From: Dyella psychrodurans
Lineage (GTDB): Bacteria; Pseudomonadota; Gammaproteobacteria; Xanthomonadales; Rhodanobacteraceae
DNA length: 64,000 nt
NCBI RefSeq assembly: GCF_003363265.1
Contig: NZ_QRBF01000001.1
Location: forward strand, 496,001-560,000
Direction of reading: 5' to 3'
The position numbers and the translations under genes were made by a program. Of this stretch, positions 1 to 64,000 are shown in pieces. Every line of letters starts with the position of its first letter. Positions within the stretch are counted from its first letter, which is position 1. Below the pieces are notes generated by a model, which saw nothing but the letters and a program-made list of their open reading frames with translations, searched no databases and was not told the DNA's origin.

Positions 1-1
1 C

Positions 2-880
2 TTGCGTACCATCACCTCACCGGGCGACGTAGTGCTGGTGGAAACGCCGACCTACCACGGGATCCTTCAAGCAGTCGCCGCATTGCATCTGAAAGTGCTG
101 GAAGTTCCGAATCTGCCGGGCCAAGGTATCGACGTGGCTCGCCTCGACCATCTGCTGCAGCAGAACTCCGTGCGCGCGGCAGTTTTGGTACCCAATTTCA
201 ACAATCCACTGGGTAGCCTGACGAGCGACGCCGACAAGCGAGCCTTGGTAGACAGCTGTGCCCGGCACGGTGTCGTCATCATCGAGGATGACATCTATGG
301 TGAGCTGGCTTGGTCCGGGCAGCGCCCATCTCTGCTTCGCCGGTGGGACACTCGCGGCATGGTGATCAGCTGTGGCTCGTTTTCCAAAATGCTGGCGCCC
401 GGTATGCGCCTCGGTTGGCTGGCGTGCAACCAATGGACCGACGCCTTGGTGCGCGCCAAATTCTTCTCCACGGTGGGAGGTACCAGCCTTACCCAGCTGG
501 CCATGTCGGACTATCTGCAACGCCACGATCTGGAGCGACATCTTCGCCGCCTTCGCCGAACATTGGCGGATAACGGGCAGCGCATGTTCGAAGCCATCGC
601 GCGTTACTGGCCCTCCGATACGCGCGCAAGCGAGCCACAAGGGGGCTTGTCGCTGTGGGTGCAACTGCCCGCGCGCGGCGATAGCCGTGTGTTGTCCAAG
701 GCGGCGCTGTCGAAGGGTATCCGCACGTCGCCTGGCGTGCTGTTTTCCAGCCGAGGCGAATATGCCGATTACGTGAGGCTAAGTTGTGGCCTGGTGTGGA
801 ATGAGCGGCTGGACCGCGCCATGAAGGAACTGGGAAAATTGGCGGCCAAGCTCGACGGATCGAAGGTCATAACTCCGTAG
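2..880 (+). CDS. MocR/YdcR-like PLP aminotransferase-fold protein, C-terminal part
   Basis: The reading frame enters from the left edge, so the N-terminus is missing and the first in-frame TTG is not a credible start. The visible 292 residues form a fold-type I aminotransferase domain: PNFNNPLG contacts PLP, IIEDDIYGEL holds the cofactor-stacking Asp, and SCGSFSKMLAPGMRLGW carries the Schiff-base Lys. This arrangement is typical of the effector-binding half of MocR/YdcR regulators, which have a GntR winged helix in front; it could also be a free-standing aminotransferase. Only the upstream sequence can decide. The gene ends with TAG and the next gene is convergent. Confidence 0.8.
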   Translation: MRTITSPGDVVLVETPTYHGILQAVAALHLKVLEVPNLPGQGIDVARLDHLLQQNSVRAAVLVPNFNNPLGSLTSDADKRALVDSCARHGVVIIEDDIYGELAWSGQRPSLLRRWDTRGMVISCGSFSKMLAPGMRLGWLACNQWTDALVRAKFFSTVGGTSLTQLAMSDYLQRHDLERHLRRLRRTLADNGQRMFEAIARYWPSDTRASEPQGGLSLWVQLPARGDSRVLSKAALSKGIRTSPGVLFSSRGEYADYVRLSCGLVWNERLDRAMKELGKLAAKLDGSKVITP

Positions 881-1071
881 AATATCGTCGGTCGCATGGC
901 ATATCAGCGATGGCTTCCGTGGCCAGCGCAATAGTCGACAGGCGCATTGATTCCATTTTTCGTCTTGAGTGCGGATCTTGCGCGATCGCTGACGAGCGAA
1001 GCGTTCGAATGAGTGCTATCGCCAATGAGGTGCATTAATCTTCGGGCGTCTGATCTTCTGGGCAGTGTCAA

Positions 1072-3051
1072 CTACCGCAACAGCAACAAGTAACTCGCTG
1101 CAGCCCAGCTGAAGTTAGCCGACTGGTAACCTTGGCCAGTGAGTGGATCGTAATTTTCGTACATGGGAGCTTGCGCGGTTAACCCTATAGCGTTCAGCAC
1201 GAGTCGTCGCGCCATGTCATCCGCCTGCTTCGCATAGCCGTAACGGCGAAGTGCCTCCACTCCGAAATAAGCCTGATCCAGCCACACCGGTCCACGCCAG
1301 TATCCCGTGATGGGCGAGAAGTGCGGATCGTCCTGTGCCAAAGTAGGAAAAGGCATGTAGGTTGCAAACTTGTGCGGATCGAGCATCACACTGACGACGC
1401 GAGCGGCCTCTTCCGGACTGGCGATGCTTGCCCACAGCGGTGCCCAGCCCTCCGAACCGTAGACGCGCACACGATCGTCGCGACCCAGCCGGGCATCGAA
1501 AAAGTAACCGTACTGACGGTCATACATACGCGTCTGGATAGCTTCGCGCATGGCTGCCGCTTCTTTCAGCCACTGACGAGCGTCGGTGCTCTTGCCGATC
1601 GCCTTGGCGATCGTGGCGAGATCGATTTTCTCCTTGTAGAGATAGGCATTGAGATCGACCGATTCCTGATTCATCGACCACGCACCTTCGCCATTCTTCA
1701 GCATGATCACGGTGTCGAAGCGAACAGCATTGTCCATGCCGCTTTCCCACTTCGCCGCGATGGCGGTGCCGTCGGTGGAGCCATATTCGGCCAGACCGTT
1801 GTGGTCGTGGTCGCGCGCGCCGAACCACCAGCGGTGATAACGCACCAGCCTGTCGTACATCTCGGCAAGAAAGGCTTTGTCGCCAGTAGCCCGATAGATG
1901 GCCAATGTGGCCCAGGTCGCCAAAGGTGGCTTGGTATCGCGCCAGTTGTCGTTCGCCTTGTCCAGGTAGATGCAGTCAGGGACCATGCCATCCGCAGTCT
2001 GGTAGTCGAACATCGCTCGCATCTGATCGCGCGCCAAGTCCGGCGCGAATAGCGCGAGCGCTGCAGCATGCTTCCATGAATCCCAGGCCCAGAAACCGTT
2101 GAAATCCGGATTGGAGTAGGACGGAATGACACCATCGTGATGTAGATCACCACGCGCCGCGCGCCAATTGCCGAGCAACGTGATGATCGCCTTGACCGCC
2201 ACGCGCTGCGCCACGTCATCTGGCAATCCCGCCAGATGGCTCTTGGCGATCGACGCAAGGTAACCCGCCCACCGCTCGCGATTGCGCATCCATGCCGTCG
2301 CATCATCCAGCGCCTGAGACGTACCGGTATGCGGGTCGTACACCAGCACCTGATCGACGTAAAGCACTGCGGTTTGATGGGGTTCCAAGTGCAACGGTCG
2401 ATTCAAATCGATCCGGTACGCCGCTCCCGCCACCGTGACGCGCCGAGCGATGACGCCGTCTCCATGCAGGGCCGTACTCAGGATCGACGGCGAATGCGCA
2501 AAGGTCTGCGCCACGGCCTCGCCACGGGCGGCAAGGCCGTTCGCCTCATCGGGCATCACCTGCCCTGCTATGGTTACGTTGATATCAAGCGCACGCGTCG
2601 CCTTGAGCTCAATGCGCGCCACCGCTTGCGATGAATTGGCGAAGAAAAGAATCTGGTCCACGCTGACACTGGGGGACGAAAAACGGCGAACCAGATAACC
2701 CGGAGCGGCGTGGCTTTCAGTGGGCATCATCATGATGTCCTGATGGGTTCCCGCTTCCCGCAGCAGCACGCGTGCGAATCGCTGCCCTACCCAGCGACCA
2801 TCGCCGAGGCTATGCACGAAGGGCCCGGCGAAGCCCGTGTCGTCGTCACCCGCAGGAGGCAGGCTGTAGCCGTGCCATGCGCCGGCATCAAAAAAGATGT
2901 TAAAGCTTCGATCCGTGGGTGAGGCGGGCATCCCGTGCATGTCGAGCACGTCGAGGAAACGCGCATCCGGCACACCGGTTTGCGCTATCGAGCCTGTGCC
3001 GAAAGCCAGGAGTCCTACCGCAATGATCAGGCGTGTGAGGCGTGAATGCAT
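1072..3051 (-). CDS. Exported GH63/GH37-like (alpha/alpha)6-barrel glycosidase
   Basis: A 659-residue protein starting at ATG 3051, where MHSRLTRLIIAVGLLAFGTG followed by SIAQ forms a clean signal peptide; an in-frame ATG 117 bases upstream would hide it and is rejected. The N-terminal third is beta-rich, and the rest looks like an (alpha/alpha)6 barrel of the trehalase/glucosidase clan. Diagnostic segments are GFWAWDSWKHAAALALFAPD, DYQTADGMVPD and YWRGPVWLDQAYFGVEALRR. The family hydrolyses alpha-glycosides of short oligosaccharides. It lies 132 bases downstream of a TonB receptor on the same strand, next to a galactose regulon, so a periplasmic or surface role in breaking down an imported oligosaccharide is likely. 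The exact substrate cannot be read from sequence. Confidence 0.85.
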   Translation of the reverse strand: MHSRLTRLIIAVGLLAFGTGSIAQTGVPDARFLDVLDMHGMPASPTDRSFNIFFDAGAWHGYSLPPAGDDDTGFAGPFVHSLGDGRWVGQRFARVLLREAGTHQDIMMMPTESHAAPGYLVRRFSSPSVSVDQILFFANSSQAVARIELKATRALDINVTIAGQVMPDEANGLAARGEAVAQTFAHSPSILSTALHGDGVIARRVTVAGAAYRIDLNRPLHLEPHQTAVLYVDQVLVYDPHTGTSQALDDATAWMRNRERWAGYLASIAKSHLAGLPDDVAQRVAVKAIITLLGNWRAARGDLHHDGVIPSYSNPDFNGFWAWDSWKHAAALALFAPDLARDQMRAMFDYQTADGMVPDCIYLDKANDNWRDTKPPLATWATLAIYRATGDKAFLAEMYDRLVRYHRWWFGARDHDHNGLAEYGSTDGTAIAAKWESGMDNAVRFDTVIMLKNGEGAWSMNQESVDLNAYLYKEKIDLATIAKAIGKSTDARQWLKEAAAMREAIQTRMYDRQYGYFFDARLGRDDRVRVYGSEGWAPLWASIASPEEAARVVSVMLDPHKFATYMPFPTLAQDDPHFSPITGYWRGPVWLDQAYFGVEALRRYGYAKQADDMARRLVLNAIGLTAQAPMYENYDPLTGQGYQSANFSWAAASYLLLLR

Positions 3052-3102
3052 GTGGTTATGGTCGGCGATGCCGATGCATGTTGCCAGCGCGACGACACCG
3101 TC

Positions 3103-3157
3103 GGCTCCCTTCCCCCGCGAGGGAAGGGAGCCATCCGAGGGAGGGAGCCGCGGATGG
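3103..3157. repeat. Tandem intergenic hairpins
   Basis: Between the TonB receptor and the glycosidase lies a perfect 12-bp stem, GGCTCCCTTCCC (3103-3114) paired with GGGAAGGGAGCC (3121-3132) over a 6-base loop. A 7-bp stem follows, CCATCCG (3131-3137) with CGGATGG (3151-3157), which competes with the first for two bases. There is no T-tract, so it is not a simple terminator. It may be an mRNA-stabilising or processing hairpin that lowers expression of the downstream glycosidase relative to the receptor, or a member of a dispersed xanthomonad hairpin family. Confidence 0.6.
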
Positions 3158-3183
3158 GCATGTTGCACCGCCGGTTGATCGCA

Positions 3184-5748
3184 TCAGAACTTGTACTTGG
3201 CCTGGAAGTTGACCTCGCGCCCTTCGATGGAGCGCGCCAGAATCACGCCGCCGCCGCTGGCAAAACCAAACAGGCGCGCATTGCCTTCGGTGACGCCGAT
3301 CTGGTTGGTCATGTTCGTGCCGCGCAAGGTCAACATCCAGTTCTGGCCGATGTTGGCGATGGCGCCGATGGCCAGATCGTAATAGCTGCCTAGCGGCTGC
3401 TGTTCAAGCTGGTCGCTGAAGCGGTTCCCCACATGCTCGTAGGTCAGCCAGAATTTCATGCTGCCCCAACTGGTGGGAATCTCGTACGCCGGCGTCACGC
3501 GGTACTGGACTTTCGGCTGGCGATCCAGGTCCATGCCGTTGATGCTGCTGCACTCGTTGTTGCCGTTCTGCGCCACGTAGGGGACGCAGCTGTCGTAACC
3601 GGAGTAATGGCCGTCCATGTAATCGCCGCTCAAGGACACTGTGAAATGCTTGAATGGCGTCAGGATCACCTGAGTGTTGAGGCCCTTTGTCGTGGAGCCG
3701 TACACCAGATTGATCTGTCCGGTATCGAGCGTAATCGAATAGGGCACGCCGTGGAAAAGCCGGCGATACGCACTGATATCGGCATAGATCCACGGCGACT
3801 GGTATTTGAAGCCCAGTTCCATGTTGTGGATCTTCTCCACCGGGGTGCTCGGCAACGGCTGAATGTTGTCGAACGTGGGCAGGAACACGCCATCGTTCAC
3901 ACGCGCGTACACGCTCATATTGTTGTTGATCGCGTAGTTGGCGCCGACGGTCCAGGAGGTCGCGCTCTTGGAATACGACGGATGCTGGAAACTGTTGATC
4001 AGGTACTCCGCATCGTTGTTGTACACCGTATACGGATTGGCATCCAGATCGCCGGACGTCGTGTTCTGGAACCAGCCGTTGATATCAACGTACTGCACGC
4101 GTGCGCCACCATCGAAACGCCAGTTGCCGATATTCCAGGTGTCCGCGGCAAAGGCTGCCGTGGTGGTGGCATGCCAACGTTCGTTGAACGCCATCCAGGA
4201 TTGCGGCTGGTTGTTCCAGAACAGCCCTTGGCCGTCGGTGAGCTGATAGGTGTTGGTGCCATCGCTCAGGTTGACGACGATCGGATTCGGATTAGTCTTG
4301 GACTGCATCAACATGTTCAGGCCATCGTTCTCCGAATGGCTTTCCGAATACACCGCCGTGTAGTTCCCCAAGGTCAGCGTATTGCCATCGAACAGGTCCT
4401 TGCTGATGTGGAACTCGTTGCTCACGGACTGAATGTGCTTATGAATGTACTCAGGGTTCTGAACGGTGACGTTCTCATTCATATTGGCGGGCTTGCCGTT
4501 GGTGTATGTAGCCGTCGCCGCGAGGTTGGACGGAAGCCCAAAGGCTGCTTCCGAACTGGAGATGAAGCTCCCCAACGTCATCGGGTTTTCACCCGTGCTG
4601 AAAAATGCGGTGGTATCCATGTTTCCGCCCACCAGGATGAACTTGTCTGACAGCGACCAGCCGTTCTGGAAGTCCAGGTCAAGGTTGCCGCCCACCATGT
4701 GCACGTCGCCGCCCTGACCATTGGCCATGTCGATGTTCACGCCCGCCGGTGAGCAGCCCGGCGTAAAACACGGCGTGGTTTGCAGGAACTGGTAACGATC
4801 CGCGTTGCTGCCGAAGGTGCCCGTCAGCGGGTTGAAGCCCGGATACGGTGAAAACTTGCCCGGCGCCGGGTTGTAGATCGGCGTGTCGGTGACGAACTGG
4901 TTCTTGTCCTGCAGTTCTCGCGCATAGAACATGATCGAACCGTATTCCAGGTCGTGGCTCAGCGTCGCGGTGAGCTGGCCGCCCTTGTCGGCGGCGAATT
5001 GCGGGTCGCGCACGCCATCGGATTTGCGCCAGAAACCGCCGATGCTCCCGTACCAGCCACTGTCCTTGCCAAAGAGCGGAAAGCCGTAGAACCCATCCAG
5101 GCGCACCATGCCTTCCGATCCGTACGTCACGCCCACGTCGCCGCCGGGCGTGGAAGTCCCCTCTTTGAGGATGAAGTTCGCGATGAGGCCGGGCTGCCCG
5201 TTCCCGAAGAGCACCGATGGTCCACCCTGCACGGTCTCCACGCGATCGATGCTGTCGTCGAGGCGGAACATCGCGTCGGTGAAGTACTCCCACTGCGGGA
5301 ACAAAGGCGAACCATTGAGCTGCAGCGTCACGAACGGCGCGCCGCTGTCCGAAGGAAAGCCCGCGACTTCGATATTTGCACCGGTCTGACCACCGGAAGA
5401 TTCCGGATAGATACCCGGCGACATCTTCAAGAGATCGGCCGTGCTGATCGGATTGAGTTCCTTGATCTGCTCGCTGGTGGCGCTGGTGGTCGAGTAGCTG
5501 GCGTCTATCTTGCGAATGCCGCCGAAGTTGGTATTGCCGGTGACCACCACCTGGTTGAGCGTGGTGGCCTCTTGTTTCGATTCGCCGCCCTGTCCCCGGG
5601 CGGTCTTGGCTTTGTTCTGGCCCTGGTCGGCGGACGACGCGGCCGCAGGCTGTGATGTCGTGTTCTGGGCCTGTGCGGCGCCGGCCATCAACATGGCGCC
5701 GATCGCCACCGTGAGTGCGCGCCGACCGATCTGCTTGCAACTGCTCAT
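3184..5748 (-). CDS. TonB-dependent outer-membrane receptor (carbohydrate type)
   Basis: An 854-residue receptor starting at ATG 5748, preceded by an excellent Shine-Dalgarno (GGAGGAGG, 5 bases away). MSSCKQIGRRALTVAIGAML then AGAAQAQ is the signal peptide. A Gln/Ala/Ser-rich linker leads into a TonB-box-like NQVVVTGN, then the plug (IKELNPISTADLLKMSPGIY; IDRVETVQGGPSVLFGNGQP) and a 22-strand-type barrel ending in Phe (VNFQAKYKF). The plug and the signal are of the kind seen in xanthomonad receptors that take up sugars rather than siderophores. It is followed by the GH63-like gene and preceded by a TTGTACTACAA palindrome about 165 bases upstream of the start, linking it to the galactonate regulator. 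It probably imports a galactose-containing oligosaccharide. Confidence 0.92.
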   Translation of the reverse strand: MSSCKQIGRRALTVAIGAMLMAGAAQAQNTTSQPAAASSADQGQNKAKTARGQGGESKQEATTLNQVVVTGNTNFGGIRKIDASYSTTSATSEQIKELNPISTADLLKMSPGIYPESSGGQTGANIEVAGFPSDSGAPFVTLQLNGSPLFPQWEYFTDAMFRLDDSIDRVETVQGGPSVLFGNGQPGLIANFILKEGTSTPGGDVGVTYGSEGMVRLDGFYGFPLFGKDSGWYGSIGGFWRKSDGVRDPQFAADKGGQLTATLSHDLEYGSIMFYARELQDKNQFVTDTPIYNPAPGKFSPYPGFNPLTGTFGSNADRYQFLQTTPCFTPGCSPAGVNIDMANGQGGDVHMVGGNLDLDFQNGWSLSDKFILVGGNMDTTAFFSTGENPMTLGSFISSSEAAFGLPSNLAATATYTNGKPANMNENVTVQNPEYIHKHIQSVSNEFHISKDLFDGNTLTLGNYTAVYSESHSENDGLNMLMQSKTNPNPIVVNLSDGTNTYQLTDGQGLFWNNQPQSWMAFNERWHATTTAAFAADTWNIGNWRFDGGARVQYVDINGWFQNTTSGDLDANPYTVYNNDAEYLINSFQHPSYSKSATSWTVGANYAINNNMSVYARVNDGVFLPTFDNIQPLPSTPVEKIHNMELGFKYQSPWIYADISAYRRLFHGVPYSITLDTGQINLVYGSTTKGLNTQVILTPFKHFTVSLSGDYMDGHYSGYDSCVPYVAQNGNNECSSINGMDLDRQPKVQYRVTPAYEIPTSWGSMKFWLTYEHVGNRFSDQLEQQPLGSYYDLAIGAIANIGQNWMLTLRGTNMTNQIGVTEGNARLFGFASGGGVILARSIEGREVNFQAKYKF

Positions 5749-5912
5749 GAAACCTCCTCCCCAAAGACGTATGACGGGTTTTCCCCGGACTCCCCGCAGT
5801 GACGGCAACGCACTGGCGTTTCCTTCTGCAGCCGCCGCCTTGCTCCTTGTTTCCGCGTCCAGGTCACCGGCTATGCCGCCGGTGGGGCGTCATCCTAACT
5901 GAAAATTTTAAT

Positions 5913-5923
5913 TTGTACTACAA
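5913..5923. promoter_or_regulatory. Probable DgoR-type operator (TTGTACTACAA)
   Basis: A perfect 11-bp palindrome with a central base, lying in the AT-rich promoter region of the TonB receptor. FadR-subfamily GntR proteins bind short palindromes of the form TNGTNNNACNA, and the E. coli galactonate regulator DgoR is known to use a site of this very shape. A near copy sits in front of the GH42 gene. The link to the local regulator is inference. Confidence 0.6.
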
Positions 5924-5931
5924 TATTAAAA

Positions 5932-5944
5932 TACTTCTGAAGTA
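5932..5944. promoter_or_regulatory. Perfect 13-bp palindrome TACTTCTGAAGTA
   Basis: Found 8 bases from the DgoR-type site, in the same AT-rich stretch. The arms TACTTC/GAAGTA differ from the DgoR-type palindrome, so a second regulator may act here. No other copy was noticed in the window. Confidence 0.35.
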
Positions 5945-6151
5945 GGAAAAGACAAACGTCGATCAGCCTGCTTGATGGGAGGTCGGGAGGAGTGGGAGCA
6001 GCAGCGCTGCAAGGCCTCTGAATGACGGTAAAAACCGCCTCTAGCGCGCTGATTTTTCTGGCGCCTAAGCGCTAAGGGATGGCCGGCTGCGGCAGGATGC
6101 GGATAGCATCGCCGTGCGTTCCGGCGCATGCGCAAACCTCACACAATACGC

Positions 6152-6162
6152 TTGTATGATAA
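6152..6162. promoter_or_regulatory. Degenerate DgoR-type site before the GntR gene
   Basis: TTGTATGATAA matches the palindrome TTGTANTACAA at 9 of 11 positions counting the free centre and lies 120 bases upstream of the regulator's ATG. It would fit autoregulation, but the match is weak and chance is not excluded. Confidence 0.3.
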
Positions 6163-6281
6163 GTTCCGTTGGACGCTGCACCGCAACATGCGGCGTCAAA
6201 CGAGATTGCGGGCCCAGGGCACGACACGCAAGCGTTGCGAGGCCAGTCCATGAACACCTTTGCAGTGGAGAAACGTTGAAG

Positions 6282-7016
6282 ATGAAAGCTACGGATGCCC
6301 GCAATCTGCATGGCCACGTGGTGCGCGAACTGGGCCGGCGCATCGTCACCGGCGAACTGCGCCCCGGTGATGTGCTACCGCGCGAAGAGACGCTCGCCGA
6401 GAGCATGGAAGTCAGCCGCACGGCGTTGCGCGAAGCATTGAAGGTGCTCTCCGCCAAGGGCCTGATCGAAGCGCGCCCTAAAATCGGCACGCGCGTGCGC
6501 AAGTTGGAATTCTGGAACCAGCTCGATGCGGACGTGTTGTCCTGGCGATGCGCCTCCATGCCGACGGATGACTTCGTCTCGAAACTGGTGGAGATGCGCG
6601 AAATCATCGAGCCGGCCGCAGCCGCGGCGGCGGCGCGCCGACGCACCGCCGCGCAGTTGATCAAGATCGACAACGCTTATCAGCAGATGGACGCGTCGCG
6701 CAATTCCGACGAATGGGCCGTCGCCGACCTCAGCTTTCACGATGCGGTGCTTCAAGCGACCGGCAACGAGTTGATGATCTCGCTGTTCTCGGTGGTCGAA
6801 AGCGCGCTGGGCATGTTCTTCGTGCTCTCGGCACAGACGGCCGGCGACTTCAGATATTCCCTGCCCCATCATCACAAGGTGCTGGAGGCGATCCGCCGCC
6901 AGCAGCCGGAGGTAGCGCGCAAGGCCATGCAGGCCATGATTGCCGATTCGCTGGAGAATCTGCATAAGCGGCGCAAAAGCAGTGCGAGGAAAACCGGCGA
7001 AACACGGCGCAAGTAA
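6282..7016 (+). CDS. dgoR: GntR-family (FadR subfamily, FCD domain) transcriptional regulator, DgoR-like
   Basis: A 244-residue regulator starting at ATG 6282. The N-terminal winged helix is clear: LHGHVVRELGRRIVTGELRP, then LPREETLAESMEVSRTALRE and an ARPKIGTRVR wing. The C-terminal FCD domain has MREIIEP, LSFHDAVLQATGNELM and HHHKVLEAI, with Asp/His residues placed as in metal-binding FCD proteins. By context (dgoK, dgoA and dgoD on the same strand downstream, TTGTANTACAA sites before the receptor and the GH42 gene) it is the likely galactonate-responsive repressor. The symbol is assigned by context and subfamily, not by exclusive motifs. Two genes of a different pathway lie between it and the genes it would control. 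Confidence 0.82.
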   Translation: MKATDARNLHGHVVRELGRRIVTGELRPGDVLPREETLAESMEVSRTALREALKVLSAKGLIEARPKIGTRVRKLEFWNQLDADVLSWRCASMPTDDFVSKLVEMREIIEPAAAAAAARRRTAAQLIKIDNAYQQMDASRNSDEWAVADLSFHDAVLQATGNELMISLFSVVESALGMFFVLSAQTAGDFRYSLPHHHKVLEAIRRQQPEVARKAMQAMIADSLENLHKRRKSSARKTGETRRK

Positions 7017-7036
7017 ATTGCGCCATGCACTGACAT

Positions 7037-8371
7037 TTACGTGGCGGTCAACACCTGATCGAGCGTATCCAGGAAATGCTCCGCATTAGCCTGGCTGAAG
7101 ACGATAGGCGGCTTGATCTTCAGCACGTTGTCATCGGGTCCCTCGGTGGACAACAGCACGTGGTGCGCTTTCATCGCTTCGACTACGGCCTTGGCCCTGG
7201 TCCGGTCCGGGGTTCTGGTATCAAGGTCTTGCACGAACTCCGCACCGATAAAAAGCCCCTGCCCGCGCACATCGCCGATACGGGCATGACGTCGTTGCAG
7301 ATCGCGCAAGCCGTCTAGCAAGAACGCGCCCACGCGGCGCGCATTTTCCTGCAACTGCTCCTCCTCGATCACATCGAGCACCGCCAACGCGATGGCACAG
7401 GACACCGGATTGCCGCCGAAGGTATTGAAGTACTCCATGCCCGTGACGAAACTGGCGGCGATCTCCGGTGTTGTCACCACCGCACCGATGGGATGGCCAT
7501 TGCCGATGGGCTTGCCCATTGTGACGATGTCCGGCACTACACCCTGCCCTTCGAACGCCCAGAAATACTGGCCGGCACGACCAAAACCCACTTGCACTTC
7601 ATCGGCCAGGCATACACCGCCGGCAGCGTGAACCGCTGCGTAAGCCTCCGGTAGATAGCCCTCCGGCAACACGTGCTGACCGCCACATCCCAGCAGCGAT
7701 TCGCAATAGAAGGCGGCGGTTGCGACATCGCGTGCGCGCAGATCAGCCATCGCCGACCGCAACAGCCGGCCATACTGTCGGCCGGCTTCCAGGCTGCGGC
7801 GAAACATGCCGCGATACGTATCGGGCATCGCCACCACGCCCACGTGTGCCGCCTGGCCTTCCCCACCCTTGCTGTTGAACTTGTAGGGACTCAGTTCGAT
7901 CATCGACGGCGAATGACCGTGGTAGGCATGATCCACCACGATCACGCCGCGCGCTTTGGTGTGCGCACGCGCCAGGCGCAGAGCCAGATCATTGGCCTCC
8001 GTACCGGAGTTGGTGAGGAAGACCACCGACAAGGGCTTGGGCAATGTGGCGGTCAGGCGCAAGGCGTATTCGACGATGTTGTCGTGCAGATAACGCGTGT
8101 TGGTGTTGAGCCTCGCCATCTGCGCCTGCCCGGCTTCGACGACACGAGGATGGCAGTGGCCGACGTGGCAGACGTTATTGACCATGTCCATGTAAGCCTG
8201 ACCATCCTGGTCATAGAGCCACACACCTTCGCCGCGCACGATCTTCAATGGTTCCTTGTAGGAGACGCTCAGCGTCGGATTCAACCATTGCTTGCGCAGC
8301 TGGAGGATCTCGGCATTGCTCCGTTGCGGCACGCTGTCCAGCACGGGGCGAAGGGCACGGGTATCAATCAT
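7037..8371 (-). CDS. Class III aminotransferase-fold PLP phospho-lyase (AGXT2L-like)
   Basis: A 444-residue fold-type I PLP enzyme. Key segments are [51 protein letters not shown] (cofactor Asp) and [15 protein letters not shown] with the Schiff-base Lys. [10 protein letters not shown] and the YRGMFR region are those of the AGXT2L group, whose characterised members are ethanolamine-phosphate and 5-phosphohydroxylysine phospho-lyases rather than true transaminases. The start at 8371 gives an 8-base overlap with the upstream kinase stop, so the two are translationally coupled. In many bacteria the same two activities are fused in one long chain; here they are separate. A conventional omega-transaminase role remains possible. 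Confidence 0.8.
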
Positions 8372-9383
8372 GGCTTGATTCCAGAAAAGGACGGACGATG
8401 GCATCGCGATCGACGCCCGCGAGATGTCGCAGCAAGCGGCGAACGCCTTGCTGCGACACCATGATGAAGGGATTATCCGGCGCTTCCCGATGTGCCCGCG
8501 TCGCCATCAGCACACTGTGGCACAGCCGCGCGAGGATGAAGGTCTGCAGCGCTTCGAGTTCCGTGCGCCGCAACGGACATTGCGCCACATAGCCGCGGAC
8601 GATGGTGCGCGCGCACGCCACCGGATCGGCCTCGTGCTGCATGGCATACACGCAGGCAATGGCGAGGTCGGCCAGACGGAAACTGGTGCACATATCGCCG
8701 AAATCAATCACCGCGTTGACGCACGGGTCGCCGTCGTCGAGGGCCACGATCACGTTCAGATCGTTGGCATCGTTGTGCAGCACGGTGACCGGCAAATTTT
8801 CATGCCATGACGGCAAGCGTTCGCAAAATACATCGACGTGCGCTTGCACCATGGCTTGCAGCGCAGCGTCATCGATGTGCGCCATCTCATCGTGCAGGGC
8901 CGGCAGACGCATCAGGTTCCAGTCGTGCAGGCGATCAGCCGCGGGATGCTGAAAATCCTGCAGCCCGCGAGTAAGGCGACCGACCGCACCGCCCAGACTC
9001 TCGTGCAAGACGGCACGCTGTGCAGGTGCCAGGGAGCCGATCACATCGGCATACGTGCGGCCTGGCACGAAGCTCAGGATACGCACCTGACGGATCTGTC
9101 CCCCGATAGGAAAGGTCAGCAGATGCTGGCCGTTCAAGGCGCACAGCACTTGCGGCCAGCGCAGGGCGGGTTCGCGCTCGGCCAGGGTCATCATCGCCTG
9201 GTTTTCCAGGTCCAGGTCCATGCGCGACCACGACGGATTGGCCACTTTCAACACGTAATCGCCGGCATCGCTACGGATACGAAAATTCTGGTCGGCGTAG
9301 GACGGCAGCATGCTGATGTCGCCACGGATACGCCAATACCAATCGGCGAGCTGCGAGGCCTCTACTGGGGTCAGAACATCCAT
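8364..9383 (-). CDS. APH/choline-kinase-fold small-molecule kinase
   Basis: A 339-residue kinase of the aminoglycoside phosphotransferase fold. The N-lobe has QNFRIRSDAGDYVLKVANPS (ATP-site Lys). The catalytic loop is VTVLHNDANDLNVIV, a variant of HGDxxxxN, and the metal-binding motif is AVIDFGDM. It is the upstream partner of the PLP phospho-lyase, and together they fit a route in which an amino alcohol or hydroxy-amino acid (ethanolamine, hydroxylysine or similar) is phosphorylated and then deaminated with loss of phosphate. Start 9383 (MDVLTPVEAS) is preferred over 9437 because the longer version would read through the operator-like palindrome at 9419-9429. Both starts have weak ribosome sites. 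Confidence 0.78.
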   Translation of the reverse strand: MDVLTPVEASQLADWYWRIRGDISMLPSYADQNFRIRSDAGDYVLKVANPSWSRMDLDLENQAMMTLAEREPALRWPQVLCALNGQHLLTFPIGGQIRQVRILSFVPGRTYADVIGSLAPAQRAVLHESLGGAVGRLTRGLQDFQHPAADRLHDWNLMRLPALHDEMAHIDDAALQAMVQAHVDVFCERLPSWHENLPVTVLHNDANDLNVIVALDDGDPCVNAVIDFGDMCTSFRLADLAIACVYAMQHEADPVACARTIVRGYVAQCPLRRTELEALQTFILARLCHSVLMATRAHREAPDNPFIMVSQQGVRRLLRHLAGVDRDAIVRPFLESSHD

Positions 9384-9418
9384 AAGGTCGGCACAAAAAA
9401 TATTGCAGGGGAAGCTAA

Positions 9419-9429
9419 TTGTAGTATAA
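9419..9429. promoter_or_regulatory. Probable DgoR-type operator (TTGTAGTATAA)
   Basis: Matches the palindrome TTGTANTACAA except for one C-to-T change in the right arm. It lies 31 bases before the ATG of the GH42 gene and 35 bases before the divergent kinase start, so a bound repressor could cover both promoters. The same motif appears before the TonB receptor. Confidence 0.55.
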
Positions 9430-9460
9430 GTTGACATTTGATTCAGCTGGAGGCTACCCC

Positions 9461-11590
9461 ATGTTTCGGCCCTTGCTGGCGGCACTGATGACCGCTGCCG
9501 TCGCGACCACTGCCGCCGCCTATCCGGCCGACATGGGTGGACCGCACCCGGCTCCGTTGCGTGGTGCTGCCTTGCTGCATCAACCCGAATCCATGAGCTT
9601 CGGGGTGTTCTACTACCCCACGCAGTGGCCACAAAGCCAATGGCGACGCGATTTCGAAGGCATGCACAAGCTCGGCTTCGACTTCACGCACATGGCCGAA
9701 TTCGACTGGACGTATCTGGAGCCGGAAGAAGGCCACTTCGATTTCGCCTGGCTCGATCAGGCGATCGACCTGGCCAGCAAGGCCGGCTTGCGCGTCATTC
9801 TGGGGACGCCCACGGCGGCCCCTCCCAGTTGGATGGACGAACGCTACCCGGAGGTCTACCGGGTGGACGAACACGGCCAGCGTCACGAACACGGCATCCG
9901 CGCGGAAGTCTCGCTGGCCAACCCGAAATACGAGGCATTCGTGACGCGCCTGGTGACCGCGATGGCTCGGCACTACGGCCACGATCCGCGCGTATGGGGC
10001 TGGCAGGTGGATAACGAACCCAGCACATTTCCCGATTACAGCGACAGCGCTCGCGCCGCTTTCCAGTCCTGGCTGCAAAAGAAATACGGCACGATCGACG
10101 CGATGAACACGGCGTGGGCGGGCTCGTTCTGGAGCACACGCTACGGCAGCTTCAAGCAAGTACATCTTCCCAACGCCACGCTTGCCGCCGAAGACAAGCT
10201 CAGTCCGCATGCACTGCTCGATTTCGCGCGCTTTCAGGCCGACACCACGGCGCGCTTTCTCGATGCACAGGCGGCGATCCTCAAGAAGTACGCGCGTTCC
10301 GGGCAATGGGTGACCACCAACTACACCAATGTCAGCACCGCCACCGATCCGCGGCGTAGCCATGGACTGGACTTCCCCAGCTTCACGCTTTACCCGGTCG
10401 CCGGCACGAATATCCTGGGCGGTGACAGCTATGCCATTGGCAAGCCTGCCAACCTGATGGAAGCGGCATCGTACTTCCGCTCCATCAACGGCACGTTCGG
10501 CGTGATGGAACTGCAGCCTGGCCAGGTGAACTGGGGCGAGATCAATCCGCAGCCGATGCCGGGTGCCGTCAGCATGTGGATGTGGCACGCGTTCGCTTCC
10601 GGCGCGTCTTTCATCAGCACATATCGCTATCGCCATCCGTTGCGCGGCAGTGAGATGTATCACGAAGGTATCGTCAGTACCGACGGCGTGACACTGTCGC
10701 GCACGGGGCGCGAGTTTGTCGATACCTTGCACGAGATCAAAACGCTCGAACCGAAGCTCGACAACAAGGCGACCCTGCCGTCGAAACTCGCTGCGCGCTA
10801 CACCGCCTATCTGTGGAGCCAGGACGTTTTCTGGGATCTCGACATCCAGCCGCAAACCACCTTGTGGAACAGCTGGGCTTATCGCAATACCTACACACTT
10901 GCAGTGAAAAGCACCGGCGCGCCGATGGACTTCATCGCCGAAGACGATGACTTCAACCGTTACCCGTTCCTGATCGCACCCGCCTACCAGTTGGTGAGTC
11001 AGGCGTTGGCGGATAAATGGCGACGTTATGTCGAACAGGGCGGCCATCTGATCCTGACCAGCCGCACGGGCCAAAAGAATGCACTGGGCCAGTTCCATGA
11101 AGGTCCGTGGGCCGCACCGATCCTCGACCTCATCGGTGACGACGTCGAAGGCTTCGACATGCTGCCGCCTAGCGCCAACGGCGCAGTGAATGCCAACGGC
11201 AAGACGCATGCATGGCACCGCTGGGCCGACATTCTCACCCCGCGTCCCAGCACCACGGTGCTCGCCACCTATGCCGATCATTACTATGCGGGCAAGGCTG
11301 CCGCGACCACTCGCAAACTCGGAAAAGGCACCGTCACGATGATCGGCGTCTCCACCGATGACGGTGAACTCGAACGTGAGATCGTGCGCAGCGTCTACCA
11401 GCGCGCGGGCGTGGCGATCGACGATCTTCCCACCGGCGTATTTCTAGATTGGCGCGGCGGCTTCTATGTGATGGTCAACTACAACCCGCAGCCGTTTTCA
11501 CCCTCTCTTCCCATCACGGCAACGATCGTGCATGGTCATACGCCATTGGTTCCAGCGCAGGCGCTCGTCTGGAAGGAAGCTTCGCCGTGA
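9461..11590 (+). CDS. Exported GH42-like beta-galactosidase
   Basis: A 709-residue glycosidase starting at ATG 9461 with GGAGG 6 bases upstream. MFRPLLAALMTAAVATTAAA is a signal peptide, so the enzyme acts in the periplasm or beyond, unlike most GH42 enzymes, which are cytoplasmic. The TIM barrel has FGVFYYPTQWPQSQWRRDF, MAEFDWTYLEPEEG and GTPTAAPPSWM. The acid/base Glu is in VWGWQVDNEPS and the nucleophile Glu in FGVMELQPGQVNWG. An amidotransferase-like trimerisation domain follows (PFLIAPAYQLVSQALADKWR). It should release galactose for the enzymes encoded downstream and opens the dgo run, 43 bases before dgoK. Confidence 0.9.
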   Translation: MFRPLLAALMTAAVATTAAAYPADMGGPHPAPLRGAALLHQPESMSFGVFYYPTQWPQSQWRRDFEGMHKLGFDFTHMAEFDWTYLEPEEGHFDFAWLDQAIDLASKAGLRVILGTPTAAPPSWMDERYPEVYRVDEHGQRHEHGIRAEVSLANPKYEAFVTRLVTAMARHYGHDPRVWGWQVDNEPSTFPDYSDSARAAFQSWLQKKYGTIDAMNTAWAGSFWSTRYGSFKQVHLPNATLAAEDKLSPHALLDFARFQADTTARFLDAQAAILKKYARSGQWVTTNYTNVSTATDPRRSHGLDFPSFTLYPVAGTNILGGDSYAIGKPANLMEAASYFRSINGTFGVMELQPGQVNWGEINPQPMPGAVSMWMWHAFASGASFISTYRYRHPLRGSEMYHEGIVSTDGVTLSRTGREFVDTLHEIKTLEPKLDNKATLPSKLAARYTAYLWSQDVFWDLDIQPQTTLWNSWAYRNTYTLAVKSTGAPMDFIAEDDDFNRYPFLIAPAYQLVSQALADKWRRYVEQGGHLILTSRTGQKNALGQFHEGPWAAPILDLIGDDVEGFDMLPPSANGAVNANGKTHAWHRWADILTPRPSTTVLATYADHYYAGKAAATTRKLGKGTVTMIGVSTDDGELEREIVRSVYQRAGVAIDDLPTGVFLDWRGGFYVMVNYNPQPFSPSLPITATIVHGHTPLVPAQALVWKEASP

Positions 11591-11633
11591 TACCCCGCGC
11601 TCACGCACGTTCACATAGGGAGCATCCGCGCGC

Positions 11634-12575
11634 ATGAATGGCGTGATCGCACTCGACTGGGGCACGACCAGCCTGCGCGCCTACTGGCTGGAAGCGGGCA
11701 ACATCCGCGAATCGCGGGCGCATCCCTGGGGCATTCGCCAGCTGCCGGAAGGCGGTTTCAATGTCGCGTTGGCCGATATCACCGCAGGATGGCCCAGACT
11801 TCCCCGACTGGCCTGCGGCATGGTCGGCAGCCGCCAGGGCTGGCGGGAAGTGCCGTATCTGGAACTACCGGCCACGACCGCCCAGTTTGGCCGCAACCTT
11901 GGCAGCGTGCGCGCGGACGATGGTCTGGACGTACACATCGTGTGTGGCTTGCGCAATCCACGCGGCCCGGATGTCATGCGCGGCGAAGAAACCCAACTGA
12001 TGGGTGCGCTGTCACGGCAGCCTTCGCTGGCAGCACAATCGACCTGGATGCTCCCCGGCACGCACAGCAAATGGGTGAGCGTGCGCGATGGCGCCGTGAC
12101 CGACTTCTGCACGCTGATGACCGGTGAACTCTTTGCGTTGCTGCAACAGCACTCGATCCTCGCAGCGAACAACGCCGGCGCGGTTGCCGATCCGGATGCC
12201 TTCGCCCGTGGCGTTATCGCCGCACGCGAGAGTGGTGCGGCCGGCGCACTCAGCCGGTTGTTCTCCGCACGCGCACTGCTGCTGGACGGTGCGCTGCCGG
12301 CCTCCTCCGTGCCGGACTATCTCTCGGGCCTTCTGATCGGCGAGGAACTGCGCTCGGCGTTGGCCACCGGTCGCTTTGATCACGACAACCCCCTTCAGCT
12401 GATCGGCGACGCGGCGCTGTGCGCGCGTTATCGCTCCGCGGCATCGCATTTCGCGCTTGAGGTGTCCGAGTCGGTGATTGACGCAGCAGCCTACGGCCTG
12501 TGGCAAATTGCCTGCTACGCACAGCTGGTCGATGCAGGTTCTTCCGACGTGTTCAAGGGCGTACCTTCATGCTGA
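11634..12575 (+). CDS. dgoK: 2-dehydro-3-deoxygalactonokinase
   Basis: A 313-residue kinase that phosphorylates 2-keto-3-deoxygalactonate with ATP. IALDWGTTSLRAYWLE at the N-terminus is the phosphate-1 motif of the DgoK/ASKHA fold; CGMVGSRQGWREVPYLELPA and MRGEETQLMGAL are family hallmarks, and MLPGTHSKWV lies near the active site. Its stop overlaps the aldolase start by 7 bases, which implies coupled translation. The family usually has about 290-330 residues, so it is full length. Confidence 0.93.
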   Translation: MNGVIALDWGTTSLRAYWLEAGNIRESRAHPWGIRQLPEGGFNVALADITAGWPRLPRLACGMVGSRQGWREVPYLELPATTAQFGRNLGSVRADDGLDVHIVCGLRNPRGPDVMRGEETQLMGALSRQPSLAAQSTWMLPGTHSKWVSVRDGAVTDFCTLMTGELFALLQQHSILAANNAGAVADPDAFARGVIAARESGAAGALSRLFSARALLLDGALPASSVPDYLSGLLIGEELRSALATGRFDHDNPLQLIGDAALCARYRSAASHFALEVSESVIDAAAYGLWQIACYAQLVDAGSSDVFKGVPSC

Positions 12576-13213
12576 AACCATGGCTTGAGCCACTGCCGTT
12601 GGTGGCGATCCTGCGCGGCATCCAACCCGACGAGGCAGTAGCCGTCGGCGCGGCGCTCGCGTCATCCGGTTTCCGCGTACTGGAAGTGCCGCTCAATTCG
12701 CCGCAACCGCTGGAAAGCATTCGCCGCCTGGCGCAGTCTCTCGGCGATACATGCCTGGTTGGTGCCGGCACCGTGATGACACCTGCGCAAGTGAGTGATG
12801 TCGCTGCTGCCGGTGGTCGGCTGATCGTCATGCCTCATGCCGATGTCAGCGTGATTCACGCTGCCAAGGACGCAGGCCTCGTGTGCGTGCCGGGTGTGGC
12901 AACGCCGACCGAAGCCTTTGCCGCACTGGCCGCCGGCGCCGATGGATTGAAGCTGTTTCCCGCCGAACAGGTGCAGCCCGAAGGCCTCAAGGCCTGGCGC
13001 GCCGTACTGCCGAACGGCCTGCCCGTGCTACCGGTCGGCGGCATCACGCTCGAAAGCATGGCGCGCTGGATCAGCGCCGGTGCGCAGGGATTTGGCATCG
13101 GCTCGGCGCTGTATGCGCCCGGGCTCGATGCTGTAGAAGTTGCTCGTCGCGCTCAAGCCTTTGCACGGGCATGGGCCGACATCTCCGAAAACGCCAAGGA
13201 AAACCGTGCATGA
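12569..13213 (+). CDS. dgoA: 2-dehydro-3-deoxy-6-phosphogalactonate aldolase
   Basis: A 214-residue class I aldolase of the KDPG/KDPGal family; it splits 6-phospho-2-keto-3-deoxygalactonate into pyruvate and glyceraldehyde-3-phosphate. [25 protein letters not shown] (catalytic Glu), [27 protein letters not shown] and LKLFPAEQV (Schiff-base Lys) are all in place, followed by the phosphate-binding [10 protein letters not shown]. The PLNSP segment and the neighbours favour the galacto over the gluco epimer. It overlaps dgoK by 7 bases and dgoD by 4. Confidence 0.93.
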
Positions 13214-14358
13214 AGATCACCCAACTCACCAGCTTCCTGGTGCCACCGCGCTGGTTGTTCCTGCGCATCGACACGGATGCCGGCATCAGCGGCTGGGGCG
13301 AGCCGGTGGTGGAAGGTCGCGCGCAAACCGTGGCGGCGGCCGTGGATGAGCTTGCCGATTATCTGATCGGCAAGGATCCGCGCCATATCGAAGACCTCTG
13401 GAACGTAATGTATCGCGGCGGCTTCTATCGCGGCGGCCCCATCTTGATGAGTGCCATCGCCGGCATCGACCAGGCGCTGTGGGATATCAAGGGCAAGCAT
13501 CATGGCGTGCCGGTGCATGAACTGCTCGGCGGCCCCGTGCGCGAACGCATTCGCGTGTATTCATGGATCGGCGGCGATCGTCCTGCCGATACCGCGCAAG
13601 CTGCCAGGGCGGCCGTCGAACGTGGCTTCACCGCCGTCAAGATGAATGGCACCGAAGAGATGCATTTCGTCGACAGTCACGCCAAGGTCGATCGTGTGCT
13701 GGAAAACGTGCAGGCTGTGCGCGATGCAGTCGGGCCGCATATCGGTCTGGGCGTCGATTTCCATGGCCGCGTGCACAAGCCGATGGCCAAAGTGCTGATG
13801 CGCGAACTGATGCCTTACAAGTTGATGTTCATCGAAGAACCCATCCTCTCCGAGCATCTGGAAGCGATTCCCGAACTGGCCGCGATCGGCGCCGCGCCGA
13901 TCGCTCTGGGCGAACGGTTGTATACCCGCTACGACTTCAAGCGCGTTCTTGAGACCGGTGGCGTCGACATCATACAGCCAGACCCATCGCACGCCGGCGG
14001 CATCACCGAAACCCGCAAGATCGCCGCGATGGCGGAGGCCTATGACGTGGCGTTGGCCCTGCACTGCCCGCTTGGCCCGATCGCACTGGCCGCGAACCTG
14101 CAGCTCGATGCGGTGTGCCATAACGCCTTCATCCAGGAACAGGGATTGGGCATCCACTACAACGCCAGCAACGATCTGCTCGACTATGTCACCGATCGAA
14201 AAGTGTTCGCCTACGAAAACGGTTATGTGGCCATTCCAGGCGGTGCAGGCCTGGGTATCGAGATCAACGAAGCCTACGTGGCCGAACGCGCCCAGGTCGG
14301 CCATCGCTGGCGCAATCCGCTATGGCGCCACGACGACGGCAGTGTCGCGGAATGGTAG
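13210..14358 (+). CDS. dgoD: D-galactonate dehydratase
   Basis: A 382-residue enolase-superfamily dehydratase (mandelate racemase subgroup) that converts D-galactonate to 2-keto-3-deoxygalactonate using Mg2+. [20 protein letters not shown] begins the capping domain. In the barrel, [12 protein letters not shown] gives the first metal ligand and the general acid/base His, FIEEPI the second ligand and [11 protein letters not shown] the third region; [19 protein letters not shown] carries the distal catalytic His typical of DgoD. Its start overlaps the aldolase stop in an ATGA. Confidence 0.93.
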
Positions 14359-14398
14359 GCATGACCGATCTTTCATCGCCTGATTGCGGAGCCCGCTG

Positions 14399-15163
14399 AT
14401 GTCTGCGTACGCAACCTATCCAAGCCTGATCGATCGCAACGTTCTGATCACAGGCGGAGCCAGCGGCATCGGTGCGGCGTTCGTCGACCACTTCGCCCGC
14501 CAGGGCGCGCGCGTGGCGTTTCTCGATGTGGACGATGCCAGCGCCGTAACGCTGTGCGCAGCGTTGTCCCAAATGCGATATGCACCGCACTATCTGCATT
14601 GCGATATCACCGATCTGCAAGCACTTCAAAACGCCATCGACGAAGTGCGCAAAACGATTGGACCGATTGCGGTGCTGATCAACAACGCCGCCAACGACGT
14701 ACGCCATGCGCTCGCCGATGTGGATGCCGCGGCATTCGAGCGCAATGTGGCGGTAAATCTGCGTCACCAGGTCTTCGCCACGCAAGCGGTGATTCCTGAC
14801 ATGCGCCTGCTTGGAGGCGGCTCGATCATCTGCCTGGGCTCCACCGGCTGGATGAAAAAGAACGCAGGCTATCCGCTCTATGCGATGGCCAAGGCCGCCG
14901 TGCACGGTTTCGTCAATGGCATGGCGCGCGAACTTGGCAAGGAACACATTCGCATCAACAGCCTCGTGCCGGGTTGGGCGATCACCGAGAAGCAGGCGCG
15001 CCTGTGGCTGGACGATGCCGGACGCGAAGAGATCGCGCGCTTCCAATGCCTGCCCGGCTTCCTGCTGGCCGAGGATTTGGCACGCGCAGCCTTGTTCCTC
15101 GCCGCCGACGACAGCCGCATGTGCACCGGGCAGGATTTCATCGTGGACGGCGGCTGGGTATGA
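14399..15163 (+). CDS. SDR-family sugar 1-dehydrogenase (probable D-galactose dehydrogenase)
   Basis: A 254-residue classical short-chain dehydrogenase. TGGASGIG binds the dinucleotide, FLDVDD follows beta-2 and favours NAD+, NNAAND is the NNAG variant, and the active site is Ser in CLGSTGW with YAMAKAA (Tyr-x3-Lys). The C-terminus MCTGQDFIVDGGW is characteristic. Start 14399 (MSAYATYPSL) has GGAG seven bases before it; an in-frame TTG 15 bases upstream is less likely. It lies between dgoD and the lactonase, which assigns it to the first oxidation, D-galactose to galactonolactone. L-arabinose or D-fucose could also be accepted. Confidence 0.85.
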   Translation: MSAYATYPSLIDRNVLITGGASGIGAAFVDHFARQGARVAFLDVDDASAVTLCAALSQMRYAPHYLHCDITDLQALQNAIDEVRKTIGPIAVLINNAANDVRHALADVDAAAFERNVAVNLRHQVFATQAVIPDMRLLGGGSIICLGSTGWMKKNAGYPLYAMAKAAVHGFVNGMARELGKEHIRINSLVPGWAITEKQARLWLDDAGREEIARFQCLPGFLLAEDLARAALFLAADDSRMCTGQDFIVDGGWV

Positions 15164-16062
15164 CGGCACCCGCCGCACTGGCGCCGATGGAAGTTCTGCT
15201 CGATGCGCAGGACACGCTGGGCGAAGGCATCGTCTGGTGCGAGCGCATCCAGGCGCTTTACTGGACCGATATCCAACGCGCCACACTGTTCCGCCTGCAT
15301 CCTGCAAGCGGACAACGGATGCATTGGCCGATGCCCGAGCGACTGACCTCGTTCGCGCTGTGCGAGTCCGACGATTGGTTGCTGCTGGCGCTCGCTTCGC
15401 GCCTGGCTTTTTTCCGCATGTCGGATGGTCATCTGCATACGCTCCACGCGATCGAAGCGGACATGCCTACGCGCTGCAACGACGGCGCTTGCGACAGGCA
15501 GGGGCGCTTCGTGTTTGGCACCCTGCACGAACCGCCCGAAGGCGATAAACAACCTCTGGGCAGCTTCTGGCGTTTGCACACCGACCTGCAGCTGGAACGA
15601 CTCGCGCTGCCAAACGTCGCGATCAGCAACAGCATCGCCTTCAGCCCCAAGGGCGACACGATGTATTTCTGCGATTCGCTGTCGCGTCGCATCCAGCAGT
15701 GCTCGTATGGCGACACGCTGGGCCCACCACGCGTGTTTGCGGACCTTGGCGATGTCACGGGCGAGCCGGATGGTTCCTGTGTCGATGCCGATGGTTCGCT
15801 ATGGAATGCGCAGTGGGGCATGTCACGTGTCGCGCGCTACGCACCCGACGGTTCGTTGCGAGAGTGCCTGCCCGTTCCCACGCAGCAGCCCACCCGGCCC
15901 GTGTTCGGCGGTGCCGGGCTCGACACGTTGTACGTCACCAGTGCACGCATCGGACTGTCAATGCGGCAACTGCATGCCGATCGCCACGCAGGCGCCTTGT
16001 TCCACGCGACGATGCCTGTGCGTGGCCTGCCCGAGCCGCGTTTTCTTGGCATGCCGCCCTGA
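15160..16062 (+). CDS. SMP-30/gluconolactonase-family sugar lactonase
   Basis: A 300-residue six-bladed propeller lactonase. LGEGIVWCERIQALYWTDI contains the first metal-ligand Glu, RCNDGACDRQGRFVFGTL the Asn/Asp pair, ISNSIAFSPKGDTMYFCDS the second Asn, and GEPDGSCVDADGSLWNAQWG the catalytic Asp region. It starts inside the SDR stop (ATGA overlap). The expected reaction is galactono-lactone to galactonate, bridging the SDR and DgoD. Confidence 0.88.
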   Translation: MTAPAALAPMEVLLDAQDTLGEGIVWCERIQALYWTDIQRATLFRLHPASGQRMHWPMPERLTSFALCESDDWLLLALASRLAFFRMSDGHLHTLHAIEADMPTRCNDGACDRQGRFVFGTLHEPPEGDKQPLGSFWRLHTDLQLERLALPNVAISNSIAFSPKGDTMYFCDSLSRRIQQCSYGDTLGPPRVFADLGDVTGEPDGSCVDADGSLWNAQWGMSRVARYAPDGSLRECLPVPTQQPTRPVFGGAGLDTLYVTSARIGLSMRQLHADRHAGALFHATMPVRGLPEPRFLGMPP

Positions 16063-16132
16063 ACATGGATCGCATCGTGATCCTTATCGTTCCCATCATC
16101 CATCGCCCTTCGCCGCTTGCAGGATCTTCCTC

Positions 16133-17596
16133 ATGAATGCTGTTGCGACACCTTCGACCAAGCTCTCGCGCGCCACGGCCGTATTCACCTGCATCCTGGC
16201 TGCGCTGGCGGGCTTGATGTTCGGACTGGATATCGGCGTGATCTCCGGTGCAACCCAGTTCATCCAGGGCGACTTCCATGTTTCCGATCACGCCATCGAG
16301 TGGATTGTCAGCGCGATGATGTTTGGTGCGGCGATCGGCGCGCTGGGTGCATCGTGGATGTCGGCCATGCTCGGGCGCAAACGGTCCTTGATTCTTGGCG
16401 CGGCACTGTTCGTGGCCGGATCGCTGCTGTGCGGCGGCGCCTGGTCGCCGCAGGCCTTGATCACGGCACGCTTTATCCTGGGACTGGCGATCGGCATCGC
16501 CACGTTCAATGCACCGCTCTATCTGGCCGAAGTCGCTCCGGAAAACATCCGTGGCGCGATGATCTCGCTTTACCAGCTGATGATCACCATCGGCATTCTG
16601 GTGGCGTTTCTCTCCGACACCGCCTTCAGCTACAGCGGCAACTGGCGATGGATGCTCGGCATCATCGCGATTCCCGGCGCGCTGTTTCTACTGGGCGTCA
16701 CGCTGCTGCCGGACAGTCCGCGCTGGCTGATGATGCGCGGCCGCACAGCGCAGGCCGCCGACGTGCTGCGCCGCCTGCGCGGCGATGAAAGCGTGGCGAA
16801 GCGCGAATTGGCCGACATTGCCGAACAACTCAAGACCCCGCAGCGCGGCTGGCACCTGTTCCAGGAAAACGCCAACTTTCGCCGTTCGGTCGGGCTTGGC
16901 ATGTTGCTGCAACTGATGCAGCAGTTCACCGGCATGAACGTGGTGATGTACTACGCGCCGCGCATCTTCCAGAACATGGGTTACGACACGCACGCGCAAT
17001 TGTGGTTCACCGCCATCGTGGGCCTGACCAACGTGCTCGCCACCTTTATTGCGATTGGGCTGGTCGACAAGCTCGGCCGCAAGCCCATCCTCTACATCGG
17101 CTTTACCGTGATGGCGATCGGGCTGGGCGTGGTGGGCAGCATGATGCATATCGGCATCGCCTCGCACGCCGGGCAGATGTTTACGGTGGCGATGCTGCTG
17201 ACCTTCATCGTCGGCTTTGCGATGTCGGCCGGCCCGCTGATCTGGACGTTGTGCTCGGAAGTGCAACCGTTGAAAGGTCGCGATTTCGGCATCGGTTGCT
17301 CGACCGTGACAAACTGGGTCGCCAACATGATCGTGGGCGCCACCTTCCTCACTCTGCTCAACAGTGTCGGCAACGCGGCGACGTTCTGGCTCTATGCGGT
17401 GCTCAACCTGCTGTTCATCGCGCTTACGCTCTGGCTGGTACCGGAAACCAAAGGCGTGACACTCGAACAGATCGAGCGCAACCTGATGGCCGGCCTTCCC
17501 TTGCGCCGGATTGGCGATCGTTCGGCGCAGGCACGCGCCGACAGGTCCCACGGATTCAGCGCGAGGGACATTCGCCAGAAAGATGCCGTGTCCTGA
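16133..17596 (+). CDS. MFS sugar porter (GalP/XylE-like), probable galactose:H+ symporter
   Basis: A 487-residue permease with about 12 membrane segments. Sugar-porter signatures are visible: FGLDIGVISGATQFI in TM1, LGRKRSLILGA between TM2 and TM3, FNAPLYLAEVAPENIRGAMI, LLPDSPRWLMMRGR at the end of the N-half, LGRKPILYIG in the C-half and LVPETKGVTLEQIERNL at the end. Start 16133 (MNAVATPSTK) has AGGA upstream. It is 70 bases after the lactonase on the same strand and should bring galactose into the cytoplasm. Confidence 0.9.
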   Translation: MNAVATPSTKLSRATAVFTCILAALAGLMFGLDIGVISGATQFIQGDFHVSDHAIEWIVSAMMFGAAIGALGASWMSAMLGRKRSLILGAALFVAGSLLCGGAWSPQALITARFILGLAIGIATFNAPLYLAEVAPENIRGAMISLYQLMITIGILVAFLSDTAFSYSGNWRWMLGIIAIPGALFLLGVTLLPDSPRWLMMRGRTAQAADVLRRLRGDESVAKRELADIAEQLKTPQRGWHLFQENANFRRSVGLGMLLQLMQQFTGMNVVMYYAPRIFQNMGYDTHAQLWFTAIVGLTNVLATFIAIGLVDKLGRKPILYIGFTVMAIGLGVVGSMMHIGIASHAGQMFTVAMLLTFIVGFAMSAGPLIWTLCSEVQPLKGRDFGIGCSTVTNWVANMIVGATFLTLLNSVGNAATFWLYAVLNLLFIALTLWLVPETKGVTLEQIERNLMAGLPLRRIGDRSAQARADRSHGFSARDIRQKDAVS

Positions 17597-17630
17597 TCAC
17601 GCAATCGTCTCACCCAGGGGAGCGTAAACG

Positions 17631-19058
17631 ATGGCGACCATACCCGCAGCAGAACACCCCGCAACCTTGCGCCGAGTGCTCGGAACGTGGGACCTGGTGC
17701 TCTTCAACATCGCCGCCATCGTTGCGCTGCGCTGGCTGTCGGTGGCGGCGCAGGTCGGGCCCTCCAGCATGGTGCTGTGGCTGCTCGGCTTGCTCGGTTT
17801 TTTTCTACCCCTGGCCTTGGCGGTGCTCGACCTGAGTTCGCGCGTGCCCGGCGAAGGCGGTCTTTACCTTTGGTCCAAAGCGGCTTTCGGTGACTTGCAC
17901 GGCTTTATCACCGGCTGGACCTACTGGATCTCCAACCTGACCTACTTTCCGTCCATGCTGCTGTTCAGCGCAGGCATCTTTTTGCATATCGGCGGTTCCC
18001 ATTGGTTGTCGCATGCCAGCGACGGCCGCTACAACCTGACCTATAGCCTGCTTGTGCTGTGGGCAGCGACATCGCTCAGCATTCTCGGCTTGCAACGCGC
18101 GAAGTGGCTGCAGAACATCGGCGGAATCGCCACCTGGGCGACCGGTGCACTCATACTGATCGCCGGCGCGATCGCCCTGTATCGCTTCGGTCCGGCAACA
18201 CACATCACCACCTCCAACGTGATGCCCGATTTCAAAAGGCTCGCCACGTACTCCACCTTCGCAACCATTGCACTGGCCTTCCAAGGATTGGAGCTGGGAC
18301 CGATCCTCGGCGGAGAAATACGTGATCCGGATCGGCAGATCCCGCGCGCCACACTGATTTCATGCGTGGTGATTGCTGCGATCTACATCGCAGGCACGGC
18401 TTCGCTGCTGATCGCATTGCCCGCCTCGACCATCGACGTCATCGGCGGCATTCCGCAAGCACTGCAAGCCATTGGCGACCGCATCGGTCTGCACGCCTTC
18501 GGCTCCCTGACCGCCCTGCTGGTGACGCTGGGTTCGATAGGCACGGTGGCCGCGTGGGTCACGGGGACCGCACGCCTGCCCTTCGTCGTAGGCCTGGACC
18601 GCTATCTGCCCGCTGCGCTGGGCCGCTTGCATCCGCGCTACGACACGCCCCACGTGGCGCTGACCATCCAGGGTGTACTGACGTCATTGATGCTGGCGGC
18701 CGCGCTATCGGGCTCGACCATCCACGAGGCCTATATCATCCTGATCGACATGACGGTGATCATGTCGCTGCTGCCGCTGCTGTACATCATGCTGGCATTC
18801 CCCGTGCTGCGCCATCGCGCCGCAACGCAAGACAAAGGTGCCGGGCATTCGCCGATCCGCAAGATCGGTTGCTGGATCATTGGGCTCATTGGATTTGCAG
18901 TCACGCTGCTGGCCATCATCACATCCATGATTCCGCCCGATGGCGATAACCATCCAGAATTATTCCTCTTAAAGGTCGTCGGCGGCTCCGCATTGCTTAT
19001 CTGCATCGGGCTCGTGTTCCACCGTTTTCGACGTCAAGCACATCCAGATGCCTTTTAA
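17631..19058 (+). CDS. APC-superfamily amino acid/polyamine permease
   Basis: A 475-residue transporter with about 12 hydrophobic segments and the APC start LGTWDLVLFNIAAIVALRWL, followed by VPGEGGLYLWSKAAFGD. FQGLELGPILGGEIRDPDRQ is the conserved segment of the sixth helix and its loop. ATG 17631 has GGGAG 9 bases upstream and lies 34 bases after the sugar porter, so it is probably the last gene of the dgo operon. Why an amino-acid-type permease rides with galactose genes is unclear; it may serve an unrelated substrate or an organic acid. Confidence 0.85.
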   Translation: MATIPAAEHPATLRRVLGTWDLVLFNIAAIVALRWLSVAAQVGPSSMVLWLLGLLGFFLPLALAVLDLSSRVPGEGGLYLWSKAAFGDLHGFITGWTYWISNLTYFPSMLLFSAGIFLHIGGSHWLSHASDGRYNLTYSLLVLWAATSLSILGLQRAKWLQNIGGIATWATGALILIAGAIALYRFGPATHITTSNVMPDFKRLATYSTFATIALAFQGLELGPILGGEIRDPDRQIPRATLISCVVIAAIYIAGTASLLIALPASTIDVIGGIPQALQAIGDRIGLHAFGSLTALLVTLGSIGTVAAWVTGTARLPFVVGLDRYLPAALGRLHPRYDTPHVALTIQGVLTSLMLAAALSGSTIHEAYIILIDMTVIMSLLPLLYIMLAFPVLRHRAATQDKGAGHSPIRKIGCWIIGLIGFAVTLLAIITSMIPPDGDNHPELFLLKVVGGSALLICIGLVFHRFRRQAHPDAF

Positions 19059-19067
19059 AACGAATGT

Positions 19068-19086
19068 GCGCCAATGCCGGATGGGG
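19068..19086. terminator. Weak hairpin after the galactose operon
   Basis: About 15 bases past the stop of the APC permease, AATGCC pairs with GGCATT around GGATGG. No T-run follows, so termination is uncertain. Confidence 0.3.
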
Positions 19087-19208
19087 CATTACTTTCAGTT
19101 GGGCAGGTAGACAGAAAGCGCCGCTACCGGAGCGATTTGCAGCAATCGGCTCAGTCAATGGAGCGGCGGGGACACGGTGGTCTCCGTATGATACTTTGAA
19201 GCATATTA

Positions 19209-19237
19209 TTGAGATAATTTAATATTAATCATCTCAA
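19209..19237. promoter_or_regulatory. AT-rich inverted repeat before the RclC-like gene
   Basis: Arms TTGAGAT and ATCTCAA enclose 15 AT-rich bases, 60 bases before the start codon, in an otherwise GC-rich region. The placement fits an operator overlapping a promoter. The regulator is unknown; no regulator gene adjoins. Confidence 0.45.
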
Positions 19238-19296
19238 CATTCCCTCGTAAAGTGGACTCGTCGACATCCACCGACCCACCTCACGAAGGAAAACCC

Positions 19297-19791
19297 ATGA
19301 ACGCCCTCCTCCAGCTCATTGCAAAATCCGGCCTGTTAAAGAAAGACCTTGACTACCACCTGCTCCGCGCCGCGATGGTCGTCATCTTCGCCTGGTTCGG
19401 GTACGACAAATGGTTCCAGTCCGAGATCACGGCACTGGCACCGCTGATCATGCACGGACCGCTCATCTTCTGGACGATCCCGGTCTTGGGCATTCACGGT
19501 ACCGCGATCCTCCTTGGCAGCGCCGAGTGGACTTTCGGTTCGTTACTGCTGCTGGGCTTCTGGAATAAGAAGCTGGGTGCGTTGGGTGCCCTCGGCTCCA
19601 TCGCCACCTTCATCTCCACCTTGACGATCCTTCCGTTCGTCCCCGATGGCTGGGATGCAGGCGCCGGCGGCTTCCCCGCGATGGCGATGAATGCGGCCTT
19701 CCTTTTGAAGGACCTTGTTCTGCTGGTGGTCTCGGTTTACCTGCTCAGGCAAGACGTGATCCGCGCGCTGACTCTGCCGCGCAAGGATTAA
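19297..19791 (+). CDS. DUF417 membrane protein, RclC/YkgB-like
   Basis: A 164-residue inner-membrane protein with four predicted helices. AAMVVIFAWFGYDKWFQSE, then WTIPVLGIHGTAILLGSAEW and TLTILPFVPDGWDAG are the conserved blocks of the DUF417 family. In E. coli the family member RclC belongs to the reactive-chlorine resistance regulon. Start 19297 has GAAGGA upstream; an in-frame ATG at 19252 lacks one. The gene stands alone, between an inverted repeat and a strong terminator, which suggests independent stress control. Confidence 0.85.
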   Translation: MNALLQLIAKSGLLKKDLDYHLLRAAMVVIFAWFGYDKWFQSEITALAPLIMHGPLIFWTIPVLGIHGTAILLGSAEWTFGSLLLLGFWNKKLGALGALGSIATFISTLTILPFVPDGWDAGAGGFPAMAMNAAFLLKDLVLLVVSVYLLRQDVIRALTLPRKD

Positions 19792-19824
19792 TGCAGCCGG
19801 GTGAGTTTTAAGGCCGCACAAGAA

Positions 19825-19850
19825 CGGGAGGCCATCAAGCCTCCCGTTTT
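19825..19850 (+). terminator. Rho-independent terminator of the RclC-like gene
   Basis: Perfect 8-bp stem CGGGAGGC (19825-19832) with GCCTCCCG (19839-19846), loop CATCAA, then TTTTGTTTG. It stands between two converging genes and probably serves the forward one. Confidence 0.85.
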
Positions 19851-19884
19851 GTTTGCAAAGCTCTGCTCATGCAAAAAGTCGTGA

Positions 19885-20289
19885 TTACCCCAGCTGCTCC
19901 TCGATGGACCGGGTCAACGGTGTTTGCTCACCGCCCGTATGCTTGGTATTCACGGGTTCTATCAGCACAATCCAGCATTCTTGGTCGGCGACCGGATTGT
20001 GCCGTGTTCCGCGCTGCACCACGTGAAGTGTACCCGCCGGCAAATGCACCTCCTTTCCATCGGGGTATTGAATACGCAGGCTGCCGCGCACGATATAAAA
20101 CAGTTCATCCTCTTCGGCATGGTCATGCCAAACAAACTCGCCGAGCAATTTAGCGACCTTGACGTAGCTGTCGTTAACTCGGGCGACCACTTTCGGCGAC
20201 CAGTAATCCGTAAGCGACTCAAAGGCGAGTTGCAGGTCGACGACCCCGCCGACCGGAAGTGTTTGGGTTTTCGTAATCTGAGTTGTCAT
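19885..20289 (-). CDS. Single-domain cupin protein
   Basis: A 134-residue cupin. Motif 1 is EFVWHDHAEEDELFYIVRGS (two His and Glu as metal ligands), followed by PAGTLHVVQRGTRHNPVAD in motif 2. No attached DNA-binding or catalytic domain is seen, so the substrate is unknown; homologues are annotated only as cupin-domain proteins. ATG 20289 is chosen because MTTQITKTQ follows GAGG at 9 bases; a start 27 bases upstream has no support. A 35-nt element at 20342-20376 lies just upstream and recurs before the NTF2-like gene. Confidence 0.82.
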   Translation of the reverse strand: MTTQITKTQTLPVGGVVDLQLAFESLTDYWSPKVVARVNDSYVKVAKLLGEFVWHDHAEEDELFYIVRGSLRIQYPDGKEVHLPAGTLHVVQRGTRHNPVADQECWIVLIEPVNTKHTGGEQTPLTRSIEEQLG

Positions 20290-20341
20290 GGGAAATGCCC
20301 TCACGCGTATCCGCACATGTTGATCGTATGCATTACGTAGC

Positions 20342-20376
20342 TTTTTCGTGAATATGCGTCACAAGCGATCAGGTTT
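20342..20376. repeat. Copy 1 of a shared 35-nt upstream element
   Basis: This stretch matches 24956-24990 at 31 of 35 bases, including the identical block AAGCGATCAGGTTT; similarity continues weakly to GCATTAC on the left side. In both places it lies in the same orientation 43-53 bases upstream of a minus-strand start codon. The copy here overlaps the last codons and the stop of the LytTR regulator. It may be a shared promoter/operator or a short dispersed repeat. Confidence 0.55.
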
Positions 20377-21130
20377 CACGAGAGCCGCGCTCGAACAGGG
20401 CGCGCCGCAAGGCTTCGCTGTAGGTGCGACTCACACGAAGCGGCGTTCCGTCCGAGAGCCGCAACAGCGAATCACGGTTGGTCAGCACCTGTATCTCCGC
20501 GATGCAATCGAGTCGGACGATGGTCGAACGATGAATACGCACAAACTGGGCCGGATCGAGTTGTTCCATCAGCCGGTGAACCGTTTCCCGCAGGAGATGA
20601 ACTCTGCCCTGCGCATGAAGGCCCGCGTAATCGCCCATCGCTTCGATCCACATCACCTCATCGACGGCGATGACTACATCCTTCTGGCCAGACCGCACGC
20701 TGAAACGAACGGGGAACCGTGGCGTGTCCACGTCCAATGAATGAGTACCCTGCCCCACCCCACGACGCGACATCCTTACATCGCGGGCGCGTTGCAAAGC
20801 TTCTGCAAATCTATCGTCATCGATCGGTTTGAGTAGGTAGTCGATGGCGTAGACCTCAAAGGCATTGAGTGCGAACTGGCCATAGGCGCTCAGAAAAATC
20901 ACAAGCGGCCGATCGGCGGGTTTCATCGCACGAATCACGTCCAGGCCGTTGGTTCCCGGCATTTGGATGTCCAGGAAAACCACATCGGGCTTGAGCGCCT
21001 GGATGCTTTTCAACGCCGCCGGGCCGTTGTCCGCCTCTCCCGCCAACTCGATGTCGGCATGTTGCGATAGACGCTTGATCACACCACGGCGTGCCAGGGG
21101 TTCATCGTCGACCACCAATACACGCATCAT
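20369..21130 (-). CDS. LytTR-family response regulator
   Basis: A 253-residue regulator. The receiver domain has the acidic pair in LVVDDEPLARRG, phosphoacceptor Asp in VVFLDIQMPG, Ser/Thr at IFLSAYG and Lys in YLLKPID. The C-terminal LytTR domain (about residues 145-245) has VDEVMWIEAMGDYAGLHAQG, VRIHRSTIVRLDCI and LSDGTPLRVSRTY. It overlaps the kinase stop by 4 bases, so the pair is one operon. LytTR proteins bind paired short direct repeats; the shared 35-nt elements that flank this locus are candidate targets but do not show an obvious LytTR consensus. Confidence 0.9.
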   Translation of the reverse strand: MMRVLVVDDEPLARRGVIKRLSQHADIELAGEADNGPAALKSIQALKPDVVFLDIQMPGTNGLDVIRAMKPADRPLVIFLSAYGQFALNAFEVYAIDYLLKPIDDDRFAEALQRARDVRMSRRGVGQGTHSLDVDTPRFPVRFSVRSGQKDVVIAVDEVMWIEAMGDYAGLHAQGRVHLLRETVHRLMEQLDPAQFVRIHRSTIVRLDCIAEIQVLTNRDSLLRLSDGTPLRVSRTYSEALRRALFERGSRET

Positions 21131-22239
21131 GGCGTCTTGGACTCCTCGGATGCGTGATTGCCATACGATGACATCAGGCGATATGGCAAATCGATAGCAA
21201 CCGAGCAGCTTCCGTCTTCTTCCAGGCTCATCGTACAGCGGTGATCGTTGTCATAAAGATGACGGAGCCGTTCTCTTACGTTTTGGAGCCCAATCGCACC
21301 GCCGTCGCTTGCATCCCACGTTTTGTCCGCAAGGTGTTCGGCGACGCCCTCATTCCACACCGAGATCCGCAGGCGCTCCGCCACGACGTTCATCTCAATA
21401 AGCAGACGACCGCCCGCAGGCCGCCGCGCAATGCCGTGACGTATCGCATTCTCGACCAGTGGTTGCAGCAGAAGGTACGGCACGGCCGCGGCTAACGCCT
21501 TGGCGTCGATGTTCAATTCCACGACCAACCGCTGTCCGAGGCGTACCTTTTCAATCTCCAGGTAACGCTCGGTAAAGGAAAGCTCTTCCTCGACGGTCAC
21601 TTCGTTCGACGCATGATGGGACAGCGTCGTGCGGAGAAAGTCTGCGAGCTGCGCGATCATGCGTGTGGCGTCGCGCGGGCGCTCATCGACGACCAGAGTC
21701 GAAATTGCATTCAGGGTATTGAATAAAAAATGCGGATGAACCTGATAGCGCAATGCTTTGAGTTCCGCCTCCTTCGCCAAGTTGACGGCCGCAAGCGTCT
21801 TCCTTTGTTCTTCTTGCGTCATGAGGTAATAGCCAACGCCGATATACATCGCGCAATAGGCTATGAGCAGAAACCAGATGGTTTGCATGCGTAGCAAAAT
21901 TGCGCTCCACTGGAAATCGCCCTTTAGCACATGGAAAGACAGGGCGAGTTTATACAGAAGAGCGGTTGCTACCAGGGCCATCGAAAACGTCGCTATCAAC
22001 AGCAGCCAAGATATGACGCGTAACGGTAAACCGTGCTGCCACACGATGCGCAAAAATGCGGTAACAGGAAGCGCGGCAAGTGAATAAAAAACGAATAACA
22101 GCCCGTCATACCGCATCAGCCCTGGCTGGTCTTTGATGACAGTCAAGGCGCCAATCACGCAAGCCAAGAGACACGGCCCCCAACCGATTAGCACCGTCAA
22201 TAATGCGGGTGGACACGTGCGTCGAGGTGATCGAGACAT
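21127..22239 (-). CDS. LytS/YehU-type sensor histidine kinase
   Basis: A 370-residue kinase with four N-terminal membrane helices (about residues 12-150) and no large extracytoplasmic domain, so it probably senses something in or near the membrane. The His_kinase domain has LRYQVHPHFLFNTLNAISTL with the phosphoacceptor His. The ATPase domain has LQPLVENAIRHGI (N-box) and GAIGLQNVRERLRHLY in place of the G-boxes, as usual for this family. It is upstream of and coupled to the LytTR regulator. Confidence 0.9.
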   Translation of the reverse strand: MSRSPRRTCPPALLTVLIGWGPCLLACVIGALTVIKDQPGLMRYDGLLFVFYSLAALPVTAFLRIVWQHGLPLRVISWLLLIATFSMALVATALLYKLALSFHVLKGDFQWSAILLRMQTIWFLLIAYCAMYIGVGYYLMTQEEQRKTLAAVNLAKEAELKALRYQVHPHFLFNTLNAISTLVVDERPRDATRMIAQLADFLRTTLSHHASNEVTVEEELSFTERYLEIEKVRLGQRLVVELNIDAKALAAAVPYLLLQPLVENAIRHGIARRPAGGRLLIEMNVVAERLRISVWNEGVAEHLADKTWDASDGGAIGLQNVRERLRHLYDNDHRCTMSLEEDGSCSVAIDLPYRLMSSYGNHASEESKTP

Positions 22240-22317
22240 AAATGGGGAGCTCTAGAAATAGCGTCGCGCGCCGATGCGGGCGGCATCGGAAAGCCCTTCA
22301 CATTGAACGTGTCCATG

Positions 22318-24270
22318 TCATTGTGCAGTGAGCAACGCAGACAATCGATCGGGTGTGCCAGATATGCGCTCAAGATGGGGATATCGCAATCCTTCTCGGT
22401 AGCTGATGACAACGGTACGCGCGGCTCCTCCGACATCTGCCATCAAGGTGAGCGGCTTCGATGCGGACGACTGGACTGCAGCGATGAGTGCGCGAGTCGA
22501 AAAGGGCTCCCCATCCACTTCGGTTACTTGCGACCCTGGTGATAGACCTGCTCGAAAGGCCGGACTATCCCATCGGACGGATTGAACCCGGCCATGAGTA
22601 TCAACCTGGAGGCCGATCGAATAATCGAGGTCGGCGGCGCCCTGCTCCGCCTCATCTTGAAGGAACGTTTCGGTGGGAACACCGCTATAGGTGAGCTTCC
22701 AGCCCGCACGCGCCAGGCCTGCGATTGCGTCGTCCGCACTATGGCTTTGAAGATGTCGGTTCAGAAATGCCGCCCAATCATCCGGAGCAACCTTATTCAG
22801 CGCATCACAGACATCTTGAAAGGTGTATGTCCGTGTTGATGGCTGGCCACTCTCTTTGGCATCGAAAAAGAGTCGCGCAAAGTCGTCCAGGCCATGTTCG
22901 CCACGACTCAACTCGCGCAGCCGTGCGTCAACATCCAACCACAGCAACACGCCTTCGGGGTAGTAATCCTCGCGGCGCTGCCAGTCGCGCCACGCGACAT
23001 GGTGCTTTGCCATGTAGACCGCGTCGTTGGTGCTGTCTTGCAAGTCTTTCCAACGACGGCCGGTGCGGTTGGCGACGGTGGCAGCATCCAGCGCCAGCTT
23101 GTCCAGGGTCTGCCGGTGGTCGCGCAAACCGGCGCGGGCAGCCAACACACGTCCCCAGAATTCGGTTTGCCCTTCATATACCCAGAGCAGCGATCCACTG
23201 ATCGGCTGGTTGAACGTGGGCGACCACAAATCGGCAGGCTCGCGCCAGCGGCCGTTCCAGGCATGGGCGAATTCGTGCGCGATCAGGTCGAGATTGTTGA
23301 GTTGTTCCGCGGCGTGGGTGAAGTACGCGGCGGGGAGATTGTTCTCTCCTTCTTCCAGATGTTCGACGCCGCCACCGCCGCCGTCGGGCGACAGTACGTC
23401 ACTCAAGGTAACGATTGCGTCGTAGTGACGATACGGCGCTGTGCCGAACGTCTTCAGACTCTGGGCAATGAGCGCCTTCATGCGCTCAACTTCAGGCTGG
23501 GTGATGGCCAGGTCTTCTTTTGCGTCGGCCAGCAGATCGAGGGCAATCGGCTTGGCATTGTCCTCGTTAAGCAGAATCCGGCGCGTAAATCTTCCGGCAT
23601 AAACGGGAGCGTCGATCAGTTGTTCAAGCGTGACGGGTTGAAAACCAAGTGTTCCGTCATCGATGGTTTGGAAAACCAGCGCTGTGTAGGGTGTGATCCC
23701 GCGTGGAAGCATGAGCGTCGCGGCCACGGGAATATCCCGCACGTACCAGCCAGCCGGATAAAGCAGCACGCGTTGCCAGGGGACTTCGACCATGTCCGGC
23801 CGCAACAAGTCAGCCGCAGCCGGCGCGAGGAATTGGAATTCCACCGTGATGGAAGTGGCGCCCTTCGGCACATCGACGTGGAATGCGTGCATATCCACCG
23901 GATCGCGTGTCCACTCCGACGGCTTGCCATCGATGTTCACCATCAAACCCGCCAGCTCGGCCACGGTTGCAGTCGGGGCGTGGCTGGCCGTCTCCCATTC
24001 GGGATAGAGCAAGACAGTATCGCCAGGCGTTTGAACAGGGATCGTTTCACGGACCGAAAAGATCTGATGATCGGTATCCGTGGCGTTGACGGCCAACTGG
24101 ATCGTGCCATGGAACGGTCTATCTGCAGGAGTCGGTAACGCCGGCGGTGCGGGTAACGCCATCGGCCCCGATCCGACCTGCGCCACGGCAGTTCCCGCCA
24201 TCATGGCGGCCAACGCCAAAGTTGTCAGGCCAACACGCAAACGCAGGTTAAGGGTTTGGTTGGCGGGCAT
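22318..24270 (-). CDS. Exported M61-family (glycyl aminopeptidase-like) metallopeptidase with PDZ domain
   Basis: A 650-residue protein starting at ATG 24270 with GGAG upstream; the N-terminus (LRVGLTTLALAAMMAGTAVAQ) is a signal peptide. The N-terminal beta domain is that of M61 peptidases. The gluzincin site is LDLIAHEFAHAWNGRWREP (HEFAH), with the third ligand in VYEGQTEFWGRVLA. The C-terminal 110 residues form a PDZ domain (DYSIGLQVDTHGRVQSVRWD, FRAGLSPGSQVTEVDGEPF). It probably trims peptides in the periplasm. It lies 78 bases upstream of the kinase and may be cotranscribed with it. Confidence 0.9.
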   Translation of the reverse strand: MPANQTLNLRLRVGLTTLALAAMMAGTAVAQVGSGPMALPAPPALPTPADRPFHGTIQLAVNATDTDHQIFSVRETIPVQTPGDTVLLYPEWETASHAPTATVAELAGLMVNIDGKPSEWTRDPVDMHAFHVDVPKGATSITVEFQFLAPAAADLLRPDMVEVPWQRVLLYPAGWYVRDIPVAATLMLPRGITPYTALVFQTIDDGTLGFQPVTLEQLIDAPVYAGRFTRRILLNEDNAKPIALDLLADAKEDLAITQPEVERMKALIAQSLKTFGTAPYRHYDAIVTLSDVLSPDGGGGGVEHLEEGENNLPAAYFTHAAEQLNNLDLIAHEFAHAWNGRWREPADLWSPTFNQPISGSLLWVYEGQTEFWGRVLAARAGLRDHRQTLDKLALDAATVANRTGRRWKDLQDSTNDAVYMAKHHVAWRDWQRREDYYPEGVLLWLDVDARLRELSRGEHGLDDFARLFFDAKESGQPSTRTYTFQDVCDALNKVAPDDWAAFLNRHLQSHSADDAIAGLARAGWKLTYSGVPTETFLQDEAEQGAADLDYSIGLQVDTHGRVQSVRWDSPAFRAGLSPGSQVTEVDGEPFSTRALIAAVQSSASKPLTLMADVGGAARTVVISYREGLRYPHLERISGTPDRLSALLTAQ

Positions 24271-24400
24271 AGCCGGAACTCCAAATACTGGCTTTTGTGG
24301 CATTTGCCTATTCTTTCAAAGTCGTGTCCCAGTATGCATCCAACCATTGATGGAAGGTGTGAGTCAGCGGACATTCGCGCCGCGTTGCTTCTCCAAAACG

Positions 24401-24913
24401 CTATCTATTCACCGGATTGGACGAATAGGTGATCGCCGCAATGCGCCACCCGTCCTCGCCTTTGATCAGCTGCCAGGTTTCAAATCCTTTGTTGGTTGGC
24501 TTGCCGTCGATATTGAAGACGTAATCGAAATATACCGTTGCTACGGTGCCATCGCCTTGCACGGAGACGTGCCCGTGTTCCGGGTCAATGTGCGATTTCG
24601 ACTGGGAGACAAATTTCACGAAATCCTGATAGCTACCTACTTTGACTTTCTGGACACCCGGCTTGACGGCGCGCAGATGTGCATAAGCGGCGTCCGACAA
24701 AACATTCAACCAGGCACTTCCTTGAGGGATAAACAGCGCCGAAAGCCGTGCACCATCATGCGCCTCTACAGCCTGATGGTAAGCCGCCATGAGGTGTTCG
24801 ACGTCGACCGTATCCTGAGCGACCTGGTCAGTCGAGGGGCTGACCGACTGCGCTGAGGCACAAAACGGCAACAGAAGAAGTGAGAAGGAAAAACCCAACC
24901 AACGATGTTGCAT
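24401..24913 (-). CDS. Exported NTF2-like/SnoaL-type protein
   Basis: A 170-residue protein with signal peptide MQHRWLGFSFSLLLLPFCAS then AQ. The mature part is one NTF2-like domain: VEHLMAAYHQAVEAHDGARL, ALFIPQGSAWLNVL, VSVQGDGTVATVYFDYVF and WQLIKGEDGWRIAAITYSSN. Such domains bind small ligands or serve as simple enzymes; nothing fixes the role here. Start 24913 has GGAG 7 bases upstream. It carries the second copy of the 35-nt element in its upstream region. Confidence 0.82.
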   Translation of the reverse strand: MQHRWLGFSFSLLLLPFCASAQSVSPSTDQVAQDTVDVEHLMAAYHQAVEAHDGARLSALFIPQGSAWLNVLSDAAYAHLRAVKPGVQKVKVGSYQDFVKFVSQSKSHIDPEHGHVSVQGDGTVATVYFDYVFNIDGKPTNKGFETWQLIKGEDGWRIAAITYSSNPVNR

Positions 24914-24955
24914 ACGAGTACTCCAGTCACGAACAGGCATAGGCATTACATCGCC

Positions 24956-24990
24956 TTTTTCGTGCGTATGCGCCATAAGCGATCAGGTTT
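24956..24990. repeat. Copy 2 of the shared 35-nt upstream element
   Basis: Matches 20342-20376 at 31 of 35 positions. Here it is fully intergenic, 43 bases before the NTF2-like start, so its conservation is not explained by coding constraint. Confidence 0.55.
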
Positions 24991-25088
24991 TTCGTCGAGT
25001 CGTGGATTTCATGCGACGAACTGGTTGGTTTTCCACTAACTACGGACGCAGTTTTTGCAGGGTCCTTGGGGCGCACCGTTCGAGCGGT

Positions 25089-26051
25089 TTACTCCCGCGG
25101 CCTTAGTTCGCGTATGCCTTTCCCTAGTCGCCGACGCAGCAGCGTGCGCAGCGTCACGCCGTCCGCATAACCCACCTGCCCCGCAATCTGATCGACGCTG
25201 TGCTTGCTGGTCTTCAGCAATTGAACGGCACGCTCGATGCGCAGATCCTGAATGTATTCGAGCGGCGTCTTGCCCAGCACGCTATCGAGACGTCGCGACA
25301 ACGTGCGCTTGCTGGTACCTAGCGCGTCGGCGATCGCATCGAGCGTAAGCGTCGCATCCAGGCGTTCGCGCACCCAGCGATCGAAGCGCTCGATCAAAGG
25401 ATCGGAATGTGCGAGGTGATCGGAAATCACATAACCCGACTGCGATAGCCGCGAATCGAATACGAGATATTTGGCGACGAGGGCCGCCAGTTCGGGGCTG
25501 TTGTTGCGGATCAGCCACAGCGCAAGGTCGAGATGACTGAGCGCCGCGCCTGCCGTCACCATCGTGCCGCTCGGAACGACGATGCGATGCGCATCCAGGC
25601 ACACATCCGGATAGCGTTGACGGAACACGGGTGTGAGCCACCAGGTGGTCGTGGCCTCGCATCCGTCGAGCAGACCGCTTTCGGCCAGCACGAAGGTGCC
25701 GGTGCAGGCTGCCGCAAGGCGCACACCGGCAGCATGCCATCGACGCAAGACGCCGAAAGCTTCAACCACATCGTCGCGCACAAGCGTGGGCAGAAGTCGC
25801 TCGGGCACGATGTCGGCGAGCGCCGGCACGATGACCCAATCGGGGAGCGGCGCATGAGCCACTTCGCGTACAGGCACCTGCAGCCCAAGCGCCGTGTGCA
25901 CCTGCGGACGTACGCCCATCACCGTGACATCAAAACCCGGCGCGGCGATGCCCGTCCATTGCGCGAGCGTGTTGGCCGTCGTCAGTGCGTCCAGCACCGT
26001 CGTCAGGCCGGTGTCGAACATTCCTTCCAGAGCAAGTATGGCAATGCGCAT
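25089..26051 (-). CDS. GlxA-type AraC transcriptional regulator with DJ-1/PfpI domain
   Basis: A 320-residue regulator starting at ATG 26051. The N-terminal domain is DJ-1/PfpI-like (MRIAILALEGMFDTGLTTVL; RLAAACTGTFVLAESGLLDG with the nucleophile-elbow Cys; TTWWLTPVFRQRYP). The C-terminal AraC domain has two helix-turn-helix units: LDAIADALGTSKRTLSRRL and VDQIAGQVGYADGVTLRTLL. It is divergent from the ABM gene 109 bases away, the usual arrangement for a regulator and its target. Confidence 0.88.
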   Translation of the reverse strand: MRIAILALEGMFDTGLTTVLDALTTANTLAQWTGIAAPGFDVTVMGVRPQVHTALGLQVPVREVAHAPLPDWVIVPALADIVPERLLPTLVRDDVVEAFGVLRRWHAAGVRLAAACTGTFVLAESGLLDGCEATTTWWLTPVFRQRYPDVCLDAHRIVVPSGTMVTAGAALSHLDLALWLIRNNSPELAALVAKYLVFDSRLSQSGYVISDHLAHSDPLIERFDRWVRERLDATLTLDAIADALGTSKRTLSRRLDSVLGKTPLEYIQDLRIERAVQLLKTSKHSVDQIAGQVGYADGVTLRTLLRRRLGKGIRELRPRE

Positions 26052-26160
26052 GGCAATATCGCTATCAAATGTGTCAATCGAGCCAATATTAGCGCGATCC
26101 GCCCGTTTGTACAGTTTCGTCCACTGCGCAGCCCACCCCAACCCTTACTGGAGAACCACG

Positions 26161-26466
26161 ATGGTTAAATGCGGATTGTTCGTCCGGCTCGAAGCGAAGC
26201 CGGGTAAAGAGCAGGCAGTGGCGGACTTTCTTGCCGCCGGCCTGGAAATGACGAATCGGGAAGCGGCAACGCCCATCTGGTTCGCCATCAAACTGTCGCC
26301 CACGACATTTGGCGTCTTCGACGCTTTTGCGAATGAAGAGGGTCGCCAGGCACACCTGAACGGCGATATGGCCAAGGCCCTGATGGCACGTGCCAGCGAC
26401 ATGCTGGCCACCCCGCCATCGGTGGAACCGATCGACGTTCTGGCCATGAAGAACAAGTTGGCCTGA
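26161..26466 (+). CDS. ABM-superfamily (quinol monooxygenase-like) protein
   Basis: A 101-residue dimeric alpha/beta-barrel protein of the antibiotic-biosynthesis-monooxygenase superfamily. MVKCGLFVRLEAKPGKEQAV starts the domain; TPIWFAIKLSPTTFGVFDAF and GRQAHLNGDMAKALMARASD follow. GGAG lies 8 bases before ATG 26161. Members oxidise quinols without cofactors or act as quinone-stress proteins. It faces the GlxA-type regulator, which is probably its controller. Confidence 0.85.
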   Translation: MVKCGLFVRLEAKPGKEQAVADFLAAGLEMTNREAATPIWFAIKLSPTTFGVFDAFANEEGRQAHLNGDMAKALMARASDMLATPPSVEPIDVLAMKNKLA

Positions 26467-26564
26467 TGTCTCTGCGCCCCGGTACGCAGCACGCGAATGC
26501 GACGTGCGGCGTACGCAGGTCGAACGCGGCCTGGATTCGCCGGCATCACCGACGCAAAGGGTCC

Positions 26565-26596
26565 GCGGCTCAAAAGACCCCTTTTGAGAGCCGCGA
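26565..26596. terminator. Long hairpin after the ABM gene
   Basis: CGCGGCTC + AAAAG pairs with CTTTT + GAGCCGCG, with a 2-base bulge and an ACCC loop. The stem is strong but there is no T-tract. It may attenuate transcription between the ABM gene and the hydrolase, which lie 255 bases apart with no other gene between. Confidence 0.5.
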
Positions 26597-26721
26597 CCGA
26601 ACAAACATGCGTGCCGGGGCGCTTCTTTGCACGAACTCACAACCCTTGTCACTCGACATCTGCCCGACAGCAGGAACTCAAGCAATGCGCCGGGCACTTC
26701 AAAACATCTTTGGAGATTGAA

Positions 26722-27480
26722 ATGTTCACACTACGAAACAAAATGGCTGTTGCCCTCATGCTCGCCATGGGTGTCACGATGGTCCACGCTGAAGCCGCCA
26801 CCGGCGCGAAGGATATCGTCATTGTCCATGGCGCATTGACGGACGGCTCAGGCTGGCGTGCCGTCTACGACATCCTGACCAAGGATGGTTTCCATGTATC
26901 GATCGTGCAGGAGCCGCTTACCGGCCTCGCCGAGGATGTCGCTGCTACGACGCGCGTCGTCGATCAGCAAACCGGTCCTGTCGTTCTCGTCGGGCATAGC
27001 TATGGCGGCTCCGTCATCACGGAAGCCGGCGCCGACCCGAAGGTCAGCACGCTCGTCTATGTGGCTGCACTGCAACCCGATGCGGGCGAAGCGAGCGGTC
27101 AACTGATGTCGAAATTTGCCGCACCCAACAACGCCATGGCGGCAACGCCGGACAACTATTTCTACATCCCGGCGGATAAATTCCGCGCCACTTATGCGCA
27201 GGATGTCTCGGCATCCGAGGCTCAGTTCCTGGCCAGCTCGGAAGTGCAGCTCGCGCAAAAAGCGATGGGCGCGCCGCTCGCTGCGGCGGCATGGAAAACC
27301 AAGCCGAGCTACGCCATCCTGACCACCCAGGATCACGTCATCAGCCCGGACCTTCAGCGCTGGATGTATCAGCGTTCGAATTCCAAGGTCACGGAAATCG
27401 CCGCGAGCCATGCTGTCTTTATCTCGCAGCCGGCCAAGGTAGCTCACGTGATTGAGACGGCCGCAAACAGCGTGAAGTAA
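26722..27480 (+). CDS. Exported alpha/beta hydrolase
   Basis: A 252-residue hydrolase starting at ATG 26722 with TGGAG upstream; FTLRNKMAVALMLAMGVTMV then HAEA is a signal peptide. The fold is clear: IVIVHGALTDGSGWRAV oxyanion region, VVLVGHSYGGSVI with the nucleophile Ser, ILTTQDHVISP with the acid region, and ASHAVFISQP with the catalytic His. It belongs to the esterase/haloperoxidase-like group of short hydrolases; substrate unknown. It lies downstream of the ABM gene and may share its control. Confidence 0.87.
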   Translation: MFTLRNKMAVALMLAMGVTMVHAEAATGAKDIVIVHGALTDGSGWRAVYDILTKDGFHVSIVQEPLTGLAEDVAATTRVVDQQTGPVVLVGHSYGGSVITEAGADPKVSTLVYVAALQPDAGEASGQLMSKFAAPNNAMAATPDNYFYIPADKFRATYAQDVSASEAQFLASSEVQLAQKAMGAPLAAAAWKTKPSYAILTTQDHVISPDLQRWMYQRSNSKVTEIAASHAVFISQPAKVAHVIETAANSVK

Positions 27481-27503
27481 TCGTTGCCTGCGGTATCGGG
27501 GAC

Positions 27504-27525
27504 GTGTTCGCTATGAGGCGAACAC
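27504..27525 (+). terminator. Hairpin after the hydrolase gene
   Basis: GTGTTCGC (27504-27511) and GCGAACAC (27518-27525) form a perfect 8-bp stem with a 6-base loop, 24 bases past the stop. No T-run follows. Confidence 0.4.
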
Positions 27526-27666
27526 CGATGTGACCTCCAACGACACGCCCCTGCCGCATGCACGCACCGTGATCGCCAGACCATGGCGATCACAAGCGCA
27601 CTAACTCGTCGCCCGAACCCGGGGCTGTGCGAATAGCACCACGAACCCCTTACGGATGTCGCCCCC

Positions 27667-29391
27667 ATGCTCCTACTGATCCTTGCCTACCTCGGCGGTG
27701 TACTGACCATCCTCAGTCCGTGCATCCTGCCCGTACTGCCATTCGTCTTCGCGCGGGCAGATCGTCCATTCGCGCGCAACGGCCTGCCCATGCTGTTGGG
27801 CATGGCGCTAACCTTCGCTGCTGTCGCAACGCTTGCCGCTGTTGGCGGTGGTTGGGCAGTTCACGCGAATCAATATGGCCGCTATCTCGCCCTGGCGGTG
27901 CTGGCTGTGCTTGGCCTCACGTTGGTATCCGAGCGCTTTGCCGAATGGATTAGCCGTCCATTCGTCGCGCTTGGTGCCAAGCTCACCCAGCGCAGCGGCG
28001 ATGAGGATTCGGTGTTTTCGGCGGCCGGTTTGGGCGTCGCGACCGGATTGCTGTGGGCGCCGTGCGCGGGACCCATCCTGGGTCTTCTGCTTACGGGAGC
28101 GGCCCTCAAAGGTGCCAGTGCTCAAACCACTCTCTTGTTGCTTACCTACGCAGCCGGTGCTGCCACGTCACTCGCGTTGGCACTCGCTATCGGCGGGCGC
28201 GTGTTCGCACTGATGAAACGCTCGCTTGGCGCGGGCGAATGGGTTCGTCGAGTGCTGGGCGTGTTGGTGTTGGCGGGCGTCGCCACCATCGCGCTGGGCG
28301 TGGACACCGGATTGCTGACTCGCGTGTCGCTGGCCAGTACCAGTGGAATCGAGCAGAAGCTGATCGACGCTGTGCGCCCTGCTCCGTCCGCTCCCGCACA
28401 GTCCGCCGTCAAGGCCGGAGCGCCATTGCCCGTGGAAGGCGAGATGCCGTCGCTCGACGGCGCCACCGAGTGGCTCAACAGCCCTCCTCTTACAACGCAG
28501 TCATTGCGCGGCAAGGTGGTGCTGGTCGACTTCTGGACTTATTCCTGCATCAACTGCATCCGCGCGCTGCCCTATGTGCATGGTTGGGCCGACAAGTACA
28601 GGGATCACGGTCTCGTTGTCATCGGCGTGCATGCTCCCGAGTTCGCCTTCGAAAAGGACCCGGGCAACGTTACCAAGGCCGTGAAGGACATGGGCGTCAC
28701 CTATCCTGTCGCGCTCGATAACGACTATGTGATTTGGAAGGCCTTCAATAACCAGTACTGGCCCGCGCATTACTTCATCGACGCGAAGGGACACATGCGT
28801 CATCACCACTTCGGCGAAGGCGACTATGAGCAAAGCGAGGATGTGATCCGCCAATTGCTCACCGAGGCCGGACAGAAAAATCTGCCGGGCGGTTACGTAC
28901 AGCCGAACGCGCAGGGTGCGGAAGCCGCGGCGTCGGGCGATGCCACGACCTCACCGGAGACCTACGTGGGCTACACAAAAGCGCAGAACTTTACCGGTGG
29001 CGACATAGCCGAAAACATTTCGTTCGCCTACCACGCCCCGCAAATGCTGCAGACCAATCAGTGGACGCTCGACGGCCAATGGACCGTGGGCAGCGAATAC
29101 GCACATCTGGACAGCCCCAACGGCCGCATCGTTTATCACTTCCGGGGCCGCGACCTTCATCTCGTGCTCGGTCCGGACCACGATGGAAAACCCGTGCGCT
29201 TCCGCGTCTTGATTGACGGCAAGGCTCCTGGCGCCGATCACGGTACAGACGTCGACGCAGACGGGAATGGCACCGTCACAGGACAGCGCCTCTACCAATT
29301 GGTGCGCCAGTCAAACGGCAGCGGCGACCGCACCTTTGAAATCATCTTCCTCGACCCGGGTGTCCTGGCGTATTCCTTCACTTTCGGCTGA
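27667..29391 (+). CDS. DipZ-type CcdA-thioredoxin fusion
   Basis: A 574-residue fusion. Residues 1-225 are a CcdA/DsbD-beta membrane domain with about six helices and the two functional cysteines in ILSPCILPVLPFVFAR and LLWAPCAGPILGLL. Residues about 255-400 are a periplasmic thioredoxin-like domain with FWTYSCINCIRALPYV (CxxC) and the cis-Pro in QYWPAHYFID. The rest is the DipZ C-terminal carbohydrate-binding-like domain (AQNFTGGDIAENISFAYHAP to the end). It carries electrons from cytoplasmic thioredoxin to periplasmic disulfides. Full length for the family; the ATG is preceded by no strong SD. Confidence 0.9.
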   Translation: MLLLILAYLGGVLTILSPCILPVLPFVFARADRPFARNGLPMLLGMALTFAAVATLAAVGGGWAVHANQYGRYLALAVLAVLGLTLVSERFAEWISRPFVALGAKLTQRSGDEDSVFSAAGLGVATGLLWAPCAGPILGLLLTGAALKGASAQTTLLLLTYAAGAATSLALALAIGGRVFALMKRSLGAGEWVRRVLGVLVLAGVATIALGVDTGLLTRVSLASTSGIEQKLIDAVRPAPSAPAQSAVKAGAPLPVEGEMPSLDGATEWLNSPPLTTQSLRGKVVLVDFWTYSCINCIRALPYVHGWADKYRDHGLVVIGVHAPEFAFEKDPGNVTKAVKDMGVTYPVALDNDYVIWKAFNNQYWPAHYFIDAKGHMRHHHFGEGDYEQSEDVIRQLLTEAGQKNLPGGYVQPNAQGAEAAASGDATTSPETYVGYTKAQNFTGGDIAENISFAYHAPQMLQTNQWTLDGQWTVGSEYAHLDSPNGRIVYHFRGRDLHLVLGPDHDGKPVRFRVLIDGKAPGADHGTDVDADGNGTVTGQRLYQLVRQSNGSGDRTFEIIFLDPGVLAYSFTFG

Positions 29392-29454
29392 TCGTTGCGA
29401 TATGTTGAAAGTCCATCACCTCTGCGACTCACAATCAGCTTGTGCTACTTGCAC

Positions 29455-29472
29455 TGGCGTGCAATCACGCCA
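29455..29472 (+). terminator. Hairpin after dipZ
   Basis: TGGCGTG and CACGCCA pair over CAAT, followed by CTTTGGG. It lies about 63 bases past the dipZ stop; T content is low, so confidence is modest. Confidence 0.4.
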
Positions 29473-29557
29473 CTTTGGGTGCAATTGCCTACGGCAAACT
29501 CGCAATAACCGCATCGCTTTTTGACAGCATTGGCGATGTCAAAGTGATCGGACTGCT

Positions 29558-30388
29558 TCAGGACATCTTCTCCCCATAATAAAGCCGGTAGAACCATGCC
29601 CATACCGTCTCTATCTGTTTCTGGATGCGTGGCGGCACGGAATGCACCGTGGGCGTCACGATGCGAGTGGACTGCCGGTGCGGGTACTTCATCCGATAGT
29701 GGCTGTCGCTTTCCTGTTTTCCGGTCGTGAGTTGCTCCGGATCAATCTCGAACGGCGACAGCCCCAACCACGTGTACAGATGCGACATGCACTTCACCGG
29801 CTGCGCGACGAGGTCCTCGAAGCGCACGAAGTACAACCGCTGCTTTACGGCTTCGGGCAAATCCAGCACTGCCTGCAATGAGATAAGCGGTGCGCCGATT
29901 ACCCGATCTTTCGCGAACAGCGCATCCGCGCGACCGAAGCGGTCGTAGTCCGCCAGGTGATCGATAAAGTCCACCAGTATCGTGCGCTGATGCTGCGCCT
30001 CGATCGATCCGTAAATCTGCCCTAGCTCCCGCAGGCAGACGATCAATCTGGCTTCCGGCTCGACATGCAGCAGCAATTCGACCGCGTGCAGCCAGGCGCG
30101 GTTCTTGTCGATCACCACTCGGTGCGTACCGCTGTCGTGATGCCAGCCGTGCAGGAATCCACGCATGGCCGAGGCCAGATGCGCGTAGCTGGTCTCGAAC
30201 GATGAGTCTAGCTGCGACAGGAAGAACTGATCGTCACTGATCATCCGCCGGATGCCAAGCAGCGTGTTGCACAACGGCGAGCTATGCCCCTCGCACTGAA
30301 TCTGCGGATGCTGCGCGAGCAGCTGGCACAGCAGTGTCGAACCTGCACGCGGCAGGCCGGTAACGCCAACGAAAGTGGACGTTGCCAC
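29558..30388 (-). CDS. PAPS-dependent sulfotransferase-family protein
   Basis: A 276-residue sulfotransferase. GVTGLPRAGSTLLCQLLAQH is the 5'-phosphosulfate loop (P-loop-like), and RLIVCLRELGQIYGSIEAQH is the 3'-phosphate-binding segment with Arg and Ser. LYFVRFEDLVAQPVKCMSHL and WLGLSPFEIDPEQL are also typical. There is no signal peptide, so it acts in the cytoplasm. It begins one base after the TpsB stop, so it is the third gene of the two-partner secretion operon. Modification of the adhesin before export is an attractive but unproven idea; an operon hitch-hiker is possible. Confidence 0.85.
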   Translation of the reverse strand: MATSTFVGVTGLPRAGSTLLCQLLAQHPQIQCEGHSSPLCNTLLGIRRMISDDQFFLSQLDSSFETSYAHLASAMRGFLHGWHHDSGTHRVVIDKNRAWLHAVELLLHVEPEARLIVCLRELGQIYGSIEAQHQRTILVDFIDHLADYDRFGRADALFAKDRVIGAPLISLQAVLDLPEAVKQRLYFVRFEDLVAQPVKCMSHLYTWLGLSPFEIDPEQLTTGKQESDSHYRMKYPHRQSTRIVTPTVHSVPPRIQKQIETVWAWFYRLYYGEKMS

Positions 30389-30389
30389 G

Positions 30390-32066
30390 TCAGAACCCCT
30401 TGCTGAGCTGCACCCACGCCCGTGTGGACGGGCGCTTGCCCGCCAGTTCTGGCGTACTACCCACCGGCTGACCCACTTGCACCTGCGCTACCCATTGATC
30501 GGGACCGCCCCAGTTGAGTCCAACGCCCACGCTGCTCAGCGTGGCGTGGTTGCTGCCGGTGTTACCGGGCCACTGCTGCGGGTTGATCCATAGTGCGCCC
30601 TGGTCGGCGAACACGCTGCCCTGCCAGGCTCCGCCGGGTATGCTCAAGTCATGGCGCAGTTCCACCGTGGCCAGATAACCCGAGGCACCGGCCAACGTAC
30701 TCACTTCGTAGCCGCGTACGCTTTGCATGCCGCCAAGCAGGAGCTGTTCGGAGGAATCCAGGTTGTGGTGACTGTACTGACCAGTGAGTGCCACGTACAG
30801 GCGCGTCGTGGCCGTGATCGCCTGCAGACGGTTCACATTGGCATCCCAATGCAACTCATGCCCCTGCGTGTCGGCCGTCGCCGCATCACTGGCCCGCGCC
30901 GCGGCGTTGTCAAAGCCCAGTTGCCCGCGCGTCAGCGACAGTTGCGCTTGCGTCACGCCTCCTCCGTACCAATCATCGCGGTGATCGAACGTGCTGCTGG
31001 CCGTCCAGTCCCACGTGTGGCGGTCATCGTGCACATCGGTGCGGCCGGTGTCGTCCGCCAAATGGTGATTGTCCACTTCCAGCCGGGCACTGAGGTTCGT
31101 GGTGGGGCTGCGCACGATGGCCTGCGACAACCACGCGCTGGCTTCGGTGGCATGCCCTCGGGCATCCAAATCGGAAAGGCTATCGCCCAATTGGTAGGAC
31201 AGCGCCGAGTACGCCAATCCGAACCGGGTACCTGCACCATTGAGCGCAAAGTCATAGGCGAGATGGCCATAGTGCATGTGCCCGTCGGAAGCCAAAAGCC
31301 CGACGGTGAGCTGGTCGCCAAGGCCGGCAAGGTTGTTCACGGCCACGTTGCCGCCCAGACGGATACGGCCGGTGTAGCGGTCTCCCCCATCGTCCAGCGT
31401 AAGGTTGCCAGTGACGGGCGGTAGCGCCTGGGCATCGACGTTGAGGTTGCTGGTACCAGGCGTGCTACCGGGGCCTAGCACCGCATGCGCTTGCACCCCT
31501 GGCAGGTCGTTCAACAACAACAGCTGACGATCGAGTGCCTCCTGCGTGACCCGTTGGCCGCTCTGCAGCGGGCTGAGGGTAGCGTTGAGCAAGTTCGTCT
31601 GGACACGGCTGTGGTTGACCACCTGCACCTGGTCATAGCGCGCTTCGATAACCATGAACTGCACCACGCCATCATTCAACGCCTGCGTCGGCACGACAGC
31701 GCGGGACAACGGATAACCGTGGGCGCGATAGTAGTCGGTGATGCGCTGCGCGAGGACGTTGAGCGAAGTGAGTGTCTGCGTGTGGCCTTCGCCGTCGGCG
31801 ACCAGTGCGTGCAGCGTCTGGGCGTCGAAAGTGGTGCTGCCGCGAACGACGATCTGCTTTACCTCGAACGGAGTGTTGTCGGTGATGTGGGCGGTCACAG
31901 GCGACTGGATCCGTAGCCCCGGCTCACGTTGAGGTAACTGTTGCTGCGGGGGCTGCGCCTGCTGCAGCAGCTGACCGCTGGTGGGCGGGGCTTGCTGCGC
32001 GAACACGGGAGCAGCCAACAGGGCCAGGGTGAAGGGCGACAAACGCAACACGGCGGATCGGGTCAC
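30390..32066 (-). CDS. TpsB outer-membrane transporter (ShlB/FhaC/HecB family)
   Basis: A 558-residue two-partner secretion pore. After a signal peptide (LSPFTLALLAAPVFAQQ) comes a Gln/Pro-rich stretch, then POTRA domains (FEVKQIVVRGSTTFDAQTL; VVQFMVIEARYDQVQV), the ShlB domain and a 16-strand barrel. LLLGGMQSVRGYEVSTLAG contains the conserved VRGY tip motif of the L6 loop. The chain ends in Phe (WVQLSKGF), as needed for the BAM machinery. It lies 41 bases after the TpsA stop and exports that protein. Confidence 0.92.
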   Translation of the reverse strand: MTRSAVLRLSPFTLALLAAPVFAQQAPPTSGQLLQQAQPPQQQLPQREPGLRIQSPVTAHITDNTPFEVKQIVVRGSTTFDAQTLHALVADGEGHTQTLTSLNVLAQRITDYYRAHGYPLSRAVVPTQALNDGVVQFMVIEARYDQVQVVNHSRVQTNLLNATLSPLQSGQRVTQEALDRQLLLLNDLPGVQAHAVLGPGSTPGTSNLNVDAQALPPVTGNLTLDDGGDRYTGRIRLGGNVAVNNLAGLGDQLTVGLLASDGHMHYGHLAYDFALNGAGTRFGLAYSALSYQLGDSLSDLDARGHATEASAWLSQAIVRSPTTNLSARLEVDNHHLADDTGRTDVHDDRHTWDWTASSTFDHRDDWYGGGVTQAQLSLTRGQLGFDNAAARASDAATADTQGHELHWDANVNRLQAITATTRLYVALTGQYSHHNLDSSEQLLLGGMQSVRGYEVSTLAGASGYLATVELRHDLSIPGGAWQGSVFADQGALWINPQQWPGNTGSNHATLSSVGVGLNWGGPDQWVAQVQVGQPVGSTPELAGKRPSTRAWVQLSKGF

Positions 32067-32107
32067 AGGCAGGCATCCGAAAGACTAGGAAGGGAAATGG
32101 TGAGTCG

Positions 32108-35100
32108 TTATGGCAGGCGCACACCGCCGCCGACCACGCGCACATCCGGCGTGTAGAGATCCGACGCACCGGACGAGCTGGCAGACCGGAGCGGCACCGC
32201 CGTGGTTTGCCCGTCTTGCGTAGCCATCGTCGACGCCAGCAGACCACCCGGCGATAGCACGGTGGCGGTTGGCGCCGACTGACCCAACTGCTGCTGCAGG
32301 TACGCCACGCCCGGGAACGACACGTCATTGTTGGGCGCTACGGTGAACCCCAACGCATTGCCTGCGGCCTGCACGAAGACGTAATTGCCATCGTTCGCGG
32401 TCAGACCGCCGCCGAAAATGGCGTATTCCCCTGCCTGGCTTTGCGCGGTGGCCGGGGTGGTAAAGGTCAGCGCGCCGGTGGTGGCTTTGGCCAATGTGTC
32501 ACTCCCCTGGAAACCGGTGACCGTGCCGGTCAACGTAGGAATCGCTTGGCCGGCATATACCTGCACCGGTGTCGCCACGTAGGTCAGCGTGGCCGGTGTT
32601 ACCGTGAGCGTACCGCTGTCGTAGGTGATGGCGTAGTTACTCGATGCGAGGCCGCTGGGCGTGAGCGTGTAGCTGCCCACGTTCAAGGCACCTTGCGAAT
32701 TGCCGCCATAGGTGAGCGCACCTCCCAGCACTGCGGCGGTCTGCCCACCGACGAAACCGTTATAGGTAACGCCGTTGCCACCGCTGTACGTCTGCGCGTT
32801 GTAAGTCGTGCTGGCATTATTGGCCGTGACGGTGAGTCGAGCCGGGGTAATGATGCCGAGGGCGGCCGTGGCCGCGTTGTTGCCTAGCACGTAATCGCCT
32901 GCTCCATGGCCACTGATCGCCAGCCCGCTGACTTCCACGTTGATGCCACTGCCTGCATTGGCGGTGGTATAGACACCGGACGTGGGATCATTGAGGCTCA
33001 CCGCATCGCTGCCGATCACGCCGGTCAACGTGTAGTTGCCCGACGCCAGCGTCGCCGCCGTGGTGCCGTCATAGACCTTGCTGATCGCACCGTTAAGGCT
33101 TGCCGTCAGCGTCGCCGGTGTGATGGTCGCCACCACATTCGCGTTGGTGGATGCCAATGCGTAATCGCTGGCCTGCGAACCATTGCCGCCGGTAACGCCG
33201 TTGATGCTCAGACCCGATACGGTGACGTCGGTGGCGCTGGCCACATGCGCGCTGTTGTAAGCCACACTTGTGTCGGACAGGCTGGCGCCGGTATCGCCGG
33301 AAATGAATCCGCTGTAGCTGTACGTCGGGGTAAAGCCGACCGGCGCACTGGCCGTGCCGTCATAGACCTTGGTCACGCCGCTGTTGGTCAGCGTCAGCGT
33401 CAGTGTCGCCGGTGTGATGGTTCCGGCCACCGATGTGATGGACGGCAGCGCGACGCTGTAATCCGTGCTGAGGCTGGCATACGTGCTGGAGAGAATATCC
33501 ACTCCGAGGCTGCCGCTGGCGCCGATACTGCTGGCAGTGGCTGCATGACTGCTGTTGTAAGCCAACGTGATGCCGCTGATATTCAGCGACAGGCTATCGC
33601 CGCTGAGCGCACCGTTGACGCTGCCGCCGTTCAAACGGGCACCGTTCGCCGCGCTGGTGCCGTCGTAGACCTTGGTCAGCGCACCGCCGATGGTCGGCGC
33701 CGTGGCTGTCAGCACCAACGGCGAGATGCTGGCCACGCCCGCACCCGTGGAAGCCGTCGTGCTCGCCAAGCTGTAATCGCTGAATACGGAATTGTCGCTG
33801 CCGTTACCGGTGATCGACGCCAACGACAGGCCGCCTTGCGTGATCGTCGTCGCCGCGACGACGTGAGCCGAATTGAACACCGGCGTCGTCGCACTGCTCA
33901 CCGCGGCGCTGTCGCCCGACACCAGGCCCGTGATGCTGTACGTCGGACTGAAGCCGCCTGGTGCAGCCGTGGTGCCATCGTAGATCTTGGTGACGTTGAC
34001 GGTATTGGAAAGCGATACCGTCAAGGGTGCCGGCGTGATGGTCGCCGCCACGCTCGCGCTGCCGGATGCCAAAGTGTAATCGCTGACCTGCGAACCGTCG
34101 CTGCCGGTAATGCCGCTGAGGCTCAGACCCGATACCGTGACGGTGGTAGCGCTCGCCACGTGCGCGCTGTCGTAAGCCGCGCCGGTGTCAGTCAGGCTGG
34201 CGCCGGTGTCGCCGGAAATCAGTCCACTGTAACTGTACGTTGCGGTAAACCCAGGCGGTGCAGCGGTCGTACCGTCATAGGTCTTGGTCACGCCGCTGTT
34301 GGTCAGGTTCGCTGTCAGCGTGGCCGGTGTGATGGTTGCCGCCACACTCGCGTTGGAGGATGCCAAGGCGTAATCGCTGGCCAGCGAGCCGTTGCTTCCG
34401 ACTATGCCGTTGATGCTCAGACCCGATACGGTGACATCGGTGGCGCTGGCCACGTGCGCGCTGTCGTAAGCCGCACCAGTGTTGGACAGGCTGATGCTCG
34501 TGTCGCCGGAGACCAAGCCCGTGTAGCTGTACGTTGCGGTAAACCCAGCCGGTGCAGCGGTCGTACCGTCATAGATCTTGGTCACGCCGCTATTGGTCAG
34601 TGTCGCCGTCAGCGTCGCGGGTGTGATGCTCGCCGCCACACTCGCATTGGTGGATGCCAGGGTGTAATCGCTGGCCTGCGAACCGTTGCTGCCGACAATG
34701 CCGCTGATGCTCAGACCCGATACCGTGACGTCGGTGGCGGCGACCACGTGTGCGCTGTTGTAAATCGCACTTGTGCCGGTGAGGCTGGCGCCGGTGTCGC
34801 CGGAGATCAGACCGCTATAACTGTACGTTGGTGCAAAGCCGAGCGGCGCGTTGATCGTGCCGTCATAGCTCTTGGTCACGCCGATGTTGGTCAACGTCGG
34901 TGTCAGTGTTTCCGGTGTGATGGTTCCAGCCACCGCGGCGATTGATGGCAACGCCACACTGTAGTCGGTGCTCTGACTGCCGTTCGTGCTGGAGAGAATA
35001 TCCACCGCGAGACTGCCGCTGGCGCCGATACTGCTGGCAGTGGCTACATGGCTGCTGTTGTAAGCCAACGTGATGCCGGTGGTATCGAGCACCAGGCTAT

Positions 35101-38100
35101 CGCCGCTGAGCGCACCGCTGACGCTGCCGCCGTTCAAACTGGCACCGGTCGCCGCGATGGTGCCGTCGTAGACCTTGGTCGTCGTGCCGCCGATGGTCGG
35201 TGCCGTGGCCGTCAATACCAGCGGCGAGATGCTTGCCACGCCCGCACCGGTGGCAACGGTGGTGCTCGTCAAGGTGTAATCACTGAGCACGGAATTATCG
35301 GTACCGTTACCGGTGATCGACGCCAGCGACAGGCCACCTTGCGAGATCGCCGTTGCCGAGGCGACGTGAGCCGAATTGAATGTCGGCGTCGCCGCACTGC
35401 TCACCGCGGCGCTGTCGCCCGACACCAGACCCGAGATGCTGTACGTCGGGCTGAATCCACCTGGTGCCGCCGTGGTGCCGTCGTAGGTCTTGGTGACGTT
35501 GGTGGTATTGGAAAGCGATACCGTCAAGGGTGCTGGCGTGATGGTCGCCGCCACATTCGCACTGCTGGACGCCAAGGTGTAATCGCTGGCTTGCGAACCG
35601 TCGCTGCCGGTAATACCGCTGATGCTCAGACCCGATACCGTGACGGTGGTGGCGCTAGCCACGTGTGCGCTGTCGTAAGCCACGCCGGTGTCAGCCAGGC
35701 TGGCGCCGGTGTCGCCGGAAATCAGTCCGCTGTAGCTGTAGGTCGGCGTAAAGCCGCCTGGCGCGTTCGTCGTGCCGTCATAGGTTTTGGTCACGCCGCT
35801 GTTGGTCAGTGTCGCCGTCAGCGTGGCCGGTGTGATGGTCGCCGCCACACTCGCGCTGCTGGATGCCAAGGTGTAGTCGCTGGTCAGCGAGCCGTTGCTG
35901 CCGACAATGCCGGTGATGTTCAGACCCGAAACCGTGACGTCGGTGGCGCTGGCCACATGCGTGCTGTTGTAAGCCACGCTAGTGTCGGTCAGGCTAGCGC
36001 CGGTATCGCCGGTAACCAGACCGATGTAGCTATACGTCGGGGTAAAGCCAGCCGGCGCGGCGATCGAACCATCATAGGTTTTGGTCACGCCGCTGTTGGT
36101 CAGCGTCGCCATCAGCGTCGCGGGTGTGATGCTCGCCGCCACACTCGCATTGCTGGATGCCAAGGTGTAATCGCTGGCCTGCGAACCGTTGCTGCCGGTA
36201 ATGCCGCTGATGCTCAGACCCGATACCGTGAGGTCGGTGGCGCTCACCACGTGCGCGCTGTTGTACGTCGCACTGGTGTCGGTCAGGCTGGCGCCGGTAT
36301 CGCCGGAAATGAATCCGCTGTAGGTATACGTCGGGATAAAGCCGGCTGGCGCATTGATCGTGCCGTCATAGGTCTTGGTTACGCCGCTGTTGGTCAGGGT
36401 CGGCGTCAGTGTCGCCGGCGTGATGGTCCCGGCCACCGACGTGATGGCCGGCGCCGACAGGCTGTAGTCCGTGCTCTGGCTGCCGTTCGTGCTGGAGAGG
36501 ATATTCACTCCGAGACTGCCGATGGCGCCGATGCTGCTGGCAGTGGCTACGTGACTGCTGTTGTAGTCCAACGTGATGCCGGTGGTATCGAGCACCAGGC
36601 TATCGCCGCTGAGCGCACCGCTGACGCTGCCCCCACTCAAGCTGGCACCGGTTGCCGCGATGGTGCCGTCGTAGACCTTGGTCGTCGTGCCGCCGATGGT
36701 CGGTGCCGTGGCCGTCAATACCAGCGGCGAGATGCTTCCCACGCCCGCACCGGTGGCAGCGGTGGTGCTTGCCAAGGTGTAATCGCCGAGCACGGAACTA
36801 TCGGTACCGTTACCGGTGATCGACGCCAACGACAGGCCGCCTTGCGTGATCGCCGTTGCCGAGGCGACGTGAGCCGAATTGAATGTCGGCGTCGCCGAAC
36901 TACTCGCCGTGGCGCTATCACCCGACACCAGGCCTGCGAAGCTGTACGTCGGACTGAAGCCGCTTGGTGCCGCCGTGGTACCGTCGTAGGTCTTGGTCAC
37001 GCTGGTGGTATTGGAAAGCGATACCGTCAACGGTGCTGGCGTGATGGTCGCCGCCACATTCGCATTGCTGGATGCCAGGGTGTAATCGCTGGCCAGCGAA
37101 CCGTTGCTGCCGGTAATGCTGCTGATGCTCAGGCCCGATAGCGTGAGGTCGGTGGCGCTGACCACGTGCGCGCTGTTGTAAGCCGCACCGGTGTCGGACA
37201 GGCGGGCGCCGGTGTCGCCGGAGATCAAGCCACTGTAGCTGTAGGTCGGCGTAAAGCCGCCTGGCGCATTCGTCGTGCCGTCATAGGTCTTGGTCACGCC
37301 GCTGTTGGTCAGTGTCGCCGTCAGCGTTGCGGGTGTGATGGTCGCCGCCACGCTCGCGCTGTTGGGTGCCAAGGTGTAATCGCTGATCAGTGAACCGTTG
37401 CTGCCCGTAATGAGGAGGACGCGCAAACCCGATACGGTAATGCGAGAGGCACTGCCCGCGTGCACGCCGTTGTAGGCCACGCCGGTGTTGGTCAGGATGG
37501 CGCCGGTGTCGCCGGCGACCAAGCCGAGGTAGCTGTACGTCGGGGTAAAGCCGACCGGTGCATTGGTCGTGCCGTTATAGACCTTGGTCACGCCGCTGTT
37601 CGTCAGTCTCGGCGTCAGTATGGCGCGTGTGATGGTCGCCGCCACATTCGCACTCGTGGACGCCAAGGTGTAATCGCTCGCCAGCGAGCCGTTGCTGCCG
37701 GTAATGCCGCTGATGCTCAGACCCGATACCGTGACGTCGGCAGCGTTGACCACGTGCGCGCTGTTGTACGTCGCACTGGTGTCGGTCAGGCTGGCGCTGG
37801 TATCGCCGGAGACCAGCCCGCTGAAGCTGTACGTAGGGGTAAAGCCAACCGGTGCAGCGGTGGTGCCGTTATAGGTTTTGGTCACGCCGGTGTTGGTCAG
37901 CGTCGGCGTCAGGGTCGCCGGATCGATCGTCAGGGTCGCGCTCGACGTGCCGAAGCTCAGATCGTAACTGGTGGAATACGCCGATGAGACATTCTCGGTG
38001 TAGCTACCGGCGTGCTGCGCGGTCGTCAGCCCCAGCGTGATCGCCGAAAGATCCGGCGACGGAAGCGAATAACTCACTACTGCGCCGGCCTGATTGGTTC

Positions 38101-40804
38101 CGTTATACGTCACCGTCTGATTGCTCGCGCTGATGGTCAGCGGAGTAAGCAGGCTTTCGATCAAGGGCGTGGTGTTGCCAGCGTAGATGCGCCAGGTCAG
38201 ACCCTGGCCGCCGGTCGTCGCGATGTTCCAGCCTGAGAAATTACTGGCTTGCTCCATCTGGGCCGTGGTCAGGCCCATCGTTCCAGTGGTGCTGCCGCTG
38301 CCGATACTGGTGAGCGACACGACGTTGTTCGAAGTATTCCAGTAACTGGACGTCACCGCGCCGCCCACGAAGTCCCCGATCAGGCCGCCAAGCACATCAG
38401 TCGAATCGGTACTCGATACGTGCCCCGTGGCATAAGTGTTGGTGATCGTGCCGGTGGTGGTGGTGGTCTGGTTGCTATCGACGCCCACCAATCCGCCGAT
38501 AAAATTGCCATTGCTGTTGTTTTGGGGACTGAACGACACGCTACCTGTAGCGTAGGCGTTGGTGATCGAATCCCAGTTATTGCCTACGAGGCCACCGAGA
38601 CTGTCATTGGCAGGGGTGGTGCCACCATATGAAGCGCTCACGGCTCCTGCGGCGTAGGAATTGCTGATCGAACCATAGTTGGTCCCAACTAGCCCCCCCA
38701 CGACGTTCGTGTATGACGAACCGTGGACCGCTCCTGTGGCGAAAGCGTTGGTAATCGTGCCACCGGTTACCGTGTGGCCGCCCGACCCCGCATTGGCTGT
38801 CGTGTCGCCAAACCCGTCACACCCGTTACATCCGACCAGCCCGCCGATCCAGTTGCCTCCTCCTGACCCGCTGACCGATGCCGACGAATAGTCGTTGACG
38901 ATGGAGCCGAAGTTCGCCCCCACTAGGCCACCGATCGCCGTACCTGTGCCGTTGGACGAAATGCTCCCGGACACGCCAACGTTTCGAACCACCCCCGACG
39001 ACGCGCCGAACAGGCCGACGCCGGCAGCCAAAGCAGTCGGGCTGTAGTTGATGTCGAGCCCGCTGATCACATGGCCGAAGCCCTCGAACACCCCCGAGAA
39101 CGCCGTGCCGGCGTTGCCGCCGCCGATCGGCGTGAAACCCGCGCCGCTGTTCCAGCTGCTCGTCGCGCTTGCATTGATGTTTGCACCCAGCGCGTAATGG
39201 CCGGACAGGTTGTTCTCGATCCCTTGCAGCGTGATCGTGCTGGTGTCGCCAGCTATGCCGAGACTCGTGACGATCGTGTATGGGGTGCCGTTGATGTTCA
39301 GCGCATTGCCCGTGCCGGTGAAATTCACCTGCCCAGCGAACCCACTGCCTCCCAGCCCCACATTGACGCTGGTGCCCGCAGCCGGTGTGGCACTCGACGA
39401 ACCGTTCGTGCCGCCGTAGTTCAGCGCGAGACCCGCCGTACCGCTCGCGGTCATCGTCCTGTTGATATTGATGTTGTTCTGCGCATCCAGCGTCAGCGTG
39501 TTCGAGCTCCAGCTCACCGTGTCATCCACGTTCACGTTGCCGCTGCCGCTGGTACTGCCCGCGCTGGACTGGATAACGACATTGCCACCGCCCAGCTCGG
39601 TGCTGAGTGCGGCGCCCGTAATATCACCGCCAGAGGGCGCAATGGTGAAATCATTCGGGTCGATCAGCCACGTTCCGGACAGGCCCAGAAGCGCGGCCGT
39701 CGTGACCTTTGCAGTATTCGCAATCTTGACTTGCGCCGCGCTCGTTTCGATCTGGCCACCGTTTCCGCCGTTGGGGGCGCTGGCATCGAGTGTGCCCACC
39801 ACGCTTACAGTGCCTGCATCCATGCCGCCCAGCAGGATGATGTGACCATTCCGGTTCTGTACGGTCTGCGCCTCGATGGTGCCGGTGTTGTTCACCGCAC
39901 TGGCGAGCAGGCTGTCGCGCGCACCGGCAGTCATCCATACATTGCCGCCATTCGCTTCGATCAGCTGGCCGTTCTGCGCCAGTGCGTTGAGCGTGCTCTG
40001 GTCCACCCGCACGCTCACCAGCTTGTCGCCGCCGAAGTTGAGCGTCACGGCGCTGCCGCCGGCGAGCGCCACGCTGCCCAGCTGGGCATGAATCGCCCCC
40101 TGGTTGCTGACCTGATTGCCAAGCAGGGCTGCATAGCCGCCGCCGTTGACGTTGATCGTGCCCAGATTGGTCACGCTGCCCTTGCCGGTGCCGCTGAAGC
40201 TCAGCGAGCCGGTACCCAATGCGCTGTCGTTGACATCCAGCGTAGAGGCGACGAGCCCCCCCACGTTCACCTGCGCACCCTGACCAAACAGAACGCCGTT
40301 GGGATTGATCAGGAACACCTGACCGTTGGCGTTGAGGTGACCGAAGATCCGGCTGCCATTGATATCAGAGATGCGATTGACCGCAATGGCGCTGGCATCA
40401 GGCTGTACAAAGTCCACGGTGGACTGACTGCCGATATTGAAGGTCTGCCAGTTGAGCGAGAGGTCCTGGCTTTGCTGGGTGACGGTGAGTGTGTTGCCAT
40501 GTTGCGCAAGCTGACCGGCGCCACGGGTGACCTGGCCGCCGGTGGGCAGTGCGTTCGCCGCCACGGCGGAAGTGGCCGTGGGCGCAGCGGTCGTCGCGTT
40601 AGCGCCGGGAGACGGTACCGCCGCCATCGCCAGAAGCGGCAGACTCAGGGGCACACCAGCCAGCCACGCGGCACGGCGCGTACCGCCTTCAGCACTGCGC
40701 CCTCCCTTAGTACGGCCACGGGCGAATTCGGACGCGACCTGAAGCACGCCCAGTTTGCGGTTCCAAACCAACCGGAAGATGCGATTCACTCGATTGTCCC
40801 CCAT
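32108..40804 (-). CDS. Giant TpsA filamentous-haemagglutinin-family adhesin with YDG repeat array
   Basis: A 2898-residue exoprotein if started at ATG 40804; GTG 40789 gives MNRIFRLVWNRKLG, the canonical start of an extended signal peptide, with GGGGGAC upstream, and may be the true start. Order: extended signal region (1-62), low-complexity Ala/Thr linker, TPS secretion domain (about 85-350, with FLINPNGVLFGQGAQVNVGG), GLUG repeats (about 530-800: VGGLVGTNYGSISNSYAAGA and relatives), then 17 YDG/MBG-type Ig-like modules (about 964-2660, each with VTKxYDGTT), two MBG-like modules and a short tail. The only cysteines I see are a CNGC pair near residue 658. The modules are about 98-104 residues and are ordered in a higher-order repeat. 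The protein should form a long fibre on the cell surface and mediate adhesion. Confidence 0.92.
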   Translation of the reverse strand: MGDNRVNRIFRLVWNRKLGVLQVASEFARGRTKGGRSAEGGTRRAAWLAGVPLSLPLLAMAAVPSPGANATTAAPTATSAVAANALPTGGQVTRGAGQLAQHGNTLTVTQQSQDLSLNWQTFNIGSQSTVDFVQPDASAIAVNRISDINGSRIFGHLNANGQVFLINPNGVLFGQGAQVNVGGLVASTLDVNDSALGTGSLSFSGTGKGSVTNLGTINVNGGGYAALLGNQVSNQGAIHAQLGSVALAGGSAVTLNFGGDKLVSVRVDQSTLNALAQNGQLIEANGGNVWMTAGARDSLLASAVNNTGTIEAQTVQNRNGHIILLGGMDAGTVSVVGTLDASAPNGGNGGQIETSAAQVKIANTAKVTTAALLGLSGTWLIDPNDFTIAPSGGDITGAALSTELGGGNVVIQSSAGSTSGSGNVNVDDTVSWSSNTLTLDAQNNININRTMTASGTAGLALNYGGTNGSSSATPAAGTSVNVGLGGSGFAGQVNFTGTGNALNINGTPYTIVTSLGIAGDTSTITLQGIENNLSGHYALGANINASATSSWNSGAGFTPIGGGNAGTAFSGVFEGFGHVISGLDINYSPTALAAGVGLFGASSGVVRNVGVSGSISSNGTGTAIGGLVGANFGSIVNDYSSASVSGSGGGNWIGGLVGCNGCDGFGDTTANAGSGGHTVTGGTITNAFATGAVHGSSYTNVVGGLVGTNYGSISNSYAAGAVSASYGGTTPANDSLGGLVGNNWDSITNAYATGSVSFSPQNNSNGNFIGGLVGVDSNQTTTTTGTITNTYATGHVSSTDSTDVLGGLIGDFVGGAVTSSYWNTSNNVVSLTSIGSGSTTGTMGLTTAQMEQASNFSGWNIATTGGQGLTWRIYAGNTTPLIESLLTPLTISASNQTVTYNGTNQAGAVVSYSLPSPDLSAITLGLTTAQHAGSYTENVSSAYSTSYDLSFGTSSATLTIDPATLTPTLTNTGVTKTYNGTTAAPVGFTPTYSFSGLVSGDTSASLTDTSATYNSAHVVNAADVTVSGLSISGITGSNGSLASDYTLASTSANVAATITRAILTPRLTNSGVTKVYNGTTNAPVGFTPTYSYLGLVAGDTGAILTNTGVAYNGVHAGSASRITVSGLRVLLITGSNGSLISDYTLAPNSASVAATITPATLTATLTNSGVTKTYDGTTNAPGGFTPTYSYSGLISGDTGARLSDTGAAYNSAHVVSATDLTLSGLSISSITGSNGSLASDYTLASSNANVAATITPAPLTVSLSNTTSVTKTYDGTTAAPSGFSPTYSFAGLVSGDSATASSSATPTFNSAHVASATAITQGGLSLASITGNGTDSSVLGDYTLASTTAATGAGVGSISPLVLTATAPTIGGTTTKVYDGTIAATGASLSGGSVSGALSGDSLVLDTTGITLDYNSSHVATASSIGAIGSLGVNILSSTNGSQSTDYSLSAPAITSVAGTITPATLTPTLTNSGVTKTYDGTINAPAGFIPTYTYSGFISGDTGASLTDTSATYNSAHVVSATDLTVSGLSISGITGSNGSQASDYTLASSNASVAASITPATLMATLTNSGVTKTYDGSIAAPAGFTPTYSYIGLVTGDTGASLTDTSVAYNSTHVASATDVTVSGLNITGIVGSNGSLTSDYTLASSSASVAATITPATLTATLTNSGVTKTYDGTTNAPGGFTPTYSYSGLISGDTGASLADTGVAYDSAHVASATTVTVSGLSISGITGSDGSQASDYTLASSSANVAATITPAPLTVSLSNTTNVTKTYDGTTAAPGGFSPTYSISGLVSGDSAAVSSAATPTFNSAHVASATAISQGGLSLASITGNGTDNSVLSDYTLTSTTVATGAGVASISPLVLTATAPTIGGTTTKVYDGTIAATGASLNGGSVSGALSGDSLVLDTTGITLAYNSSHVATASSIGASGSLAVDILSSTNGSQSTDYSVALPSIAAVAGTITPETLTPTLTNIGVTKSYDGTINAPLGFAPTYSYSGLISGDTGASLTGTSAIYNSAHVVAATDVTVSGLSISGIVGSNGSQASDYTLASTNASVAASITPATLTATLTNSGVTKIYDGTTAAPAGFTATYSYTGLVSGDTSISLSNTGAAYDSAHVASATDVTVSGLSINGIVGSNGSLASDYALASSNASVAATITPATLTANLTNSGVTKTYDGTTAAPPGFTATYSYSGLISGDTGASLTDTGAAYDSAHVASATTVTVSGLSLSGITGSDGSQVSDYTLASGSASVAATITPAPLTVSLSNTVNVTKIYDGTTAAPGGFSPTYSITGLVSGDSAAVSSATTPVFNSAHVVAATTITQGGLSLASITGNGSDNSVFSDYSLASTTASTGAGVASISPLVLTATAPTIGGALTKVYDGTSAANGARLNGGSVNGALSGDSLSLNISGITLAYNSSHAATASSIGASGSLGVDILSSTYASLSTDYSVALPSITSVAGTITPATLTLTLTNSGVTKVYDGTASAPVGFTPTYSYSGFISGDTGASLSDTSVAYNSAHVASATDVTVSGLSINGVTGGNGSQASDYALASTNANVVATITPATLTASLNGAISKVYDGTTAATLASGNYTLTGVIGSDAVSLNDPTSGVYTTANAGSGINVEVSGLAISGHGAGDYVLGNNAATAALGIITPARLTVTANNASTTYNAQTYSGGNGVTYNGFVGGQTAAVLGGALTYGGNSQGALNVGSYTLTPSGLASSNYAITYDSGTLTVTPATLTYVATPVQVYAGQAIPTLTGTVTGFQGSDTLAKATTGALTFTTPATAQSQAGEYAIFGGGLTANDGNYVFVQAAGNALGFTVAPNNDVSFPGVAYLQQQLGQSAPTATVLSPGGLLASTMATQDGQTTAVPLRSASSSGASDLYTPDVRVVGGGVRLP
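33407..34909 (-). repeat. TpsA higher-order repeat, block C (1503 bp)
   Basis: Third copy of a unit of 501 codons made of five YDG modules in the order T-T-T-P-L (98+98+98+103+104 residues). The equivalent Leu codons of the L modules lie at 33718, 35221 and 36724, exactly 1503 bases apart. This block is the most diverged of the three (for example APTIGGALTKVYDGTSAA). Confidence 0.85.
34910..36412 (-). repeat. TpsA higher-order repeat, block B (1503 bp)
   Basis: Middle copy of the T-T-T-P-L unit. It is very close to block A at the DNA level over the P and L modules, which suggests recent duplication or gene conversion of whole five-module units. Confidence 0.85.
36413..37915 (-). repeat. TpsA higher-order repeat, block A (1503 bp)
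   Basis: First copy of the T-T-T-P-L unit, starting at TLTPTLTNTGVTK. Its first two T modules carry YNGTT instead of YDGTT and are less like the others, as expected at the edge of an array that recombines internally. Confidence 0.85.
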
Positions 40805-41093
40805 AAGGCGCCCGTGGCCGAGCGTCAATCTTCATGCGGTAATAACACGGCCGACTTCACGCACGATTGGCATAAGCCATGCGTTCCTTCGAATATCGAT
40901 ACCCCTAAAACTTTAAGCAGCTTCTATGCCAGCTTGCCCGTTCACCACTAGCGATAGTGCGGTGCCGCAACTCAATCAGCGAGTACTGACGCTGCTCGAA
41001 ATGTCGAACATTTCAAAACCGGAGTCGGGCGCGCGCCATGCTGCACTATTTGTGACGTGGATCACAAGGGACGCATCGCCCTTCTTCTTCGAT
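40805..41093. promoter_or_regulatory. Upstream region of the tpsA operon
   Basis: 289 bases between the tpsA start and the stop of the XdhC gene, which points toward it on the same strand. It is relatively AT-rich near 40895-40925 (minus-strand TGCTTAAAGTTTTAGGGGTA), where the tpsA promoter probably lies. No gene or perfect palindrome was seen. Confidence 0.4.
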
Positions 41094-42188
41094 TCATGGG
41101 TGAATCGGGTGCTGCGATTCAGAGAGTACCCCGCCATCGCGACCGTTGCGCCTGGCCAATATCTCGGCGGCGATTGCCAACGCGATCTCCTGCGGGGTTT
41201 CCGAGCCGATGTCCAAGCCTGCGGGCGCGTGCAGGCGGCCTTCGGTTTCAGGGAATGCCTGGCGTGCCTGCGCAGCCCGCTGGCGTGATCCGATCATGCC
41301 GAGATAGCCCACCGACGTTTGCAGCAACACGCCGAGATAGGCCATGTCGCGTTCCAGGCGGTGTGTCATCACGACAACGGATGCCGAACTGTCGAGGAAG
41401 GGTTGTGCGCCGAGAGACGACGGCGAAGCAATCAACTGCCGTGCCCCGCTGGGCAGATCGGGGATGGTATGCGACGGGTTCACCACGATGGTTTCCCAGC
41501 CCAATTGAATCGAAAGTTCGGCCAGCGTACGAGCACCCATCCCGTCGCCGACAATGACCAGAACGTGCGGCAGTTGCAACGATTCGAGTAGAAGGTCGTA
41601 GGCGTTTCCGTTCAGTAGTACTTGCCGGTTTGCGGCCCTTGCGCCACGGTCCATGGACCTGACTTCGTCTTCGACAAGTGTTCGCAGAATGTCATCGTCG
41701 ATGTTGGTCCATTGAAATCCTGCACTGAGCAGCAGGCGCTGCGGACGAGACGAAAGAGCAACGTCATTGACCGCGTACACCGTGGCCATGGAACCCGTCT
41801 GGCGGAGCGACCTCAGTCTTGCGACGGCTTCGAGGAATTCGATGTCCCCGCTGCTGCGCATGGGCTCGATGAGCACCTTCAGCTCACCGCCGCAACCGGT
41901 CTCCAGCATGACGTCGTAATTGGAATCGCGACCATACGCCACCAGCGCAGGCTGGCCGCTGTCCATGACTTGCTTGGCGCGAAGCACGATGTCTTGCTGA
42001 GGGCATCCGCCGGACAACTCGCAAACGAGGCGTCCATCGCGCATGACAAGCATGCTCGCGCCGGCCCGACGAAAGGTCGAGCCTAGCGTATGAGTAATCG
42101 TGACCAGCGCTGCATCGGCTACGTCATTCTTAAGATCAAGAGACAGCGCGGCCTGATAAAGGGACTCGAATTCCTGGGGAATATTCAT
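41094..42188 (-). CDS. XdhC/CoxI-family molybdenum-hydroxylase maturation protein
   Basis: A 364-residue XdhC-like protein that helps insert the sulfurated molybdenum cofactor. The N-terminal XdhC_CoxI domain has GSTFRRAGASMLVMRDGRLV and ELSGGCPQQDIVLRAKQV; the C-terminal Rossmann-like domain has VLVIVGDGMGARTLAELSIQ and VGYLGMIGSRQRAAQARQAF. It is the last gene of the hydroxylase operon, 75 bases after the cytochrome gene. Confidence 0.9.
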   Translation of the reverse strand: MNIPQEFESLYQAALSLDLKNDVADAALVTITHTLGSTFRRAGASMLVMRDGRLVCELSGGCPQQDIVLRAKQVMDSGQPALVAYGRDSNYDVMLETGCGGELKVLIEPMRSSGDIEFLEAVARLRSLRQTGSMATVYAVNDVALSSRPQRLLLSAGFQWTNIDDDILRTLVEDEVRSMDRGARAANRQVLLNGNAYDLLLESLQLPHVLVIVGDGMGARTLAELSIQLGWETIVVNPSHTIPDLPSGARQLIASPSSLGAQPFLDSSASVVVMTHRLERDMAYLGVLLQTSVGYLGMIGSRQRAAQARQAFPETEGRLHAPAGLDIGSETPQEIALAIAAEILARRNGRDGGVLSESQHPIHP

Positions 42189-42263
42189 GAATCAGCGCCT
42201 GAGAAAGTGGCGGCAAGGCGCTGCGATGTTCCGATGGGCGGTTCCATCATGCCGTTGGTCTCA

Positions 42264-43565
42264 TCATCTCCGATTGGCCACTTCTGACGCACTGAGCGTG
42301 CCCTGCTGCCCACCGAAATGGCTGACGACATAGTTGGAAAGTGCGGCGATTTCTACGTCTGAATAAGCGTTCCCGAACGACGGCATGTAGATTCGCCGAT
42401 TGCCCAACTGCCATTGGGAGCCGTGAAGAATGATCTGTACGGCATTCGTCGCGTGCGGGTCACGCACGGCACGCGTACCTGTCAGTGCTGCGTAATCGGT
42501 CTCACGACCTTGGCCGTTGTCGAGATGGCAGCCCGAGCACGCACCAACGAACAGTTGCTCGCCGAGACCCGCTTTGGCATTCGCGCTTGCCAGCCCAACT
42601 TCCGACGGAGCGTTAGGCGACGCGGCGATGCCATTGGACTGAGGTTTGACGCCCCGCAGATAGGTGACCAACGCCGAGACATCGGATGGCGTCAGATATT
42701 GAAGGCTGTTCGCCACGACTTCGCTCATCGGACCAGACGCCGTGCCGCGTCCAGCAGCATGCCCTTTGGAGAGGTAATCGGCGAGTTCCTGGTCGCTCCA
42801 TTGGCCGACGCCATGCTCCTTGTCGGACGTGATGTTGTAAGCCTTCCAGCCTTGCTGTTCTTCCCCTGCAAGCGCCTCGTTCGCATTCATGGCAAATGCG
42901 GCATTTCTGGGTGTATGGCACTCCCCGCAGTGACCGAGCGCGGTAGCCAGATAAGCGCCGCGATTCCAGGCTTCGGGCTTCCCCTCTTCCGGCTGGAAAC
43001 GCTGCTTGTTGAGGAACAGCGCATTCCATAGGCTGACCGTCCAGCGCTGGTTATAGGGAAACGAAAGATCGTTCGCACGCGCCGGTGAGTGCACCGTCGG
43101 CAAACTGAAGAGATACGCTTTGATCGCCAGGATGTCGTCGCGGCTTAGCGCCGTGTACGACGTATAGGGAAACGCCGGATACAGCGGCCGGCCATCTTTG
43201 TCGACGCCGGCATGCATGGCGCGCACGAAGTCGTCGTCGCTCCAGTCGCCGATGCCGGTGTCCTTGTCGGCGGTGATGTTGGGTGAATAGATGGTGCCGA
43301 ATGGCAATTTGAACGCCACGCCCCCTGCAAAGGCAGCGCCACCCGGCACGGTGTGGCAAGCCACGCAATCCGCTGCGCGCGCGAGGTATTCGCCGCGCGC
43401 CACGGCTCCCTTGTCGGCAAAATCCGACGGAGTGCCGGCGCTTTGCGGCTGGGCCGCGTGCTCATCACCCGGATGACTCACGATGAGAAGCGCGTACGCG
43501 CTGAAAAGAATGGCCACCAACACGATGATGCCGACGAGTAAGCCAAGCGCGCGTCCGATCTTCAT
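42264..43565 (-). CDS. Three-haem membrane-anchored cytochrome c subunit
   Basis: A 433-residue cytochrome with an N-terminal uncleaved-type anchor (LGLLVGIIVLVAILFSAYAL) and three CxxCH sites: CVACH, CGECH and CSGCH. Distal Met ligands are plausible in each domain. It resembles the cytochrome subunits of periplasmic aldehyde/alcohol and nicotinate dehydrogenases. Its start overlaps the Mo-subunit stop in an ATGA. It should pass electrons from the hydroxylase to the respiratory chain. Confidence 0.9.
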   Translation of the reverse strand: MKIGRALGLLVGIIVLVAILFSAYALLIVSHPGDEHAAQPQSAGTPSDFADKGAVARGEYLARAADCVACHTVPGGAAFAGGVAFKLPFGTIYSPNITADKDTGIGDWSDDDFVRAMHAGVDKDGRPLYPAFPYTSYTALSRDDILAIKAYLFSLPTVHSPARANDLSFPYNQRWTVSLWNALFLNKQRFQPEEGKPEAWNRGAYLATALGHCGECHTPRNAAFAMNANEALAGEEQQGWKAYNITSDKEHGVGQWSDQELADYLSKGHAAGRGTASGPMSEVVANSLQYLTPSDVSALVTYLRGVKPQSNGIAASPNAPSEVGLASANAKAGLGEQLFVGACSGCHLDNGQGRETDYAALTGTRAVRDPHATNAVQIILHGSQWQLGNRRIYMPSFGNAYSDVEIAALSNYVVSHFGGQQGTLSASEVANRR

Positions 43566-45820
43566 GAGAGTTCCCCCGCTTCGAGAGCGTCACCCACCGG
43601 CGAAGTCGCCGACAACACCTCCTTCAGCGCGTTCTTGTCCTGCACAAGCGCGGAGGTATCGATGGGCAACTGCCTGATGCGCACACCGGTAGCGGCAAAA
43701 ATGGCATTGGTCAGCGCCGGCATGGCCATGACCGTGCCGGTTTCACCGATGCCACCGGGCTGCTCCTTGCTTGGGACGATGTGCACCTCGATCGGTGGCG
43801 TCTGGTTGAGGCGCAGGACGCGGTAGTCGTTGAAGTTGCGCTGCTCGACAGCCCCTTGCTTCAAGGTGATGCCGCTGTAGAGCGCCGCACTCCAGCCAAA
43901 AACCAGGCCACCCTGGATCTGTGCCTCGACCGTGTTCGGATTGATGACGGTGCCGCAATCGACGGCAGCAACAGCGCGTGTAAGTCTGATTTCACCCTGC
44001 GGCGACACTTCAACGTCGACGATTACGCAGAGGTAGCTGCCAAAGGGAGCCGCGAGAGCGATGCCTCGCCCCTGCCGCGCGGCCGACGTGCCCTGCCCCC
44101 AGCCGGCTTTCTGCGTGGCCAGGTCCAGCACGCCGCGAAAGCGCGGGTCGTCACTCAGCATCTCGCGACGATAAGCCACCGGGTCCTTGCCGGCCGCGTG
44201 CGCCAGTTCGTCCACGAAGCTCTCGACGACAAAAACGTTATGCGTTGGACCGACACCTCGCCACCAACCGACTTTCATGCCAACCGGAAAGTCGTGGCGC
44301 ACCCACTCGGAACGCAAGTTGGGTATGGCGTACGGCAAGTCTGCCGCGCATTCCACCAAGTCCGGATCAAGACCATCCTTGCCCATGGCGACGGGCGCGA
44401 ACGAGGCCAGTACCGATGCGCCGGTGGTGCGATCGATCCACGCCAACGGCTTGCCGTTATCGTCGAGCGTGGCCGATATGCGATCGTAATAGGCCGGGCG
44501 ATAGCAGTCCTGCGCGATGTCTTCTTCGCGAGTCCAGACGATCTTGACGGGATAGTCCACCTGCTTGGCGAAAGCGACTGCCTGCCCCACCGATTCCTCG
44601 AACAGTCGGCGTCCGAACGCGCCGCCGATGTACTGGTTGTGCACGGTGATGCTTTCAGGAGGCAACCCGGTGACCTTCGCGGCCACATCGGCGCAGCGTG
44701 CGACAACCTGCGAACCCACCCAGATCTCGCAACTGTCAGGCCGAACGTGCACGAGCGTGTTGATGGGCTCCATCGGTGCATGCGCAAGCAAAGGAAGTTG
44801 GTACGTGGCCGAGATGACTTTGCCTTTGACATCATCCGGATGACCCACCTCCTTCGCCACGATGGGTTTGCCGTGCTCGGAAGCATTGGCTAAATCGGCG
44901 AACATCTGCTCCGTGGTGAAGCTTGCGTTGACGCCGGGATCCCAGTGGATGTCCAGCGCTTCCAGCCCTTGCTTGGCCGCCCAGAAATGTTCGGCAATCA
45001 CCGCGACGGCGTTGTCGATCTTCACCACCTTCACGACGCCCGGAATACTGAGTGCGCGCGTGTCGTCGACAGAAGCAAGACGTCCTCCAAACGTGGGACA
45101 GGCGCGCACCGTGGCGATTTTCATACCCGGCACGCGGACGTCCATACCGAAGAGGAGTGAGCCATCCACCTTGCCGGGGGTATCCACGCGGCGCAGCGGC
45201 TTGCCGATCAGCTGGAAATCCTTGGGATCTTTCAGTGGCGCCTTCGCAGGCGGCGTCACCTTGGCTGCCGCTTCGGCAAGCTCGCCATAGCGCAGCGTGC
45301 GGCCGCTGGGCGCATGGGTGACGACACCTCGAGTCACGGTGCATTGCGAGGCGTCCACTTTCCAGCGCTGCGCCGCCGCGTTGACCAGCATGTCGCGGGC
45401 CGCTGCGCCTGCGTCGCGCAAAGATGTCCAGCAATACCGTACGGTGGTCGAACCGCCAGTCGCCTGTTCACCCAACAAGGGATTGATATACAGCTTGCGG
45501 TTCGGCGGTGCGTGCTCGACGGCGATTTGATCCAGACCGATATCCAACTCTTCGGCCAGCAACGTCGCCTGCGCCGTATAGACGCCCTGCCCCATCTCCA
45601 CATTCGGCATCACCAGATGCACGCTGCCATCGCTGCCTATGCGCACGAAAGCATTCGGGGAAAACAGTGGATGGCTCTCATCGATCGGCTCACTGCTATT
45701 CATGCCCCAAATGCGGCTGGCGCCACCCAACCACATGAACGCCACCACCAATCCACCGCGTTTAAGCAATTCGCGACGGGATGGGCTCTCCAGATCGACA
45801 TCATCGTGAGGTGAAGTCAT
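43562..45820 (-). CDS. Molybdopterin-binding large subunit, isoquinoline 1-oxidoreductase beta (IorB)-like
   Basis: A 752-residue xanthine-oxidase-family subunit. The N-terminus SRRELLKRGGLVVAFMWLGG is a Tat-type signal, so the folded complex is exported or membrane-attached. Cofactor-site segments include MPNVEMGQGVYTAQATLLAE, NQYIGGAFGRRLFEESVGQA, GWWRGVGPTHNVFVVESFVD and the terminal GGIGETGTVMAMPALTNAIF, where Glu is the catalytic base. The split into a small 2Fe-2S protein, a large Mo protein and a cytochrome, without an FAD subunit, is the IorAB/NicAB type. Substrate (aldehyde or N-heterocycle) is unknown. Confidence 0.9.
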   Translation of the reverse strand: MTSPHDDVDLESPSRRELLKRGGLVVAFMWLGGASRIWGMNSSEPIDESHPLFSPNAFVRIGSDGSVHLVMPNVEMGQGVYTAQATLLAEELDIGLDQIAVEHAPPNRKLYINPLLGEQATGGSTTVRYCWTSLRDAGAAARDMLVNAAAQRWKVDASQCTVTRGVVTHAPSGRTLRYGELAEAAAKVTPPAKAPLKDPKDFQLIGKPLRRVDTPGKVDGSLLFGMDVRVPGMKIATVRACPTFGGRLASVDDTRALSIPGVVKVVKIDNAVAVIAEHFWAAKQGLEALDIHWDPGVNASFTTEQMFADLANASEHGKPIVAKEVGHPDDVKGKVISATYQLPLLAHAPMEPINTLVHVRPDSCEIWVGSQVVARCADVAAKVTGLPPESITVHNQYIGGAFGRRLFEESVGQAVAFAKQVDYPVKIVWTREEDIAQDCYRPAYYDRISATLDDNGKPLAWIDRTTGASVLASFAPVAMGKDGLDPDLVECAADLPYAIPNLRSEWVRHDFPVGMKVGWWRGVGPTHNVFVVESFVDELAHAAGKDPVAYRREMLSDDPRFRGVLDLATQKAGWGQGTSAARQGRGIALAAPFGSYLCVIVDVEVSPQGEIRLTRAVAAVDCGTVINPNTVEAQIQGGLVFGWSAALYSGITLKQGAVEQRNFNDYRVLRLNQTPPIEVHIVPSKEQPGGIGETGTVMAMPALTNAIFAATGVRIRQLPIDTSALVQDKNALKEVLSATSPVGDALEAGELS

Positions 45821-45864
45821 GACGGTCTCTCAATCGATAGACGATGAACGCGGCGGTCGAAGGC

Positions 45865-46344
45865 TCAGGCAATCGTTTGCGGCAACGTGGCCTGCCCGGT
45901 GGCGGCCTGCTTGATCGCCGCGCGGATGCGTACATACGTGCCGCAGCGACACAGGTTGCCCGACATGGCGATATCGATATCCGCATCGGATGGCGTGGGC
46001 TTCTGCGCAAGCAACGCCGTGGCCGACATGATCTGTCCGGTCTGGCAATAGCCGCATTGCGCCACCTCGATGCCCAGCCACGCCTGCTGCACACGCTTGC
46101 CGATCTCGGTAGCGCCGATGCCTTCGATGGTGGTGATTTTCTTGCCCACCGCGCCGCTTGCGGGCATTACGCAAGAGCGCACCGACTGGCCGTCCAGATG
46201 CACGGTGCATGCGCCGCATTGGGCCATGCCGCAGCCGAACTTGGTTCCCGTCAGACCGATGATGTCTCGCAGCACCCACAACAAGGGCATGTCGTCGGGC
46301 GCATCGACCGAATAGGATTGGCCGTTCACGAGCAAGGACAACAT
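45865..46344 (-). CDS. 2Fe-2S small subunit of molybdenum hydroxylase (IorA-like)
   Basis: A 159-residue protein with two [2Fe-2S] clusters. The plant-ferredoxin-type site is [20 protein letters not shown] with a fourth Cys in SCVMPASG; the second cluster is in the helical domain with [12 protein letters not shown] and [17 protein letters not shown]. Start 46344 ([10 protein letters not shown]) has GGAGG upstream; longer starts lack one. It is the first gene of the operon, 44 bases before the Mo subunit. It has no signal, so it probably travels with the Tat-exported partner. Confidence 0.92.
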
Positions 46345-46585
46345 GGGCACCTCCGCACTATGCCAGGGAGACATGCGGAATCTGGATCAAACCGTACCCA
46401 GGTCATATCCGCAATGAAGGTCGGTATATCAGAAGATTCGGCCAGACAATAGGATGAATCGCATGCAAGTGGATGAACTGCTTTATTGATCCGCAATCTC
46501 GCGGGTTTCGCCTGTTCCGGGGTGAGACTTCTACGCTATATACCCAGGACCATCACGCCATGATACGTCTGGAAACCTTTCACTG
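46345..46585. promoter_or_regulatory. Divergent promoter region of hydroxylase and mocA
   Basis: 241 bases between diverging genes. I see no clear palindrome. The arrangement suggests that the hydroxylase subunits and the cofactor-modifying enzyme are expressed together. Confidence 0.4.
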
Positions 46586-47200
46586 ATGACGCCCGCCTCC
46601 TCGCCCGTTGTACTCCTGCTCGCTGCAGGCGAGGGGCGCCGTTTTGGCGGCGCAAAACAGCTGGCGGAGATCGAGGGCGAGCCCATGTGCCATCGGGTAG
46701 CCCGCCTAGTACTCGGCTTGGGATTCCCTGTTGTTGCGGTGACGGGCGCACACGCCGAAGCTGTGGAGCACGTATTGCGTGAGTTGCCACTGCATCGATT
46801 ACGCCATGAGGGTTGGAGCGAAGGCATGGGAAGCTCGATCGCAGCCGGCACGCGCCATGTCATGGCAAATCACTCTCGTGCCAGCGGCATACTCATCTGC
46901 CTGAGCGACCAGCCACTCCTGAATGTCGAAGGGCTACGCGACATGGTGGCGCGTCACCGTGTCGCCCCGGACAAAGTACTGATGGCCCGACACAACGGTA
47001 TACCCGGCCCACCGACTTTGCTGCCGCGCGACTGTTTTGCGGAACTCGCGATGTTGACGGGCCCGGCTGGCGCGCGATCGGTGATCGAGCGCGACATGAG
47101 CCGCGTCGAGTTTTTTGATTTTCCAGAAAACCTGGACGTTGACACGCCACAGGACCTCGATGACGTCCGTCAACACCTGTTGAACACTCCGAACCGCTAG
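46586..47200 (+). CDS. mocA: MocA-like molybdenum cofactor cytidylyltransferase
   Basis: A 204-residue nucleotidyltransferase of the MobA/MocA family. VLLLAAGEGRRFGGAKQLAE is the nucleotide-binding loop, GWSEGMGSSIAAGTRHV and LICLSDQPLL follow, and DVDTPQDLDDV near the end gives the metal-binding Asp. MocA makes the molybdopterin cytosine dinucleotide form that xanthine-oxidase-family hydroxylases of this type use. The divergent position next to the hydroxylase genes supports MocA over MobA. Confidence 0.85.
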   Translation: MTPASSPVVLLLAAGEGRRFGGAKQLAEIEGEPMCHRVARLVLGLGFPVVAVTGAHAEAVEHVLRELPLHRLRHEGWSEGMGSSIAAGTRHVMANHSRASGILICLSDQPLLNVEGLRDMVARHRVAPDKVLMARHNGIPGPPTLLPRDCFAELAMLTGPAGARSVIERDMSRVEFFDFPENLDVDTPQDLDDVRQHLLNTPNR

Positions 47201-47249
47201 ATTATCTCGTTCGAGGCAAGGCATTGGGTCGAAATGCCAAACCATCCAC

Positions 47250-48710
47250 TCAACGCGCAGCCCAAGTGCCGCCCAAAGCCTTGATCAATTGAATGTCCGC
47301 CGCGAACCTGCGCCGCGAGAGTTCTATTTCCGCGCGCGTCTGCGCGAGATTCACGCTTTGCGTGGACACCACTTCGAGGTAATCCGTGGCGCCATCCTGA
47401 TAGCGCGTCATCGCCAGTTGCGCAGCTTTTGACGATGCATCCACCGCGCGCTGCTGTGCAATCGATTCGTCTGCGAGCACGTGCAGCGAAGCAAGATTGT
47501 CTTCCACTTCCTGGAATGCACTTAATACGGTCTGGCGATAGTCAGCCGCGGCGGCGTCCTGTCGTGCCTTGGCGACGGAAAGTTCTTCGCGGCGTTGACC
47601 GCCATCGAACAAAGTGCCCACGAGCGCGGGACCAATCGCCCAGAATCGGCTGGGCAACGTGGCCCATTGCGCGAATTTGGATGACTCGAAACCGCCGCTT
47701 GCGGAAAGCACCAGATCCGGAAAGAACGCCGAGGTCGCCTCGCCGACATCCGCATTGGCCGCTGCGACCCTGCGCTCGGCGGCGGCGATATCGGGACGAC
47801 GTTCCAGCAGCGTCGAAGGCAGGCCCGGAGGAATCGCGGGCAAAGGTAACGGTTGATCGACCGGCGATACGCTGAAACTCGCAGGTGGAATGCCGATCAG
47901 CACGGCAATCGCGTGTTCACGCAGCGCGCGTGCTTCGCCCAGATCGATCAGCTGTGCCTTGGCGACTTCCAACTGCGTTTCGGCCTGCTCCAATTCCGAT
48001 TCGGAGGCGATGCCACCATCGAACTGCGTCTGCACCAACGCCTTGGCTTGCGTGTAAGCATCCACAAGTTGACTCAGCAACGCAGCTTCCACATCCAGTT
48101 GACGCAGGTCGACATAGTCCAGTGCAAGCTCCGCGTGCATGCTCAGGCTGACCGAGGCGAGGTCCGCTTCGCTCGCCTGCTCGCGCGCCTTCGCGGCGTC
48201 CACTTCATGTCCGATGCGATCGAACAGGTCGGGTTCCCACGAAGCGGTTACGCCCATCGAATAATCCTGCACCGTGCGCCCGGCAAGCGAACGCCCAATC
48301 ACATCTTTCGAGGTGTGGTCGATGTTGGCACTGGCGCCCGCCGTAACGAAAGGCATGTAAGACGAACGCGCCACGCCCACCATCGCCTTCGCCTGTTGCA
48401 AATCGGCCAGGCTCTTCTTGATCGTCTGGTTGCCGACGGTGACCTTCGCTTCCAACCCATCCAGGATCGGATCGTTGAACACACCCCACCACTCGCCGTG
48501 GTCGACGTCGCTCGGTTGTGCCTGCAGCCATCCTTGCGGAGGCTTGGCGGTGGCTGGCTGTTGCGCATGGCCTGCCTCCTTGTAACGTGTCGGAACATCC
48601 ACCGAAGGGCGCACATAGGCGGGCCCCGGCGTGCATCCGGCCAAACTGGCGAGACTCAAACCCGCGACGAAGATGTATTCGAGCTTCGCAAACCGCTTGT
48701 ACGCACTCAT
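47250..48710 (-). CDS. NodT-family outer-membrane efflux lipoprotein
   Basis: A 486-residue TolC-like channel. FVAGLSLASLAGC is a lipobox, so the protein is lipid-anchored. YVRPSVDVPTRYKE, WWGVFNDPILDGLEAKVTVG and two copies of the coiled-coil repeat (AYTQAKALVQTQFDGGIASE; AMTRYQDGATDYLEVVSTQS) are family hallmarks, as is PSTLLERRPDIAAAERRVAA in the middle. Start 48710 has GGAGG upstream. It is the last gene of the RND operon, 19 bases after the adaptor. Confidence 0.92.
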   Translation of the reverse strand: MSAYKRFAKLEYIFVAGLSLASLAGCTPGPAYVRPSVDVPTRYKEAGHAQQPATAKPPQGWLQAQPSDVDHGEWWGVFNDPILDGLEAKVTVGNQTIKKSLADLQQAKAMVGVARSSYMPFVTAGASANIDHTSKDVIGRSLAGRTVQDYSMGVTASWEPDLFDRIGHEVDAAKAREQASEADLASVSLSMHAELALDYVDLRQLDVEAALLSQLVDAYTQAKALVQTQFDGGIASESELEQAETQLEVAKAQLIDLGEARALREHAIAVLIGIPPASFSVSPVDQPLPLPAIPPGLPSTLLERRPDIAAAERRVAAANADVGEATSAFFPDLVLSASGGFESSKFAQWATLPSRFWAIGPALVGTLFDGGQRREELSVAKARQDAAAADYRQTVLSAFQEVEDNLASLHVLADESIAQQRAVDASSKAAQLAMTRYQDGATDYLEVVSTQSVNLAQTRAEIELSRRRFAADIQLIKALGGTWAAR

Positions 48711-48729
48711 GGCGATACCTCCGAGCACT

Positions 48730-49866
48730 TCAGGCCGACGTGGCCGATTGATGCTGGATGCGAACGGCCTGCCCCGCGCTGATCGCATCGCTGGGATTGA
48801 CGATGACTTCTTCGCCGCCATCGAGGCCGCTGCGGATTTCCACTCGCGTGCCGAAATCGCGCCCCAAGGTCACGGTGCGCAAACGCACCACGCCACTCGC
48901 ATCGACCACGGCCACCTGCACACCCTGCGGACGGAACAAGAGTGCGTTGGCCGGTAGCGAAAAACCCGGGTTGGCATCTGTCAGCGTCAAGCTGACCTTG
49001 GCAAAGGCGCCGGGCAGCAGGGTTCCATCCGGATTGTCCATATCGACTTCGACACGCAACGTGCGATTGCGCGGATCGATGGCACCTGACGTGCGCGCCA
49101 CGGTTCCCTGGAATGTGCGGCCGGGATATTGCGACAACGCAAGCTCTGCCTTCGTGCCCGGCGCGATGTAGGGCGCGTCGTCCTGCGGTACGTCCACGAA
49201 AATACGCAGCCGATCGGTTTCCGCCAATTCAAACAAGGCTGCCGGTGGGCCGCTGTTGCCGGCATCGATCAACGCACCGACGTCGACGTTGCGCAACGTG
49301 ATCACACCGTCGAACGGCGCATAGACCTTCTCGTACGACTGCAGTTGCTCCAATCGCTTCACATTGGCGAGTGCTGCCGCCAGCGTGGCCTGCTTGGCCT
49401 GCATCAGGCTGACGTTCTCTTCGGCCGATTGCTTGGATACGGCGTTCTTCTGCAGCATGTCCTGCCAACGCTCCGCCGTGACCTTGGCGATTTGATAGTT
49501 GGCCGAGGCCATGGTGGCGTCCGAACGCGCCTGGTCGAGCTGCGCATCCACTTCGGGTGCTTCGATCTCGGCCAGAAGTTGTCCGCTCTTCACATGCGTG
49601 CCGATGTCCGCAGACCAGCTTTTCAGGTAACCGCTGGTGCGCGCATAAATACCGGCGCGCTGATAGGCCTGGATATCGCCGGGAAGCATGAGCATTTGCT
49701 GAGCGGAAGCGCGCGCAGGCACGACTACCGAAACAGTCGGCTTGCTCAACGCCGCCGTCTGTTTCGCGACCTTGTCGCGTGCCGCCAGACGCGGCAAGCC
49801 ACCGATGGCCAGCGCCGCACACACGACGATGACGGTTGTCGATACAAGCTTTTGTGAGCGATTCAT
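48730..49866 (-). CDS. RND efflux periplasmic adaptor (membrane fusion protein)
   Basis: A 378-residue HlyD/AcrA-like adaptor starting at ATG 49866 (GGAG 8 bases upstream). An N-terminal anchor/signal (LVSTTVIVVCAALAIGGLPR) precedes the barrel-hairpin core: GDIQAYQRAGIYARTSGYLK, IGTHVKSGQLLAEIEAPEVD (lipoyl half), a short alpha-hairpin, VYAPFDGVITLRNVDVGALI (second half) and the beta-barrel with PGAFAKVSLTL. It joins the pump to the outer-membrane channel. No Met/His-rich metal site is seen. Confidence 0.9.
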   Translation of the reverse strand: MNRSQKLVSTTVIVVCAALAIGGLPRLAARDKVAKQTAALSKPTVSVVVPARASAQQMLMLPGDIQAYQRAGIYARTSGYLKSWSADIGTHVKSGQLLAEIEAPEVDAQLDQARSDATMASANYQIAKVTAERWQDMLQKNAVSKQSAEENVSLMQAKQATLAAALANVKRLEQLQSYEKVYAPFDGVITLRNVDVGALIDAGNSGPPAALFELAETDRLRIFVDVPQDDAPYIAPGTKAELALSQYPGRTFQGTVARTSGAIDPRNRTLRVEVDMDNPDGTLLPGAFAKVSLTLTDANPGFSLPANALLFRPQGVQVAVVDASGVVRLRTVTLGRDFGTRVEIRSGLDGGEEVIVNPSDAISAGQAVRIQHQSATSA

Positions 49867-49880
49867 GAGAGTTGCTCCAA

Positions 49881-52800
49881 TCAAACCAACGAATCCGGGG
49901 CAGGAAGAGCCAGCATGACGTCCGCCTTGCCTTGGCGGGCGCGCAGCCACTGATGAACCGCCGCAAAGACCACCGGTACGAACACCAGCGTCGCCACGGT
50001 GCCGAACATCAGGCCACCGATCACGGCACGCCCAAGCGGCGCGTTTTGCTCGCCGCCATCGCCGAGGCCCAGCGACATGGGCAACATGCCGATCAACATG
50101 GCGAGTGCGGTCATCAGCACAGGGCGGAAACGCGTACCGCCGGCGTCGAACGCGGCTTGCAGCGGCGTGGCGCCATCCGCCAGGCGCTCGCGCGCGAAAC
50201 TCACCACCAGGATGCTGTTGGCGGTGGCGATGCCCATGCACATGATCGCGCCCGTCAACGCCGGCACACTGACCGTGGTATGCGTGATGTACAGCATCCA
50301 CGTGATGCCGGCGAGCGCCCCGGGCAGACCGCTGATGATGACGAGCGGATCGATCCAGGACTGGAAGTTCACCACCATCAGCGCGTAGACCAGCATCACC
50401 GCGAACAACAGACCGAGCAGCAAGCCTTCGAACGAGGACTGCATGGTTTGAACCACGCCGCGCACGACGATGCTGGAGCCGGCCGGAAGATGTTGTTCAG
50501 CCTGCTTCACCAGCTTCTGGACGTCCGCGGCCACGGAGCCGAGATCGCGCCCTTGCACGCCGGCAAACACATCGATCACCGGCTGCACGTTGTAATGCGA
50601 GACCACCGCATCCTGCGAGGTGCGCGACAAGGTGCTCAACGAACCGAGAATGGGCGGGATACCCTGCTGGGTCGCAACGCTTCCGGTGCTGAGCGGAATA
50701 TTGCTCAGCGCCTGCAGCGAATCGATGGTGTACTGGGGCGATTCCGTCATCAACGGGTAGCTCACGCCGTTCTTGGGGTTGAGCCAGAAATTGGGCGATG
50801 TTTGCGAGCTTCCGGACAATGCGATCAGCAGATCTTGCGCGATCGTGTGCTGCTGGAAGCCCGCCTCGATGGCCTTGACGCGATCAACATCGACATTGAT
50901 CGATGGCGCATCGTCGGGTTGCTGGATACGCGGATCGACCAGGCCGGGCACGGTACGCAACGAGCGCAGGAGACTCTCCGCCACCTGGCGGTTGCCATGG
51001 GCGTCGTTGCCCACGACCTGCACGTCGATCGGCGCAGGCAAGCCGAAATCCAGCGTCTGGCTGATGATGTCCGCGGGGAGAAACGAGAACGTGATGCCGG
51101 GGAAATCCTGGTTGAGCCGATCACGCAACTCCCTGACGTATTGCGCCGTCGGACGATGGTTCGCCTTCAAGCTCACCAGGATGTCGGCATCGGACGTGCC
51201 CACGGGCAGCGAAGAATCGTAGGTCATATTGATCCCGCTCACCGGCAGGCCGATGTTGTCCAGCATCGTGTCCAGCTCGGACGAAGGAATGACGGTGCGA
51301 ATCTTCTGCTCGACCAGATCCACCAGGCGGGCGGTCTGCTCGATGCGCGTACCGGTGCGGGCGCGCATATGGAGACGTATTTCGCCGGTGTCGGAAGTCG
51401 GGAAGAAGTCGCGGCCAAGAAATGGAATGAGCAGCAGCGACCCACCGCATACCAGCGCGAAAGCAAGTGCCACGCGTTTCGGATGCGCGATGGCTGCCTG
51501 TAATGCCTGGCTGTATTTGCCGTGGATGAACTCAAACCCGCGTTCGAAGCGTTGCTGCAAGCGGCGCGCCGCCTGAAAGCGCCCTGCTCCGCCCTCGCGA
51601 TGCACCGACTCATGCTTGAGCATGTACATCGCTAACGTTGGAATCAGCGTGCGCGAGAAGAAGTACGAGGCCAGCATCGCGAACACCACTGCTTCGGCCA
51701 GCGGCACGAACAGGTAGCGCGCCACTCCCGACAGCAGGAACATCGGCAGGAACACGATGCAGATCGACAGGGTCGACACGAGCGTGGGCAACGCGATCTG
51801 CGCCGACGCATCGATAATGGCCTGCATCAGCGGCTTGCCCGACTCGCGATGGTGCGTGATCGCCTCGATGGCCACCGTGGCATCGTCCACCAGAATGCCC
51901 ACGGCCAACGCCAGGCCGCCCAACGTCATGATGTTGATGGTTTGGCCGAGCGCCGACAACACGATCAACGACGTCACCACGGATAACGGAATGGTGATGG
52001 CGATGATCAGCGTGGAACGCCAGCTACCGAGGAACAGCAGGATCATCACGGCGGTAAGACCTGCGGCGATCGCGCCCTCGCGCACCACGCCCGCCACGGC
52101 GGAACTGACGAAGACCGACTGGTCGGAGACGGGCTCGATCTGCAAAGCCTTGGGCAGGCCGGCGGCGATTTTCGGCAGCAACGCCTTCACGTTGCGGATG
52201 ATGTCCAGCGTGGAGGCATCGCCGCTCTTCTCCACCTGCAACAACGCCGAGCGTGTACCATTCACTCGCACGATGTTCGTTTGCGGCGCGAAGCCGTCGC
52301 GCACCGTTGCCACGTCATGCAGATAGATCACGCCACCCGGCGTCGCCTTCACCGGCATCTGATTGAGCGCGGCCACCGTCGTGGGGCTGCCATTCATGTT
52401 GACGTTGTATTCGAGCGCGCCGATCTTCGCCGTGCCGCCCGGAAGAATCAGGTTCTGCGCATTGACCGCATTGACGACATCGAGCGGCGACAGACCACGT
52501 GCCTGCATGGCCTGCGAATTGATATCGACCATGATCTGGCGCACCTTGCCGCCAAACGGCAGCGGCACCGCCGCGCCCTGCACCGTGGCAAGCTGCGTGC
52601 GAATGAAGTTGTTACCCAGATCGTAAAGCTGCTGTTCGGACAGCGAATGGCTGGACAGCGCAAGCTGCAGAATCGGTACGGTGGATGCGTTGTAGGAAAT
52701 CACCAGCGGCGGCAAGGTGCCCGGCGGCAACACCCGGATGATCGATTGGGCACTCGATACCGCCTCGGCAATGGCGCGGTTGATGTCCGCGCCCTGATGG

Positions 52801-53087
52801 AAATACACCTTGATCACCGACGTGCCGTTGACGGTCTGCGACTCGATGTGTTCGATGTTGTCCACGTCGGAAGTCAGCGCACGCTCGAACGGCGTGGTGA
52901 TCCGGTTGGTCATGTCGTCGGCGGAAAAGCCGTTGTACGTCCAGACGATGCTCAGCACCGGGATGTTGATATTGGGAAAGATGTCGGTGGGCGTGCGCCG
53001 GATCATCAGTGGGCCGATGATGGCCAGCAGCAGTGCCAGCACGATGAAGGTGTACGGTCGGCGCAAGGCCAGTTGGACGATCCACAT
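49881..53087 (-). CDS. RND-family efflux pump, AcrB/MdtC-like
   Basis: A 1068-residue inner-membrane pump with the 12-helix RND pattern and two large periplasmic loops. ALRRPYTFIVLALLLAIIGP starts TM1; GGLALAVGILVDDATVAIEA in TM4 has the paired Asp of the proton relay, and the matching TM10 region has TGAIMCMGIATANSILVVSF. SDVDNIEHIESQTVNGTSVI lies in the porter domain. The VDD rather than heavy-metal signature suggests organic substrates (drugs, solvents, aromatic acids). First gene of the operon; divergent from a CusR-like regulator. Confidence 0.93.
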   Translation of the reverse strand: MWIVQLALRRPYTFIVLALLLAIIGPLMIRRTPTDIFPNINIPVLSIVWTYNGFSADDMTNRITTPFERALTSDVDNIEHIESQTVNGTSVIKVYFHQGADINRAIAEAVSSAQSIIRVLPPGTLPPLVISYNASTVPILQLALSSHSLSEQQLYDLGNNFIRTQLATVQGAAVPLPFGGKVRQIMVDINSQAMQARGLSPLDVVNAVNAQNLILPGGTAKIGALEYNVNMNGSPTTVAALNQMPVKATPGGVIYLHDVATVRDGFAPQTNIVRVNGTRSALLQVEKSGDASTLDIIRNVKALLPKIAAGLPKALQIEPVSDQSVFVSSAVAGVVREGAIAAGLTAVMILLFLGSWRSTLIIAITIPLSVVTSLIVLSALGQTINIMTLGGLALAVGILVDDATVAIEAITHHRESGKPLMQAIIDASAQIALPTLVSTLSICIVFLPMFLLSGVARYLFVPLAEAVVFAMLASYFFSRTLIPTLAMYMLKHESVHREGGAGRFQAARRLQQRFERGFEFIHGKYSQALQAAIAHPKRVALAFALVCGGSLLLIPFLGRDFFPTSDTGEIRLHMRARTGTRIEQTARLVDLVEQKIRTVIPSSELDTMLDNIGLPVSGINMTYDSSLPVGTSDADILVSLKANHRPTAQYVRELRDRLNQDFPGITFSFLPADIISQTLDFGLPAPIDVQVVGNDAHGNRQVAESLLRSLRTVPGLVDPRIQQPDDAPSINVDVDRVKAIEAGFQQHTIAQDLLIALSGSSQTSPNFWLNPKNGVSYPLMTESPQYTIDSLQALSNIPLSTGSVATQQGIPPILGSLSTLSRTSQDAVVSHYNVQPVIDVFAGVQGRDLGSVAADVQKLVKQAEQHLPAGSSIVVRGVVQTMQSSFEGLLLGLLFAVMLVYALMVVNFQSWIDPLVIISGLPGALAGITWMLYITHTTVSVPALTGAIMCMGIATANSILVVSFARERLADGATPLQAAFDAGGTRFRPVLMTALAMLIGMLPMSLGLGDGGEQNAPLGRAVIGGLMFGTVATLVFVPVVFAAVHQWLRARQGKADVMLALPAPDSLV

Positions 53088-53160
53088 AGCGAACCCCGTT
53101 CTTGAGGCCTGGTGATTCCAAGGACGGTTCGAAAACTATTCCCCCGCTGCTTGCCGGGTA

Positions 53161-53189
53161 CTGACGATCACCTGACGATTTTGTAATCG
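53161..53189. promoter_or_regulatory. Probable OmpR-type operator (tandem CTGACGAT, plus inverted CGATT/AATCG)
   Basis: CTGACGAT occurs at 53161-53168 and 53172-53179, 11 bases apart, about one helical turn, the pattern bound by OmpR/PhoB-family regulators. CGATT (53176-53180) also forms an inverted repeat with AATCG (53185-53189). It lies between the RND operon and the divergent regulator gene. Confidence 0.5.
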
Positions 53190-53241
53190 CGGTGCCGGGC
53201 GCATATGGCTATGATTTCTCCCAGGCACGAAGAGAACCGCC

Positions 53242-53922
53242 ATGCGCCTGCTTGTTGTCGAAGACGAAAAGAAAGCCGGCGAGTACCTGAAAAAAGGGCT
53301 CGAAGAGTCCGGCTTTACCGTCGATATCGCCACCAACGGCATCGACGGACTGCATAACGCGCTCGAAGAAGACTATGCGCTGGTCGTGCTCGACATCATG
53401 TTGCCGGGCATGGATGGATGGCAGGTGCTCAAGCAGCTGCGGGCAAAGCGCGACACGCCCGTGCTGTGCCTCACTGCCGTGGACGAGCTGGAAGAGCGCG
53501 TGAAGGGCCTCGAGCTGGGCGCCGACGATTACCTGGTCAAGCCGTTCGCGTTCGTCGAACTGCTGGCGCGTATCCGCACCCTGCTCCGTCGAGGCCCGCC
53601 GCGCGATATCGAACACATGCACATCGGCGACCTGGAAATCGACGCGGTACGCCGGCGCGTGCGGCGCGGCGGCCAGCGCATCGATCTTACGCCGCGCGAG
53701 TTCGCGCTATTGCAATTGCTTGCACGCCGGCGCGGCGAAGTGCTGAGCCGAACGCAAATCGCTTCTTATGTGTGGGACATGAATTTCGACAGCGACACCA
53801 ATGTGGTGGAAGTGGCGATTCGGCGGCTGCGCGTGAAGATCGACGATGGCCACGATGTAAAGCTGATCCATACGGTGCGCGGCATGGGCTACGTGCTCGA
53901 CCTCGAGCATGAGGAAAATTAG
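53242..53922 (+). CDS. OmpR-family response regulator (CusR/IrlR-like)
   Basis: A 226-residue regulator. The receiver has [20 protein letters not shown], phosphoacceptor Asp in [21 protein letters not shown] and YLVKPFAF. The winged-helix domain has [40 protein letters not shown] and [12 protein letters not shown]. The [15 protein letters not shown] opening is typical of the CusR/CopR heavy-metal subgroup, though many members answer other signals. It is divergent from the RND operon and 29 bases before its kinase. Confidence 0.92.
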
Positions 53923-53951
53923 AACGAAGGTGACCTGACCCGAGCTCTCTT

Positions 53952-55349
53952 ATGCGCCATTCACTCACCGCGCGACTTACCGTCACCTTCGTGGTGATCA
54001 CCGTCGCCTGCTTCAGCATCGTGGGCATGCTGCTGTTCAAGGCGGTGTCCCGGCGCATCTACGTGCACGATCAGACCAACATCATGCTCGATGCGAGGCA
54101 TCTGCGCAGGTTGGCCCAGGAACTGAAATCGCCCGACGATGTGGTGACGCATCAGGATCGGCTCATCACCGTTGTGCTGGGTGACGACGCCAATGGCTTG
54201 CGCGTGTTCGATCATCAAGGGCGATTGCTGATCGATCACGTGCCCATGGGATACGACATCCCCGTCAAGCCCGTCGTACCCGACGATCAGCGCATCGTTC
54301 CGGAAAGCATTCAATCCTGGAAGGATCGGAACGGCGCCGAGATACGCGGTGTCGCCACGGCGGCGACGTTGAAGAACGGCGATTCCGTCACCATCGCGGT
54401 GGCACGCTCGCTCGCCGACCGAATGGCGCTCCTTGCCAAGTACCGGAGCGATGTGGTGCTTTCCCTGTTCACCGGCTTGCTGATTGCCGTATTGCTGAGT
54501 TACCTGCTCGTACGGCGCGCGCTGCGCCCGCTGAGGGCGATGACGGAAAGCGCTCGCGCCATCCATGCTCAGCGCCTGAGCACGCGCATGCCTTTGGAGA
54601 ACGCTCCCACCGAATTGCTTACTTTGGCGACATCACTAAACGAAATGCTGGCCCGACTCGAGCAAGGGTTTGCGCGCGTCTGGCAATTCACCGTGGATCT
54701 TGCACACGACTTGCGTACGCCGATTGGCAACTTGCGTGGCGCCAACGAAGTGGCCCTGAACCGTCATCGATCCGTGACGGAATACGAGACGCTACTCGGC
54801 TCCAACATCGAAGAATGCGACCGCGTCAGCCGCACCATCGAAAGCGTGCTGTTTCTGGCCCGCGCCGAAAGCCCGCAATTTGCGCTGCAACGTGTCGCGC
54901 TCGATACCGCCCAGGAACTCCACCGAATCGCCGATTATTTCGAGGGTCTTTCTTCCGAGGCGAACGTCGCCCTTCGCGTGGATGCATCCGGCAGTGTCCA
55001 GGCCGACCGCGATCTGTTCCGCCGCGCCGTCAACAATCTGCTCTCCAATGCGCTGCGCTACACACCTGCCGGCGAGACGATCCGCATGCACGCCAGCCAT
55101 ACCGAGCGCGGTATGGACGTGTTCGTGGAAAACCCGGGTCGCGGCATCGATCCTGAACATCTGGACAAACTGTTCGACCGGTTTTACCGGGTGGATCGTT
55201 CGCGTAGCGACTCCGCCAATTCCACGGGGCTGGGTCTGTCGATTGTCAAAAGCATCATGGAGCTGCACGGCGGCTCGGTGTCAGTGCAAAGCCAATCGAA
55301 TGTCACGCGCTTCACGCTGCATTTCCCCGACAACACCCGTTCCGGGTAG
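53952..55349 (+). CDS. CusS-like membrane sensor histidine kinase
   Basis: A 465-residue kinase with two membrane helices (about 8-30 and 170-190) around a periplasmic domain of some 140 residues, then HAMP, HisKA and HATPase_c. The H-box is FTVDLAHDLRTPIGNLRGAN, the N-box AVNNLLSNALRYTPAGE, and the G-boxes VENPGRGIDPEHLDKLFDRF and STGLGLSIVKSIMELHGG. It pairs with the upstream regulator and probably senses a periplasmic signal that induces the RND pump. Confidence 0.92.
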   Translation: MRHSLTARLTVTFVVITVACFSIVGMLLFKAVSRRIYVHDQTNIMLDARHLRRLAQELKSPDDVVTHQDRLITVVLGDDANGLRVFDHQGRLLIDHVPMGYDIPVKPVVPDDQRIVPESIQSWKDRNGAEIRGVATAATLKNGDSVTIAVARSLADRMALLAKYRSDVVLSLFTGLLIAVLLSYLLVRRALRPLRAMTESARAIHAQRLSTRMPLENAPTELLTLATSLNEMLARLEQGFARVWQFTVDLAHDLRTPIGNLRGANEVALNRHRSVTEYETLLGSNIEECDRVSRTIESVLFLARAESPQFALQRVALDTAQELHRIADYFEGLSSEANVALRVDASGSVQADRDLFRRAVNNLLSNALRYTPAGETIRMHASHTERGMDVFVENPGRGIDPEHLDKLFDRFYRVDRSRSDSANSTGLGLSIVKSIMELHGGSVSVQSQSNVTRFTLHFPDNTRSG

Positions 55350-55668
55350 CTGCACAGGAAAAAGCCCTGAAAGGGCATCATTGGACCTGCCGAGTCAGTC
55401 GCCAGCTATCTACGATCGCCCTTCGCGTCAAATATTTAACGGACGCAGGCCCGGCCGCTTTCCTGGGTCCCATCGCGAAGGCTGGTTTTGCATTCCTGAA
55501 CGGCTATTTCCGTCTCCGCCGCGACGCTTTTGAAGATGCATTCGGTGCGCGTGACCCAGTTCGATTCGAAACCGTGACGTGACGCACATTCCGGGCGCGA
55601 GCGTGGCCCAGCGCATGCTTATTAGTCGGTGAGGCTTGAAGGACCTCATGTCTGAAGGGTAAGCAGAG
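55350..55668. other. Intergenic region after the two-component system
   Basis: 319 bases with no gene I can support. Near 55363-55374, GCCC and GGGC form a short stem preceded by AAAAA, a weak two-way terminator at best. Several frames are open on both strands, but none has a good ribosome site. Confidence 0.4.
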
Positions 55669-55962
55669 ATGGAACAGATCGTCGAATGTCTGATTGCCGG
55701 TGGGCCCCAACACGGGCTGTTGCGTCGGCAGCTCTGGGATCCGCAATATCCGGCTCCGCCCGTGGTGGCATCCGGCGACGGCACGGTATGCGCGGCCGCC
55801 GCGTGTCGCCACGCAGGTTCCGATCGTAATCGCTTCCTGCTGGTGCATCCGCGGGCAACCGGTCAGCAGATTCTCGCCATGATGATGATGCTACGCGCGC
55901 TGGCCACGAATACGGTGATCGCATTTCCCGGCCCGGGTGGCGGACCGTCCAGGATGTTGTGA
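55669..55962 (+). CDS. Small hypothetical protein (97 residues)
   Basis: MEQIVECLIAGGPQHGLLRR opens a soluble-looking frame, and RFLLVHPRATGQQILAMMMM gives a plausible helix. I do not recognise a family. The ribosome site (GAAGGG, 12 bases away) is poor, and antisense frames are open too, so this is only the more likely of several options. It converges on the small gene of the encapsulin locus. Confidence 0.35.
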   Translation: MEQIVECLIAGGPQHGLLRRQLWDPQYPAPPVVASGDGTVCAAAACRHAGSDRNRFLLVHPRATGQQILAMMMMLRALATNTVIAFPGPGGGPSRML

Positions 55963-55994
55963 AATCCGAACGCGATGGGACGGATCGGCTTGTC

Positions 55995-56192
55995 CTAATC
56001 GCCCAGTTCCTGAAAGGCGTGGCCGTTGGCCTCCAACCCTTTCAAGGTCGCAGGTTGTAGCTCGTTCGCCCAGACGTGCCCCTCGAGTTGCCATTGCTTC
56101 GCGTCAACGAGATCCGGTAGCCCAACGCCCTGGCGCACATAGAGACCGAGAGTCGGCCGTGCCGGATTGATGTAGAGGTCGAATGCTTGCAT
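55995..56192 (-). CDS. Small hypothetical protein in the encapsulin locus (65 residues)
   Basis: MQAFDLYINPARPTLGLYVR begins a 65-residue soluble protein with DLVDAKQWQLEGHVWANELQ and a charged tail. GGAG lies 9 bases before the ATG. It starts 39 bases after the encapsulin stop on the same strand and is the likely third gene of the operon. No family is recognised. It has no encapsulin cargo peptide of the SLxIGSL type, so it is probably not a cargo. Confidence 0.65.
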   Translation of the reverse strand: MQAFDLYINPARPTLGLYVRQGVGLPDLVDAKQWQLEGHVWANELQPATLKGLEANGHAFQELGD

Positions 56193-56231
56193 GGTTCACG
56201 GCTCCGTAAAGGGAAGTGATCCGACAAAACC

Positions 56232-57038
56232 TTACTTTCCTCCCGCTGTCAGCATCACCGCGGCCTCGGCAGTCAGCTGCAGGAAAGTAAACGTCTCCTG
56301 CACATACAAGTGAACGCTGCGTTCGGAGTGGCTCAGGTAGCCGATGGAGAAATCCCGGCCCAGGTGAAGCTCGAAATCGCCCCCTCGCGTGCTCATCACC
56401 ACGCCACCCTTGATCGCCGGTGCCCAGATGATGTCGCCATCCACGAGATGTTGAATGTCCCTGACGACGGGATATCCCTCGTCGGTGGCGCCACTGATTT
56501 TCGTATACGGTTGCTCGCCCAATAAAAGCGTGTAGGGACCGTTGACGCCTGCTTCGCGCAGACGGCTCACCGCTTGCGCTATCGCGGCAGGATAGTCGCC
56601 CACCTTCGCAGGCAACGTCACCGCCTTGTTGCTGGTTCCCCGGCGAATACCCGCTATGCCGGCCGCTTCGTAACCTTCGAAGATCGCTCCGTCTTCGGCA
56701 AAGGCGATCTTGCGCGCGGCGTCCTTGAGCGGCTGAAGATCGGGATCGTTGGCGCCACGCTCCACGGAATCGACGGCGTGACGCGACAGTTCGAAGGGAA
56801 CCCGCAGTTCCACGACAGCCTTGACGTCCCGCAAGACGGCTTGGACACCATCGGCCGGAGGCTTGATGTCCTGCACGTGGCCAGTACCTACCGCGGAAAA
56901 CTCGAAACCTTTCGGCCCCACCACGTCCACGACCCGCCGCGCAGCCAAATGGCGTTTCAGCGTCCTCGATGCTTCCTGTTCGATCTGTGCCCATGCGCCT
57001 TCCGAAATCGGCGCAAGTTTCCGGTGAAGATTATTCAT
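56232..57038 (-). CDS. Family 1 encapsulin shell protein
   Basis: A 268-residue HK97-fold nanocompartment protein. MNNLHRKLAPISEGAWAQIE, TLKRHLAARRVVDVVGPKGF, the E-loop region with VELRVPFELSRHAVDSVERG, RGTSNKAVTLPAKVGDYPAA and the terminal RDFSIGYLSHSERSVHLYVQ then ETFTF are the conserved blocks of family 1. The length is typical of T=1 shells (about 265). The start overlaps the DyP stop by 8 bases, which should keep shell and cargo in coupled synthesis. Confidence 0.94.
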   Translation of the reverse strand: MNNLHRKLAPISEGAWAQIEQEASRTLKRHLAARRVVDVVGPKGFEFSAVGTGHVQDIKPPADGVQAVLRDVKAVVELRVPFELSRHAVDSVERGANDPDLQPLKDAARKIAFAEDGAIFEGYEAAGIAGIRRGTSNKAVTLPAKVGDYPAAIAQAVSRLREAGVNGPYTLLLGEQPYTKISGATDEGYPVVRDIQHLVDGDIIWAPAIKGGVVMSTRGGDFELHLGRDFSIGYLSHSERSVHLYVQETFTFLQLTAEAAVMLTAGGK

Positions 57039-58056
57039 GGGGGGGTTCTCCTTTGAGCGAACCGATACCGAGCGAACCATCCGATACGCGCGGCTGAGAT
57101 TCGGAAACATCCGCCTTTGCGCCGGGTTCGGCAGGCACATTGGCCAGGAAGGTGGCGGATGGCACGAAAAACAGCGAGCCGGTGACGGCCTTGCTGACGT
57201 CGAGCAGGCGATCGTAATTGCCGGGCGGGTTGCCGACGAACATGTTGTCGAGCATCCGCTCGATCCGGCTTGGCGACCGCGCATAACCGATGAAATACGT
57301 GCCGAACTCGCCCTTGGCCGCGTCGCCGAACGGCATGTTGTCGCGCAAGATCTCCAATTGCTCGCCGTTCTCGACAATGGTCGTGAGGGCGTTGTGCGCA
57401 TAGGCGGGTTTTACGGCATCGTCGAGTTCGATGTCCGAAAGCTTCTTCCTGCCGACGATCCGCTCCTGCTGTTCGACAGGCAAGGCATTCCACGCCTGCA
57501 AGTCGTGAAGGTACTTCTGCGTGATCACGTAGCTTCCGCCGGCGAAGTTCGGATCTTCCTCCCCGATGATGGTCGCATCGATGGCATCCTGGTCGACCGG
57601 ATTTTCCGTACCGTCGACAAAACCGAGCAAGTCGCGCTCGTCGAAATACTTGAACCCGTGAACTTCGTCGGCCGTGGAAACGGCATCGCGGATGCGCGAC
57701 ATGATTTCGTTCGCCAGCTCGAAGCACAGATCCATGTGCGCGGCACGGATATGAAACAGCAAGTCTCCCGGCGTGGAGACCGCGTGGTGCACGCCTCGAA
57801 TCTCGCGAAAGGGATGCAAATCTGCGGGTTTCGGCTGGCCGAAAAGACGATCCCATGCATCGGAACCGAAAGCCATGACGCACGATAGACGACCACTGGG
57901 GTCGCGAAATCCCACAGCCCGCAAAAGCGATGCCAGGTCGCCGCAAAGCGTTCTTACTGACTCATCGTGCCCAGGCTCCGGTTTTAAGGTCACCACCAGA
58001 AAAATAGCGGCTCCTGTGAGCTTGGCGATAACTGGTTGCGGAATGACGGAAGGCAC
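57031..58056 (-). CDS. DyP-type peroxidase, encapsulin cargo
   Basis: A haem peroxidase of 341 residues if started at GTG 58056, where PSVIPQPVIAKLTGAA matches the usual DyP start and GAGG lies about 8 bases upstream. ATG 58101 would add 15 residues and run into an inverted-repeat element (58080-58210), so GTG is preferred. DLLGFVDGTENPVDQDAID is the GxxDG motif with the distal Asp; AYAHNALTTI holds the probable proximal His, and GTYFIGYARSPSRIERMLDN is also conserved. After a Pro/Ala linker the chain ends in DGSLGIGSLKGEPPHE, the classic encapsulin targeting peptide. Confidence 0.93.
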   Translation of the reverse strand: MPSVIPQPVIAKLTGAAIFLVVTLKPEPGHDESVRTLCGDLASLLRAVGFRDPSGRLSCVMAFGSDAWDRLFGQPKPADLHPFREIRGVHHAVSTPGDLLFHIRAAHMDLCFELANEIMSRIRDAVSTADEVHGFKYFDERDLLGFVDGTENPVDQDAIDATIIGEEDPNFAGGSYVITQKYLHDLQAWNALPVEQQERIVGRKKLSDIELDDAVKPAYAHNALTTIVENGEQLEILRDNMPFGDAAKGEFGTYFIGYARSPSRIERMLDNMFVGNPPGNYDRLLDVSKAVTGSLFFVPSATFLANVPAEPGAKADVSESQPRVSDGSLGIGSLKGEPPHE

Positions 58057-58079
58057 TATCGATTCCTCACGAGTTGGTT

Positions 58080-58210
58080 CTAGGGTCTGTTTGCCCGCCA
58101 TCCGGCGTCATCGCTCAGTCGTGTACGGACGTACACTCCTTCACTCTTCCTTGGCTGGCGTGCAAACAGCTCCCGGCGCGGGCCACGCGAATAGTGTGAA
58201 CAGGCCCTAG
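58080..58210. repeat. MITE-like nested inverted-repeat element
   Basis: 131 bases bounded by CTAGGGTCTGTT (58080-58091) and AACAGGCCCTAG (58199-58210), inverted repeats with one mismatch. Inside, GTTTGC-CGCC near 58089-58099 faces GGCGTGCAAAC (58158-58167), and the centre has GTGTACG/CGTACAC. The nested design and position between two divergent genes suggest a non-autonomous mobile or REP-like element. No coding frame is credible. TGGTTCT flanks it on both sides, 6 bases off on the right. Confidence 0.55.
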
Positions 58211-58263
58211 CAGTATGGTTCTGATGCGGCGAACTTGAAAGTCCGGCAGAAGCACGACTGAGC

Positions 58264-58800
58264 ATGACGAACATCCCCTTCTATACGATCGGCCATTCGA
58301 CACATCCGGTCGATGACTTCATCCGCATGTTGCAAGGTGAAGGCATAAGCCTGGTGGTCGATGTTCGAACCGTGCCGCGCTCGCGTACGAATCCTCAGTA
58401 CAACCGTGACGTGCTGCCGCAATCGCTGGCTTCATGCCACGTCGGATATGAACACATGGCAGCGCTCGGCGGTTTGCGCGGCAAGGACCGTCATGTATCG
58501 CGCGATGTGAATGCCTACTGGCAAAACGAAAGCTTTCACAACTATGCCGACTATGCGATGAGCGAGGATTTCCGCGATGGATTCACGCGTCTATGCGAGC
58601 TCGGCCGCGACCAGCGTTGTGTCGTCATGTGTGCGGAAGCCGTGTGGTGGCGATGCCATCGACGCATCATCGCGGACTACCTGCTGGCTTCCGGAGATGA
58701 GGTGCTTCATATCATGGGGCCGGGAAAGATCGAGCCAGCCCGCATGACCCTGGCCGCACGCCGGATCGATTCGAAAACCTTGGCCTACCCCAAGGCATAG
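58264..58800 (+). CDS. DUF488-family protein
   Basis: A 178-residue protein. FYTIGHSTHPVDDFIRMLQG, LVVDVRTVPRSRTNPQYNRD, YEHMAALGGLRGK and VVMCAEAVWWRCHRRIIADY are the conserved DUF488 blocks; the last has the Cys and His residues common to the family. Biochemical function is not known. It is divergent from the DyP-encapsulin operon, with the inverted-repeat element between them. Confidence 0.88.
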   Translation: MTNIPFYTIGHSTHPVDDFIRMLQGEGISLVVDVRTVPRSRTNPQYNRDVLPQSLASCHVGYEHMAALGGLRGKDRHVSRDVNAYWQNESFHNYADYAMSEDFRDGFTRLCELGRDQRCVVMCAEAVWWRCHRRIIADYLLASGDEVLHIMGPGKIEPARMTLAARRIDSKTLAYPKA

Positions 58801-59116
58801 TGAATGCGGAAGCAGGCCAGCCCCCAACGAGGCCACCCCGGATGCCTCATGTGGAACGACTTGTGCATGGCTCCATGCCAGGACGAAGACAAACGACTTA
58901 TCGCGGCATCTTCCATGACGCTCCAAGCCTGTCTTTTTTACACAAACAGGGCAGCCGGCCGATATCATTAGGGAGGGATTATTCAAGGGGATCTGAGCGC
59001 GCGATGTTGTGTTGTCGAGCACTCGTTCCGGAGTTCGGTCTTAGCTGATTTACTACATCAGATATTGCTTGTAAGTCACTGAATTCCAGGTATTCACTCC
59101 AGCAAGGGGATGGGGT
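58801..59116. other. Intergenic region before the MASE1-like sensor gene
   Basis: 316 bases. An 82-codon frame with a GTG start abuts the DUF488 stop, but its composition is not protein-like and I do not call it. A weak stem (CCTGT/ACAGG) near 58928-58950 surrounds a T-run and may end the DUF488 transcript. GGGGATGGGG before ATG 59117 is the ribosome site of the next gene. Confidence 0.4.
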
Positions 59117-60754
59117 ATGAAGAACAGGACAGGGTCATCCGTGCTGTACCAGGTGGCGGTGGTATTGGGTTACCTCGCCGTCTACACCCTCATTCGTCCC
59201 GTGTCCGACGCCCATTGGGAACTGACTTCGGGTCTTCGCCTCGCCCTGCTGTTGCTCGTCCCCTACCGATATTGGGCAGCTTTGGCCGTGGGTGACGCGA
59301 TGGCGTCTGCCTACCAGAGCAGCCTCTCCGTATCGCAGTTCGGGCTTGCCTGGGCCGTGGTGAACTCCGTGCCCTTTATTGCCCTGGCCATGCCGGTGGT
59401 GTGGCTGTGCAAGGAAAAACTCGCGCTTTTTCCGTCCAAGCGAGTCGTCAACTTCCAAGCGCTGCTGCTGTGCACGCTGGTGGTTCCCATCATCTGGTCG
59501 CTCGCCAACTATGCGGCGATGTCGCTGGCGAAAAATCCAGGCGTCGAGATAACGCCCATCCTGCTGGTTTATCTCTTTGTCGGTTCTTACGTCGCCCTGC
59601 TGACGACCATCCCCTGGGTCATCATCGCCAAACTCGAATTCCGTAACGGCATGTGGCTCAACCGCCTGCGCGGGTTCGTCAAAGGTTCGCTGGCCCTCGA
59701 TGCCGCCGGCATCCTCATTCCCTCTCAACTGATCTTGTCGTGGCTGACCTTGCACGGCAAAGAAGACAAGCAGGTCTATTGCCTCTTCATGTTCCTGCCG
59801 GTGGCCTGGCTGACCCTGAAGCACGGCTGGCGAGCCGCTGTGATGGGCGGAACCGTCGTGGTCGCCTGCATCAACGTATTGATGAATTACGACACGCCCG
59901 ACGCCATGGTCTTGCAAGTTCAGTCCATGATCGCCTTCGCCATCACCTGCCTGATCGCCATGGGTGCGCGTATCTCCGCGCTGCATCAACGCGAGGAACA
60001 GGAACACGTCGACGTCAAGCAGGCGATGCGGCTGGCCAGGCAAAGCCTCTACGTGGGCGAAATGCGCTTGCGCCAGGCTTCGGAAACGCTGGAATACGTC
60101 TGCGGGGAAATGCAGGTCACTCAAAACCGGTTGCTCAACCGCTTCCGGATGATGCTACCGGCCAACGAAAGCCAGATGTATTCCAAGCAGGCGGCCACCG
60201 CTCAGGAAAAGATGTACCAGATCGCCGATGCGATGCATCCCATCGCCTGGCGACGCCGGGGTTTGCGTGCAGCCTTGCGCGAAAACCTGGGGCGCGCACT
60301 GGATGAAGCGGGCGTCGCCTACAACTATCAAGTCAAGGGGCGCGGCTTCGGCGCGCACGCAGCGAACCTTCACACCATGATTTATCGCCTCGCTTGCGAA
60401 TCGGTGGTGTACATCTGCGCGAACGTGCGTTGCTCCGATATCCGCCTGACGCTGCGCGGCATCGATATCGACGGCAATCGTCTCGTGGTGCTGCGCGTTG
60501 ACGGTCAGCTGGATGCCTCCACCGACGACAGCTCCTTCTTCAGGGAAGGTCAGCGGGACCGTCTCGCGCACAAGCTTGGCGTGACAGGATTGGACCTCGT
60601 CGAACTCAGGGACCACGTGCAGCTGTTCAACGGCGAATTCCACGTTCGACCGATGGAAAAAACGTTGCGGCTGACATTCCTGCTGCAAGACGTCGCCGAA
60701 AAAGAGTGGGAGCACTTGTCGGCCCCCACTCCTATGCGGCTATGGGCCAGCTAG
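59117..60754 (+). CDS. MASE1-like membrane sensor with degenerate histidine-kinase domain
   Basis: A 545-residue protein. Residues about 10-285 hold eight or so membrane helices of the MASE1 type (TSGLRLALLLLVPYRYWAAL; LVVPIIWSLANYAA). A helical linker leads to a region resembling a HisKA_3 kinase: MYQIADAMHPIAWRRRGLRA with a candidate His at 374, then ESVVYICANVRCSDIRLTLR where the N-box should be, and LGVTGLDLVELRDHVQLFNG in place of the G-boxes. The usual ExxxN spacing and a GxGxG motif are missing, so ATP binding is doubtful. It may signal by protein contact. No response regulator lies beside it. Confidence 0.78.
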   Translation: MKNRTGSSVLYQVAVVLGYLAVYTLIRPVSDAHWELTSGLRLALLLLVPYRYWAALAVGDAMASAYQSSLSVSQFGLAWAVVNSVPFIALAMPVVWLCKEKLALFPSKRVVNFQALLLCTLVVPIIWSLANYAAMSLAKNPGVEITPILLVYLFVGSYVALLTTIPWVIIAKLEFRNGMWLNRLRGFVKGSLALDAAGILIPSQLILSWLTLHGKEDKQVYCLFMFLPVAWLTLKHGWRAAVMGGTVVVACINVLMNYDTPDAMVLQVQSMIAFAITCLIAMGARISALHQREEQEHVDVKQAMRLARQSLYVGEMRLRQASETLEYVCGEMQVTQNRLLNRFRMMLPANESQMYSKQAATAQEKMYQIADAMHPIAWRRRGLRAALRENLGRALDEAGVAYNYQVKGRGFGAHAANLHTMIYRLACESVVYICANVRCSDIRLTLRGIDIDGNRLVVLRVDGQLDASTDDSSFFREGQRDRLAHKLGVTGLDLVELRDHVQLFNGEFHVRPMEKTLRLTFLLQDVAEKEWEHLSAPTPMRLWAS

Positions 60755-60767
60755 CCCAAGCTTAGGA

Positions 60768-60956
60768 TCAATGTCCCCCAGAGCACTGCAGGACATTCGT
60801 GCAGGTGGCCGCAATCACTTGAGAGAAGATGCTGCCTTGCGCGGTTGTCGTGCTGCTGGTGGTACTCGTGGTCGTTCCAGTTGTCTGCGCGGACGCGGCA
60901 GAAGCAAACAAGGCGCAGAAGATTCCGGCCAAAACATAGACGTTTACGCGGTTCAT
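60768..60956 (-). CDS. Small Thr/Ser-rich secreted protein (62 residues)
   Basis: MNRVNVYVLAGIFCALFASA then ASAQ is a signal peptide. The mature part has about 40 residues: a Thr/Ser linker (TTGTTTSTTSSTTTAQG), an amphipathic stretch SIFSQVIAATC and TNVLQCSGGH with two cysteines that could form a disulfide. A start 9 bases upstream is possible. No family is recognised. It converges on the sensor gene, 13 bases from its stop. Confidence 0.55.
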   Translation of the reverse strand: MNRVNVYVLAGIFCALFASAASAQTTGTTTSTTSSTTTAQGSIFSQVIAATCTNVLQCSGGH

Positions 60957-61248
60957 AAAAGCCACCCTTTACAGTGCCGGGCACCATTGCCCGCGCCAAT
61001 CTTGCAGTAAATCAATGGATTGCACTGTGATCTGCACACTCCAAATTGACTGAATTTAGGGTTTTTCGGCCTGAAATCGCTGTCGTCGGCCTGGGTTGCA
61101 TGGCATGGCATGCCGCACTGCAGCGACGCGGACCTTTGGCCACGGCCGGCCCTGCTGGCGTGAATAGCTGGCGAACGCTGTAACGATGACCGCGCCGTCC
61201 ACGAAAACCGAGTGGTAGTTTTCATTGGACGGGCTTGTGGGAGCGGTT
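60957..61248. other. Divergent region before the metallopeptidase gene
   Basis: 292 bases between the small secreted protein and the gluzincin gene. It holds the promoters of both; 61021-61070 is the more AT-rich part. GGGAG precedes ATG 61249. No other feature was seen. Confidence 0.35.
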
Positions 61249-62226
61249 ATGAAGCGTCGACGCTTTCTACAGATGATGGGCGGCCTTGCAGTCGCTGCAT
61301 GGTCGCCTTGGCGCGCTGTCGCCCAGAGTTACGACGATCCCGAAGACATCCATGCCCGATTGAAAGGGACGCCCGATCTGAAGCTGGTGATGGGAAACGG
61401 CGACATCTCCGTCGTGATTGCGGGCGATTCCTCTCCGCTCGACAAGCGCCGAATCGAAGTTTGGATCAGGCGAAGCGCCACCGCCGTATCGACGTACTTC
61501 GACCGTTTCCCCGTCGACCACTGGGGTTTGCTCGTTGTCCCTGAAGACGGAGGCCATGTCGGCCCCGCCACCACATGGGGATATGCAGGTTCGATCACGC
61601 GTGTCGGCGTAGGGCGCGAGGTGTCGGAGGAGTATTTGCGAAACGATTGGGTGCTGGTACATGAGATGACCCACCTGGCGCTCCCGCGAGTACCGATGCG
61701 CAGCGAGTGGTTCATGGAAGGCAACGCCACCTACGTCGAGCCCATTGCACGCGCACAGGCCGGACAGATGCCGCCACAAGAAGTCTGGCGCTGGGCCGTC
61801 GACGACATGTCCAAAGGACAGCCCCAAGCCGGCGACAAAGGGCTGGATCATACGCATACCTGGGGAAGGACATACTGGGGCGGCGCCATGTATTGGCTGC
61901 TTGCCGAACTGGCCATCTACAAAAAAAGCGATGGACGATATCGCCTGCAGGACGCACTGCGCGCGATCAACCGTGCAAGCGGCGGCAACACGGCATCCTG
62001 GAGCGTGGAACAAGCGACTCACGCAGGAGATATCGCCGTCAAGAGCGACGCGTTGACCTCGCTTTACGATGAACTTAAAGATCGCCCGGTCACCGTCGAC
62101 CTCAATGGCATGCTTCAGCAACTCGGCGTTTCAGAAGTTGCGGGCGTCATTCGCTTCGATGATCGTGCTCCGCTCGCCGAACTGCGCCGCTCGATAACTT
62201 CCCCGCGCGGTCGTTCGCAGACATGA
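61249..62226 (+). CDS. Exported gluzincin-type zinc metallopeptidase
   Basis: A 325-residue protein starting at ATG 61249 with GGGAG upstream. MKRRRFLQMMGGLAVAAWSP is a twin-arginine-like or Sec signal. The active site is DWVLVHEMTHLALPRV (HExxH) with the third ligand in SEWFMEGNATYVEP, the gluzincin pattern; TWGRTYWGGAMYWLLAELAI is a buried helix. It lacks obvious accessory domains. It lies 134 bases upstream of the borosin methyltransferase on the same strand, so a role in trimming the modified peptide after export is conceivable but unproven. Confidence 0.85.
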   Translation: MKRRRFLQMMGGLAVAAWSPWRAVAQSYDDPEDIHARLKGTPDLKLVMGNGDISVVIAGDSSPLDKRRIEVWIRRSATAVSTYFDRFPVDHWGLLVVPEDGGHVGPATTWGYAGSITRVGVGREVSEEYLRNDWVLVHEMTHLALPRVPMRSEWFMEGNATYVEPIARAQAGQMPPQEVWRWAVDDMSKGQPQAGDKGLDHTHTWGRTYWGGAMYWLLAELAIYKKSDGRYRLQDALRAINRASGGNTASWSVEQATHAGDIAVKSDALTSLYDELKDRPVTVDLNGMLQQLGVSEVAGVIRFDDRAPLAELRRSITSPRGRSQT

Positions 62227-62360
62227 CATCGAACGGCGAGTCGCTGCGTCCGACAGACGCAGCGCGTTGATGCGTAACCGACGGGTGTCCACACGCTCAA
62301 GCAGTCCCTGCCCCCGTCGCCCCCGTGCGCCACGATGAGAAATTGCCCTACTATCGGGCC

Positions 62361-63197
62361 ATGAATACACCTGGCTCGGCGACACCGAACAACGCTCCCC
62401 GCGGCAGCGTGGCCTGCGTTGGCCTGGGTATGACCCTGGGTTCTCATCTCACGCCGCTGGCGCGCAGCTACATCGAAAAGTCGGATGTGGTGTTCGCGGG
62501 GCTTTCCGACGGCATCGTGGAGTTATGGCTCCAGCGCATGCATACGGATGTGCGCAGCCTTCAGCCCTATTACAAGGAAGGCAAGTCGCGGATGAAGACC
62601 TATCGGCAATGGGTCGAGCTGATGATGGCCGAGGTGCGTGCAGGCAAGCGCGTCTGCGGGGTGTTCTATGGGCACCCGGGCATCTTTGCGTGGTCGCCGC
62701 ACAAGGTTATTGAAGTCGCGCGCGCGGAAGGCTACGAAGCGCATATGGAGCCTGGCATTTCCGCGGAGGATTGCCTTTATGCGGACCTGGGCATCGACCC
62801 GGGCCGCTTCGGCTGCCAGCATTTCGAGGCCAGCCAGCTGCTTTTTTATGAGCGCCGCATCGACCCGTCCGGGTATCTGGTGTTGTGGCAGGTCGGGCTC
62901 GTCGGCGATCGCTCGCTGGGCCGTCGCGAGACGGGACCTGCGTACCGGCAGGTGCTGGTCGACCTGCTGAGCCAGGACTACCCGCTCGACCACGAAGTGA
63001 TCATCTATCGAGGGGCGACGCTGCCGATCGAAAAACCGCGCGTCCGCCGCGTGGCTTTGCGCGACCTGCCGCATGCTCCGCTGACAGCGGAGGAAACGGT
63101 GGTACTGCCTCCGGCTGTCGCCTTGAAGCTCAACGTCGCCATGCGGGAGCGGCTGGAGGCATTGGATAAGCTGGAGAGGACGAACACCGTCGTATAA
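62361..63197 (+). CDS. Borosin-type peptide backbone alpha-N-methyltransferase (SonM-like, split)
   Basis: A 278-residue SAM-dependent enzyme of the tetrapyrrole-methylase fold. GSVACVGLGMTLGS (residues 15-28) is the first SAM loop, VFYGHPGIFAW (101-111) and EPGISAEDCLYADLGIDPG (130-148) line the pocket, and HFEASQLLFY and YLVLWQVG follow. YPLDHEVIIY and LPIEKPRVRRVALRDLPHAP match the C-terminal part of SonM of Shewanella. The borosin catalytic set Tyr-x5-Arg-x3-Tyr is present at Y71, R77 and Y81. The chain stops without a fused core, so it belongs to the split class. It would iteratively methylate amide nitrogens of the partner peptide encoded 199 bases downstream. The start codon lacks a strong SD; an upstream GTG (62325) is possible. 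Confidence 0.9.
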   Translation: MNTPGSATPNNAPRGSVACVGLGMTLGSHLTPLARSYIEKSDVVFAGLSDGIVELWLQRMHTDVRSLQPYYKEGKSRMKTYRQWVELMMAEVRAGKRVCGVFYGHPGIFAWSPHKVIEVARAEGYEAHMEPGISAEDCLYADLGIDPGRFGCQHFEASQLLFYERRIDPSGYLVLWQVGLVGDRSLGRRETGPAYRQVLVDLLSQDYPLDHEVIIYRGATLPIEKPRVRRVALRDLPHAPLTAEETVVLPPAVALKLNVAMRERLEALDKLERTNTVV

Positions 63198-63282
63198 AGG
63201 AAGTTCTTGGGTGCGGAACGATCCTTGCTTGTGCGGTACCGGTTGGGGAAAGCGTGTCCAATGGCATTCGGTGCCACCCTGA

Positions 63283-63302
63283 GGGCCAGGGAAATGTGGC
63301 CC
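63283..63302 (+). promoter_or_regulatory. Hairpin between methyltransferase and precursor genes
   Basis: GGGCCA (63283-63288) pairs with TGGCCC (63297-63302) over GGGAAATG. In RiPP operons such stems often limit read-through or protect the precursor transcript. No T-run, so partial attenuation or processing is the better guess. Confidence 0.35.
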
Positions 63303-63396
63303 GGATGAGATCCATCGCGTGGATAACCGCATGATATGGGCGTGCCGGCCCCATCAAACCGCACGTACGACCATCACAGGAGATAGGGGGAATCGC

Positions 63397-63681
63397 ATGA
63401 CGGACACGATCGATTTGCTGGAGGCCATCGGACAAGATGCCTCTCTGCGTCACGCATCGACCGAAGAATTGACCCATATGCTCAAACAGGCGCAGGCGTC
63501 CGAAGCGCTCACGGCCGCCGTGGCATTCGGCGACAGCACTTGGTTGTTCGAGGAATTCGGGCGCATGCAGAATGAACCGCCGCAGTCCAGCCAGACGCCC
63601 GGCCACGAAGACGAGCCCGAAGAGGAAGAGCCGCTGGAAGTTCCGGCTCCCGGCAAGGGCAAACCGTCGTCCAAGTCGTAA
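63397..63681 (+). CDS. Candidate split-borosin precursor peptide (94 residues)
   Basis: MTDTIDLLEAIGQDASLRHA opens a helical leader, and ALTAAVAFGDSTWLFEEFG (residues 38-55) completes it. The pattern LLxxIGQDAxL ... GD ... L..FG matches the borosin-binding domain of SonA, itself related to the LigA/Nif11-like fold. AGGAG and GGGGG precede the ATG, a strong ribosome site suited to high output. Residues 57-94 are the expected core region: a Gln/Ser/Pro stretch, an acidic run EDEPEEEEP, then LEVPAPGKGKPSSKS. This is far more polar than known borosin cores, and the methylated positions cannot be read; L80-A84 is the only mildly hydrophobic spot. It could instead be a partner protein that is not methylated. 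Confidence 0.72.
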   Translation: MTDTIDLLEAIGQDASLRHASTEELTHMLKQAQASEALTAAVAFGDSTWLFEEFGRMQNEPPQSSQTPGHEDEPEEEEPLEVPAPGKGKPSSKS

Positions 63682-63692
63682 GCGCAGTTCGC

Positions 63693-64000
63693 ATGTCCCG
63701 GCTGTCAAGCCGCGCCACCCCATGGCTCGCCATAGCGGCCATGGCTTGGTGCGCGCTCGTGCAGCCCGTTCACGCCACCACATCCATCACCCATCCCGCC
63801 CAGTTCCTCGATCAGGCCGAAAAACTGCGGACGGCGGATCATCCGCAGTTCGTCCGCATGCTGGAACAGATCCACCAAGAGACACCGCGGCTTAATGCAA
63901 GCGAACAGTGGCAACTGCGCTATCTCGATGCATGGGAAACCATGTACGAGGGTAATTACGCCAAGTCCGAGATCGCGTTTCGCGACGTTATCGATCACTC
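63693..64000 (+). CDS. Exported TPR-like sensor protein, N-terminal part (possibly a GGDEF protein)
   Basis: The frame opens at ATG 63693, 11 bases after the precursor stop, and runs off the window. MSRLSSRATPWLAIAAMAWC then ALVQPVHA is a signal peptide. FLDQAEKLRTADHPQFVRML and QWQLRYLDAWETMYEGNYAK look like TPR-type helical pairs. In xanthomonads such N-termini often precede a membrane helix and a GGDEF domain, but the C-terminal half is not visible and the assignment is inference. The tight spacing and the lack of a terminator suggest cotranscription with the precursor. Confidence 0.7.
   Translation, partial: MSRLSSRATPWLAIAAMAWCALVQPVHATTSITHPAQFLDQAEKLRTADHPQFVRMLEQIHQETPRLNASEQWQLRYLDAWETMYEGNYAKSEIAFRDVIDH

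Follow-up and report, generated by a model that had tools for sequence, protein, structure and literature searches.

Three adjacent genes on the forward strand of the window (the whole 64,000-nucleotide stretch of Dyella psychrodurans DNA that was analysed) encode a SonM-type methyltransferase, a small precursor protein, and a membrane receptor in which a TPR domain is joined to a GGDEF domain (Table 1). By sequence, the first two genes almost certainly form a true split borosin pair. The locus looks more like a signalling module than a natural-product cluster, and we consider it rather likely that the product acts on the adjacent receptor, as its ligand or as a regulator.

Table 1. Coordinates of the three genes and of the precursor regions in the window
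Feature	Position	Strand	Basis
SonM-type alpha-N-methyltransferase, 278 aa	62361..63197	+	phmmer match to SonM; mapped residues; Pfam TP_methylase
Borosin precursor, 94 aa	63397..63681	+	profile of relatives retrieves SonA first; downstream of enzyme in 20/20 closest loci
Borosin-binding domain, residues 1-55, five predicted helices	63397..63561	+	AlphaFold model; fold matches
Putative core region, residues 61-72 (PPQSSQTPGHED)	63577..63612	+	SonA-like spacing; pN/pS
Acidic, disordered tail, residues 73-94	63613..63678	+	model; composition; pN/pS
TPR-TM-GGDEF receptor, first 102 codons (of 591 aa)	63693..64000	+	Pfam GGDEF (1e-38) and TPR; topology

Identity of the methyltransferase and its precursor

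Pfam assigned the enzyme to the TP_methylase superfamily at 1.5e-19. A phmmer search of PDB sequences gave SonM (7ltc_A) as the best match (E 4e-73, enzyme residues 15-265), with 120 of 251 aligned residues identical (47.8%). OphMA-type enzymes ranked next (2e-50 to 5e-47), whereas corrin methylases reached E 0.002 at best. All nine NCBIfam matches, including those to corrin/siroheme methylase and YabN models, lay far below their cut-offs. In the alignment, Y71, R77, Y81 and Y103 of the enzyme correspond to Y58, R67, Y71 and Y93 of SonM, and F109, W176 and Q177 to F99, W166 and Q167; the available passages of PMC8429565 connect these SonM residues with catalysis, the binding of the cofactor and loop closure. 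Y71, R77 and Y81 were retained in 128 of 129 aligned enzyme sequences. The initial annotation, which had described a SonM-type alpha-N-methyltransferase matching across its length with Y71, R77 and Y81 as the catalytic set, was therefore correct on both points.

Searched singly against PDB sequences, the precursor gave no convincing match (best E 0.35). When 38 relatives were combined into a profile that excluded SonA, the seven SonA sequences were its first seven PDB matches (2e-5 to 1e-4), followed by a non-SonA match at E 0.18; the best SonA match was a gapless alignment over SonA residues 1-67. This supports the earlier suggestion that residues 1-55 of the 94-residue neighbour resemble a borosin-binding domain. 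AlphaFold predicted helices at residues 2-13, 15-18, 22-31, 36-44 and 48-54, with the remainder at low confidence. Ten of the 13 PDB fold matches of this model were SonA chains and one was OphA, the best E-value being just 0.98. SonA has a five-helix bundle at residues 1-53 and its core at residues 62-71 (available passages of PMC8429565), and the putative core of the window's precursor lies at the same distance from the N-terminus.

The pair thus shows several features of a type IV split borosin: a separate SonM-like methyltransferase gene, the catalytic and SAM-side tyrosines, and a precursor with a five-helix N-terminal borosin-binding domain (from profile and model; the fold E-values are weak). 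The proposal of a split borosin pair is borne out by the sequence profile, the catalytic residues, the predicted fold and the conserved neighbourhood. The pair joins the known split borosins; as had been noted, these already include SonM-SonA from bacteria (PMC8429565, available passages), and the split architecture itself is not new. The accompanying statement that borosins are the sole RiPPs with backbone N-methylation needs correction, since EreM is a non-borosin enzyme that performs this reaction (available part of PMC11285071).

When 83 type A precursors (see below) were compared codon by codon in 263 pairs, pN/pS was 0.26 for residues 1-55, 0.75 for the linker, 0.43 for the core region (61-72) and 0.67 for the tail. 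The values for the binding domain and the core region indicate that the gene is under selection and that the core is constrained. By sequence pattern, 87 of 116 precursors, including that of the window, were type A, with a polar core (often PQ-x-T/S-Q-x-PGHEE, with proline at residue 68) and an acidic tail. The other 29 were type B, with a more hydrophobic core, often containing cysteines, and acid residues after it. The hydrophobic share at residues 57-67 was 0.25 in type A vs. 0.54 in type B. According to the available part of a review (PMC11285071), the substrates of tested borosin enzymes have mainly hydrophobic cores. The putative core in the window fits a borosin core in position and constraint; however, its composition is polar, whereas the cores of known members are mainly hydrophobic.

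Tail length differed with gene context. Receptor-adjacent precursors (n = 129) had on average 31 residues after position 66, 35% of them D/E, as compared with 16.5 residues and 22% D/E in precursors away from a receptor (n = 19). In Luteibacter sp. dw_328 a single enzyme gene is followed by seven precursors in an array (L120 7885-10141); six of these are short (68-77 aa) and stop just past the core region, and the seventh is acidic-tailed and precedes a receptor gene. Two further loci, L049 (two precursors, 5602-6149) and L163 (one precursor, 7953-8183), have the enzyme, no acidic tail, and no downstream GGDEF gene.

The receptor gene and its linkage to the precursor

The receptor gene starts 11 bases past the precursor and runs out of the window; the complete gene is found at L021 9694-11469, in the window's genome. 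It was absent from the initial annotation, whose locus ended 11 bases short of it. The product has, in order, a signal-like N-terminus, a TPR domain, a membrane helix (residues 391-408) and a GGDEF domain with GGEEF from residue 500. In the L021 translation GGEEF is preceded at five residues by RPTD, which is likely the RxxD inhibition site, so that the third gene has both the GG(D/E)EF active site and the RxxD site of diguanylate cyclases. In each of 129 distinct receptors the GGDEF domain is preceded by a single hydrophobic stretch, behind which basic residues outnumber acid ones, and residues 101-300 contain two or more cysteines; 116 of the 129 also have an N-terminal hydrophobic stretch. 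On these features the TPR part is predicted to be periplasmic and the cyclase cytoplasmic. C187 and C217, which are invariant across a 35-row alignment of the TPR domain, may form a disulfide, as would fit a periplasmic location.

The model of the TPR domain was good (mean pLDDT 90). Its top PDB neighbours were LGN/Pins structures with partner peptides, and Rap/NprR-type peptide receptors made up 11 of the best 50 PDB fold matches listed. The ligands of TPR folds are proteins of many kinds. Right behind the receptor gene in the window's genome lies the gene for another GGDEF protein, which also has MASE1 and PAS domains (L021 11528-13798), and in L218 (4359-6089) the receptor is split into two ORFs, one for the TPR part and one for the GGDEF part.

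In all of the 20 closest loci a precursor lay downstream of the methyltransferase, and a homologue of the TPR-GGDEF receptor was the sole further gene common to all; no conserved protease, exporter or immunity gene was seen in these 20. Because the only additional conserved gene encodes a membrane receptor, and no protease or exporter is conserved, the locus reads less as a natural-product cluster, and a signalling role is the best explanation of the conserved adjacent receptor.

Linkage was quantified in 61 genomes. A TPR gene was present 0-900 nt downstream on the same strand at 73 of 76 precursor places. Conversely, 72 of 84 TPR places had a precursor upstream and 12 had none; 68 of the 84 had the enzyme within 8 kb, and 12 of the remaining 16 still had a precursor upstream. 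A TPR place was found within 8 kb of 57 of 65 enzyme places and was lacking at 8, with 7 weak matches (E 7e-7 to 4e-4, 28-32% identity) omitted from the 65. By genome, 37 had enzyme and TPR gene, 2 the enzyme only, 1 the TPR gene only and 21 neither (Fisher p 4e-13, relatedness ignored). The bond between precursor and receptor is thus tighter than that of either with the methyltransferase, suggesting that several pairs share one enzyme.

A wider set of loci gave a similar arrangement. A GGDEF ORF (counted if the domain was within 2.6 kb downstream) followed 141 of 154 distinct precursors at a median of 15 nt past the last sense codon; GG[DE]EF was present in all 141 and RxxD in 119. The enzyme loci were the best matches to the window's enzyme rather than a random sample, and some genomes occur in the wider listing more than once. 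After removal of identical proteins there were 122 enzymes, 8 of which were excluded because the locus ended within 2.7 kb. Among the 114 with at least 2.7 kb downstream (L021-L164), 104 were followed by a precursor and a GGDEF gene, 2 by a precursor only, 2 by a GGDEF gene only and 6 by neither; 4 of these 6 had a GGDEF gene within 4.5 kb upstream.

Tandem precursor-receptor units behind a single enzyme were found in 10 loci. The window's genome has one enzyme, two precursor-receptor pairs and 26 GGDEF places in all, so the pairing singles out a few of many cyclases. The second pair, on contig 2 (L183 4641-6797), consists of a type B precursor gene (101 aa) separated by 9 bases from a TPR-GGDEF gene (613 aa); no methyltransferase gene lies nearby. 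A further genome (G013, 86% complete) has a precursor-receptor pair and no enzyme match. One methyltransferase probably serves several pairs, some of them elsewhere in the genome, and would then act in trans.

The named close relatives of the genome belong to Dyella, Rhodanobacter, Frateuria, Fulvimonas and Luteibacter; the earlier description of the genome as xanthomonad-like can accordingly be narrowed to Dyella/Rhodanobacteraceae. Two records labelled Candidatus Eremiobacteraeota (L085 and L153) have Dyella-like enzyme genes (87% and 70% identity) and are probably a mislabelled bin.

When SonM was searched against genomes of another order within the class, 61 of 247 gave matches, at 92 places. 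In one locus, with 93% identity to SonM, a TPR-GGDEF ORF starts immediately behind the stop codon of the SonA-like precursor. Of 20 SonM-like loci hand-picked from the 92 places, 16 had a GG[DE]EF ORF within 2.2 kb of the enzyme; the other four include L231, whose GGDEF domain lacks the motif, and L223, which has a TPR-histidine kinase-receiver gene. L225 has two TPR proteins without GGDEF, and no receptor-type gene was seen near the enzyme in L229. In a sample of the class the enzyme was present in 10 of 369 genomes, two of them from the window's family. The gene row in L175 is precursor, TPR-histidine kinase-receiver, enzyme and TPR-GGDEF; that in L176 is enzyme, precursor and TPR-histidine kinase. 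L177-L182, whose neighbours were compared with the window's genes only, gave no match to its receptor. The histidine kinases of L175, L176 and L223 and the GGDEF-less TPR proteins of L225 indicate that, among the receptors found, the TPR part is constant and the output varies.

Proposed role of the product and its alternatives

On balance, we favour a three-gene signalling module whose TPR receptor has the methylated peptide as its ligand and controls the c-di-GMP level. By homology to SonM-SonA, the methyltransferase would bind the helical domain of the precursor in trans and N-methylate the backbone of the core behind it. The methylated peptide, either freed or still bound to its precursor, might then be recognised by the TPR superhelix, predicted to be periplasmic, of the receptor encoded next to it. 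Ligand binding would make the cytoplasmic diguanylate cyclase more or less active and so shift the c-di-GMP level. Methylation, release or export through the inner membrane, binding, and the direction of the effect are the steps that we infer.

Several observations count for a signalling role: the linkage is kept without a nearby enzyme, the units are duplicated together, the output is swapped while the TPR part is kept, and the TPR model resembles LGN/Pins and the Rap/NprR receptors. Others count against it. The precursor has no signal peptide and the 20 closest loci show no conserved exporter or protease, which leaves the route to the periplasm unaccounted for. Type A cores are polar and have proline at residue 68, whereas tested cores are mainly hydrophobic. 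There are also the 12 of 84 TPR places without a precursor, the 8 of 65 enzyme places without a TPR gene, and the enzyme-less G013.

Coevolution between core and TPR domain was considered and dropped, and this too counts against the signalling role: the partial rank correlation of their distances was only 0.05 and 0.08 once other distances had been removed; core distances correlated rather with the GGDEF part (0.33-0.34 after correction). Nearest-neighbour prediction of the precursor type did not separate the partners either (TPR 112, enzyme 111 and GGDEF 112 of 116).

It is unlikely that the product is instead a secreted N-methylated RiPP acting outside the cell, with the adjacent receptor sensing another cue and merely tuning production or lifestyle. 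Known fungal borosins are secreted-type products, the receptor here is one without a demonstrated ligand, and four loci (L214, L215, L219 and L222) have genes for a GNAT acetyltransferase and a pepsin-like protease upstream of the enzyme, in the manner of a tailoring cluster. However, the receptor accompanies the precursor even where no enzyme is near (12 of the 16 unlinked TPR places), precursor and receptor duplicate jointly, and the 20 closest loci show no conserved exporter or immunity gene. The GNAT acetyltransferase and pepsin-like aspartic protease genes, which also occur near the enzyme in L073, may function in tailoring or maturation. As a general maturation enzyme the pepsin-like protease was rejected: Pfam Asp was found in only 3 of 61 relatives and was absent from the window's genome.

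Still less probable is a modified precursor that remains in the cytoplasm as a small protein partner of the cyclase or kinase and regulates it directly, with another cue being sensed by the TPR domain. The lack of a signal peptide and of a visible exporter would be explained, and the long acidic tail of receptor-adjacent precursors and the residual correlation of the core with the GGDEF part point the same way; but where the output is a histidine kinase, or where no output domain is present, it is still the TPR part that lies beside the precursor. It is very improbable that the locus encodes a corrin-type methylase, or an inactive relative, next to an unrelated small protein: the Pfam superfamily is common to both and weak NCBIfam matches to corrin-type models exist, but SonM at E 4e-73 against 0.002 for the top corrin methylase settles the comparison between borosin and corrin-type methylases that the initial annotation had proposed, the catalytic residues are retained and the precursor profile retrieves SonA, and on the PDB and NCBIfam values a corrin/siroheme methylase identity was dropped.

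The peptide-ligand reading can tentatively be extended, with a little less than even confidence, to gammaproteobacterial split borosins at large, SonM-SonA included. These would largely be backbone-methylated peptide signals, each precursor moving and duplicating with its own membrane TPR receptor, with a cyclase or a histidine-kinase phosphorelay as output and one enzyme maturing several precursors in trans. Should the precursor, with its methylation, prove to control c-di-GMP via the receptor beside it, backbone N-methylation of ribosomal peptides would be a bacterial signalling chemistry, and many natural peptide-receptor pairs would be there for study. At the enzyme level bacterial split borosins are well studied, and the literature passages available assign the product no role; the pairing, kept despite a distant methyltransferase or a changed output, makes that role directly testable.

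Known systems and other features of the region

The locus shares with SonM-SonA (Shewanella oneidensis SO1478-SO1479, type IV; PMC8429565, available passages) a separate methyltransferase and precursor, the catalytic residues (47.8% enzyme identity), and a five-helix domain followed at equal spacing by the core. The relative 93% identical to SonM has a TPR-GGDEF gene directly behind the precursor, as in the window. In contrast to the hydrophobic core of SonA, the window's core (PPQSSQTPGHED) is polar; its precursor also has ~22 extra residues in the acidic tail, and the window's genome has the second precursor-receptor pair on another contig. The words "GGDEF" and "tetratricopeptide" are both absent from the main text of PMC8429565. 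In the available part of PMC11395268, borosin types 0-XI are listed and the legend of Figure 1 explains a GGDEF label, so GGDEF has already been drawn in a borosin scheme. Split types V-X of that paper resemble the locus in their split architecture, and the scheme of at least one type has a GGDEF element. Our search, outside which the likeliest papers lay, found no literature linking borosins with c-di-GMP, diguanylate cyclases or tetratricopeptides.

The Rap/NprR-type (RRNPP) receptors offer a comparison of how such a system may work, with no membership claimed: there, too, a peptide gene lies beside a TPR receptor gene, and the TPR fold is similar. Such receptors reside in the cytoplasm, and their ligands are re-imported peptides without modification. 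The TPR part encoded in the window differs in being predicted periplasmic and fused to GGDEF.

The ORF upstream of the enzyme (61225-62226), which has an HExxH-like motif, was rejected as a maturation protease, since Pfam found nothing in it and fewer than 5 of the 20 closest loci contained a match to it. A riboswitch was likewise rejected: Rfam gave a single chance-level match in 62100-64000, and only tmRNA reached the gathering score in 10 loci. The gap between enzyme and precursor was poorly conserved among 12 sequences except for the stretch just before the start codon. In L021 8100-11700 no promoter-like site was found, and there were five terminator-like sites (3.1 expected), all on the opposite strand or inside the receptor gene.

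Elsewhere in the window, a MASE1 membrane protein is encoded at 59117-60754 (+), in which Pfam shows no GGDEF or kinase domain at the threshold used. At 56235-58101 (-), genes for a Dyp-type peroxidase and an encapsulin shell protein lie side by side (Pfam 3e-58 and 2e-99), and the C-terminal stretch of the peroxidase resembles an encapsulin cargo tag.
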